In this document: piece after piece, positions 1 through 57,252 of the stretch
How positions within the stretch are numbered: position 1 is the first letter of the stretch
How the letters are laid out: each line of letters opens with the position of its first letter
Assembly (NCBI RefSeq): GCF_013376095.1
Contig: NZ_JAAMFN010000028.1
Coordinates: 1-57,252, forward strand
Origin: Arthrobacter sp. SDTb3-6
GTDB lineage: Bacteria; Actinomycetota; Actinomycetes; Actinomycetales; Micrococcaceae
DNA length: 57,252 bases
Reading direction: 5' to 3'
The notes under the pieces: model-generated
Database searches by the model: none
Seen by the model: only the letters and a program-made list of their open reading frames with translations
Told to the model about the DNA's origin: nothing
Made by a program: the position numbers and the translations under genes

Positions 1-9
1 GCCGCGCGG

Positions 10-192
10 CTACTTTCTGCCGGCGATCCCTGCCTTCCCGCGGTACAGGAAGGCGAGGGCCGCCACCAGGAGCACGGCGGCGATTATGAAATACGGGAGG
101 AACGCGCCCTTGCCGATGAGGATCATGATCCCCAGCACGACGACCACGATGCCAAAGGCAAGGGCAAAGGACTGCAACAACATTTTCTTCAC
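10..192 (-). CDS. Small two-helix membrane protein, unknown function
   Basis: A 60-residue protein that is almost entirely hydrophobic, with two likely transmembrane segments (about residues 5-27 and 31-50) separated by a short glycine/lysine turn and ending in a basic tail (RGKAGIAGRK). The GTG at 192 has an upstream GAGGAA; an ATG three codons in (183) is an alternative. It lies downstream of citrate synthase on the same strand, separated by about 125 bases. I do not recognise a named family and give no function. Reality as a gene rests on its hydrophobic pattern and ribosome site. Confidence 0.6.
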   Translation of the reverse strand: MKKMLLQSFALAFGIVVVVLGIMILIGKGAFLPYFIIAAVLLVAALAFLYRGKAGIAGRK

Positions 193-317
193 GGCGGGTG
201 TTTCCTCGTTCAGGGGGCGTGGTTCAGGGGGCGTGGTTCAGGGGGTGGTCTGGGGGAAATGGCAAACGGCGGTGGGCGGCCTCCAGGGGAAGCCGCCCAC
301 CGCCGTCGTACCGGCCT

Positions 318-1601
<1,284 letters not shown>

Positions 1602-1757
1602 GGAGTCCCCTTCATGAGGTAGCCTGCGAAAGGCTTTGGTCAGATCTATGCGACTGTTCCGCCCGCGGGGTTCACCGCGCACCGCAGGACCCGGCTGCGC
1701 GGGCCTCGAAGTTGCTGCGGGGCAGCGGCTGCAAATCGGCGCAACGGTGCACGGTGG

Positions 1758-1771
1758 CATAGACGTCTATG
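1758..1771. promoter_or_regulatory. Perfect 14-bp palindrome upstream of gltA
   Basis: CATAGACGTCTATG is its own reverse complement. It lies in the 243-base gap between dapC and gltA, 157 bases before the gltA start, in the least GC-rich part of the gap. Position and symmetry suggest a repressor or activator site for the citrate synthase promoter; the binding protein is unknown. Confidence 0.4.
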
Positions 1772-1844
1772 TACGAAACTACCGCTTAGGTGCCGCCGAG
1801 CACTAATCCGCGGTCCGTTTTACGGCCTCCGCAGGGGTGAAACG

Positions 1845-3026
1845 TCACGAATTTGCGCCGAGCCGCGCCACGGCGGCCGCGACGCGTTCATCCGTTCCGG
1901 TCAGGGCCACGCGGATGAAACCATGCCCGGCGTCGCCGTAAAACGTGCCGGAACCGACCACAATGCCGCGTTCGGCGAGCCTGCCGATGGTGGTCCAGGT
2001 GTCCTCGCCGGCTGTGCACCACAGGTAAAGCCCTGCCTCGGAGTGGTGGATGGTGAGCCCAAAGGCCTCCAGGGCGCCAACCAGCTGTTCGCGGCGCGCC
2101 CGGTAGCGGGCCTTTTGCGCGCTGACGTGGGCGTCGTCGCCCAGGGCCACACGCATGGCTTCCTGCACCGGGTACGGCACGATCATGCCGGCGTGCTTGC
2201 GGCTGTTGACCAGGTTCGCCATGATGGCCGGGTCCCCGGCCACAAAGGCGGCCCGGTAGCCGGCCACGTTGGACTGCTTGCTCAGCGAGTAGACGGCCAG
2301 CAGGCCGTCGTGGCTGCCGCCGGTGACGCGGGGGTCCAGGATGCTGGGCACGGGCTCGCCGCCGTTTTCCGTATCCCACCGGCCCCAGCCCAGCTCGCCG
2401 TAACATTCGTCGGACGCGACGACGGCGCCCACCTCGCGGGCCTGGGCCACGACCGCGGCCAGGGACTCCACCGGGCGCACAATCCCGGTGGGGTTGCCCG
2501 GGGAATTGACCCAGACCAGGCGCACACGGGACCGGGTGTCGGCGTCGAGCCCGTCCAGCGAATCGGCGGCCACCGCGGTGGCACCGGCAAACACGGCACC
2601 CATGTCGTAGGTGGGGTAGGCCACCGTGGGGCGGACAACGACGTCGCCCCTGCCCAATCCCAGCAGCAGCGGAAGCCAGGCCACGAGTTCCTTCGAACCC
2701 ACGGTGGGCATGACGTTCTCCGGGTCCAGGCCGGGCACGTTGCGCCGGCGTGCGAACCAGTCCACGATGGCCTGGCGCAGTTCCGGCGTCCCGTGCGTGG
2801 TGGGATAGCCCGGCGCGTCCGAGGCCGCCTTCAGCGCGTCCTGGATCAGCGCCGGGGTGGGGTCCACGGGCGTGCCGATGGACAGGTTCACCAGGCCGTC
2901 CGGGTGCCCGGCCGCCGTGGCCAGGTACGGCGCCATGGAGTCCCACGGGTAGTCGGGCAGCTGCAGGCCGTGGCGGACGGTGCCCTGGGGCGCGGTGGCG
3001 GCCGCCGTGGTCGGTTCCGTTGTCAT
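1845..3026 (-). CDS. dapC: Succinyldiaminopimelate aminotransferase (DapC type)
   Basis: A fold-type I PLP aminotransferase of 393 residues. The actinobacterial DapC signature region is present (LPDYPWDSMAPYL, NLSIGTPVDPTP, GYPTTHGTPELR), with the PLP lysine in SLSKQSNVAGYRAAF and the NSPGNPTG phosphate/substrate loop. The reaction transfers an amino group from glutamate to N-succinyl-2-amino-6-ketopimelate in lysine and meso-DAP synthesis. It begins 10 bases after the fdxA stop, so the two form one transcription unit; the fdxA-dapC order is a common actinobacterial arrangement and supports the dapC call over other aminotransferases. Confidence 0.9.
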   Translation of the reverse strand: MTTEPTTAAATAPQGTVRHGLQLPDYPWDSMAPYLATAAGHPDGLVNLSIGTPVDPTPALIQDALKAASDAPGYPTTHGTPELRQAIVDWFARRRNVPGLDPENVMPTVGSKELVAWLPLLLGLGRGDVVVRPTVAYPTYDMGAVFAGATAVAADSLDGLDADTRSRVRLVWVNSPGNPTGIVRPVESLAAVVAQAREVGAVVASDECYGELGWGRWDTENGGEPVPSILDPRVTGGSHDGLLAVYSLSKQSNVAGYRAAFVAGDPAIMANLVNSRKHAGMIVPYPVQEAMRVALGDDAHVSAQKARYRARREQLVGALEAFGLTIHHSEAGLYLWCTAGEDTWTTIGRLAERGIVVGSGTFYGDAGHGFIRVALTGTDERVAAAVARLGANS

Positions 3027-3036
3027 GGGGTGCGGC

Positions 3037-3360
3037 TCAGTCCTGGTTCTGCGGGGGCAGCGCGGCGATCAGGGGGTGGTCGGTGTGCGTGTTGCCGATC
3101 TTGGCCGCGCCACCCGGGGAGCCCAGGACGTCAAAGAACTCAACATTGGCCTTGTAGTACTCGGCCCACTCCTCCGGGGTGTCGTCCTCGTAGTAAATCG
3201 CCTCCACGGGGCAGACGGGTTCACAGGCACCACAGTCAACGCATTCGTCGGGGTGGATGTAGAGCGAGCGTTCGCCTTCATAGATACAGTCAACAGGGCA
3301 CTCCTCCACACATGCCTTGTCCTTGACATCCACGCACGGCTGCGCAATTACATACGTCAC
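3037..3360 (-). CDS. fdxA: Seven-iron ferredoxin
   Basis: Small electron carrier of 107 residues. Cysteines at 9, 17, 21 and 25 fit the spacing of a 3Fe-4S/4Fe-4S (7Fe) ferredoxin, and C40, C43, C46, C50 (CVDCGACEPVCP) form the second cluster. The acidic C-terminal extension (DDTPEEWAEYYKANVEFF) is typical of the FdxA family in actinobacteria. The GTG at 3360 is chosen because GGAAGG precedes it and the protein then begins with the canonical TYVIAQPCVDVKDKAC; the longer open frame upstream is not needed. First gene of the fdxA-dapC unit. Confidence 0.95.
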   Translation of the reverse strand: MTYVIAQPCVDVKDKACVEECPVDCIYEGERSLYIHPDECVDCGACEPVCPVEAIYYEDDTPEEWAEYYKANVEFFDVLGSPGGAAKIGNTHTDHPLIAALPPQNQD

Positions 3361-3456
3361 GTCCCGACCTTCCTCGCAAAGAATCACCCGCCGGCTGGAT
3401 GGCCGCGGTACGTTCATTATCCCCCACGGCACACCCTCCCGCATCCCGGCGAGACT

Positions 3457-3468
3457 TAGTATGAAGAC
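3457..3468 (+). promoter_or_regulatory. -10 box for a leaderless GTG-start gene
   Basis: TAGTAT (3457-3462) followed by six bases and then GTG at 3469, with no Shine-Dalgarno sequence. This spacing would place the transcription start on or next to the start codon. Confidence 0.5.
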
Positions 3469-3699
3469 GTGAACCGTGCCCTTGAAGTCCTCGCCGCCCT
3501 GCCCCTGGGCACCCGGGTGGTGGTCCGCTACAGGATCGACGGCGGCGCCACCGACGCGCTGGGCAACCTCACGGCCCGCGATGCGCTCGGGGTGAGCGTG
3601 GCGGCCCGGACCGGTGAGGTGGCCATTGCGTACGACGACGTCCTGCTGGCCAAGCCCGTTCCCCCGCCTCCCCCACGCCGCGCGCCGCGCTTCCCCTAG
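3469..3699 (+). CDS. Stand-alone SH3-like domain protein (Rv0428c N-domain type)
   Basis: A 76-residue protein whose core (GTRVVVRYRIDGGATDALGN, then RTGEVAIAYDDVLLAKPVPP) resembles the N-terminal SH3-like domain found before the GNAT domain in Rv0428c-type acetyltransferases. Here the frame ends in a proline-rich tail and no GNAT domain follows. It is divergent from fdxA, with about 108 bases between start codons. Translation probably starts at GTG 3469 on a leaderless message. Function unknown; a substrate- or partner-binding module is an inference from the fold only. Confidence 0.65.
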   Translation: MNRALEVLAALPLGTRVVVRYRIDGGATDALGNLTARDALGVSVAARTGEVAIAYDDVLLAKPVPPPPPRRAPRFP

Positions 3700-3776
3700 G
3701 CGTGGGGCCGCCCTTGCGCGCCGGCGGGGCAGCACCGGCGGACGGGCGGCGGCACGGACCCGCCACGGCCGTGCGT

Positions 3777-4226
3777 TCAGCGGCTCCGGCGCAGGACGGC
3801 CCAGGCCAGCCACGCCATCAAGGGTGAAACCACCGCGATCCCGAACAGCCACACCGTCCCCTGGATGTTGGCGGAGATCATCCCAAACGCCCCGCGCTGC
3901 TGCGACAATACGCCCGCACACAGGTAGGCGGCCCCGCCGCACAGCACCACCAGCCACGCGCTCCGGCTCCACAGCCCCACAAAAAGTTCGACGGAGGCCA
4001 GCAGGAGCAGGGCGGCCACGGCACCAAGGGGAATGGCGGTGCCGCCGGCGTACCAGAGGTGCCCGTGGAGCGAGGTGCCCAGGAAGCCCGTGCCGATGCC
4101 GGCGGCCAGGGCAGCCGTCACCACGGCCCAGCGGCTCGGCTTCGGCCAGCGTCCCCCCTCCGGCCCCGGAACAGGGTCCGCGGGCCCCCCGTCCGGGGAC
4201 GGCCCGTCCCCCGTGGGGCCGCTCAT
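3777..4226 (-). CDS. Four-helix membrane protein coupled to mshB
   Basis: A 149-residue protein with a proline/glycine-rich cytoplasmic N-terminus (about 35 residues) and four predicted transmembrane segments (from AVVTAALAAGIGTGFLG to the final VVSPLMAWLAWAVL). The ATG at 4226 overlaps the mshB stop as ATGA, so it is translationally coupled to mshB. A similar membrane protein follows mshB in other actinobacteria (for example Rv1171 after Rv1170 in M. tuberculosis), which supports it being real, but its job is not known. The frame opens further upstream inside mshB; that extension was not used. Confidence 0.75.
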   Translation of the reverse strand: MSGPTGDGPSPDGGPADPVPGPEGGRWPKPSRWAVVTAALAAGIGTGFLGTSLHGHLWYAGGTAIPLGAVAALLLLASVELFVGLWSRSAWLVVLCGGAAYLCAGVLSQQRGAFGMISANIQGTVWLFGIAVVSPLMAWLAWAVLRRSR

Positions 4227-5110
4227 CCGGCCCCGGAAGACGGGGCGGGCATCAGTTCCACAAATTCCTCCACGCCGCAGATGTCCCGCCACTCACCGTC
4301 GGAGAGCGCGTAGCGGTCCCCGTCCACGGTGATCTGCGTCCGGTGCGCCCGCATGGCAGCAGCCTTGGCCGCCTTGTTGCCGGCCACCGCAATCCGGGCG
4401 GTGCCGGGTTCCAACGGGCGTTCGGGACGGTCGCTGACGATCGCGAAAACGTGGGGCACGGTCCAGCCGGGGGTGCCATTTTCAGCTCCTGCGGCCAGGC
4501 CCAGGGCGGCCAGGACCAGCTCGTGGGTGCGGACGTGGTCCGGGTGGCCGTAGCCGCCGTCGGCCGCATAGGTCACCACGGCATCAGGCCGCAGGGCGCG
4601 GATGGCGGCCGCCGCGAGGGCCGCCTCCCCTTCGAGGGAGCCGCGGGACAGCGAACCCTCCAGGACGGTCGACGCGGCCATGGCCCGGCCGTCGGGCCCC
4701 CACTGCATGCCCGAATCGCGGAACACCACCGGGCCGGCGGCCGGTGCAGTGGCCCCCTGGCCCAGCCAAAGGTGTTCCCGGACGCCCAGCGCCTCGAGCG
4801 CTGCGGCCAGTTCCCGTTCGCGCACACGGGCCAGCCCCGTGCCGTCGGCGGGCGGGGCACCCGGCCCGGTTCCGGCGTCGTGCGCGGCGGGCAGGCGCAG
4901 CGCCCGGCCCACTTCCAGGTGGCCCAGCTCGGCGGGGATGACCTCGCCCAGTTCGCCGCGCGTGCACGTCAGCAGCGCCACGCGGGCCCCGGCAGCAGCA
5001 TAGGCGGCAATCGTCGATCCCGTGGCGAGGGTTTCGTCGTCCGGGTGCGCATGGATGAAAAGCAGCGTGGCGTCGGGGCCCACTCCGGGCAGCAGCGTGG
5101 GGATCTCCAT
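4223..5110 (-). CDS. mshB: GlcNAc-Ins deacetylase of mycothiol synthesis (MshB)
   Basis: Zinc-dependent LmbE-like (PIG-L) deacetylase, 295 residues. AHPDDE at residues 21-26 supplies the first zinc ligands and catalytic Asp, and the GYGHPDHVRTHE block supplies the third zinc histidine. It removes the acetyl group from GlcNAc-inositol, the second-to-last stage before cysteine ligation in mycothiol formation. The related Mca amidase is the main alternative, but the partner membrane gene and the C-terminal region favour MshB. ATG 5110 is chosen because TAGATT lies 7 bases upstream, fitting a leaderless message; a TTG three codons earlier is less likely. Confidence 0.88.
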   Translation of the reverse strand: MEIPTLLPGVGPDATLLFIHAHPDDETLATGSTIAAYAAAGARVALLTCTRGELGEVIPAELGHLEVGRALRLPAAHDAGTGPGAPPADGTGLARVRERELAAALEALGVREHLWLGQGATAPAAGPVVFRDSGMQWGPDGRAMAASTVLEGSLSRGSLEGEAALAAAAIRALRPDAVVTYAADGGYGHPDHVRTHELVLAALGLAAGAENGTPGWTVPHVFAIVSDRPERPLEPGTARIAVAGNKAAKAAAMRAHRTQITVDGDRYALSDGEWRDICGVEEFVELMPAPSSGAG

Positions 5111-5123
5111 GGCACCCAATCTA
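5111..5123 (-). promoter_or_regulatory. -10 box for mshB, leaderless start
   Basis: On the minus strand TAGATT is followed by seven bases (GGGTGCC) and the mshB ATG. No ribosome binding site is present, so a leaderless transcript is likely. Confidence 0.45.
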
Positions 5124-5211
5124 CCCGAATGGCACCGGCGGATACGCCGATGGCCGGCACGCCCCCGGACAAGGGGGCATGCCGGCCATCTGGCGGGGCA
5201 CGTGCCGGCGG

Positions 5212-7044
<1,833 letters not shown>

Positions 7045-7049
7045 GGCCG

Positions 7050-8063
7050 TCACCGCTTCCTTGCCTTGGGGTCGAGCGCATCACGCAGGGCGTCGCCCAG
7101 CATGATGAAGCTCAGGACGGTGATGGACAGTGCCACGGCGGGCCACAACAGCACGCCGGGGTTGTTGCGGACCTGCGGCTGGGCGGCCGCAATGTCATTG
7201 CCCCACGACATGACCGTGTCCGGCAGGCCGATGCCCAGGAAGGACAGCGTCGCTTCTGCAACGATGAAGGTGCCCAGCGAGATGGACGCCACCACGATGA
7301 TGGGGGCCAGCGAGTTGGGGATGACGTGTCGCACCAAGGCGCTGAAGCGCGAAAGGCCCAGTGCCTTGGAGGCGGTGACGAAGTCGGCATTGCGGTTTTC
7401 AATCACCGCGCCGCGCGTGATTCGGGCGATTTGCGGCCAACCGAATATCACCAGGGTCAGGACCACCGTCCACACGCTCCGGTTGTCGCGGAAGGCGGGA
7501 AGCTGCATGACAACGATGGCGCCAAGGATCAGCGGCAGGGCGAAGAAGATGTCGCCCAGGCGGGCCAGGATGGCGTCGATCCAGCCGCCGTAGTAGCCGG
7601 CCAGGGCACCCATGATGCCGCCAACCACGAGCACTCCCAGGGTGGTGAAGACACCCACCATGAGTGACGCCCGCGTGCCGTAGACCATGCGCGAATAAAC
7701 ATCGCAGCCTTGCAGCGTGAAGCCGAGCGGGTGCCCTGCACGGGCCCCTTCAGAGGAATCGTTCAGGCTGCAGCTGGTGGGATCCACGCTGGCGAACAGG
7801 TGGGGCAGGAAGGCGACCACGAGGACAAAGATGATCAGGAGGGCGGAGATGATGAACAGCGGCTGCCGGCGCAGGTTTCGCCAGGCATCCGCCCACAGGC
7901 TCAGGGGGGCTTCCGATTCATCGACATTGTCTATGGCTGCCAGGGGTGTTTCCTCCAGCGGGGCCACGAAGTGTTCAATGACCCGGCTGGACGTCTTGCC
8001 CTGACGCGCGGCCGGGATCACCGGCTTGGTCAGGTCTGTTTCAGGTGTGAGTTTCTCAGACAT
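7050..8063 (-). CDS. Peptide ABC transporter permease, DppC type
   Basis: Inner-membrane permease of 337 residues. It has a long soluble N-terminus (about 55 residues), the DppC-type N-terminal helix (LFIISALLIIFVLVVAFLP), and the binding-protein-dependent transport domain with the EAA-like loop (ASKALGLSRFSALVRHVIPN) that docks on the ATPase. The chain ends ALRDALDPKARKR, the usual DppC/OppC terminus. The ATG at 8063 overlaps the preceding permease gene by 8 bases, indicating translational coupling. The frame is open further upstream but those residues are a shadow of the other permease. Confidence 0.93.
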   Translation of the reverse strand: MSEKLTPETDLTKPVIPAARQGKTSSRVIEHFVAPLEETPLAAIDNVDESEAPLSLWADAWRNLRRQPLFIISALLIIFVLVVAFLPHLFASVDPTSCSLNDSSEGARAGHPLGFTLQGCDVYSRMVYGTRASLMVGVFTTLGVLVVGGIMGALAGYYGGWIDAILARLGDIFFALPLILGAIVVMQLPAFRDNRSVWTVVLTLVIFGWPQIARITRGAVIENRNADFVTASKALGLSRFSALVRHVIPNSLAPIIVVASISLGTFIVAEATLSFLGIGLPDTVMSWGNDIAAAQPQVRNNPGVLLWPAVALSITVLSFIMLGDALRDALDPKARKR

Positions 8064-8982
8064 AGCGAATCCTTGGGTCGAGCCATGCGTACAAAAGGTC
8101 CACAACCAGGTTGGCCACCACGAAGACGATGACCAGGATGCCGACCACGGCCACCACGGTGGCGCTTTCGCCCTTTTGGATGGCCTTGTAGAGCAGGTTG
8201 CCAACGCCGGGGACGTTGAAGATGCCCTCGGTGACAATGGCGCCGCCCATGAGCGAGCCAAGGTCCGCGCCGAGGAAGGTGACAACCGGGATCAGCGAGT
8301 TGCGCAAAATGTGGACCACCACCACCCGGGGCCGGCTCAGGCCCTTCGCCGTGGCGGTGCGCACGTAGTCGGCGTTCATGTTTTCGCTGATGGAGGCCCG
8401 GGTGAGCCGGATGACGTACGCCAGGGACACCAGCCCCAGGACGAGCGCCGGCAGGATGAGTTCATCCCAGGGTGCGGCGCCGCTGACGGTGGGGCGGGCC
8501 CAGCCGAGCTGGACGCCGATGACCAGCTGGAGCACAAAGCCCAGAACGAAGGTGGGGACGGCGATGACGACAAGCGAGGCGACCAGGACAGTCGCGTCGA
8601 AGAGCTTTCCCTTCCGCAGGCCGGCGATGACGCCGAACAGCACGCCGAAGACGGCCTCGATGGCCAATGCCATGATGGCCAGGCGTGCGGTGACAGGATA
8701 GGCACGGCCAATGACGGCGGAGACGTCCTGTCCGGAGAACGTCTGGCCCAGGTTGAGGGTCACGAGGTTCTTCAGGTACAGGCCGTACTGGATCCAGAAC
8801 GGCTGGTCCAGGTTGTATTGGGCCCGGAGTGCGGCTTCGACGGCGGGTGCCATCGGCTTGCCGCCGGACAGTGCAGCAATGGGATCGCCAGGAGTTGCAA
8901 AGACAAGGAAGTACACCAGCAGCGTGGCCCCAAAGAAGACGGGAACCAGCTGCAGGAAACGACGGAGCGTGAACATGACCAT
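8056..8982 (-). CDS. Peptide ABC transporter permease, DppB type
   Basis: A 308-residue inner-membrane permease starting with the classic DppB/OppB N-terminus (MFTLRRFLQLVPVFFGATLLVYFL, then PGDP). About six transmembrane helices follow, and the EAA loop reads ATAKGLSRPRVVVVHILRNS. It partners the DppC-type subunit encoded next. The ATG at 8982 follows a GGAGGGGGAAAC stretch; an internal ATG two codons later is possible. The gene is separated from the SBP gene by 200 bases that include a terminator hairpin, so expression may be lower than that of the binding protein. Confidence 0.93.
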   Translation of the reverse strand: MVMFTLRRFLQLVPVFFGATLLVYFLVFATPGDPIAALSGGKPMAPAVEAALRAQYNLDQPFWIQYGLYLKNLVTLNLGQTFSGQDVSAVIGRAYPVTARLAIMALAIEAVFGVLFGVIAGLRKGKLFDATVLVASLVVIAVPTFVLGFVLQLVIGVQLGWARPTVSGAAPWDELILPALVLGLVSLAYVIRLTRASISENMNADYVRTATAKGLSRPRVVVVHILRNSLIPVVTFLGADLGSLMGGAIVTEGIFNVPGVGNLLYKAIQKGESATVVAVVGILVIVFVVANLVVDLLYAWLDPRIRYV

Positions 8983-9131
8983 TACGGTGTTTCCCCCTCC
9001 GGTGTTCCTGTTGGCAAATCGTTCATGAAATTACCTGTTCAGATAGTGGACGGTACTGGACAACTGGCGGGATCTCCGCTTTGTCTCTAGTACGGAAAGT
9101 AGCACATGGGAGTGTGATTCAGACAATAAAA

Positions 9132-9161
9132 GGGGGACCCGGCATGTAGGCCGGGTCCCCC
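9132..9161 (-). terminator. Intrinsic terminator between the SBP gene and dppB
   Basis: A perfect 12-bp stem (9132-9143 with 9150-9161, arms GGGGGACCCGGC and its complement) closed by a 6-base loop. Read on the minus strand it is followed at once by TTTTATTGTCT. It sits 24 bases after the SBP stop codon. In peptide transporter operons such partial terminators commonly let the binding protein be made in excess over the membrane subunits. Confidence 0.8.
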
Positions 9162-9185
9162 ACTTAAGCAACAGCCCTAAGAATA

Positions 9186-10826
9186 TTACTTGGCAGTAAT
9201 GTTGTAGTACAGCGGAACGCCGTTCCAGCCGAACTGCACGTTGGTGACGTTGTTGCTCCAAACACCCTGGACTGCCTGGTACCACAGCGGGATGACCGGA
9301 AGGTCCTTGAGCAGGATTTCCTGTGCCTGGTTGAAGATCTTGTTGCCTTCTTCAACGGACTTGGCGGCCAGGCCCTCCTTCAGCTTGGCGTCAAACGCCG
9401 GACTGGAGTAGTCGCCGTCGTTGGAACCGGCACCGGTGCCATACAGCGGGCCGAGGAAGTCCTGCAGCGACGGGTAGTCCGCCTGCCAGCCTGCGCGTGA
9501 GGCGCCGGTGAGCTTCTTGGAGTTGATCAGGTCACGCGACTGCTTGAACGTGGCGATCGGGTTCAGCTGCGCCTTGATCCCCAGGGTGGTGGCGATCTGG
9601 TTGGCCATGGCCGTGATGTATTCCTTGTTGCCGGCGCCATCGATGTTGGAGGTGATGGTGAAGACCTTGCCGGCCGGCCAGGGGCTGATCTTGTCCGCCG
9701 CGGCCCAGAGTTCCTTGGCCTTGGTGGGGTTGTACTTCAGCACGTCGCTGCCGGGCAGGTTGCCGTCGTAGCCGTCCAGCACGGGCGAGGTGAACTCCGT
9801 GGCCACCTTCTTGTTGCCGTAGAAGATCTTGTCGATGATCTGCTGGCGGTTGATCGACATCGAGATGGCCTGGCGGCGCATCTGGCCGGCCTCACCCTTG
9901 AACTCGGGCAGGTAGCTCGGGATCGTCATGGTCGCGTTGCCGGCATAGGCCTGGTTGACAAAACGGCCCTTGAAGTCCGTCTTGAAGTTCTGCAGGCCGC
10001 TCGGTGGCACCTGGTCAAGGACATCCAGGTTGTCCGACTGCACGTCGGTGTAGGCGGCATCCGGGCTGGAGTACAGCGTGAAGGTCACGCCGCCGTTCTT
10101 GGGCTTGTTCGGCCCCTTGTACTTGTCGTTCGGAATCAGCGTGATGGAGGTGTCATGCTTCCAGCCGCCGGGAGCCAGCTTGTACGGACCGTCGCCGACC
10201 GGGTTCTGGCCATAGGCCTTGATGTCCTTGTAGGCGGATTCGGGCATCGGGTAGAAGGCCGTGTAGCCGAGGGCCAGCGGGAAGTCGGATTCCGGGGCGG
10301 ACAGGTCGACCGTGAAGGTGGTGTCATCCACAACCTTCAGGCCCTCCATCTTGTCCAGGGTGGACTTGGGGGCGCTGACCTTGTCGTAGCCCTTGATGGG
10401 TGCGAAGAAGTAGCTGTTCAGCTGCGCGTTCTTGGCTGCCGCACCGTAGTTCCATGCGTCAACAAAGTTCTTTGCCGTGATGGGGGTGCCGTCGCTGAAC
10501 ACCTGCCCCGGCTTGATCTTGATCGTGTAGTGCTGGGAGTCCGTGGTTTCGATGGACTGGGCCAGTTCGTTCACGGTCTTGCCGTGGACGTCGTAGCTGA
10601 CCAGGCCTGCGAAGATCAGGTCCATGACACGGCCGCCGCCAACTTCGTTGGTGTTCGCCGGCAGCAACGGGTTTTGTGGCTCGGTGCCGTTTGCCGTGAT
10701 GGCCTTGCTGGTGTTGCCACCGGCGGCGCCGGTATTGCCGCCACCGGACGTCCCGCCACAGGCGGTGAGGGACATGGCCAGAACTGCTGCCACGCCCAGT
10801 GCTTTGGAAGTGCGCGAGAAACGCAT
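9186..10826 (-). CDS. Peptide ABC transporter substrate-binding lipoprotein
   Basis: Extracytoplasmic binding protein (SBP_bac_5 family), 546 residues. The signal peptide carries a lipobox (LAMSLTACGG, lipidated Cys), followed by a Gly/Thr/Asn-rich tether. Family blocks visible are PGQVFSDGTPITAKNFVDAW near the N-lobe and RQAISMSINRQQIIDKIFYG in the middle. It delivers di- or oligopeptides to the permeases encoded downstream. ATG 10826 is preferred because AAGGAGG lies 4-5 bases before it and the mature signal peptide begins MRFSRTSKALG; the frame continues upstream to 10871 without such support. Confidence 0.94.
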   Translation of the reverse strand: MRFSRTSKALGVAAVLAMSLTACGGTSGGGNTGAAGGNTSKAITANGTEPQNPLLPANTNEVGGGRVMDLIFAGLVSYDVHGKTVNELAQSIETTDSQHYTIKIKPGQVFSDGTPITAKNFVDAWNYGAAAKNAQLNSYFFAPIKGYDKVSAPKSTLDKMEGLKVVDDTTFTVDLSAPESDFPLALGYTAFYPMPESAYKDIKAYGQNPVGDGPYKLAPGGWKHDTSITLIPNDKYKGPNKPKNGGVTFTLYSSPDAAYTDVQSDNLDVLDQVPPSGLQNFKTDFKGRFVNQAYAGNATMTIPSYLPEFKGEAGQMRRQAISMSINRQQIIDKIFYGNKKVATEFTSPVLDGYDGNLPGSDVLKYNPTKAKELWAAADKISPWPAGKVFTITSNIDGAGNKEYITAMANQIATTLGIKAQLNPIATFKQSRDLINSKKLTGASRAGWQADYPSLQDFLGPLYGTGAGSNDGDYSSPAFDAKLKEGLAAKSVEEGNKIFNQAQEILLKDLPVIPLWYQAVQGVWSNNVTNVQFGWNGVPLYYNITAK

Positions 10827-10999
10827 TCCGCCTCCTTGGTTATGAAATGGATTCGAGTTAAGACTGCCCAACAGCTTGTTCGTCGTTGAACGTGAACGTG
10901 TCCCAGCTCATACCGGACTAGGCTACCCGGAAATAGTTACCAGCAAGTAATCCCGAACCCGTCCCGCCCAGATCTTTATACAGATGAAACCTTTAAAGG

Positions 11000-11037
11000 C
11001 AGCAGCCCGCCCCTGCCAAGGCAGGGACGGGCTGCTG
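11000..11037. terminator. Long hairpin after typA
   Basis: A 17-bp inverted repeat (11000-11016 with 11021-11037, one mismatch) with a 4-base loop, located 37 bases past the typA stop and upstream of the SBP promoter region. The T-tract after it on the minus strand is poor (CCTTTAAAGGTTTC). It probably ends typA transcription and insulates the peptide transporter operon. Confidence 0.6.
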
Positions 11038-11073
11038 TGCGGCAGGCGCGGATGGCGTGCCGGCGTGCGCAGA

Positions 11074-12990
11074 TCAGACCTTGGCGCGGCTGCGGTACGC
11101 CTTGGCCCGGTCGCTGGCGTTGAGGATGACCTTGCGGATGCGGATGGCCTCCGGGGTTACCTCAACGCACTCGTCTTCGCGGGCGAATTCCAGGGATTCC
11201 TCCAGGGTCAGGGTGCGCGGCGGGGTCATGTTCTCGAAGGTGTCCGAGGACGCGGCACGCATGTTGGTGAGCTTCTTTTCCTTCGTGATGTTCACGTCCA
11301 TGTCATCCGAGCGGGAGTTTTCGCCCACGATCATGCCCTCGTACACCTCGGAGGTGGGCTGCACGAAGAAGTTCATGCGCTCCTGCAGGTTGATCATGGC
11401 GAACGGGGTGACGACGCCGGAGCGGTCGGCCACGATGGAACCGTTGGTGCGGTATTCGATGGGGCCGGCCCACGGCTCGTAGCCTTCGGAGATGGAGGCG
11501 GCAATGCCGGCACCGCGGGTGTCGGTCATGAAGCGGGTGCGGAAGCCGATCAGGCCGCGGGCGGGAACGATGAATTCCATGCGGCACCAGCCGGTGCCGT
11601 GGTTGGCCATGTTGGTCATGCGGCCCTTTCGGGCGGCCATGAGCTGGGTGACGGAGCCGAGGTATTCCTCGGGCACGTCGATGGTCATGTGTTCCATCGG
11701 CTCGTTGACCTTGCCGTCAATCATCTTGGTGACAACCTGCGGCTTGCCCACGGTCAGCTCGAAGCCTTCGCGGCGCATCTGCTCAACCAGGATGGCCAGG
11801 GCGAGCTCGCCGCGGCCCTGGACTTCCCAGGCGTCGGGGCGCTCGGTGGGGAGAACCTTCAGGGACACGTTGCCCACAAGTTCCTTGTCGAGGCGGTCCT
11901 TGACCTGGCGGGCGGTGACCTTGTGGCCCTTGACGCGTCCGGCAATCGGGGAGGTGTTGATTCCGATGGTCATGGAGATCGCGGGGTCGTCCACCGTGAT
12001 CAGCGGCAGCGGCTGCGGGTTTTCCAGGTCCGTGAGGGTCTCGCCAATGGTGATGTCCTCGATGCCGGCAACGGCCACGATCTCGCCCGGCCCGGCGGAT
12101 TCGGCCGGCACGCGGGTCAGGGCCTGGGTGGCCAGCAGCTCGGTGATCTTGACCTGCTTGATGCTGCCGTCGTGGCGGTACCAGGCAACGTTCTGGCCCT
12201 TGCGCAGGGTGCCGTTGAAGATGCGCAGCAGCGCCAGGCGGCCCAGGAACGGCGAGGCGTCGAGGTTGGTCACATGCGCCTGCAGCACGCCTTCGGGGTT
12301 GTAGCGCGGGGCCGGGATGTGCTCGATGATGGTCTTGAACAGCGGCTCAAGGTCCTCGTTGTCCGGTGCGGTGCCGTTGGCGGGCTGCGTCAGCGAGGCG
12401 CGGCCCAGCTTGCCGGAGGCATAGACAACGGGAACGTTCAGCACGGCATCCAGGTCCAGGTCCGGGACCTCGTCGGCCAGGTCGGAGGCCAGGCCCAGCA
12501 GCAGGTCCATGGACTCGGCCACGACCTCGTCGATGCGGGCGTCCGGGCGGTCGGTCTTGTTGACCAGCAGGATCACGGGCAGCTTCGCAGCCAGGGCCTT
12601 GCGCAGCACAAAGCGGGTTTGCGGCAGCGGGCCTTCGGAGGCGTCCACGAGGAGCACCACGCCGTCCACCATGGACAGGCCGCGCTCCACCTCGCCGCCA
12701 AAGTCGGCGTGGCCGGGGGTGTCGATGACGTTGATGGTCATGACGGTGCCGTCGGCCGACGGGCCGTTGTAGGCCACGGTGGTGTTCTTGGCCAGGATGG
12801 TGATGCCCTTTTCGCGCTCCAGGTCACCGGAGTCCATGACGCGCTCTGCAACATTGCCGTGCTCGGCAAATGAGTGCGTCTGCTTGAGCATGGCGTCCAC
12901 CAGGGTGGTCTTGCCATGGTCAACGTGCGCCACGATGGCGACGTTGCGCAGGTCATTGCGCGAGGCAGTGTTGAGGGAAGTTTCGCTCAT
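11074..12990 (-). CDS. typA: Ribosome-associated GTPase TypA/BipA
   Basis: Translational GTPase of 638 residues, the normal TypA length. The P-loop AHVDHGKTT lies at residues 21-29, followed by the switch/G3 [11 protein letters not shown] and G4 NKTD. Downstream are the EF-G-like domain II and the TypA-specific C-terminal region ([20 protein letters not shown], then [18 protein letters not shown]). TypA binds the 70S ribosome and assists 50S biogenesis and stress adaptation. ATG 12990 gives the conserved N-terminus ([19 protein letters not shown]). The upstream 295 bases to the next gene must carry its promoter; a TAGAAT sits near 13095 but without a good -35. Confidence 0.97.
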
Positions 12991-13285
12991 GCGTGAAGAC
13001 TCGTTTCAGTTGGGCCCGGCTGCAGGCCCGAAAGGGCGACGGCAGAAAGTCACATTTATGTTTGGCCGTGATTCGTCGGCAGATAACACCATTCTAGACG
13101 TAGTGCCAAATACGGCCTAGCCACCTTATCGCATGACGGACAGGTTTTCCCACACCGTTGCCGCGGTTTTCGGCGCCAACGCCGCCTTTCTGCGCCAAAA
13201 GTACGACGGCGGGAGGCGGGGTCCGTGACGAACCTCACCTGCCGCCGTCGTGCGCCGCCGCATCCGCCGCGGCGTGGGGGCGGGC

Positions 13286-15073
13286 CTACTTCACGTATTT
13301 CCAGTCCCACACGTTCCACCAGATGCCGACCGGCACCGGCGAATACATGACGCCGGCAACATGGGGGCCGTTGGCCGCCGCGGCGCTGCGCGCGAACAAC
13401 GGCAGCCCGTAGCCGGCCCCGACCACCAGCTTGTCAATCTGCATTTTCAGGGCGTCCTGCTTGGCGGAGTCCGGCTCCTGGGCCAACTGCCCGGCCAACT
13501 GGTCCACCACCGTGTTGGAGAAGTTGTTCAGGTTGGACACGGCGCCCGTGCGGAACACCTGCGGCACCTGGACGGATCCGGTGGGGTTGCTGGTCCAGCC
13601 GTACAGGGCGACGTCGAACGCGCCGGCCTTGAGCGCCGGGAGCCACTGCCCGGCACCCTTGCCGTCGTCGACGACATTGAAGCCGGCCATCCGGGCCGAG
13701 GCCGCCATGAGGTTGAACTCCGTGGACCGCACGGGATCGTCCTTGTTGTAGAGGACACGGACCGTGGGCGTCGCCCCGGCCAGCAGCTTCTTGGACGCGT
13801 CGATGTCCGCGGCGGCGTAGGCGGCCGTGCCGTTGCTGGCCGATGATTCCTTATACGGGGTCTGGAGTGCCCGGAACACAAAGGAGTCCAGGACCGTGGC
13901 GCCGGGGTTGACCGGCTTGGCCGCCTGGTCCACGATGTCCTGGCGCGGCACCGTTTTCAGGAACGCGGTGCGGAAATCGGGCTTGGCCAGGACGCCCTTG
14001 AAATTGAGCACGGCCTGGTCAAAGCCGAGACTGGCACCCACCTGCGTTTGGACGCCGCCGGACTTCGCGTCGGCGAGTGCGGCCGCACTGTCTTGGGTCA
14101 GGGCGGGCGAGGCGATGTCGGCCTTGCCTGCCTTCAGGGCTGCGATCTGCGCCTCGGGCCGGGCGGTGTAGTGGACGGTGACGGTGTCCAGGGTGGGCAC
14201 CGTGCCCCAGTTGTAGTCGGCGTTGCGTGTGAGGACCAGGTCCTTGCCGGCGGTGATGCCCTTGACCAGGTAGGGCCCGTTGGACAAGGCCAGGGAGGGG
14301 TCCGGCATCGATTTTGTGTCAAAGCCCGTGTTCCAAAAGTTGGCAATCTTGCGAAGTTCGGGATTTGCCTTGACCGGGGCTGCCGGATCACCCTTCGGGA
14401 TGCCTTGCAGGAGCGTGACGAGGGCGTTGGCGTCCTTCAGGCCGACCCGGGCTGCCACAATGTGGGCCGGAATGCTCACCGTCGAACCCAGTGCCGTCTC
14501 CCAGTCGGAGAACGGCTTGGTGTAGGTCAGGGTCAGCGATGCGCCGTTGTCGCCAATGACGGGCATGGACGTTTGCGACAGCCCGGTGGTGTCCCCCGCA
14601 TAGTTGAAGTAGGCGTTGCCGCGGGCCACCTTGAAATTGGCGTCCAGGGTTGCGTCGTTGTAGTAGCCGGAGCCGGCGGCCCACTCAAGGAAGAGGTCCG
14701 CGGCCGTGACGGGTTCGCCGTCGGACCACTGGACACCGCTGTTGATGGTGTATTTGACGGTCAGCGGCTTGTCGGAGAGTTTCTCATACGTGCCGAACTT
14801 GTCATTCCTGACGAGCTTGAGGTTGTTGTCCACGTAGTTGAAGCCGGAGTGCGTGGCGTAGTCGATCCGCGCATTCGTGGCACCCTGTCCGGTGGTGCTG
14901 TCCGGGTTGAAGGAGGTAAAGGGGGACGGTTCCAGGACCGTGACGTTCCCTCCCGGGGAGGCCGTGGCCGCCGTGGATCCTTCGGGTGCGGGCGGCGCCG
15001 CCGTGCAGGCTCCGAGGGCCAGCACTGCCGCCACGGCCAGGGTGAATGCCTTGGAAATGCGTCCGGCGCGCAT
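13286..15073 (-). CDS. Peptide-type ABC substrate-binding lipoprotein, orphan
   Basis: A 595-residue SBP_bac_5 family protein. The N-terminal signal peptide has a lipobox (VLALGACTAA) and an Ala/Pro/Ser/Thr-rich tether. The middle contains the typical WSDGEPVTAADLFLEWA block. It is distinct from the transporter-linked SBP at 9186-10826 and has no permease or ATPase beside it. It may deliver cargo to another peptide transporter or act as a sensor. Start ATG 15073 follows a GGAGGTGGAA stretch. The ligand cannot be told from sequence. Confidence 0.9.
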   Translation of the reverse strand: MRAGRISKAFTLAVAAVLALGACTAAPPAPEGSTAATASPGGNVTVLEPSPFTSFNPDSTTGQGATNARIDYATHSGFNYVDNNLKLVRNDKFGTYEKLSDKPLTVKYTINSGVQWSDGEPVTAADLFLEWAAGSGYYNDATLDANFKVARGNAYFNYAGDTTGLSQTSMPVIGDNGASLTLTYTKPFSDWETALGSTVSIPAHIVAARVGLKDANALVTLLQGIPKGDPAAPVKANPELRKIANFWNTGFDTKSMPDPSLALSNGPYLVKGITAGKDLVLTRNADYNWGTVPTLDTVTVHYTARPEAQIAALKAGKADIASPALTQDSAAALADAKSGGVQTQVGASLGFDQAVLNFKGVLAKPDFRTAFLKTVPRQDIVDQAAKPVNPGATVLDSFVFRALQTPYKESSASNGTAAYAAADIDASKKLLAGATPTVRVLYNKDDPVRSTEFNLMAASARMAGFNVVDDGKGAGQWLPALKAGAFDVALYGWTSNPTGSVQVPQVFRTGAVSNLNNFSNTVVDQLAGQLAQEPDSAKQDALKMQIDKLVVGAGYGLPLFARSAAAANGPHVAGVMYSPVPVGIWWNVWDWKYVK

Positions 15074-15229
15074 TCCACCTCCAGTTTCTTTTGCGTCTGC
15101 AGCGGGATGCCGTGCAGTGTGGTTCCCGGGCGCCGGGGCAGTGCCCCGGCAAGGAACGAGCCTGCCTGAAAGACTACCGCAGGCCGCCTTGCCGGTCCCG
15201 GGGTTGCCTGGGGCGCCGGGCTGCTTTTG

Positions 15230-15304
15230 TTATGCGCCGGACCCGCCGCTGGTTTGGCGCCAGTGGACAAGATGCGCCGGACCTGCTTCCGGTCCGGCGC
15301 ATAA
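15230..15304. repeat. Three-armed inverted repeat able to form two exclusive hairpins
   Basis: ATGCGCCGGACC occurs twice on the plus strand (15232-15243 and 15272-15283) and its complement once (15291-15302). The near pair gives a 12-bp stem with a 7-base loop; the far pair gives a 14-bp stem (15230-15243 with 15291-15304) with a 47-base loop. The region lies between the DinB gene and the SBP gene, both minus. It may serve as a terminator or an attenuator-like leader. Confidence 0.55.
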
Positions 15305-15332
15305 GCGAAGCGGCGTCGTGCCCTAAAAGGCG

Positions 15333-15869
15333 TTAGTAGCCGGTGGAGCCGTCGAGGCATTCGCGCAGCAGGTCCACATGGCCCAGGTGCCGGGCGTATT
15401 CCTCGATCATGTGCGTGTACACCCAGCGCAGGTTGAGTTCCTGGCCGTGCCGCAGTGCGGGAAGCGGGGCGTCGAGGTCCGCCACCGCGGCGGCCAGGGG
15501 GCGCACCCGGGCCAGTTCCCCCGTGTAGGCGGCAACGTCGGCGAGCGCCGTGTCCGGGCTGTAGGCGTTGAAGTCGGCATCCGGGTCCTCGGCGCCGTAG
15601 CGGGCCGGCTGCGCGGTGCCCGCGACGACGTTGGAGAACCAGTAGCGTTCGACGTCGGTCAGGTGGCGGACAATGCCGGCAATCGTCAGGGCCGACGGCG
15701 GCACTGCGGCCTGGCACAGCTGCCCGGCAGTCAGCCCGCCCACCTTGATGGGCAGCGTTTGGCGGTAAAACTCCAGCCAGGATTCCAGCGACTCCCTGTC
15801 CCCGGCCATGAAGGGCGGGGCTGTGCGCGTGTCGGGGACGTCAGGTGTGCGGTGTCCGGGCGTGTCCAT
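15333..15869 (-). CDS. DinB-family (DUF664) mycothiol-dependent enzyme-like protein
   Basis: A 178-residue protein of the DinB superfamily, mycothiol-type branch. Visible blocks are LTIAGIVRHLTDVERYWF (first metal-ligand histidine in HLTDVE) and the C-terminal LRWVYTHMIEEYARHLGHVDLLRE (HMIEEYARHLGH, the usual second metal site). Members are thought to be metal-dependent S-transferases or hydrolases using thiol cofactors, which fits an organism that makes mycothiol. ATG 15869 is chosen from a GGAAGAG upstream and good family length; the frame is open upstream without support. Substrate unknown. Confidence 0.85.
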   Translation of the reverse strand: MDTPGHRTPDVPDTRTAPPFMAGDRESLESWLEFYRQTLPIKVGGLTAGQLCQAAVPPSALTIAGIVRHLTDVERYWFSNVVAGTAQPARYGAEDPDADFNAYSPDTALADVAAYTGELARVRPLAAAVADLDAPLPALRHGQELNLRWVYTHMIEEYARHLGHVDLLRECLDGSTGY

Positions 15870-15956
15870 GGGACAACTCTTCCACAGCGCACGCGGGGTT
15901 GTCGGGCTTTCGCCGGCAGGGTGGCCAGGGGCGGGCCTTGGCGGCAGAATTTGTTC

Positions 15957-16349
15957 ATGGCCCTCCTCATTCAAAACCTGTCCTTTGACTCCACCACCCC
16001 GGCCGAGACGGCCCGCTTCTGGGCTGATGCCCTGGGCTGGCAGGTCATGGCGGACGGCGACCCCGATGAAGTCGTCCTCGAGCCTGCCGCCGGAAGTCCG
16101 CAGGCCGGCATGGTCCCGGACATCCTGTTCCTGCGTGTGCCCGGGCCCAAGGCGGTGAAGAACCGGCTCCATCTTGACCTGCGCCCGGACGACCAGGCGG
16201 CGGAAGTGGCACGCCTGGAGGCATTGGGCGCCCGGCGGGTGGACGTCGGCCAGGGCCCCGGCGTCACGTGGGTGGTCATGGCGGACCCGGAGGGCAACGA
16301 GTTTTGCGTGCTGCAGGCGTTGACGGACACGGAGCGGACAGGGGCGTAA
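15957..16349 (+). CDS. VOC/glyoxalase-like protein
   Basis: A 130-residue protein with the two-module vicinal oxygen chelate fold. The N-terminal module reads FDSTTPAETARFWADALGWQ, and the C-terminal module ends GVTWVVMADPEGNEFCVLQ, with the glutamate of GNEFC as probable metal ligand. The sequence is of the short actinobacterial glyoxalase-like type whose substrates are unknown. It is divergent from the DinB gene with 87 bases between starts. There is no Shine-Dalgarno; CAGAAT followed by six bases and ATG suggests a leaderless start. Confidence 0.85.
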   Translation: MALLIQNLSFDSTTPAETARFWADALGWQVMADGDPDEVVLEPAAGSPQAGMVPDILFLRVPGPKAVKNRLHLDLRPDDQAAEVARLEALGARRVDVGQGPGVTWVVMADPEGNEFCVLQALTDTERTGA

Positions 16350-16407
16350 CGCCTCCGGCTGTGGATAACTTCAAGCAGGAAACCCGGTTCGCTGGAAAAA
16401 TTGCTGC

Positions 16408-16881
16408 ATGGGAATCACCTACTTCGCACTTCCGGTGCCTGCCCCGCTGGTCAACATTGCGCGCATCAATCCGCGTGCGTTCCTGCCCGTGCTGCCGGCA
16501 GGACATGCGTGGCCGAACCCTCCCGATGCGCTCCTGTTGGACAAGCCATGGCGTGACTTGAGGGACCTCCTGGGCATGCCACGCGACAAACCGCCAAGGC
16601 CTGCCTTTGAACTGCTGCGGGGTGAGGTCAAGGAATACGGTTACGGATGGCTGCCCTACGAGCGGGTCCTCGGGCCCCAGGATATTGCCGGGGTGGCCCG
16701 GGACCTGGCGCGGCTGGACCTGGCGGCCATGTACCAGGCGTACTCATCCCTGGTCTCGCCGGATTGGGCCGCCATCATGGACGGACGGCGCTGCACCGTT
16801 GAATCCTATGCGAGGAAGGCCAGGGTGTTTACGGCCCGGCTGGCCGAGCGCGGCCAGGGGCTGGTCTACTCCATCGGTTAG
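16408..16881 (+). CDS. DUF1877 family protein (YfbM-like)
   Basis: A 157-residue protein beginning MGITYFALPV, the hallmark N-terminus of DUF1877, with the conserved LDKPWRDLRDLLG block (the tryptophan/leucine core of the family) and GYGWLPYERVLGPQDIA. Function of the family is unknown. It lies 58 bases after the VOC gene on the same strand. The ATG has no ribosome site but AAAAAT lies six bases before it, compatible with a leaderless start. Confidence 0.8.
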   Translation: MGITYFALPVPAPLVNIARINPRAFLPVLPAGHAWPNPPDALLLDKPWRDLRDLLGMPRDKPPRPAFELLRGEVKEYGYGWLPYERVLGPQDIAGVARDLARLDLAAMYQAYSSLVSPDWAAIMDGRRCTVESYARKARVFTARLAERGQGLVYSIG

Positions 16882-16915
16882 TGCCCTCCGGCAGGCTGGC
16901 GGGAACGGCCCGCCT

Positions 16916-17410
16916 TCAGCGCCGTTTGGTGAAGTCCACGGAACGACGGTCCAGCCATCGCGGAGTACGGGCGCAGTACTGCAGGTACTCCTCGCCAAAG
17001 CGGTTGCGCAGCGCCTCCTCCTCACGGGCAATCTGGAAACGGTCCATCACCAGGACAAACCCGCCGACGGGCAGCCATGCCGGCAAGGAGCCCCGCTCCA
17101 CGGCATGGGCAACGAGCAGCCCGGCCACGGCAAGGTACATGGGATTGCGTGATAATCCGTTGCTGCCGCCGGTGACGAGCACCGAGGCGTTCCCGGGCGC
17201 CGTGGGATCGGCCGTGGTGCCGTTCCGGGCGAAAGCGCCAAGCGTGGACAGCAGCAAGGTTCCTGACCCCGCCGCCAGTGCCACCGCGACCACGCGGCGC
17301 AGCCGCCGCGCCCTGCGGCCCTTCGGGGCCAACCGTTGCAAGACCACTGCAGCTGCCATGGCGACGGGTGGAACGGGAATGCCCTTGTGCCTGTCTGCTC
17401 TTGAAGCCAT
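16916..17410 (-). CDS. Isoprenylcysteine methyltransferase-like membrane protein (ICMT/PEMT type)
   Basis: A 164-residue membrane protein. The C-terminal half contains the ICMT/PEMT signature SNGLSRNPMYLAVAGLLVAHA (SRNPMY) and the terminal RFGEEYLQYCARTPRWL, where the family binds S-adenosylmethionine. The first half has a helix (RVVAVALAAGSGTLLLSTLGAF). Substrate unknown; bacterial relatives methylate lipids or small molecules. ATG 17410 is chosen because TACTGT lies six bases before it (leaderless pattern). It is convergent with the DUF1877 gene and divergent from the acetyltransferase gene. Confidence 0.82.
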   Translation of the reverse strand: MASRADRHKGIPVPPVAMAAAVVLQRLAPKGRRARRLRRVVAVALAAGSGTLLLSTLGAFARNGTTADPTAPGNASVLVTGGSNGLSRNPMYLAVAGLLVAHAVERGSLPAWLPVGGFVLVMDRFQIAREEEALRNRFGEEYLQYCARTPRWLDRRSVDFTKRR

Positions 17411-17422
17411 GCCTTCACAGTA
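17411..17422 (-). promoter_or_regulatory. -10 box for the ICMT-like gene, leaderless
   Basis: TACTGT, six bases (GAAGGC), then ATG at 17410 on the minus strand. Confidence 0.4.
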
Positions 17423-17591
17423 GGCCTGAACCGCCCGCAATTTCCAGCATTGGCAGGCCGGCGGCGGGAATCTTCAGCCGCGTTTGTGCGGCTGGTGCCA
17501 TGCGGCATGGTCTCTCGCCGCCGGTGGCGGGGTCCGCCGGCGCCGGGACAGCTTCAGGACTCCCGGCGGTCTCGATTGGCCGGGTGCACCA

Positions 17592-17603
17592 TAGGGTGGG
17601 CAC
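17592..17603 (+). promoter_or_regulatory. -10 box for the hexapeptide acetyltransferase gene, leaderless
   Basis: TAGGGT (17592-17597), six bases (GGGCAC), then ATG at 17604. No Shine-Dalgarno sequence. Confidence 0.45.
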
Positions 17604-18137
17604 ATGGCGGATATCCAAGGACTCGACGCTCTCCTGGCTGCGCTGAAGGCCCAGGAAACGATTCCCGGCGGCTCGCCGCACCACGCGGCCATGCACGCCG
17701 CCAGCCAGGACTCGCTGCGCATTACCGCCGAGCTGATCGGCCGCTACCATTCCCCCGATGAGGTCCGGGCCCTGCTGGGTGAGCTGACCGGGCGCGAGGT
17801 CCCCGGGTCGCTCCAGCTCTTCCCGCCATTCAGCGCTGACTTCGGCAGGAACATCCGCTTTGGCGACGGCGTGTTCGTCAACAGCGGCTGCCGGTTCCAG
17901 GACCAGGGCGGCATTGAAATCGGCGCTGGTTCCCTGATCGGCCACAACGCCGTCATCACCACGTTGAACCACGAAATGTTGCCGGGCCGGCGGGCGGACA
18001 TACACCCGGCCCGCGTCGTGATCGGCGCGGGCGTGTGGTGCGGGGCCAACGTGACCGTGCTCCCGGGCATAACTGTCGGTGCGGGTGCCGCTGTGGGGGT
18101 GCCGGCCAGGCAGGCGGGCACGGTGCCTGAGGGATGA
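17604..18137 (+). CDS. Hexapeptide-repeat acetyltransferase (LacA/Maa type), 3' end possibly frameshifted
   Basis: A 177-residue left-handed beta-helix acyltransferase of the maltose/galactoside O-acetyltransferase group. The N-terminal Mac-like region is followed by hexapeptide turns (NIRFGDGVFVNSGCRF, IEIGAGSLIGHNAVITTLNHEM with the catalytic-type histidine in TLNHEM, VVIGAGVWCGANVTVLPGITVGAG). The usual ending, with a GNPA/VPARVIR motif, is missing in this frame. The +1 frame just downstream reads ALAFLPGRVIRDP, which looks like that ending, so a one-base indel near 18080-18120 is likely. Whether it is a sequencing error or real decay is open. Confidence 0.75.
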   Translation: MADIQGLDALLAALKAQETIPGGSPHHAAMHAASQDSLRITAELIGRYHSPDEVRALLGELTGREVPGSLQLFPPFSADFGRNIRFGDGVFVNSGCRFQDQGGIEIGAGSLIGHNAVITTLNHEMLPGRRADIHPARVVIGAGVWCGANVTVLPGITVGAGAAVGVPARQAGTVPEG

Positions 18138-18259
18138 CGCCCGACGCGCGGCGGCCCTTGCGTTCCTGCCGGGTCGCGTAATTCGGGATCCACGTGGCAA
18201 TCACCCGGCTGGGCGGATCCGCCACCGACCGGTCAGGGCCAAGCAGGTCCGACCAGGCG

Positions 18260-19361
18260 CTAAACCGACACCCCACCTCGACGCACAACGTCCCCGCGTG
18301 CCATGACGAAGTCGACTTGCCCGGTCACCGCGATGTCGTCCAGGGGGTCGCCCGGCATCGCGACGATGTCGGCACACGACCCGACCTTCAAGGTGCCGAT
18401 GTCCTGCCGGCCGAGCATGCGTGCCGCCGTTGAGGTAGCGGCCTTGAGCGCGCGCAAGGGGCTGGGACCGGCCGCCACCGTCGCTGTAAACTCCTTGATG
18501 CCGTGGTCGAACGGGAACTTCCCGCAATCGGCGCCGAAGACGACATCTGCATGGTCGGCACGATGAAGACCCCTGATTCGGCGGCCATCCGCACTCCTTC
18601 CTCATCAATGAGGTACGCGTGCTCCAGGCTCCGCACCCCCATCTTGATGGCCTGTTTGCATGCGTCGGCCGCCCCTGTGTGTACTGCGACAGGCATGCCC
18701 AACTGCCTCGCCGTGGCGCAGGGCGCTTCCATCTCATCGTCGAACCACGTGTTGACGGCAGGGTCGTCACCGAAGCTGAAGTAGCCTCCCGCATTGACCG
18801 TCTTGACCCAGGCGGAACCGATGGAGTGCTCGCGGCGCACTGCCGCGCGCACCGCAGCCCGATCATCGGCGAGCGTCGACACCGGCAGATCCCAGCGGGA
18901 AGTGTAGAACCCGCTGATGTCGCCGTGCCCGCCGGTAGGGCTGATGATGTGCGCCGCCACGATCAGCCGGGGCCCGCGAACGAGCCCGGCGTCGATGGCA
19001 TTGCGCAGATCGATCGTCGGATTCCCAGGGTCCATCGCACCCAGGTCGCGCAACGTCGTGCACCCCGCATCAAGGTACCTGCGAGCGATGGCGGGGCCGG
19101 TCAACGCCTTCGTGGCCGTCGAACCCAGCGTTTGCCCGGCGAGGGTGGCAGCGTTCATCGTCAGGTGCACGTGGGAGTCGATGAAACCAGGCGACACGGT
19201 ACAGTCGCGCAGGTCGATCACCTCGACATCCGCAAGGCGGCTCACTGCCCGTGACATTTCCTCGATCACCCCGTCGCGGAGGAGGATCTCCACGTCCCTG
19301 CGAAGGTGGGGGGGGAGCCGCCGTCGAATACCCGCCCGCATTGGACTACTTTCGCGCTCAT
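18260..19361 (-). pseudogene. Amidohydrolase (metal-dependent hydrolase) broken by two frame changes and an internal deletion
   Basis: An imidazolonepropionase-like amidohydrolase in three pieces. It begins at ATG 19361 (after GGGAGAA) as MSAKVVQCGRVFDGGSP. It must then change frame at an 8-base C run (minus strand, 19308-19315) to continue HLRRDVEILLRDGVIEEM and the metal motif SPGFIDSHVHLT. That frame carries the body as far as FIVPTMQM near 18553. The remainder (VVFGADCGKFPFDHG, then ALKAATSTAARMLG and GSCADIVAMPGDPL) lies in another frame and joins directly, although relatives have some tens of residues between these blocks. Two frame changes plus the deletion make it a probable pseudogene. 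Confidence 0.8.
19308..19315. repeat. Homopolymeric run of eight G
   Basis: An (8)G tract on the plus strand lies exactly where the amidohydrolase reading frame breaks. One extra base would restore the N-terminus to the body of the protein. It could be a sequencing error, a decay lesion or a slippage site. Confidence 0.7.
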
Positions 19362-19560
19362 TTTGGCGTTCTCCCACGGCAGCCGCGGAATCGGCAGGTG
19401 GCGGGGCGGTGTGATGGCGTGGGCGGGATTGGGCCCACGGGCCTACGGGGCCCAGGGCTGGTTGTGTGAAAGGTTCCGGCGGTGAAAGGCCGCATTGTCG
19501 CACTCAACACAGCGGAGGAAATGGAGTCCCATGATGGGAAGCTGCTTCACGTGGGCCCGG

Positions 19561-19947
19561 TCAGCGCACTGCGACCAGTTCAATTTCCACTCGGGCACCA
19601 AGTGGCAGCCCCGCCACGGCAACCGTGGTGCGGGCCGGAAACGGTTCGCTGAAAGTCTCTTGGTAAACAGAATTCATGGCCTCGAAGTCCGCCATGGCTG
19701 TCAGGTACACATTGACCTTGACAACATTGTCCCAGCCCAGGCCTGCCTCCGAAAGCACCTGTGCCAGGTTATGAAAGGCCTGGCGCGTCTGGTCTTCGGC
19801 GCCGCCTTCCACCAGCTTGCCCGTGGAGGGGTCGACGGGTGCCTGCCCGGACAAGAAGAGCAGCGAGAGTCCGGGCATCGTGGCCGCTTGGGAATAGGGG
19901 CCGATGGGTTCGGGCGCTGCCGACGTCAGTACGGCGTGACGTTTCAT
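19561..19947 (-). CDS. RidA family enamine/imine deaminase
   Basis: A 128-residue YjgF/YER057c/UK114 protein. The RidA core is clear: IGPYSQA near the N-terminus, LFLSGQAPVDPSTG, VVKVNVYLTAMADFEAMN, and the terminal PARTTVAVAGLPLGARVEIELVA with the catalytic arginine (PARTTV) and active-site glutamate (VEIE). It hydrolyses reactive enamines and imines such as 2-aminoacrylate. The ATG at 19947 has GGAGGATAAAAC before it, a standard ribosome site. It lies next to the broken amidohydrolase on the same strand, a pairing seen in catabolic clusters, so it may be a remnant of one. Confidence 0.9.
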   Translation of the reverse strand: MKRHAVLTSAAPEPIGPYSQAATMPGLSLLFLSGQAPVDPSTGKLVEGGAEDQTRQAFHNLAQVLSEAGLGWDNVVKVNVYLTAMADFEAMNSVYQETFSEPFPARTTVAVAGLPLGARVEIELVAVR

Positions 19948-20159
19948 GTTTTATCCTCCGGTGGTTTACGGGAAGCAGCCTTGTGTGCTTCGCTGAGTCG
20001 CCCCGGCGCCGATGCCCGACGTTTCGGCGTCCGCGCGTCGACGCAAGAAACTATGCCGTAAGTCACAAGGACAATCAACTGGGTGTCACTTCAGGGCGTG
20101 GGGCCGCCGGCAACGGGAGGCGCGCCCCTGTGTGTTCACACCGCCGTCGACCGGGTGGT

Positions 20160-20171
20160 TAGGCTGGCTGC
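20160..20171 (+). promoter_or_regulatory. -10 box for the phosphomutase operon, leaderless
   Basis: TAGGCT, six bases (GGCTGC), then ATG at 20172, without a ribosome site. Confidence 0.45.
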
Positions 20172-20852
20172 ATGGCGACAGTTATCCTCGTGCGGCACGG
20201 CCGCACCACAGCAAATGCCACCGGGCTGCTGGCCGGAAGGGCCGTCGGCGTCAGCCTGGACCAGACCGGGCGCGACCAGGCGGCCGTGACCGGTGGCCGT
20301 CTCGCGGCCATTCCCCTGGTCGGGGTGGTGTCCAGCCCCCTTGAGCGTTGTCAGCAGACGGCCCGGCACATTCTCGATCGGCAGGCGGGCACGCCCTACG
20401 CGCCGGTCGATCCCAATCTCACCGAATGCGACTACGGCCGGTGGCAGGGCCGCACGCTCACCGATCTCGCAACCGAGGACCTATGGCCGGTGGTGCAGTC
20501 CCAACCGTCCGCGGTCGTCTTTCCCGGCGGCGAATCCATGGCCGCCATGCAGGCCCGGTCGGTGGCAGCGATCCGCCGCCACGATGCAGCCTTCGAAGCC
20601 GAGCACGGGCCGGGTGCAGTGTGGGCGGCGGTGAGCCACGGTGACATCATCAAGTCAATACTCGCCGACGCACTCGGCATGCACCTTGACCTGTTTCAGC
20701 GCATCAACGTCGGTCCCGCCTCCGTATCGATCGTGCGCTACGGAGCCAGCCGGCCGATCGTCCACGCGACCAACACCGACGCCGGTGATCTGTCCTGGCT
20801 GTCGAACGGCATCCAATCCGGCGATGCGCCGGTGGGCGGCGGTGCCAGGTAA
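20172..20852 (+). CDS. Histidine phosphatase, MSMEG_4193 family
   Basis: A 226-residue histidine phosphatase superfamily protein. The phosphorylated histidine lies in ILVRHGRT (H9), followed by SSPLERCQQTA (second arginine), the conserved TECDYGRWQGR glutamate region, and VSHGDIIKSILADALG with the second catalytic histidine. The MSMEG_4193 group is annotated as probable phosphomutase, and its natural substrate is unknown. It is the first gene of a three-gene unit with DUF3090 and SCO1664 proteins, which in many actinobacteria is followed by or close to mshC; here mshC is not nearby. Confidence 0.9.
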   Translation: MATVILVRHGRTTANATGLLAGRAVGVSLDQTGRDQAAVTGGRLAAIPLVGVVSSPLERCQQTARHILDRQAGTPYAPVDPNLTECDYGRWQGRTLTDLATEDLWPVVQSQPSAVVFPGGESMAAMQARSVAAIRRHDAAFEAEHGPGAVWAAVSHGDIIKSILADALGMHLDLFQRINVGPASVSIVRYGASRPIVHATNTDAGDLSWLSNGIQSGDAPVGGGAR

Positions 20853-20876
20853 AAGGCGCCAAGAACTTCGTGTGCC

Positions 20877-20888
20877 TAGAATACTGAC
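20877..20888 (+). promoter_or_regulatory. -10 box for the DUF3090 gene, leaderless
   Basis: TAGAAT (20877-20882), six bases (ACTGAC), then ATG at 20889. It lies in the 36-base gap after the phosphatase gene, so the second gene can be transcribed on its own. Confidence 0.45.
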
Positions 20889-21443
20889 ATGCCTACAAGT
20901 GTTCACGAGTTTGCCTGGCCCGATCGGGTCGTCGTTGGCACCATTGGCCTTCCGGGGGCGCGCACGTTCTACCTGCAGGTCCGCCTGGGGGCGCAGATCG
21001 TCAGTGTTGCCCTCGAGAAGCAGCAGTCGGCCCTGCTCGCGGAGAAGATCGACGAAATTCTCGACCAGCTCATGACCGTTGAGGGCAACCCCTTCAGCGT
21101 TCCCCCCAGCACTCCCATTGAACTTGTCGACAATGACCAGCTCGAGCCCGTTCAGGAGCAGTTCCGCGCAGGGACCCTGAGCCTGGGCTGGGACCCAACG
21201 ACGGCGCAGGTCGTCATGGAGGCCTATCCCATCACCGACGTCGACGTTGACGTTGACGATGAATCGCCCGATATGGATGACGCCAACGAGACCGAAATGC
21301 TGCTGGTGCGGATGCCGGTAGGCGCCGCCCGTGCATTCGCCAAGCGCACCCGTGAGGTCGTGGGCGCCGGACGACCTGCATGCCCGCTCTGCGGTTACCC
21401 CATCGACGCCGACGGGCACACCTGCACCCTTCCCGAGCCCTGA
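20889..21443 (+). CDS. DUF3090 family protein
   Basis: A 184-residue actinobacterial protein. The conserved N-terminal half reads PTSVHEFAWPDRVVVGTIGLPGARTFYLQ and VALEKQQSALLAEKIDEILDQL, and the C-terminus is a zinc-knuckle-like tail (CPLCGYPIDADGHTC). A short acidic insert (DVDVDVDDESPDMDD) sits in the middle. Function is unknown. The strict conservation of the trio with the phosphatase and the SCO1664 protein points to a shared pathway. Its TGA overlaps the next start codon as TGATG. Confidence 0.9.
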   Translation: MPTSVHEFAWPDRVVVGTIGLPGARTFYLQVRLGAQIVSVALEKQQSALLAEKIDEILDQLMTVEGNPFSVPPSTPIELVDNDQLEPVQEQFRAGTLSLGWDPTTAQVVMEAYPITDVDVDVDDESPDMDDANETEMLLVRMPVGAARAFAKRTREVVGAGRPACPLCGYPIDADGHTCTLPEP

Positions 21444-22210
21444 TGCCGGCACTGGATCTCGTGACCGCCGAGTTGAAGCTGACCGGCCGCATCACGACTG
21501 CTTCAAACGCCACCTTCCTGGGCAACATCGGCGACGTGATGGTCGTCTATAAGCCGATAGCCGGCGAAAGCCCACTGTGGGATTTTCCCCACGGCACCCT
21601 GGCCCACCGTGAGGTGGCCGCCTACCTGGTCTCCCAGGCCTTTGGCTGGGACGTTGTCCCGCACACCTGGCTGCGCGATGGCCCCATGGGCGAAGGTATG
21701 GTGCAGCTCTGGCAGGAGCAGGACCCCGACCAGAGCGCCGTCGACCTGATCGCGACGGACCAGGTGCCGGAGTCGGGCTGGAAACACGTTCTCCAGGGAC
21801 GCGATGGGAACGGGCAACTGGTCACCCTCGTCCACGAAGACTCACCGGCGCTCAGGCACATGGCGGTGTTCGACGTCGTCGTGAACAACGCAGACCGCAA
21901 AGGCGACCACATTCTGGCCATGCCGGACGGCCACCGGCACGGCGTGGACCATGGGCTCACCTTTCACCGTGACCACAAGCTGCGCACGGTGCTGTGGGGG
22001 TGGCTGGGAGATGCGCTGACCGCCGAGGAACGCGAAAGCATCGATCGTGTCAGTGAAGGACTGCGCGGTGGGCTGGGCCGGGACTTGGCCGACTTGCTCA
22101 GCGCCGAAGAAATCGCATCCCTCGCCGCGCGCTGCGCCCAGTTGCGCCGGGCCGGGCAGTTCCCGTCTCCGAGCGGTGGGATGCCGGCAGTGCCCTGGCC
22201 GCTGTTCTAA
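21443..22210 (+). CDS. SCO1664 family (PI3/4-kinase-like) protein
   Basis: A 255-residue protein distantly related to phosphatidylinositol 3/4-kinase catalytic domains. A lysine in the N-lobe (VMVVYKPIAGESPLWDFP) would hold ATP, the catalytic-loop-like DVVVNNADRKGDH carries the NADRK motif, and VDHGLTFH takes the place of the DFG loop. The natural substrate is unknown. The ATG at 21443 overlaps the DUF3090 stop, so the two are translationally coupled; the frame extends upstream but that part is inside DUF3090. Confidence 0.88.
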   Translation: MPALDLVTAELKLTGRITTASNATFLGNIGDVMVVYKPIAGESPLWDFPHGTLAHREVAAYLVSQAFGWDVVPHTWLRDGPMGEGMVQLWQEQDPDQSAVDLIATDQVPESGWKHVLQGRDGNGQLVTLVHEDSPALRHMAVFDVVVNNADRKGDHILAMPDGHRHGVDHGLTFHRDHKLRTVLWGWLGDALTAEERESIDRVSEGLRGGLGRDLADLLSAEEIASLAARCAQLRRAGQFPSPSGGMPAVPWPLF

Positions 22211-22248
22211 TTCACGATGGAGCAGCCCCTTCAGGCGCCGCCCCTGCC

Positions 22249-22392
22249 CTACGCGAACATCGGGCGCGGGTCGAAGGTCACCTCTGCGTGAAGGAAGGGC
22301 CGTAACGGCTCCGGGTCGCCCGCGTCCCAGCAGGCGAAGTAGGGCTCAGCGATGTCGGCGGGGCGGGTGGGCGGGTCTCCAGAAGTTGTCAT
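22249..22392 (-). pseudogene. N-terminal fragment of a SnoaL/NTF2-like protein
   Basis: A 47-codon frame that reads MTTSGDPPTRPADIAEPYFA and continues CWDAGDPEPLRPFLHAEVTF, which looks like the first helix and strand of a SnoaL-like fold, then stops at 22251. Normal members are 110-150 residues. It faces a decayed LysR gene, an arrangement typical of a regulator and its target, so it is read as a remnant. Confidence 0.5.
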
Positions 22393-22463
22393 AAGCCCAT
22401 GATTAACCGGTCATCTGCCAGAAGTACAACAAATTATTCCTCCTGGACCTGGCATTGTTGGTT

Positions 22464-22905
22464 GTGGAACTGCAGCAACTCCATTATGCGATCGAGGTTC
22501 AGCGGCGCGGATCCTTTACCTCCGCGGCAGATGCGCTGCACGTCGACCAGTCCGCAGTCTCCGCAAGTCGCAAAGCTGGAGCGGGAACTCGGCGTACGGC
22601 CGATTGACCGTGGCCGAAGTCGGGCGCATCGAAGGGGCCGCCGGCGATCCCCCCGGCCTCGCCCGCGGTGCCGTCATCGGATGAAGCATCCCCGGCTATC
22701 TCAACATCTTCGCCGAATTCCGCACCGCCCATCCAGGTGTCACGGTCAGCGCCAGCCAAGGCCAGTCGACCGACTTCACCGCCCGCCGAGCCCGACGCGA
22801 TCACATTCATGGAGGACCCCGTCGCTGCGGGTGTGCCCGCCGGTCACGAATGGGAAGAACGGTCTCGCACCACCCGATGGCGGGCAAGCCGTGCCGCTGG
22901 AACAC
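22464..22905 (+). pseudogene. Decayed LysR-family regulator
   Basis: From GTG 22464 the frame reads VELQQLHYAIEVQRRGSFTS then AADALHVDQSAVSA, a clear LysR helix-turn-helix. A base is then missing, and the sequence continues in another frame as VAKLERELGVRPIDRG. Further on come ARGAVIG, an in-frame stop, SIPGYLNIFAEFRTAHPGVT (effector domain), and, in yet another frame, DPVAAGVPAGHEWE. Several frame changes, a stop and missing segments show an inactive gene. It is divergent from the SnoaL-like fragment. Confidence 0.75.
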
Positions 22906-23155
22906 CCGGCCACCGAAAAACTCAAAAGCAGGACAGCTGAAACGCGTAACGCCCGCATTCTCCCCGTGCAAGGCACCCGTGGCGTTCGCCAGGCATGGAC
23001 GCTGGGCGGGGAGATCAATCGAGAATGCCCACGCAGGATCAAGCCAGCCGGTTCGGGAAACAGGCGAGCAGGACTCAAGAAGCGCGCCTCGACCGATGGC
23101 AGTAGTGTGATTCTGAACCACGAATGAATGCCGCAATTGAACTTAGGAGAATCAC
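22906..23155. other. No recognisable gene
   Basis: About 250 bases between the LysR remnant and the DUF1801 gene. Open frames here are GC-rich and without family features. The only clear signal is the ribosome site AGGAG just before the DUF1801 start. Confidence 0.5.
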
Positions 23156-23590
23156 ATGGCCGAGAAGACCGCCGGGCTGTCCAAGGAAGAACGCGAGGCC
23201 GTCAAACAGCGCGCCGCGGAGCTGCGGGCACAGGAAAAGGCAGGGAAAAACCGCGCTGCAGGCGAGCAGGCGGTCCGGGAGGCAATCGCCGCGTTGCCGG
23301 AGGCCGACCGGCTTCTCGCCGAGGGCATCGACAGGATTGTTTCCGAAGTCGCCCCGCATCTCGTTCCGAAGACCTGGTATGGTTTCCCGTCCTACGCCAA
23401 CGATGAGGGGAAGGTCGTCGTGTTCTTCAAGGCCGCCTCGAAGTTCACGTCCCGCTACGCCACCCTCGGCTTCGAAGAGGCAGCTAATCTCGATGACGGA
23501 GATCTGTGGGTAACCTCGTTCGCCGTGCTGGCGCTGACCCCGGAGACCGAAAAGAAGATCGCGGAGTACGTCCGCAAGGCTGCAAGCTAA
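23156..23590 (+). CDS. DUF1801 (YdhG-like) protein
   Basis: A 144-residue protein. The N-terminal third is a charged helix (SKEEREAVKQRAAELRAQEK), and the rest is a DUF1801 fold: IDRIVSEVAPHLVPKTWYGFPSYANDEGKVVVFFKAASKFTSRYATLGF and the end EKKIAEYVRKAAS. Relatives are sometimes called iron chaperones of the frataxin-like fold, but this subgroup has no settled role. The ATG has AGGAG seven bases upstream. A strong bidirectional terminator follows. Confidence 0.85.
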   Translation: MAEKTAGLSKEEREAVKQRAAELRAQEKAGKNRAAGEQAVREAIAALPEADRLLAEGIDRIVSEVAPHLVPKTWYGFPSYANDEGKVVVFFKAASKFTSRYATLGFEEAANLDDGDLWVTSFAVLALTPETEKKIAEYVRKAAS

Positions 23591-23647
23591 CTTGTCGGAG
23601 TCGTGAGCGGCCGCCCCCGGTACGTGTAGTCAGGGGAAACCCCAGGC

Positions 23648-23702
23648 ATCAAAAACGACCCGATTCCCGCATGCACCGTGCTGGAATCGGGTCGTTTTTG
23701 AT
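23648..23702. terminator. Bidirectional terminator, 20-bp perfect stem
   Basis: 23648-23667 is the exact reverse complement of 23683-23702, with a 15-base loop. Each strand ends the stem in TTTTTGAT, so it can stop transcription both from the DUF1801 gene (plus) and the DHFR-like gene (minus), which converge here. Confidence 0.85.
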
Positions 23703-23801
23703 CCGTGCCGGCAACATCCGGCTGCCGGGAAGGTTGGACCTTGAAGCGGAACCCCACGGCATTCTTGCACTTTGCAGCGACCTGATACCGGGGTGGAGCC
23801 T

Positions 23802-24446
23802 TCACACGCGGTTGTTCCTGTTCCACAGCTGATGCGTCAGTCCGCTGGACGTGCTGATGGATTCAACGCTGAAGCGGTCTTCCAAGCCTGCAAGGTGGTC
23901 CCAAATCCGGACCCCGGTGCCGAGCACGATCGGAACGATCGCCACATGCAGGAAGTCGATGAGATCAGCTTGGAGGAACTCACCCACGGTCGAGGGCCCG
24001 CCGCCAATCCGAACGTCCAACCCACCTGCGGCTTCCTGAGCCAGGCGAAGCGCCTTTTCCGGGGACGCATCGACGAAATGAAAGCTGGTGCCGTTGGCGA
24101 ACTCGAGTGGTTTGCGGGGATAGTGGGTCAGGATGAACACCGGAGTGAGGAAAGGCGGTTCGCCTCCCCACCATCCTTCCCAGCCGTCGTCGGGCCATTG
24201 CCCCGACTGCGGACCGAACTTTCGGCGCCCCATGATCTCCGCCCCGATGCCCTGGCCCCACATGCTGAACATGGCCCGATCCACGGTCACGGGGTCGTCC
24301 GTGCCATGAATGCCATGGATGACGCGGCCGTCGAACTTGCTGAAAAGCGCCCCGGCTCCACCGATCGGCTTTTCGAGCGTCACGTAATCACCAGCGGCGT
24401 ATCCATCTGAAGAAACGAACAGGTTGTGCACCCGCGTCTGAACCAT
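23802..24446 (-). CDS. Dihydrofolate reductase-like (RibD C-terminal) protein
   Basis: A 214-residue protein of the DHFR/RibD-C group common in actinobacteria. Family blocks visible are VHNLFVSSDGYAAG at the start, GAEIMGRRKFGP (NADPH site), PVFILTHYPRKPL, and VRIGGGPSTVGEFLQADLIDFLHVAIVPIVLGTGVRIW. These proteins are likely NADPH-dependent reductases of unknown substrate. The ATG at 24446 has GGGAGA before it. Convergent with the DUF1801 gene. Confidence 0.88.
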   Translation of the reverse strand: MVQTRVHNLFVSSDGYAAGDYVTLEKPIGGAGALFSKFDGRVIHGIHGTDDPVTVDRAMFSMWGQGIGAEIMGRRKFGPQSGQWPDDGWEGWWGGEPPFLTPVFILTHYPRKPLEFANGTSFHFVDASPEKALRLAQEAAGGLDVRIGGGPSTVGEFLQADLIDFLHVAIVPIVLGTGVRIWDHLAGLEDRFSVESISTSSGLTHQLWNRNNRV

Positions 24447-24688
24447 GAGATCTCCCTATGTGGTTGCAATCCGGAACCGTTTGAACCCTAGCGCAGAGTG
24501 GTTTCCGGCTGCAATCGTTCTGGCGGTCGGATGGCCCAGGCCATGTCTGACCGATACCCGCGCAAAAATGGTCATCGACCAAGCGCCGGCTCTACACGAA
24601 GCAGCTGGAATGGCAGTTTCAGCCTTATGGTGGGGATACGGGAAAACGCTCCCCGGATAATGTTCCGAAGAGCGTTCCCAAGGTGTTT
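24447..24688. other. No recognisable gene; original downstream flank of ychF
   Basis: About 240 bases between the DHFR-like start and the duplicated ychF tail. Short frames exist on both strands but none shows family features. If the direct repeat marks an insertion, this stretch is the sequence that lay after ychF before the insertion. Confidence 0.4.
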
Positions 24689-24721
24689 TAGACGTTGAAG
24701 CGGAACTCCACCACGTCGCCG
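24689..24721. repeat. Direct repeat copy A: 33-bp ychF 3' tail
   Basis: 32 of 33 bases match 26213-26245, the last codons of ychF. Read on the minus strand it encodes GDVVEFRFNV followed by TAA; the single difference (TTC versus TTT) is silent. With copy B it bounds a 1,524-base segment, as att sites bound an integrated element. Confidence 0.85.
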
Positions 24722-24765
24722 CAGATGGCAACCTCTATACGTCACATCTGCATCTGTGCAATTAG

Positions 24766-25590
24766 TCACACAGTATGCGTCGACGAGCCCTTGTGTTGCC
24801 GCATCAGATCCTGCGCCCAGTCCCGCAACGTAGCCTCGACGACCGCAGGCCGTTCAAGATGGACATTGTGCCCGGCCCCGTCGATCACGACGTAGCTTGC
24901 TCGTGGATAGTGCATCAGCAAGGTGAACTGATCCTCGAAACCCACGACATGATCCTGCCGTCCGGTGATGATCACCGTCGGGCCATCAAATTGGTTGAAC
25001 ACATCCTCGGGCCGCTCCTCGAGAAAGTAGCGCCGCGAAAGACGATCCATTGCGGCCTGATCGGCGGCACGAATACCCGGAAGCGCATGATCGCGAAATG
25101 CCTTCCAAGACTCATCGTCCTGACGCACCGCGATACCCGCAAATTCTTCACGGTCCGCGGGTGTCAGTGCATCCAGCACACCCGCATCGCACTCGAGTAC
25201 TTCGAACTTCGGTAGGCGGCGCAGCGCTGCGTCAGGCTCAACCGCTGGAGCAATCAGGGCGAGGCCCATTACTTGATCAGGGAGCGCGGCGACCACATGC
25301 CTCGCGAGAAGTCCGCCCATCGAATTCGCTAGGAGCGCGAACGGGCCCTCTTCGACAAGCTCGCGGATCATTTCGACGAGCCACTGTGCGAGTTCCGGAA
25401 GTCCGCCAACGTCGTCGAGCGGAGCCGTCTCACCGAAACCAGGAAGGTCGAGATAGATCCGTTCCCAGTCACCGTCACCCGCGAAACAGTCGTCGAGCGC
25501 TAACAGCAGCCGGTGATCGACGCCGTTGCCATGCACTGCGATGAGCGGAACTCCGCTTCCTCTCCTCACAAGGTTGACGCCCACTCTCAT
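24766..25590 (-). CDS. Alpha/beta hydrolase coupled to higA
   Basis: A 274-residue alpha/beta hydrolase fold protein. The oxyanion loop is VHGNG, the nucleophile elbow is LANSMGG (Asn in place of the usual first Gly), the acid is the Asp in TGRQDHVVG and the histidine is in GAGHNVHLERP. Substrate unknown; family members hydrolyse esters, lactones or C-C bonds. The ATG at 25590 overlaps the higA stop as ATGA, so it is the third gene of the higB-higA unit and moved with it. It ends 45 bases from direct repeat copy A. Confidence 0.88.
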   Translation of the reverse strand: MRVGVNLVRRGSGVPLIAVHGNGVDHRLLLALDDCFAGDGDWERIYLDLPGFGETAPLDDVGGLPELAQWLVEMIRELVEEGPFALLANSMGGLLARHVVAALPDQVMGLALIAPAVEPDAALRRLPKFEVLECDAGVLDALTPADREEFAGIAVRQDDESWKAFRDHALPGIRAADQAAMDRLSRRYFLEERPEDVFNQFDGPTVIITGRQDHVVGFEDQFTLLMHYPRASYVVIDGAGHNVHLERPAVVEATLRDWAQDLMRQHKGSSTHTV

Positions 25591-25886
25591 GCCGCTTTCA
25601 AAGGCGTGATCTGTGCGTAGGTCGCCGCCCCGGCGTCGCGGGCAAGCTCCAGCTCGTACTGGGACTGAAGATTCAGCCAGAACTGCGGGTCGATGCCGAA
25701 GTACTGTCCGAGCCGCAGAGCCGTATCGGCAGTGATGGCTCGCTTGCCATGCACAATCTCGTTGATACGCCGCGGAGGCACACCGATCGACACGGCGACC
25801 TTGTTCTGCGTGATGCCGAAGCCCCTGATGAAGTCCTCCATGAGAATCTCGCCAGGGTGAATCGGCGGATAGAGCTTCTGAGTCAT
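25587..25886 (-). CDS. higA: HigA-type antitoxin
   Basis: A 99-residue XRE-family protein of the HigA/VapI type. It starts PPIHPGEILMEDFI, has the helix-turn-helix ITQNKVAVSIGVPPRRINEIVHGKRAI, and ends with the family block TALRLGQYFGIDPQFWLNLQSQYELELAR. It should bind and neutralise the HigB toxin encoded just upstream and repress the operon. ATG 25886 has GGAGGAG 4-5 bases before it. The gene starts 10 bases after higB ends. Confidence 0.92.
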   Translation of the reverse strand: MTQKLYPPIHPGEILMEDFIRGFGITQNKVAVSIGVPPRRINEIVHGKRAITADTALRLGQYFGIDPQFWLNLQSQYELELARDAGAATYAQITPLKAA

Positions 25887-25896
25887 CGTCTCCTCC

Positions 25897-26178
25897 TCAG
25901 TGATAGTCCACGATCTCGACGTTCTCGGGTCCGGCGTCGGTCCAACGGAAGCAGATCCGCCACTGGTCGTTGATTCGAATACTGTGCTGACCAGCCCGAT
26001 TACCCTTGAGAGCTTCCAGGCGATTCCCCGGAGGCACCCGCAGAGCGTCGAGGGTCGTCGCCGCATCCAGCAGATGCAGCTTCCGATTCGCCACCCTATG
26101 TATTCGCGGGTCGATACGTTTCGCCCGTTCGCGCAACCAGACGAACTCAGTGTCGCGGTCACCGAACGATCTGATCAT
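25897..26178 (-). CDS. higB: HigB-type toxin (RelE superfamily)
   Basis: A 93-residue type II toxin. The family core RLEALKGNRAGQHSIRINDQWRICFRW (quoted here only as the run of basic residues and the final strand) includes the arginines and the RICFRW strand of HigB/RelE mRNA endonucleases. The C-terminus NVEIVDYH carries the usual final histidine. HigB cleaves mRNA at the ribosome. Gene order toxin-antitoxin is normal for higBA. The ATG lacks a ribosome site, and TACACT sits six bases upstream, so the message may be leaderless. Confidence 0.9.
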   Translation of the reverse strand: MIRSFGDRDTEFVWLRERAKRIDPRIHRVANRKLHLLDAATTLDALRVPPGNRLEALKGNRAGQHSIRINDQWRICFRWTDAGPENVEIVDYH

Positions 26179-26190
26179 GACACCAGTGTA
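26179..26190 (-). promoter_or_regulatory. -10 box for the higBA-hydrolase unit
   Basis: TACACT, six bases (GGTGTC), then the higB ATG on the minus strand. ACAC-CA-GTGT symmetry overlaps it and could be part of a HigA operator. Confidence 0.4.
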
Positions 26191-26211
26191 TAACGGAGTG
26201 CGTCAATAACG

Positions 26212-27297
26212 CTAGACGTTAAAGCGGAACTCCACCACGTCGCCGTCGTGCATGACGTATTCCTTGCCTTCAATGCGCACCTTGCCCTTGGCCTTGGCCT
26301 CGTGCATGGACCCGGCTTCGATGAGGTCCTCGAAGTGGACCACCTCGGCCTTGATGAAGCCGCGCTGGAAGTCGGAGTGGATCACGCCGGCCGCTTGCGG
26401 GGCGGTGTCGCCCTGGCGGATGGTCCAGGCACGGGCCTCTTTCGGCCCGGCAGTCAGGTACGTTTGCAGGCCCAGGGTGTGGAAGCCGACCCGGGCCAGC
26501 TGGTCCAGCCCGGATTCCTCCTGGCCGCTCATCTCCAGCATTTCGCGGGCCTCGTCCTCGTCAAGTTCCACAAGGTCGGCCTCCAGCTTGGCATCCAGGA
26601 AGATCGCATCGGCAGGGGCCACCAGCTCGCGCAGCTCCGCCTGGCGCTCCGGGTTGCCCAGCACGGCGTCGTCCACGTTGAAGACGTAGATGAAGGGCTT
26701 GGCCGTCAGCAGGCCCAGTTCCTTCAGGTGTTCCGTCTCCAGCTTGTCAGTCTTTACAGCGGAGAAGATGGTGTCGCCACGCTCCAACACGGCCTGCGCG
26801 GCCTTGACGGCGTTGAGCTCGGCAGCCTCGCGCTGCTTGAGCTTGACGGCCTTTTCAATGCGCGGGACGGCCTTTTCAATGGTCTGCAGGTCCGCGAGGA
26901 TCAGCTCGGTATTGATGGTCTCCATGTCGGAGCGGGGATCCACCTTCCCGTCCACATGCACCACATCCGGGTCGTCAAAGACGCGGATGACCTGGGCGAT
27001 TGCCTCCGCCTCGCGGATGTTGGCCAGGAACTTGTTGCCCAGCCCTTCGCCCTCCGAGGCGCCCTTGACAATGCCGGCGATGTCCACAAAGGACACCGTC
27101 GCCGGCAGCAGCCGCTGGGATCCGAAGACCTCGGCCAGCCGGGCCAGTCGCGGATCGGGCAGGCTGACCATGCCAACGTTCGGCTCGATCGTGGCGAACG
27201 GATAGTTTGCCGCGAGCACGTTGTTGCGCGTCAGTGCGTTGAAAAGGGTTGATTTGCCGACGTTGGGCAGTCCGACGATGCCAATTGTAAGTGCCAC
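26212..27297 (-). CDS. ychF: Ribosome-binding ATPase/GTPase YchF
   Basis: Obg-family P-loop protein of 361 residues. It has G1 GLPNVGKST (residues 9-17), G3 DIAGIVKGASEGEGLGN, the altered G4 of YchF (NVDD in place of NKxD, explaining ATP preference), a coiled-coil insert (EKAVPRIEKAVKLKQREAAELN) and the C-terminal TGS domain ending EYVMHDGDVVEFRFNV. It binds ribosomes and affects translation initiation and stress responses. The GTG at 27297 follows TACGAT with a six-base spacer, a leaderless pattern. Its last 33 bases are duplicated at 24689. Confidence 0.97.
   Translation of the reverse strand: MALTIGIVGLPNVGKSTLFNALTRNNVLAANYPFATIEPNVGMVSLPDPRLARLAEVFGSQRLLPATVSFVDIAGIVKGASEGEGLGNKFLANIREAEAIAQVIRVFDDPDVVHVDGKVDPRSDMETINTELILADLQTIEKAVPRIEKAVKLKQREAAELNAVKAAQAVLERGDTIFSAVKTDKLETEHLKELGLLTAKPFIYVFNVDDAVLGNPERQAELRELVAPADAIFLDAKLEADLVELDEDEAREMLEMSGQEESGLDQLARVGFHTLGLQTYLTAGPKEARAWTIRQGDTAPQAAGVIHSDFQRGFIKAEVVHFEDLIEAGSMHEAKAKGKVRIEGKEYVMHDGDVVEFRFNV
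26213..26245. repeat. Direct repeat copy B: 3' end of ychF
   Basis: The 3' terminal codons of ychF, matching copy A at 24689-24721 in 32 of 33 positions and in the same orientation. Confidence 0.85.
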
Positions 27298-27309
27298 CCG
27301 TCAATCGTA
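27298..27309 (-). promoter_or_regulatory. -10 box for ychF, leaderless
   Basis: TACGAT, six bases (TGACGG), then GTG at 27297 on the minus strand; no ribosome site. Confidence 0.45.
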
Positions 27310-27434
27310 CCGGCAGGGCCCGGATTTCGCCGCCTGGGGCAATGGCCGGACGGTACGGGCCCTTCGGGCTGGTTTTGCGGGGCGGGCCTGTGCCGCTGGC
27401 CGTGCATGTCAGACCCCCGTGGCAAGGTGGAGGC

Positions 27435-28616
27435 ATGACTGGAATTGGATGGCTTGTGGCCGTATTGATGTTGTTGGCCGGCGTGCTGGCCGGCGCCGCC
27501 GTGGCTGCGTGGCTGATGCGCGGGCGCCTGCTCGCCGCGCAGGGCGAGGCTGCCGCTGCCCGGCGCGAGACCGGCGAGGTGAATGCGAACTTTGCCGCGG
27601 CCGACGCCGAACGCCGTCTCCTGTTCAACCAGAACCGTGCGCTGTCCGCCCAGCAGGGCTCGGATTCCTCCGTGCTGCAGGCCCTGGGCCCGGTGTCGGA
27701 AAAGTTGAATGCCGTCCAGCGGCAGGTGGCGCTCCTGGAGCGGGACCGGGTGGAGCAGTACGGCCAGCTCGCCGAACAGCTGCGTGAAGCCAAGGATGCC
27801 GACGCCCGGCTCCTGGCCACCACCACCTCCCTGGAGTCCGCGCTGCGCTCCAACAACGCCCGCGGCAAGTGGGGCGAGGTGCAGTTGCGCCGCGTCGTGG
27901 AGGCTGCCGGCATGCTGGCCCATGTGGACTTTGAGGAACAGGTCCACACGGCCACGGCCGACGGCGCGCACCGCCCCGACATGGTGGTCCACCTGCCCGG
28001 CGGCAAGGAACTGGTGCTGGATGCGAAGGTGCCGCTGTCCTCCTACCTGCACGCGCACGACGCCGGCCCGTCCGCAGGTGCCGGCGCGGACGCGCACCTG
28101 GCCCGCCACGCGAAGGCGGTAAAGGCCCACGTGGATGCGTTGGCCGCCAAGAAATACTGGACGTCCGCCCACAATTCCCCGGAACTGGTCATCTGCTTTG
28201 TGCCGGTGGAATCCATCCTGTCCTCCGCCCTGGTCGCGGATCCTTCGCTGCTGGACTACGCCATGGGCAAGAGCGTGGTGCTGGCCTCGCCGATTTCCCT
28301 GCTGGCCATCCTGAAGTCCATCGCGTTCAGCTGGCGCCAGGATGTGCTCACGGAAAGCGCCAAGGAACTTTTTGACCTCTCGGCGCAGCTGTATTCACGC
28401 CTGGGCGTCATGGGCGAGGCCGTCTCCGGGGTGGGGGCCTCGCTGAAAACCTCGGTGGAGCGCTACAACAAGCTGGTCGGCACGCTCGAGTCCCGGGTGC
28501 TTCCCACTGCCCGGAAGCTGAACGCCTTCGACCCCAACACGCTGTCCGCCCCCGCCCTGGTGGAAGCCGTGCCGAGATCCCTCACGGCACCGGAGCTGGA
28601 GGAACAAGCGGGCTAG
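27435..28616 (+). CDS. rmuC: RmuC-family DNA recombination protein
   Basis: A 393-residue protein. An N-terminal membrane anchor ([22 protein letters not shown]) is followed by a coiled coil of about 130 residues and the RmuC domain with its nuclease-like core: [54 protein letters not shown] and [19 protein letters not shown]. RmuC limits recombination at inverted repeats in E. coli. ATG 27435 has AGGTGGAGG directly upstream; the frame extends back to 27291 across the ychF promoter and is not used. It overlaps the end of ispH by 4 bases (convergent). Confidence 0.93.
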
Positions 28617-29692
28617 CCGGCGTGTCCGTGGCCGCCCAGGCCGCGGGAGGTGTCGCCGGCTGCCTTGAGCGTGGCACGCAGTTCCTTGGGCAGGGAGAAA
28701 AGGATGTCCTCCTCAGCGGTGACCACTTCCTCCACCGCACCGTAGCCGTACCCGGCGAGGAGGTGCAGCACGTCCTGGACCAGGATTTCCGGGACGGAGG
28801 CGCCGCTGCTCACGCCGACGGTGGCCACGCCTTCAAACCAGGATTCGTCGATCTCGTTGGCAAAGTCCACGCGGTGGGAGGCCTTGGCACCGTATTCCAA
28901 GGCGACCTCCATCAGCCGCACCGAGTTGGAGGAATTGGCCGAACCCACCACAATGACCAGCTCGGCCTGCGGTGCAATTTTCTTGATGGCCACCTGGCGG
29001 TTGGTGGTGGCGTAGCAGATGTCGTCGCTGGGCGGATCCTGCAGTTTCGGGAAGCGTTCACGCAGGATCTTGACAATCTCCATCGTCTCGTCCACGGACA
29101 GCGTGGTCTGCGACAGCCAGATCAGGTGTTCCGGATCCTCGACCTGCACGGTGCGGGCTTCGGCCGGGTTGTTCACAATCGTGGTGCTTTCCGGCGCCTC
29201 TCCGTAGGTCCCCTCGACCTCCTCGTGGCCCACATGGCCGATGAGCAGGATGTGGTTTTTCGCCTTGGCAAAGCGCACTGCCTCGCGGTGGACCTTCGTG
29301 ACAAGGGGGCACGTGGCGTCGATGGTGCGCAATTTCCGGTCTTCGGCGGACTGCACGACGGCGGGGCTCACCCCGTGTGCCGAGAACACGACCAGCGCGC
29401 CTTCGGGCACCTCGTCGGTTTCCTCGACGAAGATCGCGCCGCGTTCCTCAAGCGTCGAGACCACGTGGACGTTGTGCACGATCTGCTTGCGCACGTAGAC
29501 CGGCGCACCATAGTGTTCCAGCGCCTTTTCCACGGCGATCACGGCACGGTCCACGCCGGCACAGTAGCCGCGCGGGGCGGCCAGCAGGACCCGTTTGGCG
29601 CCGGCCACGGGGGCTGCGGCAGCGACCTCTTCGGGAGACCGGCGGCGGCGCGGAACGGCGGGCATGGGGACGGAAACGGCAGTGGTGCTCAT
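28613..29692 (-). CDS. ispH: 4-hydroxy-3-methylbut-2-enyl diphosphate reductase
   Basis: Last enzyme of the MEP isoprenoid pathway, reducing HMBPP to IPP and DMAPP with a 4Fe-4S cluster. The 359-residue protein has the three cluster cysteines in GYCAGV, ATCPLV and [10 protein letters not shown], the catalytic loop SAHGVSP, and [11 protein letters not shown] and GVSSGAS for diphosphate binding. The N-terminal 30 residues before [15 protein letters not shown] are a basic, Ala/Pro-rich extension. ATG 29692 has TAGGAT six bases upstream, a leaderless pattern. Confidence 0.97.
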
Positions 29693-29704
29693 GCCCCCAT
29701 CCTA
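29693..29704 (-). promoter_or_regulatory. -10 box for ispH, leaderless
   Basis: TAGGAT, six bases (GGGGGC), then ATG at 29692 on the minus strand. Confidence 0.45.
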
Positions 29705-30535
29705 CGTTGCCCGCCCCCTGCCCAGCAGGCCTGTGAGGAGGCCGACAACCACCAGCGCGACCGCCACGATGAAGCCGAGCACGATGCCCCACTGCCAGCT
29801 TGCCTGGGCTTGCGCGGCAAGTTCGCTCCCAAACCGTGCCACCACCGCGCTTCCCGCGCCGATCCTGCTGACCTGCCCGGCCGCAGAGCCCGTGCCCACC
29901 AGCCAGGCCAGGGCCACCACGCCCATCCCCAGGCCGGCCAGGACCAGTGTCAGCGCCCTTCGCCGCGCCACAGCCACGGCCAGCAGGAGCAGGAGCACGG
30001 CGGCGAGCGCCAGCCACTGTCCCGCGGCCCCCACCTTGGTCACCACGGGAATGGCCTTGGCCACCGTCGGCTGGTCCAGGCTGACCAGCACCTGCTTCGG
30101 CGTGGACAGGCTGACGCCCGTGTCGGCGGAGATCTTTGCACCCACCAGCCCCACCAGCGGGGCGACGTCCAGGTGGACGTCGCCACTGCCCTGTTGCTGT
30201 GCCGACGGGTCGAAGGTGAGCGTGTGGCTGCGGCGCAGCGTTTCCGACCAGGCCTCGGGGTAACCGGGCTGTGTGTAGAGGGACTGGGAGGTCGACTTGA
30301 TGATGCCGGCGGCCAGGCCCTGGAGTTCCGGTGGCAGGTTCAGCTTGGCGGTTGCCTGTCTGGCGACCATGGAGGAGAGGGCCTGCTGGAAGTCTGCGTT
30401 GGCGCCCAGCGGCCCGGCCAGGGCCACAAAGCCGGATTGGTCCACTATGTTGCGTTCGGTCCACACCGCGGGACCGCTGATGGCGGCCAGCACCAGCGCA
30501 GCGATGACCAGGATGGCGGAGACCAGTGAGCGCAT
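29702..30535 (-). CDS. Membrane protein with large extracytoplasmic loop, unknown function
   Basis: A 277-residue protein. The first helix (LVSAILVIAALVLAAISGPAVW) leads into an extracytoplasmic region of about 130 residues (from TERNIVDQSGF to VVTKVGAAG), followed by three helices close together (WLALAAVLLLLLAVAVA, LVLAGLGMGVVALAWLV, GIVLGFIVAVALVVVGLLTG). This looks like the membrane proteins found beside xseA/ispH in Arthrobacter relatives. No function can be assigned. ATG 30535 has AAGGGA seven bases before it and a signal-anchor start; the longer frame to 30619 is rejected. It ends 10 bases before the ispH ATG. Confidence 0.8.
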   Translation of the reverse strand: MRSLVSAILVIAALVLAAISGPAVWTERNIVDQSGFVALAGPLGANADFQQALSSMVARQATAKLNLPPELQGLAAGIIKSTSQSLYTQPGYPEAWSETLRRSHTLTFDPSAQQQGSGDVHLDVAPLVGLVGAKISADTGVSLSTPKQVLVSLDQPTVAKAIPVVTKVGAAGQWLALAAVLLLLLAVAVARRRALTLVLAGLGMGVVALAWLVGTGSAAGQVSRIGAGSAVVARFGSELAAQAQASWQWGIVLGFIVAVALVVVGLLTGLLGRGRAT

Positions 30536-30729
30536 GAATAATCCCTTGATTGAGGTGGTGGGATACCACTTTATTCGAAGAATATTGGCGTCCCCGCCAC
30601 ACGCCTGGCGGATTACCACCCCGGGCGCCTGTGGATAACGGCGGGGGGTTGTCGCTGGCCAAAGCTAGAGTGGAAGCAGAATTTGTTTCCCAAGGATTGT
30701 GTTGCCCACCAGGACGGAGCGCGTTGCCC

Positions 30730-31971
30730 ATGCAGGAAACCCCGGAACGGAAAGTGCTTCCGCCCACGGCGGCACAGACATCCCCGGAGAACCCGTGGCC
30801 GCTGGCCATGCTGAGCCAAAAGCTGAAGTCCCATATTGACAGGGCGCCCGCGGCCTGGGTTGAGGGGCAGATCATTGAACTCAACAAGCGGGCCAATGTC
30901 AGCTATCTCACCATCCGCGACGTCGACGCAGAGGTCTCGCTCAGTGTCACGGTCTGGGGTTCGGTCCTCAGCCAGCTCGCCACTCCGTTGGAGCGCGGCG
31001 CCCGCGTGGTGACGCTCCTGAAACCGGATTTTTGGCTGAAAACCGGCCGCCTGTCCATGCAGGGCCGGGACATCCGGCCCGTGGGCCTGGGCGATCTGTT
31101 GGCCAGGATTGAGCAGCTGCGCCAGGCCCTGGCCGCCGAAGGCCTGTTTGACCCGCGTCGCAAGAAGCGGCTGCCGCTGCTCCCCCACCGGATCGGGCTG
31201 GTCACGGGGCGCAATTCGGATGCCATGAAGGACGTGCTGCGCAATGCCGCGCTGCGCTGGCCGGCGGTGGAATTCGAAGTGCGCGAGGTCGCCGTCCAGG
31301 GCGTCAATGCCGTCACGGCGGTGATCGGGGCGCTGCGGGAGCTTGACGCCGACCCGGCCGTGGATGTGATTGTCATTGCCCGCGGGGGCGGCTCCCTGGA
31401 AGACCTGCTGCCCTTCAGCCACGAATCGCTGGTCCGTGCCGTGGCCGACGCCGTGACGCCGGTGGTCAGTGCCATCGGCCACGAGGCGGACCGCCCGCTG
31501 CTGGACGACGTCGCGGACCTGCGCGCCTCCACCCCGACCGACGCCGCCAAGCGGATCGTCCCCGACGTCGGCGAGGAACTGCGGCGCGTGGACCAGTCAC
31601 GCACCCAGCTCAACCGCCGCATCAACCAGCTGCTGGAGCGCGAAGGCGACCGGCTGGCCCAGCTCCGCTCCCGGCCGGCCATGGCCCGCCCCGAAAGCAT
31701 GCTCACGGCCCGTGCCGATGACATCGCCCGGCTCGGCGGGCGGGCACTGACCGCGGTGCGCAGCCAGGTGGGGCGGCATGCCGACCAGCTCACCCACCTC
31801 CGTGCCCAGGTGCGCGCCCTGTCCCCGCAAAAGACGCTCGACCGCGGCTACGCCGTGGTGCAGCTTGCGGACCGCAGCATTGTGCGCGACCCCGCCCAGG
31901 CGCCCGGCGGCACACCCCTGAAAATCCGTGTGGCGGGCGGCGACTTCAGCGCCGCAGCCACCACCAACTGA
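30730..31971 (+). CDS. xseA: Exodeoxyribonuclease VII large subunit
   Basis: A 413-residue nuclease subunit. The N-terminal OB fold starts PWPLAMLSQKLKSHIDRAPAAWVEGQI, and the catalytic domain contains GLVTGRNSDAMKDVL, ARGGGSLEDLLPFSHESLVRAV and SAIGHEADRPLLDDVADLRASTPTDAA, the strongest XseA signature. A long coiled coil follows, ending LDRGYAVVQL. With XseB it degrades single-stranded DNA. ATG 30730 follows GGAG by ten bases; TTG 30724 is a possible alternative. It is divergent from the membrane protein gene, and the 3' end runs into a 13-bp tandem repeat. Confidence 0.96.
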   Translation: MQETPERKVLPPTAAQTSPENPWPLAMLSQKLKSHIDRAPAAWVEGQIIELNKRANVSYLTIRDVDAEVSLSVTVWGSVLSQLATPLERGARVVTLLKPDFWLKTGRLSMQGRDIRPVGLGDLLARIEQLRQALAAEGLFDPRRKKRLPLLPHRIGLVTGRNSDAMKDVLRNAALRWPAVEFEVREVAVQGVNAVTAVIGALRELDADPAVDVIVIARGGGSLEDLLPFSHESLVRAVADAVTPVVSAIGHEADRPLLDDVADLRASTPTDAAKRIVPDVGEELRRVDQSRTQLNRRINQLLEREGDRLAQLRSRPAMARPESMLTARADDIARLGGRALTAVRSQVGRHADQLTHLRAQVRALSPQKTLDRGYAVVQLADRSIVRDPAQAPGGTPLKIRVAGGDFSAAATTN

Positions 31972-32016
31972 CACTGCCAACTGACACTGCCAACCGACAC
32001 CGCCGGCGGACGCTGC
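31965..32016. repeat. 13-bp tandem repeat at the xseA-xseB junction
   Basis: Four consecutive 13-base units: CAACTGACACTGC twice exactly (31965-31990), then two diverged copies (to 32016). The xseA stop codon lies inside the first unit, so copy number can change without altering either protein. Confidence 0.7.
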
Positions 32017-32039
32017 CGGCTCGAAGCAAAGGACCAGCC

Positions 32040-32279
32040 ATGAGCCCCGAAACACCCTCAACAACGAACCCGCAGAACGCCGACGTTGCCATCCTGAGCT
32101 ACGAACAGGCCCGCGAACAACTGGTGGCCGTGGTCAACCAGCTCGAGGCGGGCAGCTCCAGCCTGGAGGACTCGCTCGCCCTCTGGGAGCGCGGGGAGGC
32201 GCTGGCCAGGAAGTGCGAGGAATGGCTCGAAGGCGCCAAGGCCCGCCTCGACGCCGCCCGCGCCTCAACGGAGGGCTGA
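32040..32279 (+). CDS. xseB: Exodeoxyribonuclease VII small subunit
   Basis: A 79-residue helical protein with the XseB core LSYEQAREQLVAVVNQLEAG then SSSLEDSLALWERGEALARK and a following helix ending CEEWLEGAKARLDAA. It binds XseA through the coiled coil. ATG 32040 has AAAGGA eight bases before it. It follows xseA by 68 bases. Confidence 0.95.
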   Translation: MSPETPSTTNPQNADVAILSYEQAREQLVAVVNQLEAGSSSLEDSLALWERGEALARKCEEWLEGAKARLDAARASTEG

Positions 32280-32302
32280 GCTGGGACCCCGCGGCACCTT
32301 TT

Positions 32303-33520
32303 CTAGGGTTTGTAGGTGCCTAGGAACTCGGCAATCCGTCCCACGGCTTCTTCAAGGTCCTCCACGTTGGGCAGCGTGACCAGCCGGAAGTGGTCGGGGC
32401 GGACCCAGTTGAAGGCGGTCCCGTGGGAAATGAGGATCTTTTGCTGCTCCAGCAGGTCCAGGGCGAACTGTTCATCGCTCTTGATCGGGTAGGCTTCCGG
32501 ATCAAGCTTGGGGAAGAGGTAGAGCGCCCCCTTGGCCTGGTTGACGGAAACGCCGGGGATCTCGTTGAGCAGCCGGTAGGCGGCGTCCCGCTGTTCGCGC
32601 AGCCGCCCGCCCGGCAGGATGAGATCCTCAATGCTCTGGTGCCCGCCGAGGGCGGTCTGGATGGCGTGTTGGCCCGGCACATTCGCGCACATGCGCATGT
32701 TGGCCAGCAGGTTGATGCCCTCAAGGTAGTTCGCGGCCCTGGACTTGGGCCCGGAAATGGCCAGCCAGCCGGAACGGTAGCCGCAGATCCGGTACGCCTT
32801 CGACAGCCCGCTGAACGTCATGCACAGCACGTCGTCGCCGGTAACCATGGCGGTGTTGGTGAACTCGGTGCCGTCGTAGAGGATCTTCTCGTAGATCTCA
32901 TCCGAGAACACGATCAGCCCGTGCTTGCGGGCCAGGTCCACCATGGACTTCAGGACGTGGGGCGGGTAGACCGCGCCCGTGGGGTTGTTGGGGTTGATGA
33001 TGACCAGGCCCTTGGTCCGGGGCGTGATCTTCGCCTCCAGGTCCGCCAGGTCCGGCCACCAGCCGTTGTCCTCGTCGCACAGGTAGTGCACCGGCCTCCC
33101 GCCGGCCAGGCTGACCGACGCGGTCCACAGCGGGTAGTCCGGGGTGGGCACCAGGACCTCGTCGCCGTTGTCCAGCAGTGCCATGAGGGAGAGCGTAATG
33201 AGCTCGCTGACGCCGTTGCCGAGGTAGACGTCATCGACGCTGATGTTGTGGATGCCCCGCGTCTGGTAGTACTGGACCACGGCGGTCCGTGCCGAGAATA
33301 TTCCGCGCGAATCGCTGTACCCCTGGGCGTGCGGCAGGTGGCGGATCATGTCCACGAGGATGGCGTCGGGCGCCTCAAATCCAAAGGGGGCCGGGTTGCC
33401 GATGTTCAGCTTCAGGATGCGGTGGCCCTCGGACTCCAGCTTTTGGGCCCGTTCCAGCACGGGGCCGCGGATGTCATAGAGGACGTTGTGAAGCTTGGTG
33501 GACTGCTTGAAATCTGCCAT
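32303..33520 (-). CDS. Pyridoxal-phosphate aminotransferase, alanine-type (AlaA-like)
   Basis: A fold-type I aminotransferase of 405 residues. It shows RILKLNIGNPAPFGFEAPD, the NPNNPTGAVYP phosphate/substrate loop, SDEIYEKILYDG and the PLP lysine in FSGLSKAYRICGYRSGW. This set closely matches the glutamate-pyruvate aminotransferase AlaA and its actinobacterial relatives. It probably makes alanine from pyruvate and glutamate, but other amino acids are possible. ATG 33520 gives the family N-terminus (MADFKQSTKLHNVLYDIRGP). An AATATT six bases upstream suggests leaderless transcription. It converges with xseB. Confidence 0.9.
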   Translation of the reverse strand: MADFKQSTKLHNVLYDIRGPVLERAQKLESEGHRILKLNIGNPAPFGFEAPDAILVDMIRHLPHAQGYSDSRGIFSARTAVVQYYQTRGIHNISVDDVYLGNGVSELITLSLMALLDNGDEVLVPTPDYPLWTASVSLAGGRPVHYLCDEDNGWWPDLADLEAKITPRTKGLVIINPNNPTGAVYPPHVLKSMVDLARKHGLIVFSDEIYEKILYDGTEFTNTAMVTGDDVLCMTFSGLSKAYRICGYRSGWLAISGPKSRAANYLEGINLLANMRMCANVPGQHAIQTALGGHQSIEDLILPGGRLREQRDAAYRLLNEIPGVSVNQAKGALYLFPKLDPEAYPIKSDEQFALDLLEQQKILISHGTAFNWVRPDHFRLVTLPNVEDLEEAVGRIAEFLGTYKP

Positions 33521-33587
33521 TAACCAAATATTGCACACCGTCCCTGCCGGTGCCTGTGTGACGTGCCCGCCGGGGCAGTGCCAATGG

Positions 33588-34538
33588 TCAGGAAGTGGCC
33601 TTGACGAGCCCGTTTTGCACCAGCCAGGACCTGGCAACCTGTGCCGGGGAGCCGAAGTGCATGCCGGCGCCGATGCGGTTCAGGTTGACCAGTTCGTCGT
33701 TGCCGAGCGCAGCGGAGACCTTGTTCAGGACCGCCTGCACGTCGGCGGGCACCTTGGCCTCGTTGACCACCGGCACCACGTTTTCGGGCCGGAAGATGCC
33801 CTTGGTGTCGGTCAGGGCCACCAGTGCGTTGTCGTCGATGGCGGGCGAGGTGCTGTGGATGTCCGCGACCTGGATGTCATCGCGCAGCAGCGCCAGCAGG
33901 AGTTCGTCGTGGGTGGAAGGCAGTTCCCGGTAGGTCTTGGGGACGCAGTTGTAGTCGGCACCGACGGCGGCCAGGCCGCGGTCCTTGGTGTGGAAGGCGG
34001 CCGAGCCGCCAAAGCTGAGCTTGGCGCACACCTTTGCCAGGTCGGAGATGGTCTTCAGGTGGTATTTTTCCGCCGTCACCGCCGTGACCACGAGGGAATC
34101 GTTGTCATTGGCCGCGGCCGGGTCCAACAGGGCGGTCCCGGCCGGAAGTGCGGCCTTCAGGGCGGCGGGCACTGCTGCCGGCGCGGTGGCACCCGCCGAC
34201 GGGTCCCGTCCGAGCAGCATGTCGCTGGAGTAGCCCGGCACGACGTCGACCTTTCCCGCCGCCACCTGGTCCAGCAGCGTGGGGTCCTTGGGGTCCTCCG
34301 GCTTGACGACGGCGGCCAGACCGGCGGCGTTCATTGCCTCGGCGTACACATTGGCCAGCAGCACGCCCTCCAGCGGGTTCGAACCATCCGGCACGGCCGG
34401 GGTCCCCACCACGAGCGCCGGCCGCTTCGACTGCGTGGCGCTGGGGATGACGACAATGGGGCTGGTGGTGCAGGCCGTGGTGCCCGCAACCAGCATGACC
34501 GCCACGGCCGCGGACGCGGCCAAACGTAACAGGTGCAT
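33588..34538 (-). CDS. OpuAC/ProX-type glycine betaine/choline-binding lipoprotein, orphan
   Basis: A 316-residue substrate-binding protein with an N-terminal signal and lipobox (VAGTTACTT). The body has the OpuAC two-lobe features: RPALVVGTPAVPDGSNPLEGVLLANVY, GKVDVVPGYSSDML, and RDDIQVADIHSTSPAIDDN. Such proteins bind quaternary ammonium compounds for osmoprotection, but the aromatic ligand cage cannot be confirmed here. No permease or ATPase adjoins it. ATG 34538 has AAGGGAG five bases before it. Confidence 0.85.
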   Translation of the reverse strand: MHLLRLAASAAVAVMLVAGTTACTTSPIVVIPSATQSKRPALVVGTPAVPDGSNPLEGVLLANVYAEAMNAAGLAAVVKPEDPKDPTLLDQVAAGKVDVVPGYSSDMLLGRDPSAGATAPAAVPAALKAALPAGTALLDPAAANDNDSLVVTAVTAEKYHLKTISDLAKVCAKLSFGGSAAFHTKDRGLAAVGADYNCVPKTYRELPSTHDELLLALLRDDIQVADIHSTSPAIDDNALVALTDTKGIFRPENVVPVVNEAKVPADVQAVLNKVSAALGNDELVNLNRIGAGMHFGSPAQVARSWLVQNGLVKATS

Positions 34539-34669
34539 GTTCTCCCTTGGTCTGCCGGGTCCGGCGGCCCTGCTGGCCGGGCCGGGCCTGCGGCGCGTCC
34601 TTCAGGGAACAGCTTACCGGCGGCCCGCACCCGCCCCGTCCCCGCCTCCGCGGGAACGGCCGCGCGTGC

Positions 34670-36550
34670 TCAGCCCAGGTCCTCGACGTGGGTTGCGCCC
34701 CGGGCGCCGAGTTCCGGCGCCTCCCGAAACTGCGCTTGTGTGCCGGCGTGCTCCAGTTCCAGCACCGTGATGCGGTTGGTCCCGGGCCGCAGCAGGGGCG
34801 CCGGGACGTAGAGCGTATGCTGCGGGCCCACCTCCCAGTAGCGGCCCAGGAGGAAGCCGTTGACCCAGGCGAACCCCTTGACAAAGCCCGGCAGGGCCAG
34901 GTGGGTGTCCGCCGGTCCGTCGACGTGGAGGCTGCCGTGGAAGAGTCCCCGGCCGCCCGCCTCACCGCCCGGGTCCTGGCTGCCCGAATCCCGGCCGCCC
35001 GCGCGGCCCAGCAGCTCCGCCAACGGCGCGCCGGGGTCCAGGGCCCGCTGCTCCCAGTGGAAGACGTAGCGCTGGTTGACCAGCACGCCGCCCAGGATGC
35101 CCTTGCCCTGTCCGAACAGCGGCCCGTAGTTGATGCGGCCCTGGTTTTCCACCAGGATCTCCAGCACGGCCGGACCGCCCGCGTGGGCCACCGTCAGGCC
35201 GGCTTCCGCCGTGCTGTCCGTCAGGACGCCGGCGGGCACACCGTCAATCCACAGGTAGGCGCGGTCATGCAGGCCGCGGATCCTGATGGTGCCGCCGCCG
35301 ATGGGCAGGACGGCCGTGGCGGTGTGGTGCACCAGTCCGCGGTCCAGGCCCAGCTGTTCGAAGGACAGCGGCTTGATGCTGGCGGCGGCTTCCCCTGCGC
35401 GGACCAGTTCCAGGAGCCCGGTGCCGGCCGTGAGGTCGATGCCCGACGCCGGCAGGACCGCGGCCGGGCGGGCCAGGGCCTCGGGCAGCGGGGCCGGCTC
35501 GCGGCCGGCCGCGGCATGGAACACTTTTCGCATGGCATGGAACTTGTCGGTGAGGCGCCCGTCCTCGCCGATGGGCGCGTCCGAGTCGTAGCTGGTGACG
35601 GTGGGCTGGATGGCGCCGTCGTGGTTGCACCCGGACGTCAGGCCGAAGTTGGTGCCGCCATGGGCCATGTACAGGCAGACGGAACCGCCAAGGTCCAGGA
35701 TCTTCGCCACGTCGGCGGCGGCATCGGCCGCACCGCGGGTGTGGTGCTCCTCGCCCCAATGGTCAAACCAGCCGTTCCAAAACTCGACGTTGAAGAACGG
35801 TTCGCCGGGCCGGCGGCGCCGCCAGACGGCGTCGGCCGCATCGCCGCCGGAGCCCAGGGTCGCCGCCGCCCAGGTGTCCGGCAGGGCGCCGCCGTCCAGG
35901 AAGTAGTCCGTGCCGCCGTCGGCCGTGAACAGCATTTCGGTGATGCCGCGGGACTGCAGCGCTGCCCGGTTCCAGCGCAGGTAGCCGGCGTCGTCGCCAT
36001 AGCTGCCGTATTCATTTTCAATCTGGACGGCGACCACGGGGCCGCCGTGCGAAGCCTGCAGGGGCACGAGGACGGGCAGGAGCCCGTCAAACCACTCCCC
36101 CACGACGCGGGTAAAGCGCGGATCCGAGGAGCGCAGCACCATCTCCGGGTCGGCAATGGCCCAGGCCGGGAAGCCGCCGTTGTCCCATTCGGCGCAAATG
36201 TAGGGTCCGGGGCGGACAATGACGTCCAGGCCCGCGTCGCCGGCAAGCGTGATGAAGCGGGCAAGGTCCCGCCAGCCGGTGAAATCCGGGGCCACCCCCC
36301 TGGTGGGCTGGTGGAAGTTCCAGGCCACGTAGGTGTCCAGCGTGTTCACCCCCATGGCCGCGAGCCGGGCGATCCTGTCCTCCCACAGCTCGGGGTGGAT
36401 GCGGAAATAGTGCATGGCACCGGCCAGGATCCGGTGCGGCCGGCCGTACCGGCTGAGCTTCCGCCCGGAATAGGAGAGCGCCGGGCCGGGGCCTGACCGG
36501 CGCGTTGCGGGAAGGCGTGCGGCCTCCTCGGCGGGCGTTGGGGCATTCAT
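34670..36550 (-). CDS. GH35 beta-galactosidase
   Basis: A 626-residue glycoside hydrolase family 35 enzyme. It starts with the family block HRILAGAMHYFRIHPELWEDR, then NTLDTYVAWNFHQP. The acid/base glutamate lies in VQIENEYGSYG and the nucleophile glutamate in FNVEFWNGWFDHWG. The C-terminal region has jelly-roll domains (ending LPGFVKGFAWVNGFLLGRYW, typical of GH35). No signal peptide is seen, so it is probably cytosolic and acts on imported galactosides. ATG 36550 has GGGAGAA nine bases upstream. A divergent LacI regulator and a palindrome between them suggest sugar-controlled repression. Confidence 0.95.
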   Translation of the reverse strand: MNAPTPAEEAARLPATRRSGPGPALSYSGRKLSRYGRPHRILAGAMHYFRIHPELWEDRIARLAAMGVNTLDTYVAWNFHQPTRGVAPDFTGWRDLARFITLAGDAGLDVIVRPGPYICAEWDNGGFPAWAIADPEMVLRSSDPRFTRVVGEWFDGLLPVLVPLQASHGGPVVAVQIENEYGSYGDDAGYLRWNRAALQSRGITEMLFTADGGTDYFLDGGALPDTWAAATLGSGGDAADAVWRRRRPGEPFFNVEFWNGWFDHWGEEHHTRGAADAAADVAKILDLGGSVCLYMAHGGTNFGLTSGCNHDGAIQPTVTSYDSDAPIGEDGRLTDKFHAMRKVFHAAAGREPAPLPEALARPAAVLPASGIDLTAGTGLLELVRAGEAAASIKPLSFEQLGLDRGLVHHTATAVLPIGGGTIRIRGLHDRAYLWIDGVPAGVLTDSTAEAGLTVAHAGGPAVLEILVENQGRINYGPLFGQGKGILGGVLVNQRYVFHWEQRALDPGAPLAELLGRAGGRDSGSQDPGGEAGGRGLFHGSLHVDGPADTHLALPGFVKGFAWVNGFLLGRYWEVGPQHTLYVPAPLLRPGTNRITVLELEHAGTQAQFREAPELGARGATHVEDLG

Positions 36551-36590
36551 GGACAAGGCTTCTCCCGGCATTCGTTCGGCAGGCACAGAC

Positions 36591-36604
36591 TGTTATGGAT
36601 AACA
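36591..36604. promoter_or_regulatory. Palindromic operator between GH35 and LacI genes
   Basis: TGTTATGGATAACA has perfect 6-bp arms around GG. It lies about 47 bases before the GH35 ATG, in the only AT-rich patch of the intergenic region, where the GH35 promoter is expected. Most likely it is the site of the LacI-family repressor encoded next door. Confidence 0.55.
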
Positions 36605-36783
36605 AGCATAGGCGTCTGCTCCCCGGCTGGTGAAATGCGGGGTCCGTTTGTGGGCCCCGGGGCGGCCATGTTACGCGAAACACCTACAATGGTGGCAGGC
36701 GCGACGGGCCACCCGGCACCGGACTGAAGCACCACTCTCCGGGCAGCCGGCGGAGACCGCGCAACCGAGCGAGGAGGCACACC

Positions 36784-37800
36784 ATGAAACAACAATTCAA
36801 GCGGGGCCCCGCCATGCGCGACGTCGCGGCAGCCGCCGGCGTCTCGGCCCAGACAGTATCACGCGTCCTCAGCAACCATCCCCACGTCCAGGAGTCAACG
36901 CGCCGCCGGGTGCTGGCGGCCGTCGAGGAGCTTGGCTACCGCCAAAACAACATGGCCCGCGCCCTGGTCACCGGGCGCTCCAAGACGTTGGGCCTGCTGA
37001 CGCTGGCCACCAACCACTACTCACGTTCCTCGCTGGCGCTCGGCGTTGAGCTGGGTGCCCGCGAGGCCGGCTACACCGTCAATTCGGTCACCTCCGACCT
37101 CAGCGTGCAGGCGCTGACCGACGCCGTCAACCGGTTGGTCCAGCAGGGCGTGGACGGACTCGTCATTGCCACCCCGCTGCGGGAAGCCGCTGCAAAGGTC
37201 CGCGAGCTGACGGCCCACATCCCCACTGTCACCACGGACGGTCCGGCCGGCAGCGGCGCAGGGCTGGTGGGCGTGGACCAGGAACTTGCCGCCGTCCTGG
37301 CCACGCAGCACCTCCTCGACCTGGGCCACAAGACCGTGTGGCATGTGGCCGGCCCCGCCGACTGGTCCGACGCCGCGAGCCGCCTGGAAAGCTGGCGGCG
37401 GACCCTGCAGGAGGCCGGCCGCGAAGTGCCGCCGGAGCTGCACGGCGACTGGAGCCCGGAGTCCGGCTACCGCAACGGGCTGATCCTGGGCCGCATGCCG
37501 GAGGTGACCGCCATCCTGGTGGCCAGCGATGAAATGGCGTTTGGCGTCATCCGGGCCCTGGGCGAACTGGGCCGGCGCATTCCCGGCGACGTTTCCGTGG
37601 TGGGCATTGACGACATCGACCTGGCCGCCTACGCCAACCCGCCGCTGACCACCATCCGCCAGTCGTTCGAGGACACCGGACGCCGCGCCGTGCTGCACCT
37701 CCTGGCACAGATCGCCGACCCGGACCGGGAGGGCTGTCCAGAGCTGGTGGCCCCGACCCTGGTGGTGCGCGGCAGCACCGCCCCGCCGCCGAAAGGCTAG
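36784..37800 (+). CDS. LacI-family transcriptional repressor
   Basis: A 338-residue regulator. The N-terminal helix-turn-helix and hinge (MRDVAAAAGVSAQTVSRVLS, then YRQNNMARAL) are followed by a periplasmic-binding-protein-like sensor domain (TLGLLTLATNHYS, GVDGLVIATP, WHVAGPADWSDAASRLESW, VVGIDDIDLAAYANPPLTTI). It likely represses the divergent GH35 gene and is released by a galactoside. ATG 36784 follows GAGGAGG. The sugar kinase gene downstream is on the opposite strand. Confidence 0.94.
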   Translation: MKQQFKRGPAMRDVAAAAGVSAQTVSRVLSNHPHVQESTRRRVLAAVEELGYRQNNMARALVTGRSKTLGLLTLATNHYSRSSLALGVELGAREAGYTVNSVTSDLSVQALTDAVNRLVQQGVDGLVIATPLREAAAKVRELTAHIPTVTTDGPAGSGAGLVGVDQELAAVLATQHLLDLGHKTVWHVAGPADWSDAASRLESWRRTLQEAGREVPPELHGDWSPESGYRNGLILGRMPEVTAILVASDEMAFGVIRALGELGRRIPGDVSVVGIDDIDLAAYANPPLTTIRQSFEDTGRRAVLHLLAQIADPDREGCPELVAPTLVVRGSTAPPPKG

Positions 37801-37806
37801 CCGTAC

Positions 37807-38733
37807 CTAGCCGGCGTCCGCCGCGGCGCCGTCGGCAACAAGACGGGGCACCCCAAAGATCGGGTCCTGGTCCAGGATCCGCACGTCGCCCAGCCCCCTG
37901 GCCGCCAGGTGCCGCCGGAAGGCCGCCTGCAGGGCCGGCACGTTGCTGCCCAGTCCGCTGCCCAGCACGATGGGGCCCGCCACGCCCAGCTGCACCGCCA
38001 CCTGGTGCGCCATGGCGGCCAGGTCGGCGCCGGCCCGGTCCACCATCGCGAGCGCGCCGGCGTGGCCGTTGGCGGCGGCCGCGATGACCACCGGCGACGC
38101 GGCCGCCCAGTAGCGGCGCGTGGTGCCCTGGTGAAAGTGCGCAATCAGTTCGCCGGGCTGCTCCAGCCGGCAATACCGAAGCAGGCCGAGCGTCAGCTCG
38201 TCCGGCACGGCCCCCAGGTCCATCCGGTGCAGGCTGTGCCGCACGGCCTCGCGCCCCAGCCAGTAGCCGCTGCCCTCGTCGCCGAGGAGGTAGCCCCATC
38301 CCCCGGCGCGCGCCTCGGCGCCGTCGGCATTGGTGCCCCAGGCAGCCGAGCCCGTGCCCGCAATCACGGCCACGCCGGTGGACGCGCCGCCCGCAGCGAG
38401 CAGCAGGCGGGTGTCGTGCACCACGGTGACCTTGGCCCCGGGCACAAAAGGCGAGATGAGCGCCCGAAGGGCAGCGGCATCGTCGTCCGTGTCCACGCCG
38501 CCGGCGCCGGCAAACACCACGTCCGGGCGGGGGCTGTCCAGCGCGCCGCAGAGCGCGGCCAGGTGTTCGCGCGCCGTCTCGACACTCACGTTCTGCACGT
38601 TGGCGCTGCCGGCGCTCGCATCGGCGGCGACTTCGCCGTCCACCCACAGGATGCCGCGGGTCTTGGACCCGCCGATGTCCAGGCCGAGCACGGTCTTCGG
38701 CAGGGCGCGGGATTTCAGGGTGTCGGGAGTCAC
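37807..38733 (-). CDS. BadF/BadG-type sugar kinase (N-acetylglucosamine kinase-like)
   Basis: A 308-residue ASKHA-fold kinase. Phosphate 1 is LGLDIGGSKTRG, phosphate 2 is VIAGTGSAAWG, and the adenosine region is PIVLGSGLGSN, with the family GGWGYLLGDEGSGYWLG block between. This arrangement is that of eukaryotic-type N-acetylglucosamine kinases and BadF/BadG ATPases. A role in amino sugar use is likely but not proven. GTG 38733 is chosen for its TAGTCT box six bases upstream. Only 17 bases separate it from the divergent nitronate monooxygenase start. Confidence 0.88.
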   Translation of the reverse strand: MTPDTLKSRALPKTVLGLDIGGSKTRGILWVDGEVAADASAGSANVQNVSVETAREHLAALCGALDSPRPDVVFAGAGGVDTDDDAAALRALISPFVPGAKVTVVHDTRLLLAAGGASTGVAVIAGTGSAAWGTNADGAEARAGGWGYLLGDEGSGYWLGREAVRHSLHRMDLGAVPDELTLGLLRYCRLEQPGELIAHFHQGTTRRYWAAASPVVIAAAANGHAGALAMVDRAGADLAAMAHQVAVQLGVAGPIVLGSGLGSNVPALQAAFRRHLAARGLGDVRILDQDPIFGVPRLVADGAAADAG

Positions 38734-38750
38734 TCATCTAGACTAGTGGC
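38734..38750. promoter_or_regulatory. Overlapping divergent leaderless promoters
   Basis: On plus, TAGACT (38739-38744) then six bases and ATG 38751. On minus, TAGTCT (38745-38740) then six bases and GTG 38733. The two -10 boxes overlap by five bases within CTAGACTAG-type sequence, and both messages would be leaderless. Confidence 0.6.
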
Positions 38751-39779
38751 ATGTTCGCCTCCCCCATCATCATTGCCCCCATGGCCGGGGGAACCACGAC
38801 GCCGGAACTCGCCCTGGCGGCCCGCGGCGCCGGCGCGTTTGTGTATGCGGCAGGCGGGTACCTCACCGCCACGGCCCTTGCCGGGCACCTGGCCCCGCTG
38901 CGTGCGGCCGGCGGAGACTTTGGTGTGAACCTCTTCGTGCCGCGCAGTGGGGCGCTCCCGTCCGGCGACGCCGCCGCACTGGCCCGTTACCGCACGGAGC
39001 TGGCCGGCGAGGCCGAACGCCTGGGCACGGAACTGCCCGCGGCGCTGCCGGACGCGGCAGACCCCAAGGCACGGGATTTTTGGGACGAAAAGCTGGACCT
39101 GCTGCTGAACGATCCCGTGCCGCTGGTCTCCTTCACCTTCGGCCTGGCACCGGAATCCGTGGTGTCGGCGCTGCACGGCAAGGGCACCCGGGTGGTGGCA
39201 TCCGTGACCGGCGTTGAGGAGGCCCTGGCCGCGGCTGCCACCGGCGTGGACGCCCTGGTGGTGCAGCACGCCAACGCCGGCGGGCACTCCGCAGCCTTCC
39301 TTCCGGACGCGCCCCAGGGTGCGCCGGGTGTCGTGGAACTGGTCGCCCAGGTGCGGTCCGCCGTCGGGCTTCCCCTCGTCGGCGCCGGCGGAATTGGCGA
39401 CGCGGCGACGGCCAGGGCCGTCCTGGCGGCCGGCGCCGAGGCGGTCCAGCTGGGCACGGCCGTGCTGCGCAGCGATGAAAGCGGCGCCCGGGCGCTGCAC
39501 AAGGAGGCGCTGGCCGATCCTGCGTTCACGGCCACCGCCGTCACCCGGGCCTTCACGGGGCGTGCGGCGCGGGCGCTGGTCAACGATTTTGTCCGGGCCC
39601 ATTCGGCCGGGGCGCCCCATGCCTATCCGGAAGTGCATTTCCTGACGGGTCCGCTGCGTGCCGCCGCTGGAGCGTCCGGCGACCGCGCAGCCTTGAACCT
39701 GTGGGCCGGGACCGCGTGGCAAAAGGCGGCCGCCGGGCCGGTCGCGGACATCGTCAGGGGCTTCCTGGACGGGCTGTAG
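38751..39779 (+). CDS. Nitronate monooxygenase (2-nitropropane dioxygenase family)
   Basis: A 342-residue FMN TIM-barrel enzyme. It starts IIIAPMAGGTTTPELALAA, has QHANAGGHSA (catalytic-type histidine and FMN loop), and VGAGGIGDAATARAVLAAGAEAVQLGTA for FMN phosphate binding. Members oxidise alkyl nitronates such as propionate 3-nitronate. ATG 38751 fits the leaderless box six bases before it. It is divergent from the sugar kinase with a shared promoter region. Confidence 0.92.
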   Translation: MFASPIIIAPMAGGTTTPELALAARGAGAFVYAAGGYLTATALAGHLAPLRAAGGDFGVNLFVPRSGALPSGDAAALARYRTELAGEAERLGTELPAALPDAADPKARDFWDEKLDLLLNDPVPLVSFTFGLAPESVVSALHGKGTRVVASVTGVEEALAAAATGVDALVVQHANAGGHSAAFLPDAPQGAPGVVELVAQVRSAVGLPLVGAGGIGDAATARAVLAAGAEAVQLGTAVLRSDESGARALHKEALADPAFTATAVTRAFTGRAARALVNDFVRAHSAGAPHAYPEVHFLTGPLRAAAGASGDRAALNLWAGTAWQKAAAGPVADIVRGFLDGL

Positions 39780-39852
39780 GCAGCCGCCGGGCGTGTTTCG
39801 TTAAGGGGCGCGCTTCAGCGGGGCATGTTTCGGCGGAGGGCGCCGCCTGCGG

Positions 39853-40803
39853 CTACTGGCGGTCCGCGCCGCCGAGGAGTTCTCGGCCCCCGGCGAGCAC
39901 CATGTCCCGGAACCGGGCCGCCTGGGCGGGGCCGTCAGGCCGGTTCCGCCACACCAGGCCGATGTCGCGGCGCGCGGCAGGCCAGGTGATGTCCACTTCC
40001 CGCCAGCCGAGGACGCTGCCGTGCGGCGCCGGCAGGCTGACCCGCGCCGGCGGGGCCACGGCCACGCCCAGGCCCGCCGAGACGAGGCCGCGGATGGTGT
40101 GCAGGTCCTGGCCCAGGAAGGCGACCCGTGGACGGAATCCGGCGCTGTGGCACAGGGCCTCGACGATGGAACGCATGCCGTAGCCGGGTTCCAGCATGAC
40201 AAAGCCTTCGTCCCGGACGGCGTCGAGCCTGGTCCCGGCCGATCCGGCCAGCCGGTGGCCCTCGGGGACCACCAGCTTCAGCGGTTCCGAATACAGCACC
40301 TCTGCGCCGATCACGCTGTTTGGCACCGGCGGCGGGGCCACCAGCGCCAGGTCGGCCGTGCCACTTTCCAAAAGATCCAGGCAGAACTGCCGGCTCCCCT
40401 GCTGCAGGTCGAAGGTGACACCGGGGTTGTCCGAGGCAAAGGCCCGGATGAGCAGCGGCAGTGCGGCCTCCCCGAAGGTGTGCTGGAAGGCCACCCGGAT
40501 CCGGCCGAACGACTTTCCGGATTCCTGGCGGGCCAGGGCCAGGCCCGTGCGCACGGCATCCAGCGCTTCGGCCGCCTTCGGGATGAGGGCCAGCGCAGCG
40601 GGCGTCAGCTCCACGCCGCGCCCCCTGCGCAGCAGCAGCGGGGTGCCGACGACGGCGGCCGCCCGGGAGAGTGCCCGGCTCACCGTGGACTGTGGGAGCC
40701 CCAGTGCGTGGGCGGTGGCCGTGACGTGCCGGCTGGCACCCAGTTCCACCAGGATGGGCAGCACGGGCAGCAGCCCGGAAAGTTCCGCGTGGTCGTCGTC
40801 CAT
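39853..40803 (-). CDS. LysR-family regulator
   Basis: A 316-residue LysR-type regulator. The winged helix is at the N-terminus (LPILVELGASRHVTATAHALGLPQSTVSRALSR), followed by the linker helix and a type 2 periplasmic-binding effector domain (RIRVAFQHTFGEAALPLLIRAF, ADLALVAPP, GLGVAVAPPA). It is divergent from the MFS gene at 40907, so it probably controls that exporter and itself. Two TCATGCAT-containing sites lie between them. Confidence 0.93.
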   Translation of the reverse strand: MDDDHAELSGLLPVLPILVELGASRHVTATAHALGLPQSTVSRALSRAAAVVGTPLLLRRGRGVELTPAALALIPKAAEALDAVRTGLALARQESGKSFGRIRVAFQHTFGEAALPLLIRAFASDNPGVTFDLQQGSRQFCLDLLESGTADLALVAPPPVPNSVIGAEVLYSEPLKLVVPEGHRLAGSAGTRLDAVRDEGFVMLEPGYGMRSIVEALCHSAGFRPRVAFLGQDLHTIRGLVSAGLGVAVAPPARVSLPAPHGSVLGWREVDITWPAARRDIGLVWRNRPDGPAQAARFRDMVLAGGRELLGGADRQ

Positions 40804-40833
40804 GCTTCATGGAACCACGCGGCACGCCGGATG

Positions 40834-40881
40834 TCATGCATATTTGGATGTATTTTGAAATAATCATGCATTGGACGCATT
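40834..40881. promoter_or_regulatory. Candidate LysR binding sites
   Basis: Two copies of a TCATGCAT-led sequence (from 40834 and from 40864), spaced 30 bases apart, fit the LysR pattern of T-N11-A boxes with dyad symmetry (for example TGCATTGGACGCA). The region is AT-rich against its surroundings. Confidence 0.4.
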
Positions 40882-40894
40882 AGTTCGGCGGTCT

Positions 40895-40906
40895 TACCGT
40901 TGAAGG
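40895..40906 (+). promoter_or_regulatory. -10 box for the MFS gene, leaderless
   Basis: TACCGT (40895-40900), six bases (TGAAGG), then GTG at 40907, which is followed at once by ATG. Confidence 0.4.
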
Positions 40907-42148
40907 GTGATGAGCGCGAACCAGGCAGGGACAGCGGCACCGGCAGCCCCGTGGGCCGGACACCAACTCGGCAGTGCCGGCTACCGGCGCGTGCTGGCCG
41001 CACTGGCGTGCGCCGGCGTTGCCACCTTTGCCCAGCTGTATGCCGTCCAGGGCCTGCTTCCCCTCCTGTCCCGCGACCTCCACGTCACGGCCGCCCAGGC
41101 GGCCCTGACCATTTCCGCGGCCACGATGGGTCTGGCCGTGGCGGTGCTTCCGTGGTCCTTTGTGGCCGACCGCGTCGGCCGGGTGCGCACCATGGGACTG
41201 GCCGTCATCCTGGCCACCATCTTCGGGCTGTTGGTGCCGGCCGCCCCCAACTTTGAGGTGCTGCTGGCGCTGCGCGCCCTGGAGGGGGCGGCCCTGGGCG
41301 GCATCCCGGCCCTCGCGATTGCCTACCTGACCGAGGAGATCAGTCCCCGTAATGCTGCGGCAGCCGCGGGCGCGTACGTGGCCGGCACCACCCTGGGCGG
41401 GCTGTTTGGGCGGTTGCTGGCCGGTCCGGTGGCGGACCTTGCCGGCTGGCGCATGGGCACGCTTGCCGTGTCCGTCTGCGCCGCCGTCGCAGCGGCGGGC
41501 TTCCTGCTGCTGGCGCCCGGGCCCCGGGGCTTTGTCCCGGTCCGGGGAGGGGGCGGCTTCGGCATGGTCCTGGCCCGGCTGGTCCCGCAGCTGCGCAACA
41601 AGTCGCTGCTGGCCCTGTACGCACAGGCATTCCTTTTGATGGGCGCCTTTGTCAGCGTCTACAACTACCTGGGCTTCCGGCTGGAGGCGCCTCCCTACCT
41701 GCTTCCGGCTTCGGCAGTGGCGCTGCTGTTCCTGGCCTACCTGGCCGGGACGGTGTCCTCACGCACGGTGGCCGGCCTGGCCGTCCGGTTCGGCCGGCGC
41801 ACCCTGCTGCTGGCGTCCACGGCGCTCATGGCCGTCGGGCTCGCCGTGACGCTGGCACCCGCCCTGCCGGTCATCCTGGTGGGCCTGGTGCTGTTCACCG
41901 CCGGGTTCTTTGGCGCCCACAGCATCGCCTCGGGCTGGACGGGCGCCATGGCCACCTCCGGCCGGGCGCAGGCATCCTCGCTATACAACCTGAGCTACTA
42001 CGCGGGATCGAGTGTGGTGGGCTGGGCCGCCGGGCTGGTGTTCCAGGCCGTGGGCTGGACCGCACTGGCGGCGGCCCTGGCGGGCCTGGCCCTGTTGGCG
42101 GCAGCAGCCGCCGCCACACTCCTCCCCCCGGGCCGCCCCCGCAGCTGA
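40907..42148 (+). CDS. MFS transporter, YnfM/AraJ-type
   Basis: A 413-residue major facilitator with 12 predicted helices. The MFS loop 2-3 motif appears as ADRVGRVRTMGLAV, and the second-half equivalent as GLAVRFGRRTLLLAST. The protein resembles the drug/metabolite exporters of the YnfM group (FAQLYAVQGLLPLLSRDLHVTAAQAAL). Divergent LysR regulation suggests substrate-induced export. The start is the GTG at 40907 (leaderless) or the ATG at 40910. Confidence 0.92.
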   Translation: MMSANQAGTAAPAAPWAGHQLGSAGYRRVLAALACAGVATFAQLYAVQGLLPLLSRDLHVTAAQAALTISAATMGLAVAVLPWSFVADRVGRVRTMGLAVILATIFGLLVPAAPNFEVLLALRALEGAALGGIPALAIAYLTEEISPRNAAAAAGAYVAGTTLGGLFGRLLAGPVADLAGWRMGTLAVSVCAAVAAAGFLLLAPGPRGFVPVRGGGGFGMVLARLVPQLRNKSLLALYAQAFLLMGAFVSVYNYLGFRLEAPPYLLPASAVALLFLAYLAGTVSSRTVAGLAVRFGRRTLLLASTALMAVGLAVTLAPALPVILVGLVLFTAGFFGAHSIASGWTGAMATSGRAQASSLYNLSYYAGSSVVGWAAGLVFQAVGWTALAAALAGLALLAAAAAATLLPPGRPRS

Positions 42149-42169
42149 CGCCCACCCCCACCCAACCCC

Positions 42170-42250
42170 CGGTTGCAATCGGGGCGTTACGGGCGAACCC
42201 TCCCTCACCCAGTGCGGAAGGGCTTGGAAAAAGTGCCCCGGTTGCAACCG
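42170..42250. repeat. Repeated CGGTTGCAA element
   Basis: CGGTTGCAATCGGGGCGTTA (from 42170) and CGGTTGCAACCGAGCGTTG (from 42239) are close direct repeats 69 bases apart in the gap after the MFS gene. The second contains a perfect 12-bp palindrome, CGGTTGCAACCG. Role unknown; perhaps an interspersed palindromic element. Confidence 0.4.
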
Positions 42251-42292
42251 AGCGTTGATGGGCGGGCATGGCTTATGTGGACGGATATTTGG

Positions 42293-42334
42293 TAGAATGG
42301 CGAACTATTGGCAATTTGAATCGCCAAGTTCGCC
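42293..42334. promoter_or_regulatory. Promoter and nested palindrome before the first asnC-type gene
   Basis: TAGAAT (42293-42298) is directly followed by a nested inverted repeat: GGCGAAC (42299-42305) with GTTCGCC (42328-42334), and inside it TTGGC with GCCAA. The site spans the expected transcription start, as in autoregulated Lrp/AsnC genes. Confidence 0.5.
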
Positions 42335-42360
42335 TATTTTGCACCATTTTGGAGGGTTCC

Positions 42361-42876
42361 GTGGCGTCACCAGCGAAGAACGTTCGGCGTGAACCGGCCG
42401 GGCATTCCCGGCCGGCGGAGGCCCTGGACAGCGTGGACCGCCAGATCATCGACGCCCTCGTGGCCGACGCCCGCATCACCAACCGGGACTTGGCCGACGC
42501 CGTCGGCATTGCCCCGTCCACGGCGCTCATGCGCACGCGCTCGCTCATGGAACGCGGCGCCATCGAAGGGTTTGAGGCAAAGCTGAACCTGGCCGTGATC
42601 GGCCGGGCCGTGCAGGCACTGATCGCCGTCAGGCTCCGCGCCCACGACCGCGACCAGATCGACACCTTCACCTCCCGCGTGCCGAAGCTGCCCGAGGTCC
42701 TCTCCACCTTCCACACCTCGGGCTCGGTGGACTACCTGCTGCACATCGCCGTCCGCGACACCGACGCGCTGCGCGACTGGGTCCTGGACAACCTCACCAC
42801 CGACCCCGTGGTGGGCCACACCGAAACCACCCTCGTGTTCAAGCACATGCCCGGCCATACCGGCCCGCTGACCTAG
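42361..42876 (+). CDS. Lrp/AsnC-family regulator
   Basis: A 171-residue regulator. The winged helix reads LDSVDRQIIDALVADARITN then RDLADAVGIAPSTALMRTRSL, and the RAM ligand domain holds IAVRLRAHDRDQ, PEVLSTFHTSGSVDYLLHIAVRDTDALRDWV. GTG 42361 is chosen because GGAGGG lies five bases upstream; the open frame back to 42268 crosses the palindrome and is rejected. It probably represses itself and may respond to an amino acid. The MFS exporter 3' to it is on the opposite strand. Confidence 0.9.
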   Translation: MASPAKNVRREPAGHSRPAEALDSVDRQIIDALVADARITNRDLADAVGIAPSTALMRTRSLMERGAIEGFEAKLNLAVIGRAVQALIAVRLRAHDRDQIDTFTSRVPKLPEVLSTFHTSGSVDYLLHIAVRDTDALRDWVLDNLTTDPVVGHTETTLVFKHMPGHTGPLT

Positions 42877-42936
42877 CCGGCTGGCGGCCCGGCTTCCCGG
42901 ACGAACGCCGTCGCACCCCGGGCCCCGTGCCGGCCG

Positions 42937-44181
42937 TCACCGCACGACGGCGGCCCGGTTCTGCAGGTGCGCGGCCGCGGCCAGGGCGGCACAGGCCAGG
43001 GCGATCGGCACGGCGAAGCCGGACACGGCGGCCTGCAGGCCCCACAGCTTGGCGGCCACGCCCAGCCCCAGCACGGGAACCGCACTGCCCAGGTAGGTCA
43101 CGATGTAGACGGCGGAAATGACCTGCGCATGCCGCGACGGCTCCACGGCGGCCGCAACGTCGTTGAAAACCACCCGGAAGGCCACGCCCTGGCCAAGCCC
43201 GGCACTGATGCTGGCCAGCACCAGCAGCACGGGCGAGTGCAGCGTCCCGGCCGCGGCAATCAGCACCACCGAGGCCCCGAGCAGCAGCAGGCCGGCAGGC
43301 ACCAGGTGGCGGCCCCGCAAGGCCACCAGCTGGCTCAGCGCCGAACAGCCCAGCGTGACGGCCGCGAGCAGCCCGACCAGGGGGCGGGAATCGGCCTGCA
43401 CGATGTGCGCAAAGTAGCCGGGCGCCAGCGAGAGGCAGAACCCAAAGACGGCAAAGCTGACAAAGCCGGTGGACGCCGCCAGCCAAAACGTGCCCCGCGC
43501 CGAGCGGGCCAGGGCGGGCAGGCGCGGCCGCAGGCAGCTGCGCCCCTGGCCGGCCGGCGCCGGACTGGCTGCCGGCCGGGCGTCCAGGAGCAGCAGCGGC
43601 ACCAACAACGCCAGCAGCACCACCGAATGCACCAGGAACGGCGCCTGGGTGTGGTCCGGCAGCAGCGAGAGCAGCCCGCCCGCCACGGGTCCGGCGGCCA
43701 CGCCGCCCGAAGAGGCCAACAGCGTAAACCGCGAGGCCCATTCCGGCCGGCCGGGCATCAAGTCGCGCAGCGCCGCGGCGCTCGCCCCGGTGCCGATGGC
43801 CACCGCAAGGCCCTGCAGGGCGCGTCCGGCCACCAGCACCCCCAGCGATCCGGCCGTGGCAAACACCAGCCCGCCCGCCAGGCCGACCACGACGGCCAGC
43901 ACGAGGGCGGCCCGCCGGCCAATGTGCTCCGACCAGTGGCCACACGCCACCAGCCCGCCGATCAGGGCCACCACATAGGCCGTGAACGCCACCGTGGTGC
44001 CCACCGAATCAAAGCCGATCCGTGCCTGCAGCAGCGGGTACAGCGGCGTGGCCAGGTTGGCCCCCACCAGGAGTGTGAAGATGACCGTGCCGGCCAGGAA
44101 CAGCCGCGTGCCGACGCCGGCGTTCCACGACCACCGTGCTGCGGGGCCGGGGCGCATGGCAAGTTCCTGCAGGACGGTCAC
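42937..44181 (-). CDS. MFS transporter
   Basis: A 414-residue major facilitator with 12 helices (GTVIFTLLVGANLATPLYPLLQ at the start, GHWSEHIGRRAALVLAVVVGLAGGLVFA for the loop 2-3 motif, GRALQGLAVAIGTGASAAALRDL). It belongs to the drug-exporter-like MFS group. GTG 44181 has GAAGGGA seven bases upstream. The gene is divergent from the second AsnC regulator, with a 14-bp tandem repeat array between. Substrate unknown. Confidence 0.9.
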   Translation of the reverse strand: MTVLQELAMRPGPAARWSWNAGVGTRLFLAGTVIFTLLVGANLATPLYPLLQARIGFDSVGTTVAFTAYVVALIGGLVACGHWSEHIGRRAALVLAVVVGLAGGLVFATAGSLGVLVAGRALQGLAVAIGTGASAAALRDLMPGRPEWASRFTLLASSGGVAAGPVAGGLLSLLPDHTQAPFLVHSVVLLALLVPLLLLDARPAASPAPAGQGRSCLRPRLPALARSARGTFWLAASTGFVSFAVFGFCLSLAPGYFAHIVQADSRPLVGLLAAVTLGCSALSQLVALRGRHLVPAGLLLLGASVVLIAAAGTLHSPVLLVLASISAGLGQGVAFRVVFNDVAAAVEPSRHAQVISAVYIVTYLGSAVPVLGLGVAAKLWGLQAAVSGFAVPIALACAALAAAAHLQNRAAVVR

Positions 44182-44194
44182 GGGCGGTTCCCTT

Positions 44195-44292
44195 CACGGT
44201 TTGTCTGGCACGGTTTGTCTGGCACGGTTTGTCTGGCACGGTTTGTCTGGCACGGTTTGTCTGGCACGGTTTGTCTGGCACGGTTTGTGTGG
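44195..44292. repeat. 14-bp tandem repeat, seven units
   Basis: Unit CACGGTTTGTCTGG repeats six times exactly (44195-44278) and once with one change (44279-44292). The array begins 14 bases before the MFS start codon, so it lies in its 5' untranslated region or promoter, and upstream of the divergent AsnC promoter. No spacers are present, so it is not CRISPR. Confidence 0.95.
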
Positions 44293-44360
44293 CACGGCCG
44301 CAGCGGCCGGGACCGCGAAAACCGGCAACAGAGTGTTGCCGGATGCTGCAAATCCATCTA

Positions 44361-44400
44361 TAGAATGGCGTATGGGAAGTTTTATGATCCAGACTTTCCA
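44361..44400. promoter_or_regulatory. Promoter and inverted repeat before the second asnC-type gene
   Basis: TAGAAT (44361-44366) with a TTGCCG 19 bases upstream. It shares the ten bases TAGAATGGCG with the first asnC promoter. TGGGAAGT (44373-44380) and ACTTTCCA (44393-44400) form an inverted repeat (7 of 8 pairs), a candidate AsnC site. Confidence 0.45.
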
Positions 44401-44457
44401 ACTCTTTGAATCAAAATGATCAAGAATTCCCGTCAAGACGATCCCGGAGTGAGCCGC

Positions 44458-44928
44458 ATGAGCATTTTGGACCCCCTCGACGTGCGCCTGCTCCTTGCCT
44501 TGGTCGAGGACCCCCGGGCCCAGATCGGCGAGCTGGCCGAATCCCTCGGCGTGGCCCGCAACACCGTGCAGTCGCACCTGCGCCGCCTCTCCCGCAGCGG
44601 CGCCCTTCGGCAGGGCGGGCGTGAGGTGGACCTGGCGGCGGTCGGCTACGACGTGGTCGCCTTCATCACCATCGAGGTCACCCACCGGGACCTCGACGGC
44701 GTCATCGCGGCCATGCGCGCGGTGCCCCAGGTCCTGGAGGTGTACGAGATCTCCGGCCGCGGCGACGTGTGGTGCCGGCTGGCCGCCCGCGACGTCCACC
44801 ACCTCCAGGGCGCCCTGCGCCAATTGCTGCGGATCCGGGGCGTGGTGCGCACCGAGACCTCCCTGGCGCTCCACGAACACATCCCCTACCGTCTGGAGCC
44901 GCTGCTGGAGGGCATGGGCCGCGGCTGA
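44458..44928 (+). CDS. Lrp/AsnC-family regulator
   Basis: A 156-residue AsnC regulator. The helix-turn-helix reads LDVRLLLALVEDPRAQIGEL then AESLGVARNTVQSHLRRLSR, and the RAM domain ends YDVVAFITIEVTHRDLDGVI, VLEVYEISGRGDVWCRLAARD. ATG 44458 has GGAG eight bases before it; ATG 44416 (14 codons earlier) is an alternative without a clear ribosome site. Divergent to the MFS gene at 44181, it likely regulates that exporter. Confidence 0.88.
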   Translation: MSILDPLDVRLLLALVEDPRAQIGELAESLGVARNTVQSHLRRLSRSGALRQGGREVDLAAVGYDVVAFITIEVTHRDLDGVIAAMRAVPQVLEVYEISGRGDVWCRLAARDVHHLQGALRQLLRIRGVVRTETSLALHEHIPYRLEPLLEGMGRG

Positions 44929-44978
44929 CGCCACGCCGGGCCACGCCCGCGGAAGCCGGGCAGCCGCCGTCGTGCGTC

Positions 44979-44990
44979 CATAATGGGCAG
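44979..44990 (+). promoter_or_regulatory. -10 box for corA, leaderless
   Basis: CATAAT (44979-44984), six bases (GGGCAG), then GTG at 44991; no ribosome site. Confidence 0.4.
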
Positions 44991-45986
44991 GTGACCATCA
45001 TTGACAACGGCGTGTACGTGGACGGGGTCCGCGTCGCCACCCCGCAGGGCCTGGACCAAACCTACGAGGCCATGGCCGCCTGCGGCGGCATGGCCTGGAT
45101 CGGCCTGTTCCGCCCCGATGCCGCGGAAATGGCCTCCCTGGCCGATGAGTTCCAGCTCCACGAGCTGGCCGTCGAAGACGCCATCAAGGCACACCAGCGG
45201 CCCAAGATGGAGAGATACGACGACGTCCTGTTCACCGTCCTGCGCCCCGCACGCTACCTGGATGCGGAGGAAGCCGTCGAGTTTGGCGAGCTGCACATCT
45301 TTACGGGCAAGAACTTCGTCATCACCATCCGGCACGCCGAAACCCGCAGCCTGGCCTCCACCCGGCACCGCATGGAGGCCGACCCGCAGCTGCTCGCCCA
45401 GGGCCCCGAGGCCGTCCTGTACGCCATCCTTGACCAGGTGGTGGACGACTACCTGCCGGTGGCGGCCGGGCTGGAAAACGACATTGACGAGATCGAGGAC
45501 CAGCTCTTTGCCGGTGACCCCAACGTCTCCCGGCGGATTTACCAGCTGTCCCGGGAGGTCATCCACTTCCAGCGCGCCATCCACCCCCTGCCCGACACGC
45601 TGGGCCGGCTCAAGGGCGGCTTTGAGAAGTACGGGGTCGACGTGGAGCTGCAGCGCTACCTGCGCGACGTTGAGGACCATGTGGAATCGTTGACGGCCAA
45701 GGCCGATTCGTTCCGGCAGCTGCTGCAAAATGCGCTCACCGTGGACGGCACCCTGACCGCCAACCGCCAGAACGAGGCGAGCGCCGCCCAAAACGAGCAG
45801 GTCAAGAAGATCTCCTCCTGGGCGGCCATCTTCTTCGCCCCGACCTTCGTGGCCGGTGTGTACGGGATGAACTTCCACAACATGCCGGAGCTGGCCTGGC
45901 CGTGGGGCTACCCGTACGCCATCGGCCTCATGTTGCTCATTGGCGCCGTCATGTACGTGGTATTCAAGAAGAAGACCTGGCTGTAG
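44991..45986 (+). CDS. corA: CorA-type magnesium/cobalt transporter
   Basis: A 331-residue 2-TM-GxN channel. A long cytoplasmic funnel domain (LHELAVEDAIKAHQRPKMERYDD, DYLPVAAGLENDIDEIEDQLF, LRDVEDHVESLTAKADSFRQLLQNAL) leads to two C-terminal helices, with the selectivity motif GMN in VYGMNFHNMPE. The C-terminus is basic (KKKTWL). It imports Mg2+ down the membrane potential. GTG 44991 is six bases after CATAAT. The last 23 bases overlap the end of bioD (convergent). Confidence 0.95.
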   Translation: MTIIDNGVYVDGVRVATPQGLDQTYEAMAACGGMAWIGLFRPDAAEMASLADEFQLHELAVEDAIKAHQRPKMERYDDVLFTVLRPARYLDAEEAVEFGELHIFTGKNFVITIRHAETRSLASTRHRMEADPQLLAQGPEAVLYAILDQVVDDYLPVAAGLENDIDEIEDQLFAGDPNVSRRIYQLSREVIHFQRAIHPLPDTLGRLKGGFEKYGVDVELQRYLRDVEDHVESLTAKADSFRQLLQNALTVDGTLTANRQNEASAAQNEQVKKISSWAAIFFAPTFVAGVYGMNFHNMPELAWPWGYPYAIGLMLLIGAVMYVVFKKKTWL

Positions 45987-46689
45987 CACCCGGTCCGGGC
46001 CCGGCCGGCAGGCGCAGCCACCGCGGCGCCCGTTCCTGAAAGGTGTGCGGCGCCAGGCCGGCCGCCCCGGCCGGCAGTGCGCCCAGGTACGGGGTGGCCA
46101 GCTGGCGGAAATAGCTGCGGTTGTCCTCCTCAAGGTCCGACGGCGTGCGCGGCCAGGAGCCGACCACCAGGCCGGCGGCCGGCAGGCCGCGGCGCTCCAG
46201 CGCCTCCAGCGTCAACAGCGTGTGGTTCAGCGTGCCCAGGCCGCTGCGGCAGACCACCACGGTGCTGCACCGGAAGGCCCGTCCCGCCGCCACCGCCAGC
46301 TCCGCGAGGGTGTTGCCGTTGGCGTCCAGCTCCACGAGCAGTCCGCCGGCGCCTTCGACCAGGACGTGGTCGAACGCGCCGGCCAGGCCGGCGATCCGGT
46401 CCACGTGCTGGGCCAGCGCGGGCAGCCCCCGGCCCTCGCGGACGGCGGCGGCCACCGGCGCCATGGGATCCCGCAGGCGGATGCCCTCGTGGACGGCCCT
46501 GACACCGCTGAGCCTTGACACTTCGGCCATGTCGCCGGCACCGTCCGGGGCCACCCCTGTTTGCGTCGGCTTGTAGACGGCAACGGTTGCCCCGACGGCA
46601 CGGTGGGCGGCGGCGAGGGCGGCCGTCGTGACGGTCTTGCCGACGTCGGTGTCCGTGCCCGTGACAAACGTGATGGCAGCTGGTTTCAC
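45964..46689 (-). CDS. bioD: Dethiobiotin synthetase
   Basis: ATP-dependent enzyme that closes the ureido ring of dethiobiotin from DAPA and CO2. The 241-residue protein has the P-loop GTDTDVGKT at its N-terminus, YKPTQTG, VEGAGGLLVELD and the VVGSWP block. GTG 46689 overlaps the P450 stop as GTGA, so it is the last gene of the bioB-bioA-bioF-P450-bioD operon with tight translational coupling. The tail after RAPRWLRLPAG is short and poorly conserved and overlaps corA. Confidence 0.94.
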   Translation of the reverse strand: MKPAAITFVTGTDTDVGKTVTTAALAAAHRAVGATVAVYKPTQTGVAPDGAGDMAEVSRLSGVRAVHEGIRLRDPMAPVAAAVREGRGLPALAQHVDRIAGLAGAFDHVLVEGAGGLLVELDANGNTLAELAVAAGRAFRCSTVVVCRSGLGTLNHTLLTLEALERRGLPAAGLVVGSWPRTPSDLEEDNRSYFRQLATPYLGALPAGAAGLAPHTFQERAPRWLRLPAGPGPGATARSSS

Positions 46690-47822
46690 GGTTCTCCCTG
46701 GGTGGCGGTGACGGTGAGCGGGGCCTGGAACGACAGCAGCCGCAGCCACTGCGGCGGCGGCCCGGCCAGGCGCAGTCCGGGCAGGGCCGCGGCGGTCTCC
46801 TCCACAACCAGTGCGGTTTCCAGTTCCGCCAGCCGGGCCCCGAGACAGCGGTGCAGGCCGTGGCCAAAGGCCAGCGAATAGGCGGTGGGCCCTGCCCCGG
46901 CGGGGTGGTGCCCGCTGAGTTCGAGCAGGATTTCCGCCCCCGCCGGGAGGCTGGCGCCGCCCAGCGTGGTGTCGACGACGGCGGCCCGCCGCCAGGTGTG
47001 GACGGAGGACTCTGCGGCGAGGACGCGGCGGACGTGGGCCTGCGCCCGCCCGGGTTCGGCGAGTCCGGCCCAGCCGCCCGGGCCCGGGCCCGGGGTGCCG
47101 GTGCCGGCGGACTCGGTGCCGGCGGACTCGGTGCCGGCGGACTCGGTGCCGGCGGACTCAAGGCCGCGGTACAGTGCGGTGCTGATCAGCAGGGAGGTGG
47201 TCTCCTGTCCGGCAATGACCAGAAAATACCCCAGCGAGCACACCTCCGGCTGTGTCAGCCCGGCGGCGTCCAGCACCCCGAACAGGGAGGCCGTGCCGCG
47301 GGCGGCCGCCGCCTCGCCCCGGAGCCAGCCATAAAATTCGGCGGCGCTGCGCGCCAGGACCTGCTGCCGCTCCGGGTCCGGCCAGCCCCAGAACAGTTCC
47401 AGCGAGTCCCGGCTCCAGCGATTGAGGAGGCCCGGTTCCGGGATCGGCTGGCCCGTGAGCCCGGCCATGATGAGCGGCGGGATGTGGCGGGCCACGGCGT
47501 CGGCCAGGTCCACGGGCCCGTGCCGGAGGCCGGCCGCCGCCGCGTCCAGCCGCTGCCGGGCGAGCTCGCGCACCCGCGGCGCAACGGCGGCCACCTTGGC
47601 GGGCGTGAAAAACCGGCCAACCATGGTCCGCACCGCACGGTGCCGCTCCCCCGTGGCGGAGGCCAGCACGGGCGGCAGCGCAAAGCGGGCCTTGCTGAGG
47701 ATGCGCAGGGTGGCCGGCGCCAGGGGCACCACGGAGGTCAGGGCGTTGGTGGGGGCAAAGTCCTCCGTGCGCCGCATGACCTCCCGCACCTGGGCAGGGT
47801 CCCCGACCACCGTGAACGTCAT
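46686..47822 (-). CDS. Divergent cytochrome P450 in the biotin operon (BioI-like role suggested)
   Basis: A 378-residue P450. The heme-thiolate loop is intact (FGHGLHRCLG, Cys326) and the I-helix has AGQETTS. The K-helix ExxR motif is not seen: the region reads AQAHVRRVLAAESSVHTWRR where an E-x-x-R should stand, and the stretch before the heme loop is shortened. A low-complexity insert of four 15-base in-frame units (TESAG repeats, 47101-47160) precedes it. ATG 47822 overlaps the bioF stop as ATGA. Lying between bioF and bioD, it probably supplies a pimeloyl precursor, as BioI does in Bacillus subtilis, but this is inference; loss of ExxR may alter heme stability. Confidence 0.85.
   Translation of the reverse strand: MTFTVVGDPAQVREVMRRTEDFAPTNALTSVVPLAPATLRILSKARFALPPVLASATGERHRAVRTMVGRFFTPAKVAAVAPRVRELARQRLDAAAAGLRHGPVDLADAVARHIPPLIMAGLTGQPIPEPGLLNRWSRDSLELFWGWPDPERQQVLARSAAEFYGWLRGEAAAARGTASLFGVLDAAGLTQPEVCSLGYFLVIAGQETTSLLISTALYRGLESAGTESAGTESAGTESAGTGTPGPGPGGWAGLAEPGRAQAHVRRVLAAESSVHTWRRAAVVDTTLGGASLPAGAEILLELSGHHPAGAGPTAYSLAFGHGLHRCLGARLAELETALVVEETAAALPGLRLAGPPPQWLRLLSFQAPLTVTATQGEP
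47101..47160. repeat. 15-bp in-frame tandem repeat inside the P450 gene
   Basis: Unit GTGCCGGCGGACTCG four times, the last with one change. On the minus strand it encodes repeated Thr-Glu-Ser-Ala-Gly. Copy changes would keep the frame. Confidence 0.9.
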
Positions 47823-48946
47823 GCCGCACCCACTGCCCGGGCCACGGCGCCGGCAGCCCGGTCCAGTTCCGCGGCACCAAGGTTGGCCCGGGCCGTGAGG
47901 CGCAGCCGGGACACGCCGTCGGGCACGCTGGGCGGTCGGAAGCAGCCCACGGCCACGCCGGCGGCACGCAGCCCGGCAGCCAGCGAGGCTGCGCGCTCGG
48001 CCGACCCCACGGCGATGGACTGCACCGCGCCGGCCGCAGGGTCCGTCCCGCACCGCCGGGCCAGCAGCGAGGCGTTGTCCAGCATGCGCCGGGCCAGGGC
48101 GGGCTCGGCCAGCACGATCCGGGCCGCCTCGGCCGCCGCCGCTGCTGCAGCCGGGGCCAGGGCGGTGTCGAAGATGAAGGTCCGGGCCGTGTTGGCCAGG
48201 TGCTCCCGAAGCAAATGCGGGCCCAGGACGGCGCCGCCCTGCGAACCGAGCGCCTTGGACAGCGTCACGGTGACGGCCACGTGCGCCGCCCCCGCAAGCC
48301 CGGCGGCGTGGACGGCCCCGCGCCCGGCACCGGCCACCCCGATCCCGTGCGCCTCGTCCACCAGCAGCAGCGCATCGTATTCGGCGCACAGGGCTGCCAT
48401 GTCCGCGAGCGGCGCGGCGTCCCCCAGCACTGAATAAATGGATTCAAGCACGACGACGGCGCGCGGCTGGGTGCGCCCGGCCAGTGCCGCCCGGATCCCG
48501 TCCGTGTCCTGGTGCGCCACGGCGACCGACGGCGAGCGCGAGAGCCTGATGCCGTCAAGCAGCGAGGCGTGCACGTGGGCGTCGTGGACCATGAGCGTCC
48601 CGGGTCCGCCCAAGGCCGCGACCACGCCTAGATTGGCGGTGTAGCCGCTGGAAAAGGCCAGGGCGGCTTCCTGGCCGGTGAGCAGGCACAGCTGCCGTTC
48701 CAGGTCCAGGTGGGCGGCCGTGGTGCCGCACACCACGCGGGATGCGCGGGCGCCGGCGCCGTGCAGGGCCAGCGCCGCGGTGGCAGCCGCGACCACGCGC
48801 GGGTCCGAGGACAGCCCCAGGTAGTCGTTGGAGGCCAGGTCGACGAGGCCGTGCTGCAGCCCCACGGTGCGGACCAGCCCGCGGCGTTTCCGGACGGCCG
48901 CGCGGGCGGCCAGCCATTCGTCCATGGCTGTTGCCGTGGGGGCCAT
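47819..48946 (-). CDS. bioF: 8-amino-7-oxononanoate synthase
   Basis: PLP enzyme of 375 residues that condenses pimeloyl-thioester with alanine to KAPA. It has LASNDYLGLSSDPRV, GAGARASRVVCGTTAAHLDLE, LLVDEAHGIGVAGAGRG and the PLP lysine in TVTLSKALGSQGG. ATG 48946 shares a base with the bioA stop (TGATG). It feeds BioA; its pimeloyl substrate may come from the P450 encoded next. The open frame upstream is inside bioA. Confidence 0.95.
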   Translation of the reverse strand: MAPTATAMDEWLAARAAVRKRRGLVRTVGLQHGLVDLASNDYLGLSSDPRVVAAATAALALHGAGARASRVVCGTTAAHLDLERQLCLLTGQEAALAFSSGYTANLGVVAALGGPGTLMVHDAHVHASLLDGIRLSRSPSVAVAHQDTDGIRAALAGRTQPRAVVVLESIYSVLGDAAPLADMAALCAEYDALLLVDEAHGIGVAGAGRGAVHAAGLAGAAHVAVTVTLSKALGSQGGAVLGPHLLREHLANTARTFIFDTALAPAAAAAAAEAARIVLAEPALARRMLDNASLLARRCGTDPAAGAVQSIAVGSAERAASLAAGLRAAGVAVGCFRPPSVPDGVSRLRLTARANLGAAELDRAAGAVARAVGAA

Positions 48947-50304
48947 CAGCCGTGCACCTCTCTGATGGCGGCAGTGATGCCTGCGCCGATTTCGGCCACG
49001 TCGGCAGGGGTGCTGGTGTAGGGCGGCATGGTGTAGACGAGGTTGCGGAAGGGCCGCACCCACACGCCGTGCCCCAGGGCCGCGCGCGTCACGGCCGGCA
49101 CGTTGACCGGCCCGGAAAGTTCGACGACGCCCACGGCACCCAGGACGCGCACCTCCCGGACCGCGCCGAGCGATGCCGCCGGCTTCAGGGCGTCCTGCAG
49201 GCCGCGCCTGATCCCCCGCACCCGGTCCTCCCAGCCGGAGGCGGCCAGCAGGTCCAGCGAGGCACAGGCCACGGCGCAGGCCAGCGGGTTGCCCATGAAC
49301 GTGGGCCCGTGCAGCAGGGCGCGCAGCGGCGAGCCCGTGATGGCACGGGCAACCCCGGCCGAGCACAGCGTTGCCGCGAGCGTCAGGTAGCCGCCCGTCA
49401 GGGCCTTGCCGACGCACATGATGTCCGGGACCACGCCCGCCCAGTCGGAGGCAAACAGCTTGCCGGTCCGGCCGAGGCCGGTGGCGATCTCATCGCAAAT
49501 GAGCAGCAGCCCGTTGTCACTGGCCACGCGCCGCATGGCGGCCAGCGCACCGGGAGCGTAGGCGTGCATGCCGCCGGCGCCCTGCAGCACCGGTTCAACA
49601 ATGATGGCCGCCAGCTCGTCTCGGTGGCGGGCCACCGTGTCCTCAAGCGTGCCCACCCACTTGGCGAGTGCTTCGGCGTCGGCCAGCAGTTCGCCGCCAA
49701 CCAGCCGGGCGGCGGGCGGGCGGGGCAGGAAGAGCTGTTCGGCGATGAGGGACGGAAAGGCCGCGTGCATGCCGTCCACGGGATCGCACACTCCCATCGC
49801 GGCGAAGGTGTCCCCGTGGTATCCGCCGCGCAGCGCCAGAAACCGCGTCCGCCGGGGACGGCCGCGGCCCAGCTGGCACTGCACGGCCAGCTTCAGTGCC
49901 ACCTCCACGGAGACCGAGCCGGAGTCGGCCAGGAACACGTGGTCCAGGCCGTCCGGCGTCATCGCCACCAGCCGTTCGGCCAGCTCCACGGCGGGCCCGT
50001 GGGTCAGGCCACCAAACATCACATGGCTGAAGCGGCCCGCCTGGTCCAGCAGCGCCCGGTCCAGCACGGGGTTGCGGTAGCCGTGTATGGCGGACCACCA
50101 GGAGCTCATGGCGTCCACGGCGTCGAACGGTGTGCCGTCGGCCGCGCCCAGGGTCAACCGGGTCCCGGACGCGCCAAGGACGGCGTAGGGTGCGTCCCCG
50201 TCCAGCGGCGCGTAGGGGTGCCAGAGCAGGCCGCGGTCCCGGGCAATGAGCCCGCAGGCCGGTGCTGCGGCGCCCGCGCGGACTGCGCCGGCAGCCTCAG
50301 GCAT
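48946..50304 (-). CDS. bioA: Adenosylmethionine-8-amino-7-oxononanoate aminotransferase
   Basis: A 452-residue class III aminotransferase that turns KAPA into DAPA using S-adenosylmethionine as amino donor. It shows [65 protein letters not shown] and the PLP lysine in [18 protein letters not shown] 50304 overlaps the bioB stop by eight bases. The frame continues upstream into bioB and is not used. Confidence 0.95.
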
Positions 50305-51394
50305 TGGGCGCCACGGCCGTTCCCGCCCCGCGGCGGCGGATGGTGGCGGGGGCACCCGGGGTGGTGCCGGCGTCGTTCGTGCCCCGGATCGCAGTGGCGG
50401 GCTGGCCGGCAGGGCCCTTGCCCAGGACCACGAAGCCGTTGTCGGCGATCATGTCCAGGTCGGCCCGGCCTTCCTGGCCCTCGCTGGTGAGGTAGTCGCC
50501 AAGGAACAGGGAGTTGGCCACGTGCAGGGCGAGTGGTTGGAGAGAGCGCAGGTGCATCTCGCGCCCGCCGGCCATGCGCAGCTCGGTGGCGGGGCAGGCG
50601 AAGCGGACCATGGCGAGGATGCGCAGGCACTGGCCGGGGGTGAGCAGCCAGGTCCCTTCCAGCGGGGTGCCGTCAAAGGGCATCAGGAAATTGACCGGGA
50701 TCGATTCGCTGCCCAGGGAGCGGAGGGCGAAGACGGCGTCGACGAGGTCGTTGTTGCTCTCCCCCATGCCGGCGATCAGCCCCGAGCAGGGTGAGAGTCC
50801 GGCACCCTTGGCGTGCTCCACCGTCTGCACCCGTTCGGTGAAGGTGTGTGTGGAGCAGATGTCGGCGTAGTTGCTTTCGCTCGTGTTGAGGTTGTGGTTG
50901 TATGCGTCCACGCCCGCGTCCTTGAGGCGCTCGGCCTGGCCGCCCTTCAGGATGCCCAGGCAGGCGCAGACCTCCACGTCCGGGTGTTCCCCCTTGAGCC
51001 CGGTGACCATGCCGGCCACGCGGTCCACGTCGCGGTCGCTCGGGCCCCGGCCGCTGGCCACCAGGCACACCCGTGAGGCACCGGCGCGGATGCCGGTGGC
51101 CGCCTGGGCCGCCGCCTCCTCCGGGCTGAGCCAGCTGTACTTCAGGATCTGGGCGGCCGAGCCCAGCCGCTGGGAACAGTAGCTGCAGTCCTCCGGGCAC
51201 AGGCCGGACTTCAGGTTGACGAGGTAATTTACCTTGACCGTGTTGGCGAAGTGGGCCCTGCGGAGGCGGGCGGCCGCGGCCACCACCTCCAGCAGCTGCG
51301 CATCGGTGGATTCAAGGACGGCGAGTGCTTCGTCGCGGCCCAGGGTGGCGCCGGCGAGCTGCCGGTCGGCGAGGTCGTGAAAATAATTGAACAC
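50297..51394 (-). CDS. bioB: Biotin synthase
   Basis: Radical SAM enzyme of 365 residues that inserts sulfur into dethiobiotin. The SAM cluster motif is [10 protein letters not shown]; further blocks are [17 protein letters not shown] and [17 protein letters not shown]. The C-terminal 45 residues after [15 protein letters not shown] are a variable Pro/Ala/Arg-rich tail. Translation starts at GTG 51394, which lies at the centre of a TTGAAC-N3-GTTCAA palindrome. It is the first gene of the biotin operon and is divergent from the TetR gene. Confidence 0.96.
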
Positions 51395-51401
51395 CGTTCA
51401 A
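51387..51401. promoter_or_regulatory. Palindromic BioQ-type operator over the bioB start codon
   Basis: TTGAACACCGTTCAA has perfect 6-bp arms around 3 bases, and the bioB GTG start is at its centre. It matches the TGAAC-N3-GTT type of site known for BioQ repressors of Corynebacterium and Mycobacterium. A CAAACT six bases before the GTG could be the -10 of a leaderless bioB message. Confidence 0.75.
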
Positions 51402-51605
51402 GTTTGTGCCGGGCGAGGCCCTCTGTCAAGGGCGCGCGCTGCGCGCCTGCTGCCGCTTGTGCGGCGCACGGGGTCCAATGGACCGCAGGCGCTGCGGGGA
51501 TGGGGGAAGATGGAGGGACGCGCCGCCCTGGCGCGGAGGCGGCACGGGGCAGCACCCGGACCGCCCGCCGAACAGCACCCCGGACTGTTGGAAAGGAGCG
51601 CGCCC

Positions 51606-52211
51606 ATGCCGCTGACACGTGAGGCCATCGTGGATGCCGCGATGGGAATCCTGCGCGAATACGGCCTCGCCGACCTCTCCATGCGCCGCCTGGCCCGCGA
51701 CCTGGACGTCCAGCCGGGGGCGCTCTACTGGCACGTAAAAAACAAGCAGGAACTCCTCACGGTCCTGGCCGGCCTGATCCTGGCGCCCGTGGACGGCCGT
51801 GCGGCAGCCACGGCGCGGGACCTTGCCCTGGCCGTCCGCGAAGCATTGTTGTCCGTGCGCGACGGCGCCGAGGTGGTGGCCCTGGCCCACGCCCTGAAAC
51901 CTGATTCACCTCCGCCGCTGCTGGGCTTTGGCGCGCTCCTGGCCGGCCAGGGCCTGCCCGCACCGGTGGCGGAGGGTGCCGGCCGCGCGCTGGTGCACTA
52001 CGTCCTGGGCTCGGCCATGGAGGAGCAGACGCGCGCCGGATTCTCCCGGGCCGGCCTGCTCGACGCCGTGGACGCGCCGGATGGCTCCAGCGCCGGGGAG
52101 GTCTTTGTGCTGGGCCTAGAGCTGTTTTTGGCCGGTGTCCCCGGCCTGGCGGCTACGTCCGCGCCAGCGCCTCAATGTCCTCCAGAAAGTCCTGGGCCAC
52201 GGCGTCGCTGA
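51606..52211 (+). CDS. bioQ: TetR-family regulator, BioQ-like
   Basis: A 201-residue TetR repressor. The DNA-binding part reads TREAIVDAAMGILREYGLAD then LSMRRLARDLDVQPGALYWHVKNKQELL; the GALYWHVKNK helix is typical of the BioQ group. The ligand domain contains DGAEVVALAHALKPD and a C-terminal helix (VFVLGLELFLAGVPGLA). Divergent from bioB with a matching operator, it almost surely represses biotin genes. ATG 51606 follows AAGGAG; the open frame from 51387 upstream is not used. Its last 59 bases overlap the GNAT-AAA gene (convergent). Confidence 0.85.
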   Translation: MPLTREAIVDAAMGILREYGLADLSMRRLARDLDVQPGALYWHVKNKQELLTVLAGLILAPVDGRAAATARDLALAVREALLSVRDGAEVVALAHALKPDSPPPLLGFGALLAGQGLPAPVAEGAGRALVHYVLGSAMEEQTRAGFSRAGLLDAVDAPDGSSAGEVFVLGLELFLAGVPGLAATSAPAPQCPPESPGPRRR

Positions 52212-53433
52212 CGGTGGCCCGGGTGTCCGCAATCGTCTCCAGGTAGTCGGCCGTGACGGGCCCGCCCGCCGGGGCGCCGCCGTCGTACACCGCCTTTTCC
52301 AGGGCCCGCTGGGAGGCGCTGCGGGCAGCAAATTCGATGTCCGCCGGGGAGAACCCCGCGCTGGCCGCAACCAGCCCGGCCACGTCCACCCGTTCCAGCG
52401 CGGCCGCAGGGATGAAGCGCGTCCACAGGGCGGTGCGGGCGCCGGCGTCGGGCAGGCCGATGGGGATGACGTAGTCGAAGCGGCCGTGGCGCAGGAACGC
52501 CGAGTCCAGCGAGCGGATGAAGTTCGTGGCGCACACCAGCAGCCGGCCGGGCTGGTCGCGGAAGGCCGGGATGATCTTCAGCAGCTCGTTGGTGACGCCC
52601 TGCATGGGCGACGGCGGCTCGCCGGAGCGCTGCGCGGCGATCTCCTCGACCTCGTCAATGAACACCACGGCGTGCTCCAGCTCGGCAATGTCCAGGAACG
52701 TCTGCCGCAGTGCGCCGGCCAGCCCGCCCGGCTCCCCCGCCAGCCGCGAGGGGAAAACCTCCACAAACGGCCACTCGAGCCGCGACGCGATGGCCTTGGC
52801 GAACGTGGTCTTGCCCGTGCCGGGAGGGCCGAACAGCACCACGGCGCGTGGCGGCACCACCCCGTACTCCTCGGCCAGTTCCGGCTCGGCCAGCGGCAGC
52901 ACCAGCCTGCGCTCCAGCAGTTCCTTCTCCGCCGACATGCCCGCCACCCGGTCCCAGAGGTCGCGCGGGAGGACCCGGCCACCCAGTTCCTCCAACGCCC
53001 CCAGCTCCGCACGCTGGACGGGGATGCGGCGTTCAAAGTAGCGCAGGTTTTTCTTCACCACGAAGCCGCGGTTGGAAAACGCCTCCACGCGGGTCTCGGT
53101 TTCCGGCATCAACGCGGAGAGCTTGTTCAGCCCGTGCGCCGCCATGCGGTTTTCGACGGCGGCCAGCAGCGAGGTGCCGATCCCCCGGCCCCGGAAGGCC
53201 GGCAGGGTGGACAGGAACACGATCCACCCCTGGTCGTGTGCCGCACGGGCCACGGCGGCGCCCACCAGCTGCTCGCCGTGGACCGCCACCACGGCGTGGT
53301 CCTTTTCGCAGGACGCCAGCACCTCGGAGAGGTCGTAGACGGGCTCCACGCCGTTGGCCTTCAGCGACTGCCACAGGGCCAGGACCCCCTCCACGTCCTG
53401 CGGGTGAAAGTCACGAATCGTCCACGTTGTCAT
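52153..53433 (-). CDS. GNAT acetyltransferase fused to an AAA+ ATPase
   Basis: A 426-residue two-domain protein. Residues 1-140 form a GNAT domain with the acetyl-CoA loop LPAFRGRGIGTSLLAAVE (78-95) and the GFVVKKNLRYFER end. Residues 150-426 form an AAA+ domain: Walker A GPPGTGKT (202-209), Walker B VVFIDE (256-261), sensor 1 in CATNF (Asn304), and RHGRFD with probable arginine fingers (315, 318), plus a C-terminal helical lid. The AAA part resembles the FtsH/CDC48 class. ATP-driven remodelling of an acetylated partner is one idea; the substrate is unknown. ATG 53433 has GGAG upstream. Confidence 0.85.
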   Translation of the reverse strand: MTTWTIRDFHPQDVEGVLALWQSLKANGVEPVYDLSEVLASCEKDHAVVAVHGEQLVGAAVARAAHDQGWIVFLSTLPAFRGRGIGTSLLAAVENRMAAHGLNKLSALMPETETRVEAFSNRGFVVKKNLRYFERRIPVQRAELGALEELGGRVLPRDLWDRVAGMSAEKELLERRLVLPLAEPELAEEYGVVPPRAVVLFGPPGTGKTTFAKAIASRLEWPFVEVFPSRLAGEPGGLAGALRQTFLDIAELEHAVVFIDEVEEIAAQRSGEPPSPMQGVTNELLKIIPAFRDQPGRLLVCATNFIRSLDSAFLRHGRFDYVIPIGLPDAGARTALWTRFIPAAALERVDVAGLVAASAGFSPADIEFAARSASQRALEKAVYDGGAPAGGPVTADYLETIADTRATVSDAVAQDFLEDIEALART

Positions 53434-53562
53434 GCTCCGACGCTCCCTTGCGTTGTGCGGACCGGCCGGCAAAAACCGGTGCCAGCATCATGGCACACCG
53501 CCGCTCAGGCGCCGTAATGTGTCGCCTTCCGCGGTGGCCAGGGCCGGCGCGCCACAGCGCGG

Positions 53563-54972
53563 CTACCGCGTCCGCACCACTTCACCGGCCGAGCGGTGCA
53601 TGAGCAGCGCTTCCGCCACGGGGTAGAGCATCATGACGGCAAGGACGGCAAACGTCCACTGGAAGCCGGCCACCGGTGCGGCGCCTGCCAGCAGCACGTC
53701 GGCGGCCCGCAGGATCAGGGCCCCCACGGCCACGCCCAGTCCGGTGGCAACCTGGGCGATGGTCGAGGACAGCGTGTTGGCCCCGGACATCCGGGCCTTG
53801 GGCACGTCCGCGAACTGCAGCGTGTTGTAGGCGCTGAAGCCGATGGAGCGCAGCACGCCGCTGGCAAACAGCACCGCCGCGACCACGGCCAGCGGCGTCC
53901 CCGGCCGCAGCAGCGCGCACGCGCCCAGCACCGCGGCACCGCCGCCGTTGCTGAGCAGGAGCACAGTGCGGAATCCAAACCGCCGGATCAGCGGCGAGGT
54001 GGCCGGCTTGACCAGCACGTTCCCGGCAAACACGGCCATGGTCATCAGCCCGGCCCCAAACGCGGTCCAGCCAAAGCCGACCATGAACATCAGCGGCAGC
54101 AAAAACGGCACGGCGTTGATGACCAGCCGGTACAACGCCCCGCCGCCGTTTCCCACCCGGAAGGTGGGGATCCGCAGCGCCCGCAGGTCCAGCAGCGGAT
54201 GCCGGGACCGCTTGAACCACCACAGCGCGGCCGCCCCGCCGGCCAGGGCCAGCAGCAGCCACAGTGCGACGCCGGCCCACGGGGTGGGCGCCGACCCCAC
54301 CAGTTCCAGCCCGATCACCAGGGCGGCCAGCGCCACGCCGCACAGCACAAAGCCCAGCCAGTCCGGCGGCGGCACCTTGTGTGCGCGGAGGTCAGGCACC
54401 ACCCGCAGGGCCACGATGAAGGCGATGGCACCCAGCGGGACGTTGATCAGGAAGATCCAGTGCCAGCTGGCATAGGTGGTCAACAGCCCGCCCAGCGCGG
54501 GGGCGATCACGGGCGCCACGAGGGCCGGCCACGTCAGGTAGGCGATCGCCTCGAGGAATTCCTTCCTGTCGGCGTCCCGCAGCACCACCAGCCGGCCCAC
54601 CGGCACCATCATCGCCCCTCCCATGCCCTGCAGCATCCGGGCGGCACAGAGGGCGGTGAGGCTGGGGCTGAGCGCGCACAGCAGGGACGCGACGGCAAAG
54701 ACGGCGATGGCCGCCGTAAACACCTTCCGGGCGCCGAAGCGTTCGGCCAGCCAGCCGCTGATGGGGATGCCCACCGCCAGGGTGATCAGGTAGCTGGTCA
54801 TGGCCAGGTTGATGTCCACGGGGCGCACGTGCAGGTCCGCGGCCATGCCGGCGGCGGCCGTGGCAATGATGGTGCCGTCAAGGATCTCCATGAAGTAGGT
54901 CCCGGCGACCAAGAGCGCCAGGGCGCGGCTGAAGGAGCTCGTGCCGGCCGACGTCGTACTGGTGATTCCCAC
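53563..54972 (-). CDS. MFS exporter, DHA2 (EmrB/QacA) type
   Basis: A 469-residue multidrug-type major facilitator with 14 predicted helices. Features: LVAGTYFMEILDGTIIATAAAGMAADL (first helix, DHA2 signature with the acidic residue), GWLAERFGARKVFTAAIAVFAVAS (loop 2-3 motif), and CAARMLQGMGGAMMVPVGRLVVLR (motif C region). GTG 54972 lies six bases after TAGGCT, so the message may be leaderless. Substrate unknown. Confidence 0.92.
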   Translation of the reverse strand: MGITSTTSAGTSSFSRALALLVAGTYFMEILDGTIIATAAAGMAADLHVRPVDINLAMTSYLITLAVGIPISGWLAERFGARKVFTAAIAVFAVASLLCALSPSLTALCAARMLQGMGGAMMVPVGRLVVLRDADRKEFLEAIAYLTWPALVAPVIAPALGGLLTTYASWHWIFLINVPLGAIAFIVALRVVPDLRAHKVPPPDWLGFVLCGVALAALVIGLELVGSAPTPWAGVALWLLLALAGGAAALWWFKRSRHPLLDLRALRIPTFRVGNGGGALYRLVINAVPFLLPLMFMVGFGWTAFGAGLMTMAVFAGNVLVKPATSPLIRRFGFRTVLLLSNGGGAAVLGACALLRPGTPLAVVAAVLFASGVLRSIGFSAYNTLQFADVPKARMSGANTLSSTIAQVATGLGVAVGALILRAADVLLAGAAPVAGFQWTFAVLAVMMLYPVAEALLMHRSAGEVVRTR

Positions 54973-54984
54973 CGCACAAGCCTA
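54973..54984 (-). promoter_or_regulatory. -10 box for the DHA2 MFS gene, leaderless
   Basis: TAGGCT, six bases (TGTGCG), then GTG at 54972 on the minus strand. Confidence 0.4.
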
Positions 54985-55100
54985 GCGGCCGAGGGGCCCC
55001 CCGCGAGCGGAGCGAGCGGCGGGGAGGGCGCGACGGCGCTACCGGGCAAGCGGCCCCGCACGGTCTGCGGTGCCAGCACCCCGAAGCCGGCCGGCCCCAA

Positions 55101-55124
55101 GGGACGTGAGGCAACTCACGTCCC
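55101..55124. other. 10-bp hairpin with GCAA tetraloop
   Basis: GGGACGTGAG (55101-55110) pairs perfectly with CTCACGTCCC (55115-55124) around GCAA, a GNRA tetraloop when read on plus. It lies 77 bases before the nitroreductase start. It has no T-tract, so a leader RNA element or protein site is more likely than a terminator. Confidence 0.5.
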
Positions 55125-55200
55125 CCTCGGGAAACAATTGCGTGCCTTTTGACGCTGAGAAGGTACGGAACCACAACCCCCGAAACAGAAAGCTGGGCCC

Positions 55201-55830
55201 GTGAGCGTTGACATCGCATCGGAAATCAATCTGCAGGATGAGCTGATCTTGGACGCGGGCGCCGCGGCGGCCCTGTTCCTGGAGGCCCGCACGGCCAACA
55301 GCTGGGCCGAGGATGAAATCCCCGCCGAAACGCTCGAAGCCGTCTACGCGCTGACCCGCATGGCGCCGACTGCGATGAACATCCAGCCGCTGCGCGTGCT
55401 GTGGGTGCGTTCGGCCGAGGCCCGTGAGCGGCTGGTTGCCCACATGGCCGACGGCAACAAGGCCAAGACCCTGACGGCACCCGTGGTGGCCGTGCTCAGC
55501 TACGACACCGACTGGCACGAACTCCTGCCCACCACGGCCCCGCACGCCGCCGGCATGGTGCCCACCTTCGCCGCCAACGACGCCCTGCGCCAGGGCATGG
55601 CCGCCAACAACGCGCACATCCAGGCCGGCTTCTTCATCGTGGCCGCCCGCGCTGCAGGGCTGGCCGCCGGCCCCATGACCGGCTTTGACGCTGCCGGCGT
55701 CGATGCCGAATTCAATGAAGGCTCCTCACGCAAGGCCTTCATGGTGGTCAACCTGGGCAAGCCGAACGGCATGGTGGACCGTGCCCGCCTGCACCGCCTG
55801 GAGTTCGACGCCGCCACCGCCACCGTCTGA
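55201..55830 (+). CDS. Nitroreductase family, malonic semialdehyde reductase-like (RutE/HadB type)
   Basis: A 209-residue FMN flavoprotein. Blocks typical of RutE-like nitroreductases are present: [20 protein letters not shown] (arginine for FMN phosphate), [46 protein letters not shown] and [12 protein letters not shown]. RutE reduces 3-oxopropanoate in pyrimidine breakdown, but no other rut genes are here, so the call is family-level. GTG 55201 is the only sensible start. It is divergent from the MFS gene. Confidence 0.88.
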
Positions 55831-55895
55831 CGCCCGGGACCCGGGGGCCGGGTCGGAGCCGCTTCCGTGCCCTGCCCGTCCCGGCGGCCCCGGAC

Positions 55896-55907
55896 TACAC
55901 TGGCCGC
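55896..55907 (+). promoter_or_regulatory. -10 box for mdh, leaderless
   Basis: TACACT (55896-55901), six bases (GGCCGC), then ATG at 55908; no ribosome site. Confidence 0.45.
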
Positions 55908-56900
55908 ATGGACACCCTTTCAGCCCCCGTCACGGTCACCGTCACCGGCGCTGCCGGCCAGATCGGCTACGCACTCCTGTTCCGCATCGCCTCCGGCGCC
56001 ATGCTGGGTCCGAACGTGCCGGTGAAGCTGAGGCTGCTGGAGATCCCCGCCGCCGTCAAGGCCGCCGAGGGCACGGTGCTGGAATTGCTCGATTGCGCGT
56101 TTCCGCTGGTGGCCGGACTGGACGTCTTTGACGACCCCGCCAAGGCGTTCGACGGCGCCGGCATCGGCCTGCTGGTGGGCGCCAGGCCGCGCGGGCCGGG
56201 CATGGAGCGGGCCGACCTCCTCTCCGCCAACGGAGGCATCTTCTCCGTCCAGGGCCGGGCCATCAACGACGGCGCTGCGGACGGCTTCCGGGCGGTGGTG
56301 GTGGGGAACCCGGCCAACACCAATGCGCTGATCGCGGCATCGCACGCCCCGAACGTCCCGGCGTCGAGTTTCACCGCCATGACACGGCTGGACCACGACC
56401 GTGCCGTGGCCCAGCTCGCCGCCAAGACCGGTTCGGGGGTGGGCGGCATCCGCAGGCTGGCCGTCTGGGGCAACCACTCGGCGTCCCAGTACCCGGACAT
56501 CACCCACGCCACCGTGGACGGGGTGCCGGCCGTCGACCTGGTGGACCGGACGTGGATCGCGGACGAGTTCATCCCCCGCGTGGCCCGGCGCGGGGCCGAG
56601 GTCATCGCCGCCCGCGGCGCGTCGTCCGCGGCATCGGCCGCCAACGCCGCCATCCGGCACATGCGCCTGTGGGTGCAGGGGACCCCGGACGGCGACTGGA
56701 CCAGCATGGCCGTGCCGTCCGACGGCTCCTACGGCGTGCCCGAGGGACTGGTCAGCTCCTTCCCCGTCACCACCTCCGGCGGGGACTACAGCATTGTGCA
56801 GGGGCTGGAGGTCGACGCTTTCTCACGGTCCCGGATCGAGGCCAGCGTGGCGGAACTGGCCGGCGAGCGCGACGCCGTGCGGGGCCTGGGCCTGATCTAG
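55908..56900 (+). CDS. mdh: Malate dehydrogenase
   Basis: A 330-residue NAD-dependent malate dehydrogenase of the cytosolic-like actinobacterial type. The Rossmann start is [21 protein letters not shown], then [19 protein letters not shown] (substrate arginine) and [11 protein letters not shown] with the catalytic histidine. It turns malate into oxaloacetate, which citrate synthase (other end of the window) uses. ATG 55908 has TACACT six bases upstream. Its last four bases overlap the small membrane protein gene. Confidence 0.96.
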
Positions 56901-57127
56901 CGTCCGGGCTGCTTCCTGCGGCCCTTGGCAAAGTAGGCGATGGGCCCGGCAAAATTAATGAACGACGCCGCCACCCAGGCGGCCTTGGGGCCGTTGACTT
57001 GCTGCCGCGTGCGTCCGGAAAGGTCGCGCAGCGCCGCGAGCTGCAGGGCCAGCTGCAGCACCCCGGCCACCACGATGGCGCGCTTCCTGCCCCGGCTGAG
57101 GTCCTTCCACTGCTGCCTGGCTGCCAT
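56897..57127 (-). CDS. Small membrane protein, unknown function
   Basis: A 76-residue protein with a basic N-terminus ([17 protein letters not shown]) and two hydrophobic segments ([16 protein letters not shown] and [18 protein letters not shown]) and a basic tail. It resembles the small membrane proteins related to the PLDc_N domain ([32 protein letters not shown]) often seen in actinobacteria. No function is known. ATG 57127 has AAGGAG six bases before it. Convergent with mdh. A 17-bp tandem repeat lies just upstream. Confidence 0.7.
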
Positions 57128-57139
57128 GTCCCGCTCCTT

Positions 57140-57252
57140 CACTGCCTTCATTTAGACACTGCCTTCATTTAGACACTGCCTTTATTTGAACACTGCCTTC
57201 ATTTAGACACTGCCTTCATTTAGACACTGCCTTCATTTAGACACTGCCTTCA
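57140..57252. repeat. 17-bp tandem repeat, at least six units, running off the window
   Basis: Unit CACTGCCTTCATTTAGA repeats from 57140; unit 3 (57174-57190) has three changes, and a partial seventh unit reaches the window end. On the minus strand each unit carries ATGAAGGCAGTG and TCTAA, so starts and stops of mini-frames overlap. It ends 13 bases before the small membrane protein start. Confidence 0.95.

Follow-up and report, generated by a model that had tools for sequence, protein, structure and literature searches.

BioF takes as its substrate a C7 pimeloyl thioester. In the genome of Arthrobacter sp. SDTb3-6, a gene for an unusually reduced cytochrome P450 lies between bioF and bioD, which raises the question of whether this P450 is a working enzyme and whether it provides BioF with that substrate. 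The window that we analyzed (57,252 nucleotides) is an entire contig (C66) of a 4.31-Mb genome that is 99.97% complete. The relevant features are:

45964..46689, minus strand: bioD, dethiobiotin synthase (NCBIfam label)
46686..47822, minus strand: P450, 378 aa, without ExxR and meander and with a short N-terminus
46839..46868, minus strand: heme-thiolate loop FGHGLHRCLG, residues 319-328, Cys326
46869..46919, minus strand: shortened stretch at the meander position of canonical relatives, residues 302-318
46986..47036, minus strand: K-helix to beta strand, residues 263-279, HVRRVLAAESSVHTWRR, with R266 in the E column and A269 in the R column
47099..47159: 15-bp tandem repeat (TESAG) in the variable I-J loop
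47193..47213, minus strand: I-helix AGQETTS, residues 204-210
47819..48946, minus strand: bioF, KAPA synthase (NCBIfam label); its ATG shares one base with the bioA stop (TGATG)
48946..50355, minus strand: bioA, DAPA aminotransferase (NCBIfam label), start codon uncertain
50297..51394, minus strand: bioB, biotin synthase (NCBIfam label), first gene of the operon
51387..51401: palindrome TTGAACACCGTTCAA over the bioB start, one of its two places in the genome
51606..52211, plus strand: TetR-family regulator, divergent from bioB

The first-pass annotation had the P450 gene overlapping both of its neighbors in the order bioB-bioA-bioF-P450-bioD, and this layout was borne out, with all five genes on the minus strand and with coupling signals at either end of the P450 gene: the P450 ATG and the bioF stop overlap as ATGA (47822-47819), and the P450 stop and the bioD GTG as GTGA (46689-46686). 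In NCBIfam, the window BioF scores 330 bits, below the curated cut-off (426), and its label therefore leans on synteny too. Further along the contig, at about 44190-44400, the translations show a short tandem repeat (SGTVCLARFVWHGL...) between two ORFs that resemble, by eye, a transporter and a regulator.

The encoded protein has the P450 superfamily fold and the Cys-ligand signature FxxGxxxCxG (Cys326; present in 95 of 95 family sequences), and the heme loop and I-helix recognized in the first pass were both confirmed. The K-helix, however, reads RVLA where canonical relatives read EVLR or EGLR, and alignment with these relatives, which places R266 and A269 in the E and R columns, rules out a hidden ExxR, so that the reported absence of this motif is genuine. 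The meander sequence is also missing in this alignment, and the region before the heme loop is indeed short, with 20 residues from LLELSG to the loop compared with 32 in canonical relatives; among members of the biotin clade without a canonical meander, this stretch spans 14-40 residues as judged by eye, and the longer stretches at the meander position are unrelated sequence. Loss of ExxR together with the meander amounts to loss of the whole ERR triad. The N-terminus is short as well, residue 1 of the structural model aligning with residue 36 of BioI and residue 65 of CYP116B46. The inserted TESAG repeat, also correctly noted before, consists of 4.1 perfect copies of its 15-bp unit; it is present in 0 of the 21 other rows of the family alignment, and the I-J loop that contains it is very variable in length. 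The same genome encodes a second P450 (L055, C35:3958-5064), a CreJ-like protein with a canonical ExxR that makes a natural in-genome control. According to excerpts of PMC3599690, ExxR is a near-universal rather than a strictly defining P450 signature, and CYP157 is an accepted exception. The CYP157 proteins described there resemble the window P450 in being natural P450s without ExxR but differ in that the E is kept and the R lost (EVLW, EQILW) and in their tie to conservons; the R266 and A269 of the window P450 do not follow the CYP157 pattern of E kept and R replaced by W.

For the family as a whole, 95 distinct sequences were compared (108 rows minus copies of one genome, with L014 and L079, which lie at contig ends, L009, which contains unread bases, and the class-level loci left out beforehand). 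Both residues of ExxR are lost in 91 of the 95, the window included; L048 and L049 keep both, L130 keeps only the R and L134 only the E. Identical in all 95 are Cys326, Glu207, Thr208, Thr209, His61, Arg65, Trp277, Arg278 and Arg279, which include the heme Cys, the I-helix ETT and the C-helix H/R, so that, by sequence, the heme and oxygen site is intact throughout. In 19 close pairs, the P450 has a dN/dS of 0.07-0.32, similar to that of bioF (0.10-0.26) and bioD (0.09-0.34). These ratios, together with the invariant heme and oxygen-site residues, indicate a protein that is under selection rather than in decay.

The first pass had spoken of an actinobacterial pimelate source and of P450s between bioF and bioD in Arthrobacter; the distribution is wider than Arthrobacter and covers several Micrococcales families, and other orders have canonical forms. 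When each species was represented by one genome, a scan found 130 relatives, and among the best 80 of the 130, which were examined, bioF is a same-strand neighbor in 79 loci and bioD is present in 78. The locus without bioF (L067) and one of those without bioD (L079) lie at contig ends, and in L131 bioD was not found within its 8.3 kb. The gene order is either F-P450-D or F-D-P450, and the named carriers include Arthrobacter, Paenarthrobacter, Pseudarthrobacter, Knoellia, Kocuria, Rothia, Glutamicibacter, Salinibacterium, Cryobacterium, Sinomonas and Zhihengliuella. In a limited screen that compared the ORFs of 8 representative loci, most of these ORFs being unnamed, with those of the 80, no conserved ferredoxin or redox gene stood out beside the P450. 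The F-D-P450 loci (for example, L105:1404-2779) encode a BioB of a second type, which shares 32-36% identity with that of the window and is followed by a small ORF with CGHCGG; similar ORFs occur in 44 of the best 80 of 130 loci, and a Pfam search with this small ORF gave no match. Mycobacterial BioB reportedly requires an auxiliary protein, and, by analogy, the small ORF may encode a BioB auxiliary protein of that kind.

In four genomes (G035, 746 aa; G401, 769 aa; Rothia koreensis, 768 aa; a Propionibacterium MAG, 791 aa), BioF and the P450 form a single uninterrupted ORF. The tree places these fusions in three separate positions, with G401 next to its sister R. koreensis and the G035 row on a long branch. 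Of the 23 genomes sampled from the genus, 20 encode the P450 with bioF adjacent; the other three have no P450 match, their best BioF-family matches are 33% identical to the window BioF, and bioA, bioB and bioD were not found near those matches. Four more genomes of the window's family encode both P450 and bioF.

Across 396 Micrococcales genomes, true bioF is present in 33, and a P450 at E<=1e-45 was found in 15 by an order-wide search that scored only five first-look candidates per genome; 4 of these 15 have only CreJ-like P450s without bio neighbors, and the remaining 11 all belong to the 33 with bioF (9/9 in the window's own family and 2/24 outside it). A probable twelfth carrier is G046, where a P450 fragment is found together with a bioA-like gene at a contig edge and bioF at a different one. 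The P450 is not universal, since with five first-look candidates scored per genome none was found at E<=1e-45 in 21 of the 33 bioF genomes, which may have another pimelate source, import a precursor or encode a form too diverged for the search. Micrococcales bio operons without the P450 include L145, L197 and L199 (in G040, G293 and G420) and L186-L188. Among 17 loci with BioF-family matches in P450-less genomes, 16 were rejected as true bioF: their best BioF matches share only 28-39% identity with that of the window, bioA, bioB and bioD gave no match, and they are probably glycine C-acetyltransferases. The seventeenth, in G040, is a bioB-A-F-D operon without the P450, and none of the six neighboring ORFs scanned beside it (L145) matched a replacement pimelate gene.

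The palindrome TTGAACNNNGTTCAA occurs once in the window and 0 times in 100 shuffles of it, and it is present at two places in the 4.3-Mb assembly, where a control pattern was found at none. The copy outside the window (C107:2443-2457) lies ~12 bases before the candidate start of a bioY ORF; it is absent from the second BioY-type gene (C58). The palindrome was detected in 33 of 230 loci examined, at bio operons that include the P450 and also at some that lack it (L186-L188, L199). Its distance of 7 bases to the bioB start is unchanged in L056, L057 and L058, a sign that the bioB transcript may be leaderless. Because the palindrome marks both bioB and bioY, expression of the P450 is probably coupled to that of the biotin genes and controlled by biotin; the most likely mediator, by analogy with BioQ, is the TetR protein encoded divergently from bioB.

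The observation that bioC, bioH and bioW are missing from the window was extended to the whole genome, where the bioW part gained support, BioW having no match, and the bioC and bioH part gained little. The best genomic matches to BioC and BioH reach 62 bits against a cut-off of 185 and 77 bits against 207, respectively, and each cut-off is passed by only 1 of 14 control genomes, so these two absences carry little weight. The genome encodes two BioY-type importers, through which the organism could scavenge biotin.

The AF2 model of the window P450 (pLDDT 92.6) has CreJ, CYP116B and BioI-ACP among its best solved-structure matches. The nearest solved folds are CreJ (PDB 5XJN, 5GWE) and CYP116B (6RO8, 6LAA), and BioI (CYP107H1 of Bacillus subtilis; PDB 3EJB/3EJD/3EJE) is structurally farther away. 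The likeness to Bacillus BioI raised in the first pass does not extend to orthology: identity to the BioI chains is 18-21%, compared with the more than 40% that defines a P450 family (excerpts of PMC3599690), and the window family is further set apart from BioI by the missing ExxR and meander and by its fusions to BioF. The two do share a gene position within a biotin operon, and BioI is the precedent for a P450-made pimeloyl thioester; in B. subtilis, it is reportedly redundant because BioF there does not accept pimeloyl-ACP (PMC11089781 and PMC12915131 for both points), and one 2025 paper calls BioI unique to B. subtilis (PMC12915131). The window P450 does not group with the CreJ-like P450s either. 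Unlike the window P450, the CreJ-like P450s compared keep ExxR and the 32-residue meander stretch, and 11 other P450s, CreJ-like ones included, are separated from the biotin clade at 100/100, a split at which the tree program warns of long branches. The PDB titles of CreJ and CYP116B carry no biotin role; CYP116B46 is described as hydroxylating decanoic acid at C5 (excerpt of PMC8231624).

Overlapped by or fused with BioF, and with a palindrome shared with biotin uptake, the P450 is the natural candidate for the source of the pimeloyl thioester. Judging from these sequence comparisons, we consider it fairly likely that the P450 functions as a heme-thiolate oxygenase in biotin synthesis and provides BioF with its C7 precursor. 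The first-pass claim of a pimelate source is upheld in its link to biotin, by synteny, the fusions, the bioY palindrome and the joint absence with bioF in the genus, whereas the supply of pimelate itself is what these data best suggest. The best reading by analogy is a mode of action like that of Bacillus BioI, although the P450 is not BioI. For substrate, cleavage, redox partner and hand-over, we infer the following course: the P450 would bind a long-chain acyl group attached to its carrier, as acyl-ACP or as acyl-CoA; with O2 and with electrons from a general ferredoxin system, the chain would be oxidized at C7/C8 and then cleaved; the pimeloyl thioester would be handed to BioF, which is the product of the gene that overlaps the P450 gene or, in the species with fusions, shares a polypeptide with the P450; and BioF would condense it with alanine to give KAPA.

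Against the pimelate role stand the 21 bioF genomes with no such P450 at E<=1e-45, the limited screen in which no redox partner gene stood out, the low weight of the BioC and BioH absences, and the two BioY-type importers. Loss of ExxR and the meander could mean lost catalysis, which speaks against a working enzyme. In the extreme case, the gene would be a decaying pseudogene, as the inserted repeat might also hint, but the frame is open across many species, dN/dS stays at 0.07-0.32 and the heme and oxygen site is invariant, and decay is almost certainly not the explanation. The losses would also suit a non-catalytic, P450-derived partner of BioF, that is, a scaffold or allosteric subunit. DesVIII/EryCII-type proteins are P450-derived partners of glycosyltransferases, and the BioF fusions fit such a role, as does a match to TIGR04515 (P450-derived glycosyltransferase activators), weak at 23.9 bits against a cut-off of 343. 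As far as is known, these glycosyltransferase partners have lost the heme Cys, however, whereas the biotin family keeps it and the I-helix ETT in 95 of 95 sequences, and we find a purely structural role quite improbable.

The other alternatives concern what is made. The redundancy of BioI in B. subtilis, as those two papers report it, speaks against a pimelate role. The P450 might instead modify a biotin intermediate or make a biotin-like antimetabolite, as in the Streptomyces mkp and acd clusters: P450s occur in the acidomycin and alpha-methyl-KAPA clusters (excerpts of PMC13111796, PMC13336041), but here the P450 sits in an ordinary biotin operon, with the same palindrome and in many species, and this reading seems very unlikely to us. 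The alpha-methyl-KAPA cluster nevertheless holds what is, by analogy, the nearest functional precedent, MkpG with MkpD, which, like the window, pairs a P450 with a BioF-like enzyme; deletion of MkpG abolishes the product of MkpD, and the pair, compared here by description, differs in belonging to secondary metabolism and in that MkpG is described as a BioI homologue (available text of PMC13336041). The P450 might also supply the C7 unit by a route other than BioI-like cleavage of acyl-ACP, starting from acyl-CoA or from an acid that is free or hydroxylated. The nearest solved relatives, CreJ and CYP116B rather than BioI, favor this, and so does one BioE enzyme that, in an excerpt of PMC12915131, accepts acyl-CoA; the same source describes BioE as performing oxygen-dependent acyl-chain cleavage to pimeloyl-ACP, as proposed for the P450, from which it differs in being a non-heme diiron enzyme. 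Free pimelate, however, would have no known dedicated activator here, given that BioW has no match in the genome, and we rate the other-substrate route as possible but unlikely. Returning to the preferred reading, a catalytic P450 that makes the precursor for BioF, we give about even chances to its wider form, which likewise comes from sequence comparison: a primary-metabolism P450 family that lacks ExxR and the meander, is still catalytic and would act with BioF, on one polypeptide in some species, as a bifunctional unit converting acyl-ACP and alanine to KAPA, in a widespread actinobacterial biotin route of separate origin from Bacillus BioI.

Relatives in other orders bear on how the reduced form arose. 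A class-level search gave matches in 20 of 394 genomes; these include CreJ-like P450s because the query alignment holds four such rows, and only loci with bio genes nearby were taken as biotin relatives. In four genomes outside Micrococcales, a P450 of the same clade with intact ExxR and meander lies near bio genes (bioA-F-D-B-P450 in G534; bioB-A-P450 in G462; in G514 and G605, bioD at a distance of 2.2 and 4.4 kb, followed by bioF and bioB). The N-termini of these four are longer than that of the window P450 to varying degrees, and N-terminal loss is not uniform across the family. G480 (F-D-P450) has QVLR in the K-helix and lacks the meander. With the trait columns left out, the tree unites the Micrococcales forms with L049 and G480 at 94/87. 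Three canonical P450s with ExxR (L223-L225 from G771, G623 and G585; f37), 36-38% identical, fall inside the biotin clade, yet none of them has a bio gene in the surrounding 8 kb or so; they perhaps have a related acyl-oxidizing role, and their position means that the bio label needs two changes on the tree. With a meander scored as kept at 32 residues with Pro, and L049 (32 residues unlike a meander) set to lost by hand, the meander changes twice and ExxR five times, consistent with an early loss of the meander followed by a loosening of ExxR. This succession is uncertain, given the long branches of L024 and L049 and the program's warning that long branches meet at the outgroup. Given that the bio-linked relatives in the four other-order genomes keep both elements, the meander and, in most members, ExxR were probably shed in the Micrococcales lineage while the enzyme stayed under selection.

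Among the best-matching open-licence PMC papers, we found none on a P450 in actinobacterial biotin operons, and the accessible portions of PMC9666465, PMC9123166 and PMC13392072 yielded no biotin phenotype of a P450 carrier. Arthrobacter Leaf137 is called auxotrophic, with the vitamin unspecified, in an excerpt of PMC9666465, and the main text of that paper does not mention Leaf337 (L100). The system would be a new form of something already known, P450-made pimelate, with a P450 that is unusually reduced. If the proposed role is correct, a P450 tied to BioF would represent a P450 pimelate route that matters in vivo, and the missing first step of biotin synthesis would be filled for a large group of soil actinobacteria. 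Relatives graded from canonical to stripped forms allow a direct test of whether a P450 needs the ExxR/meander network.
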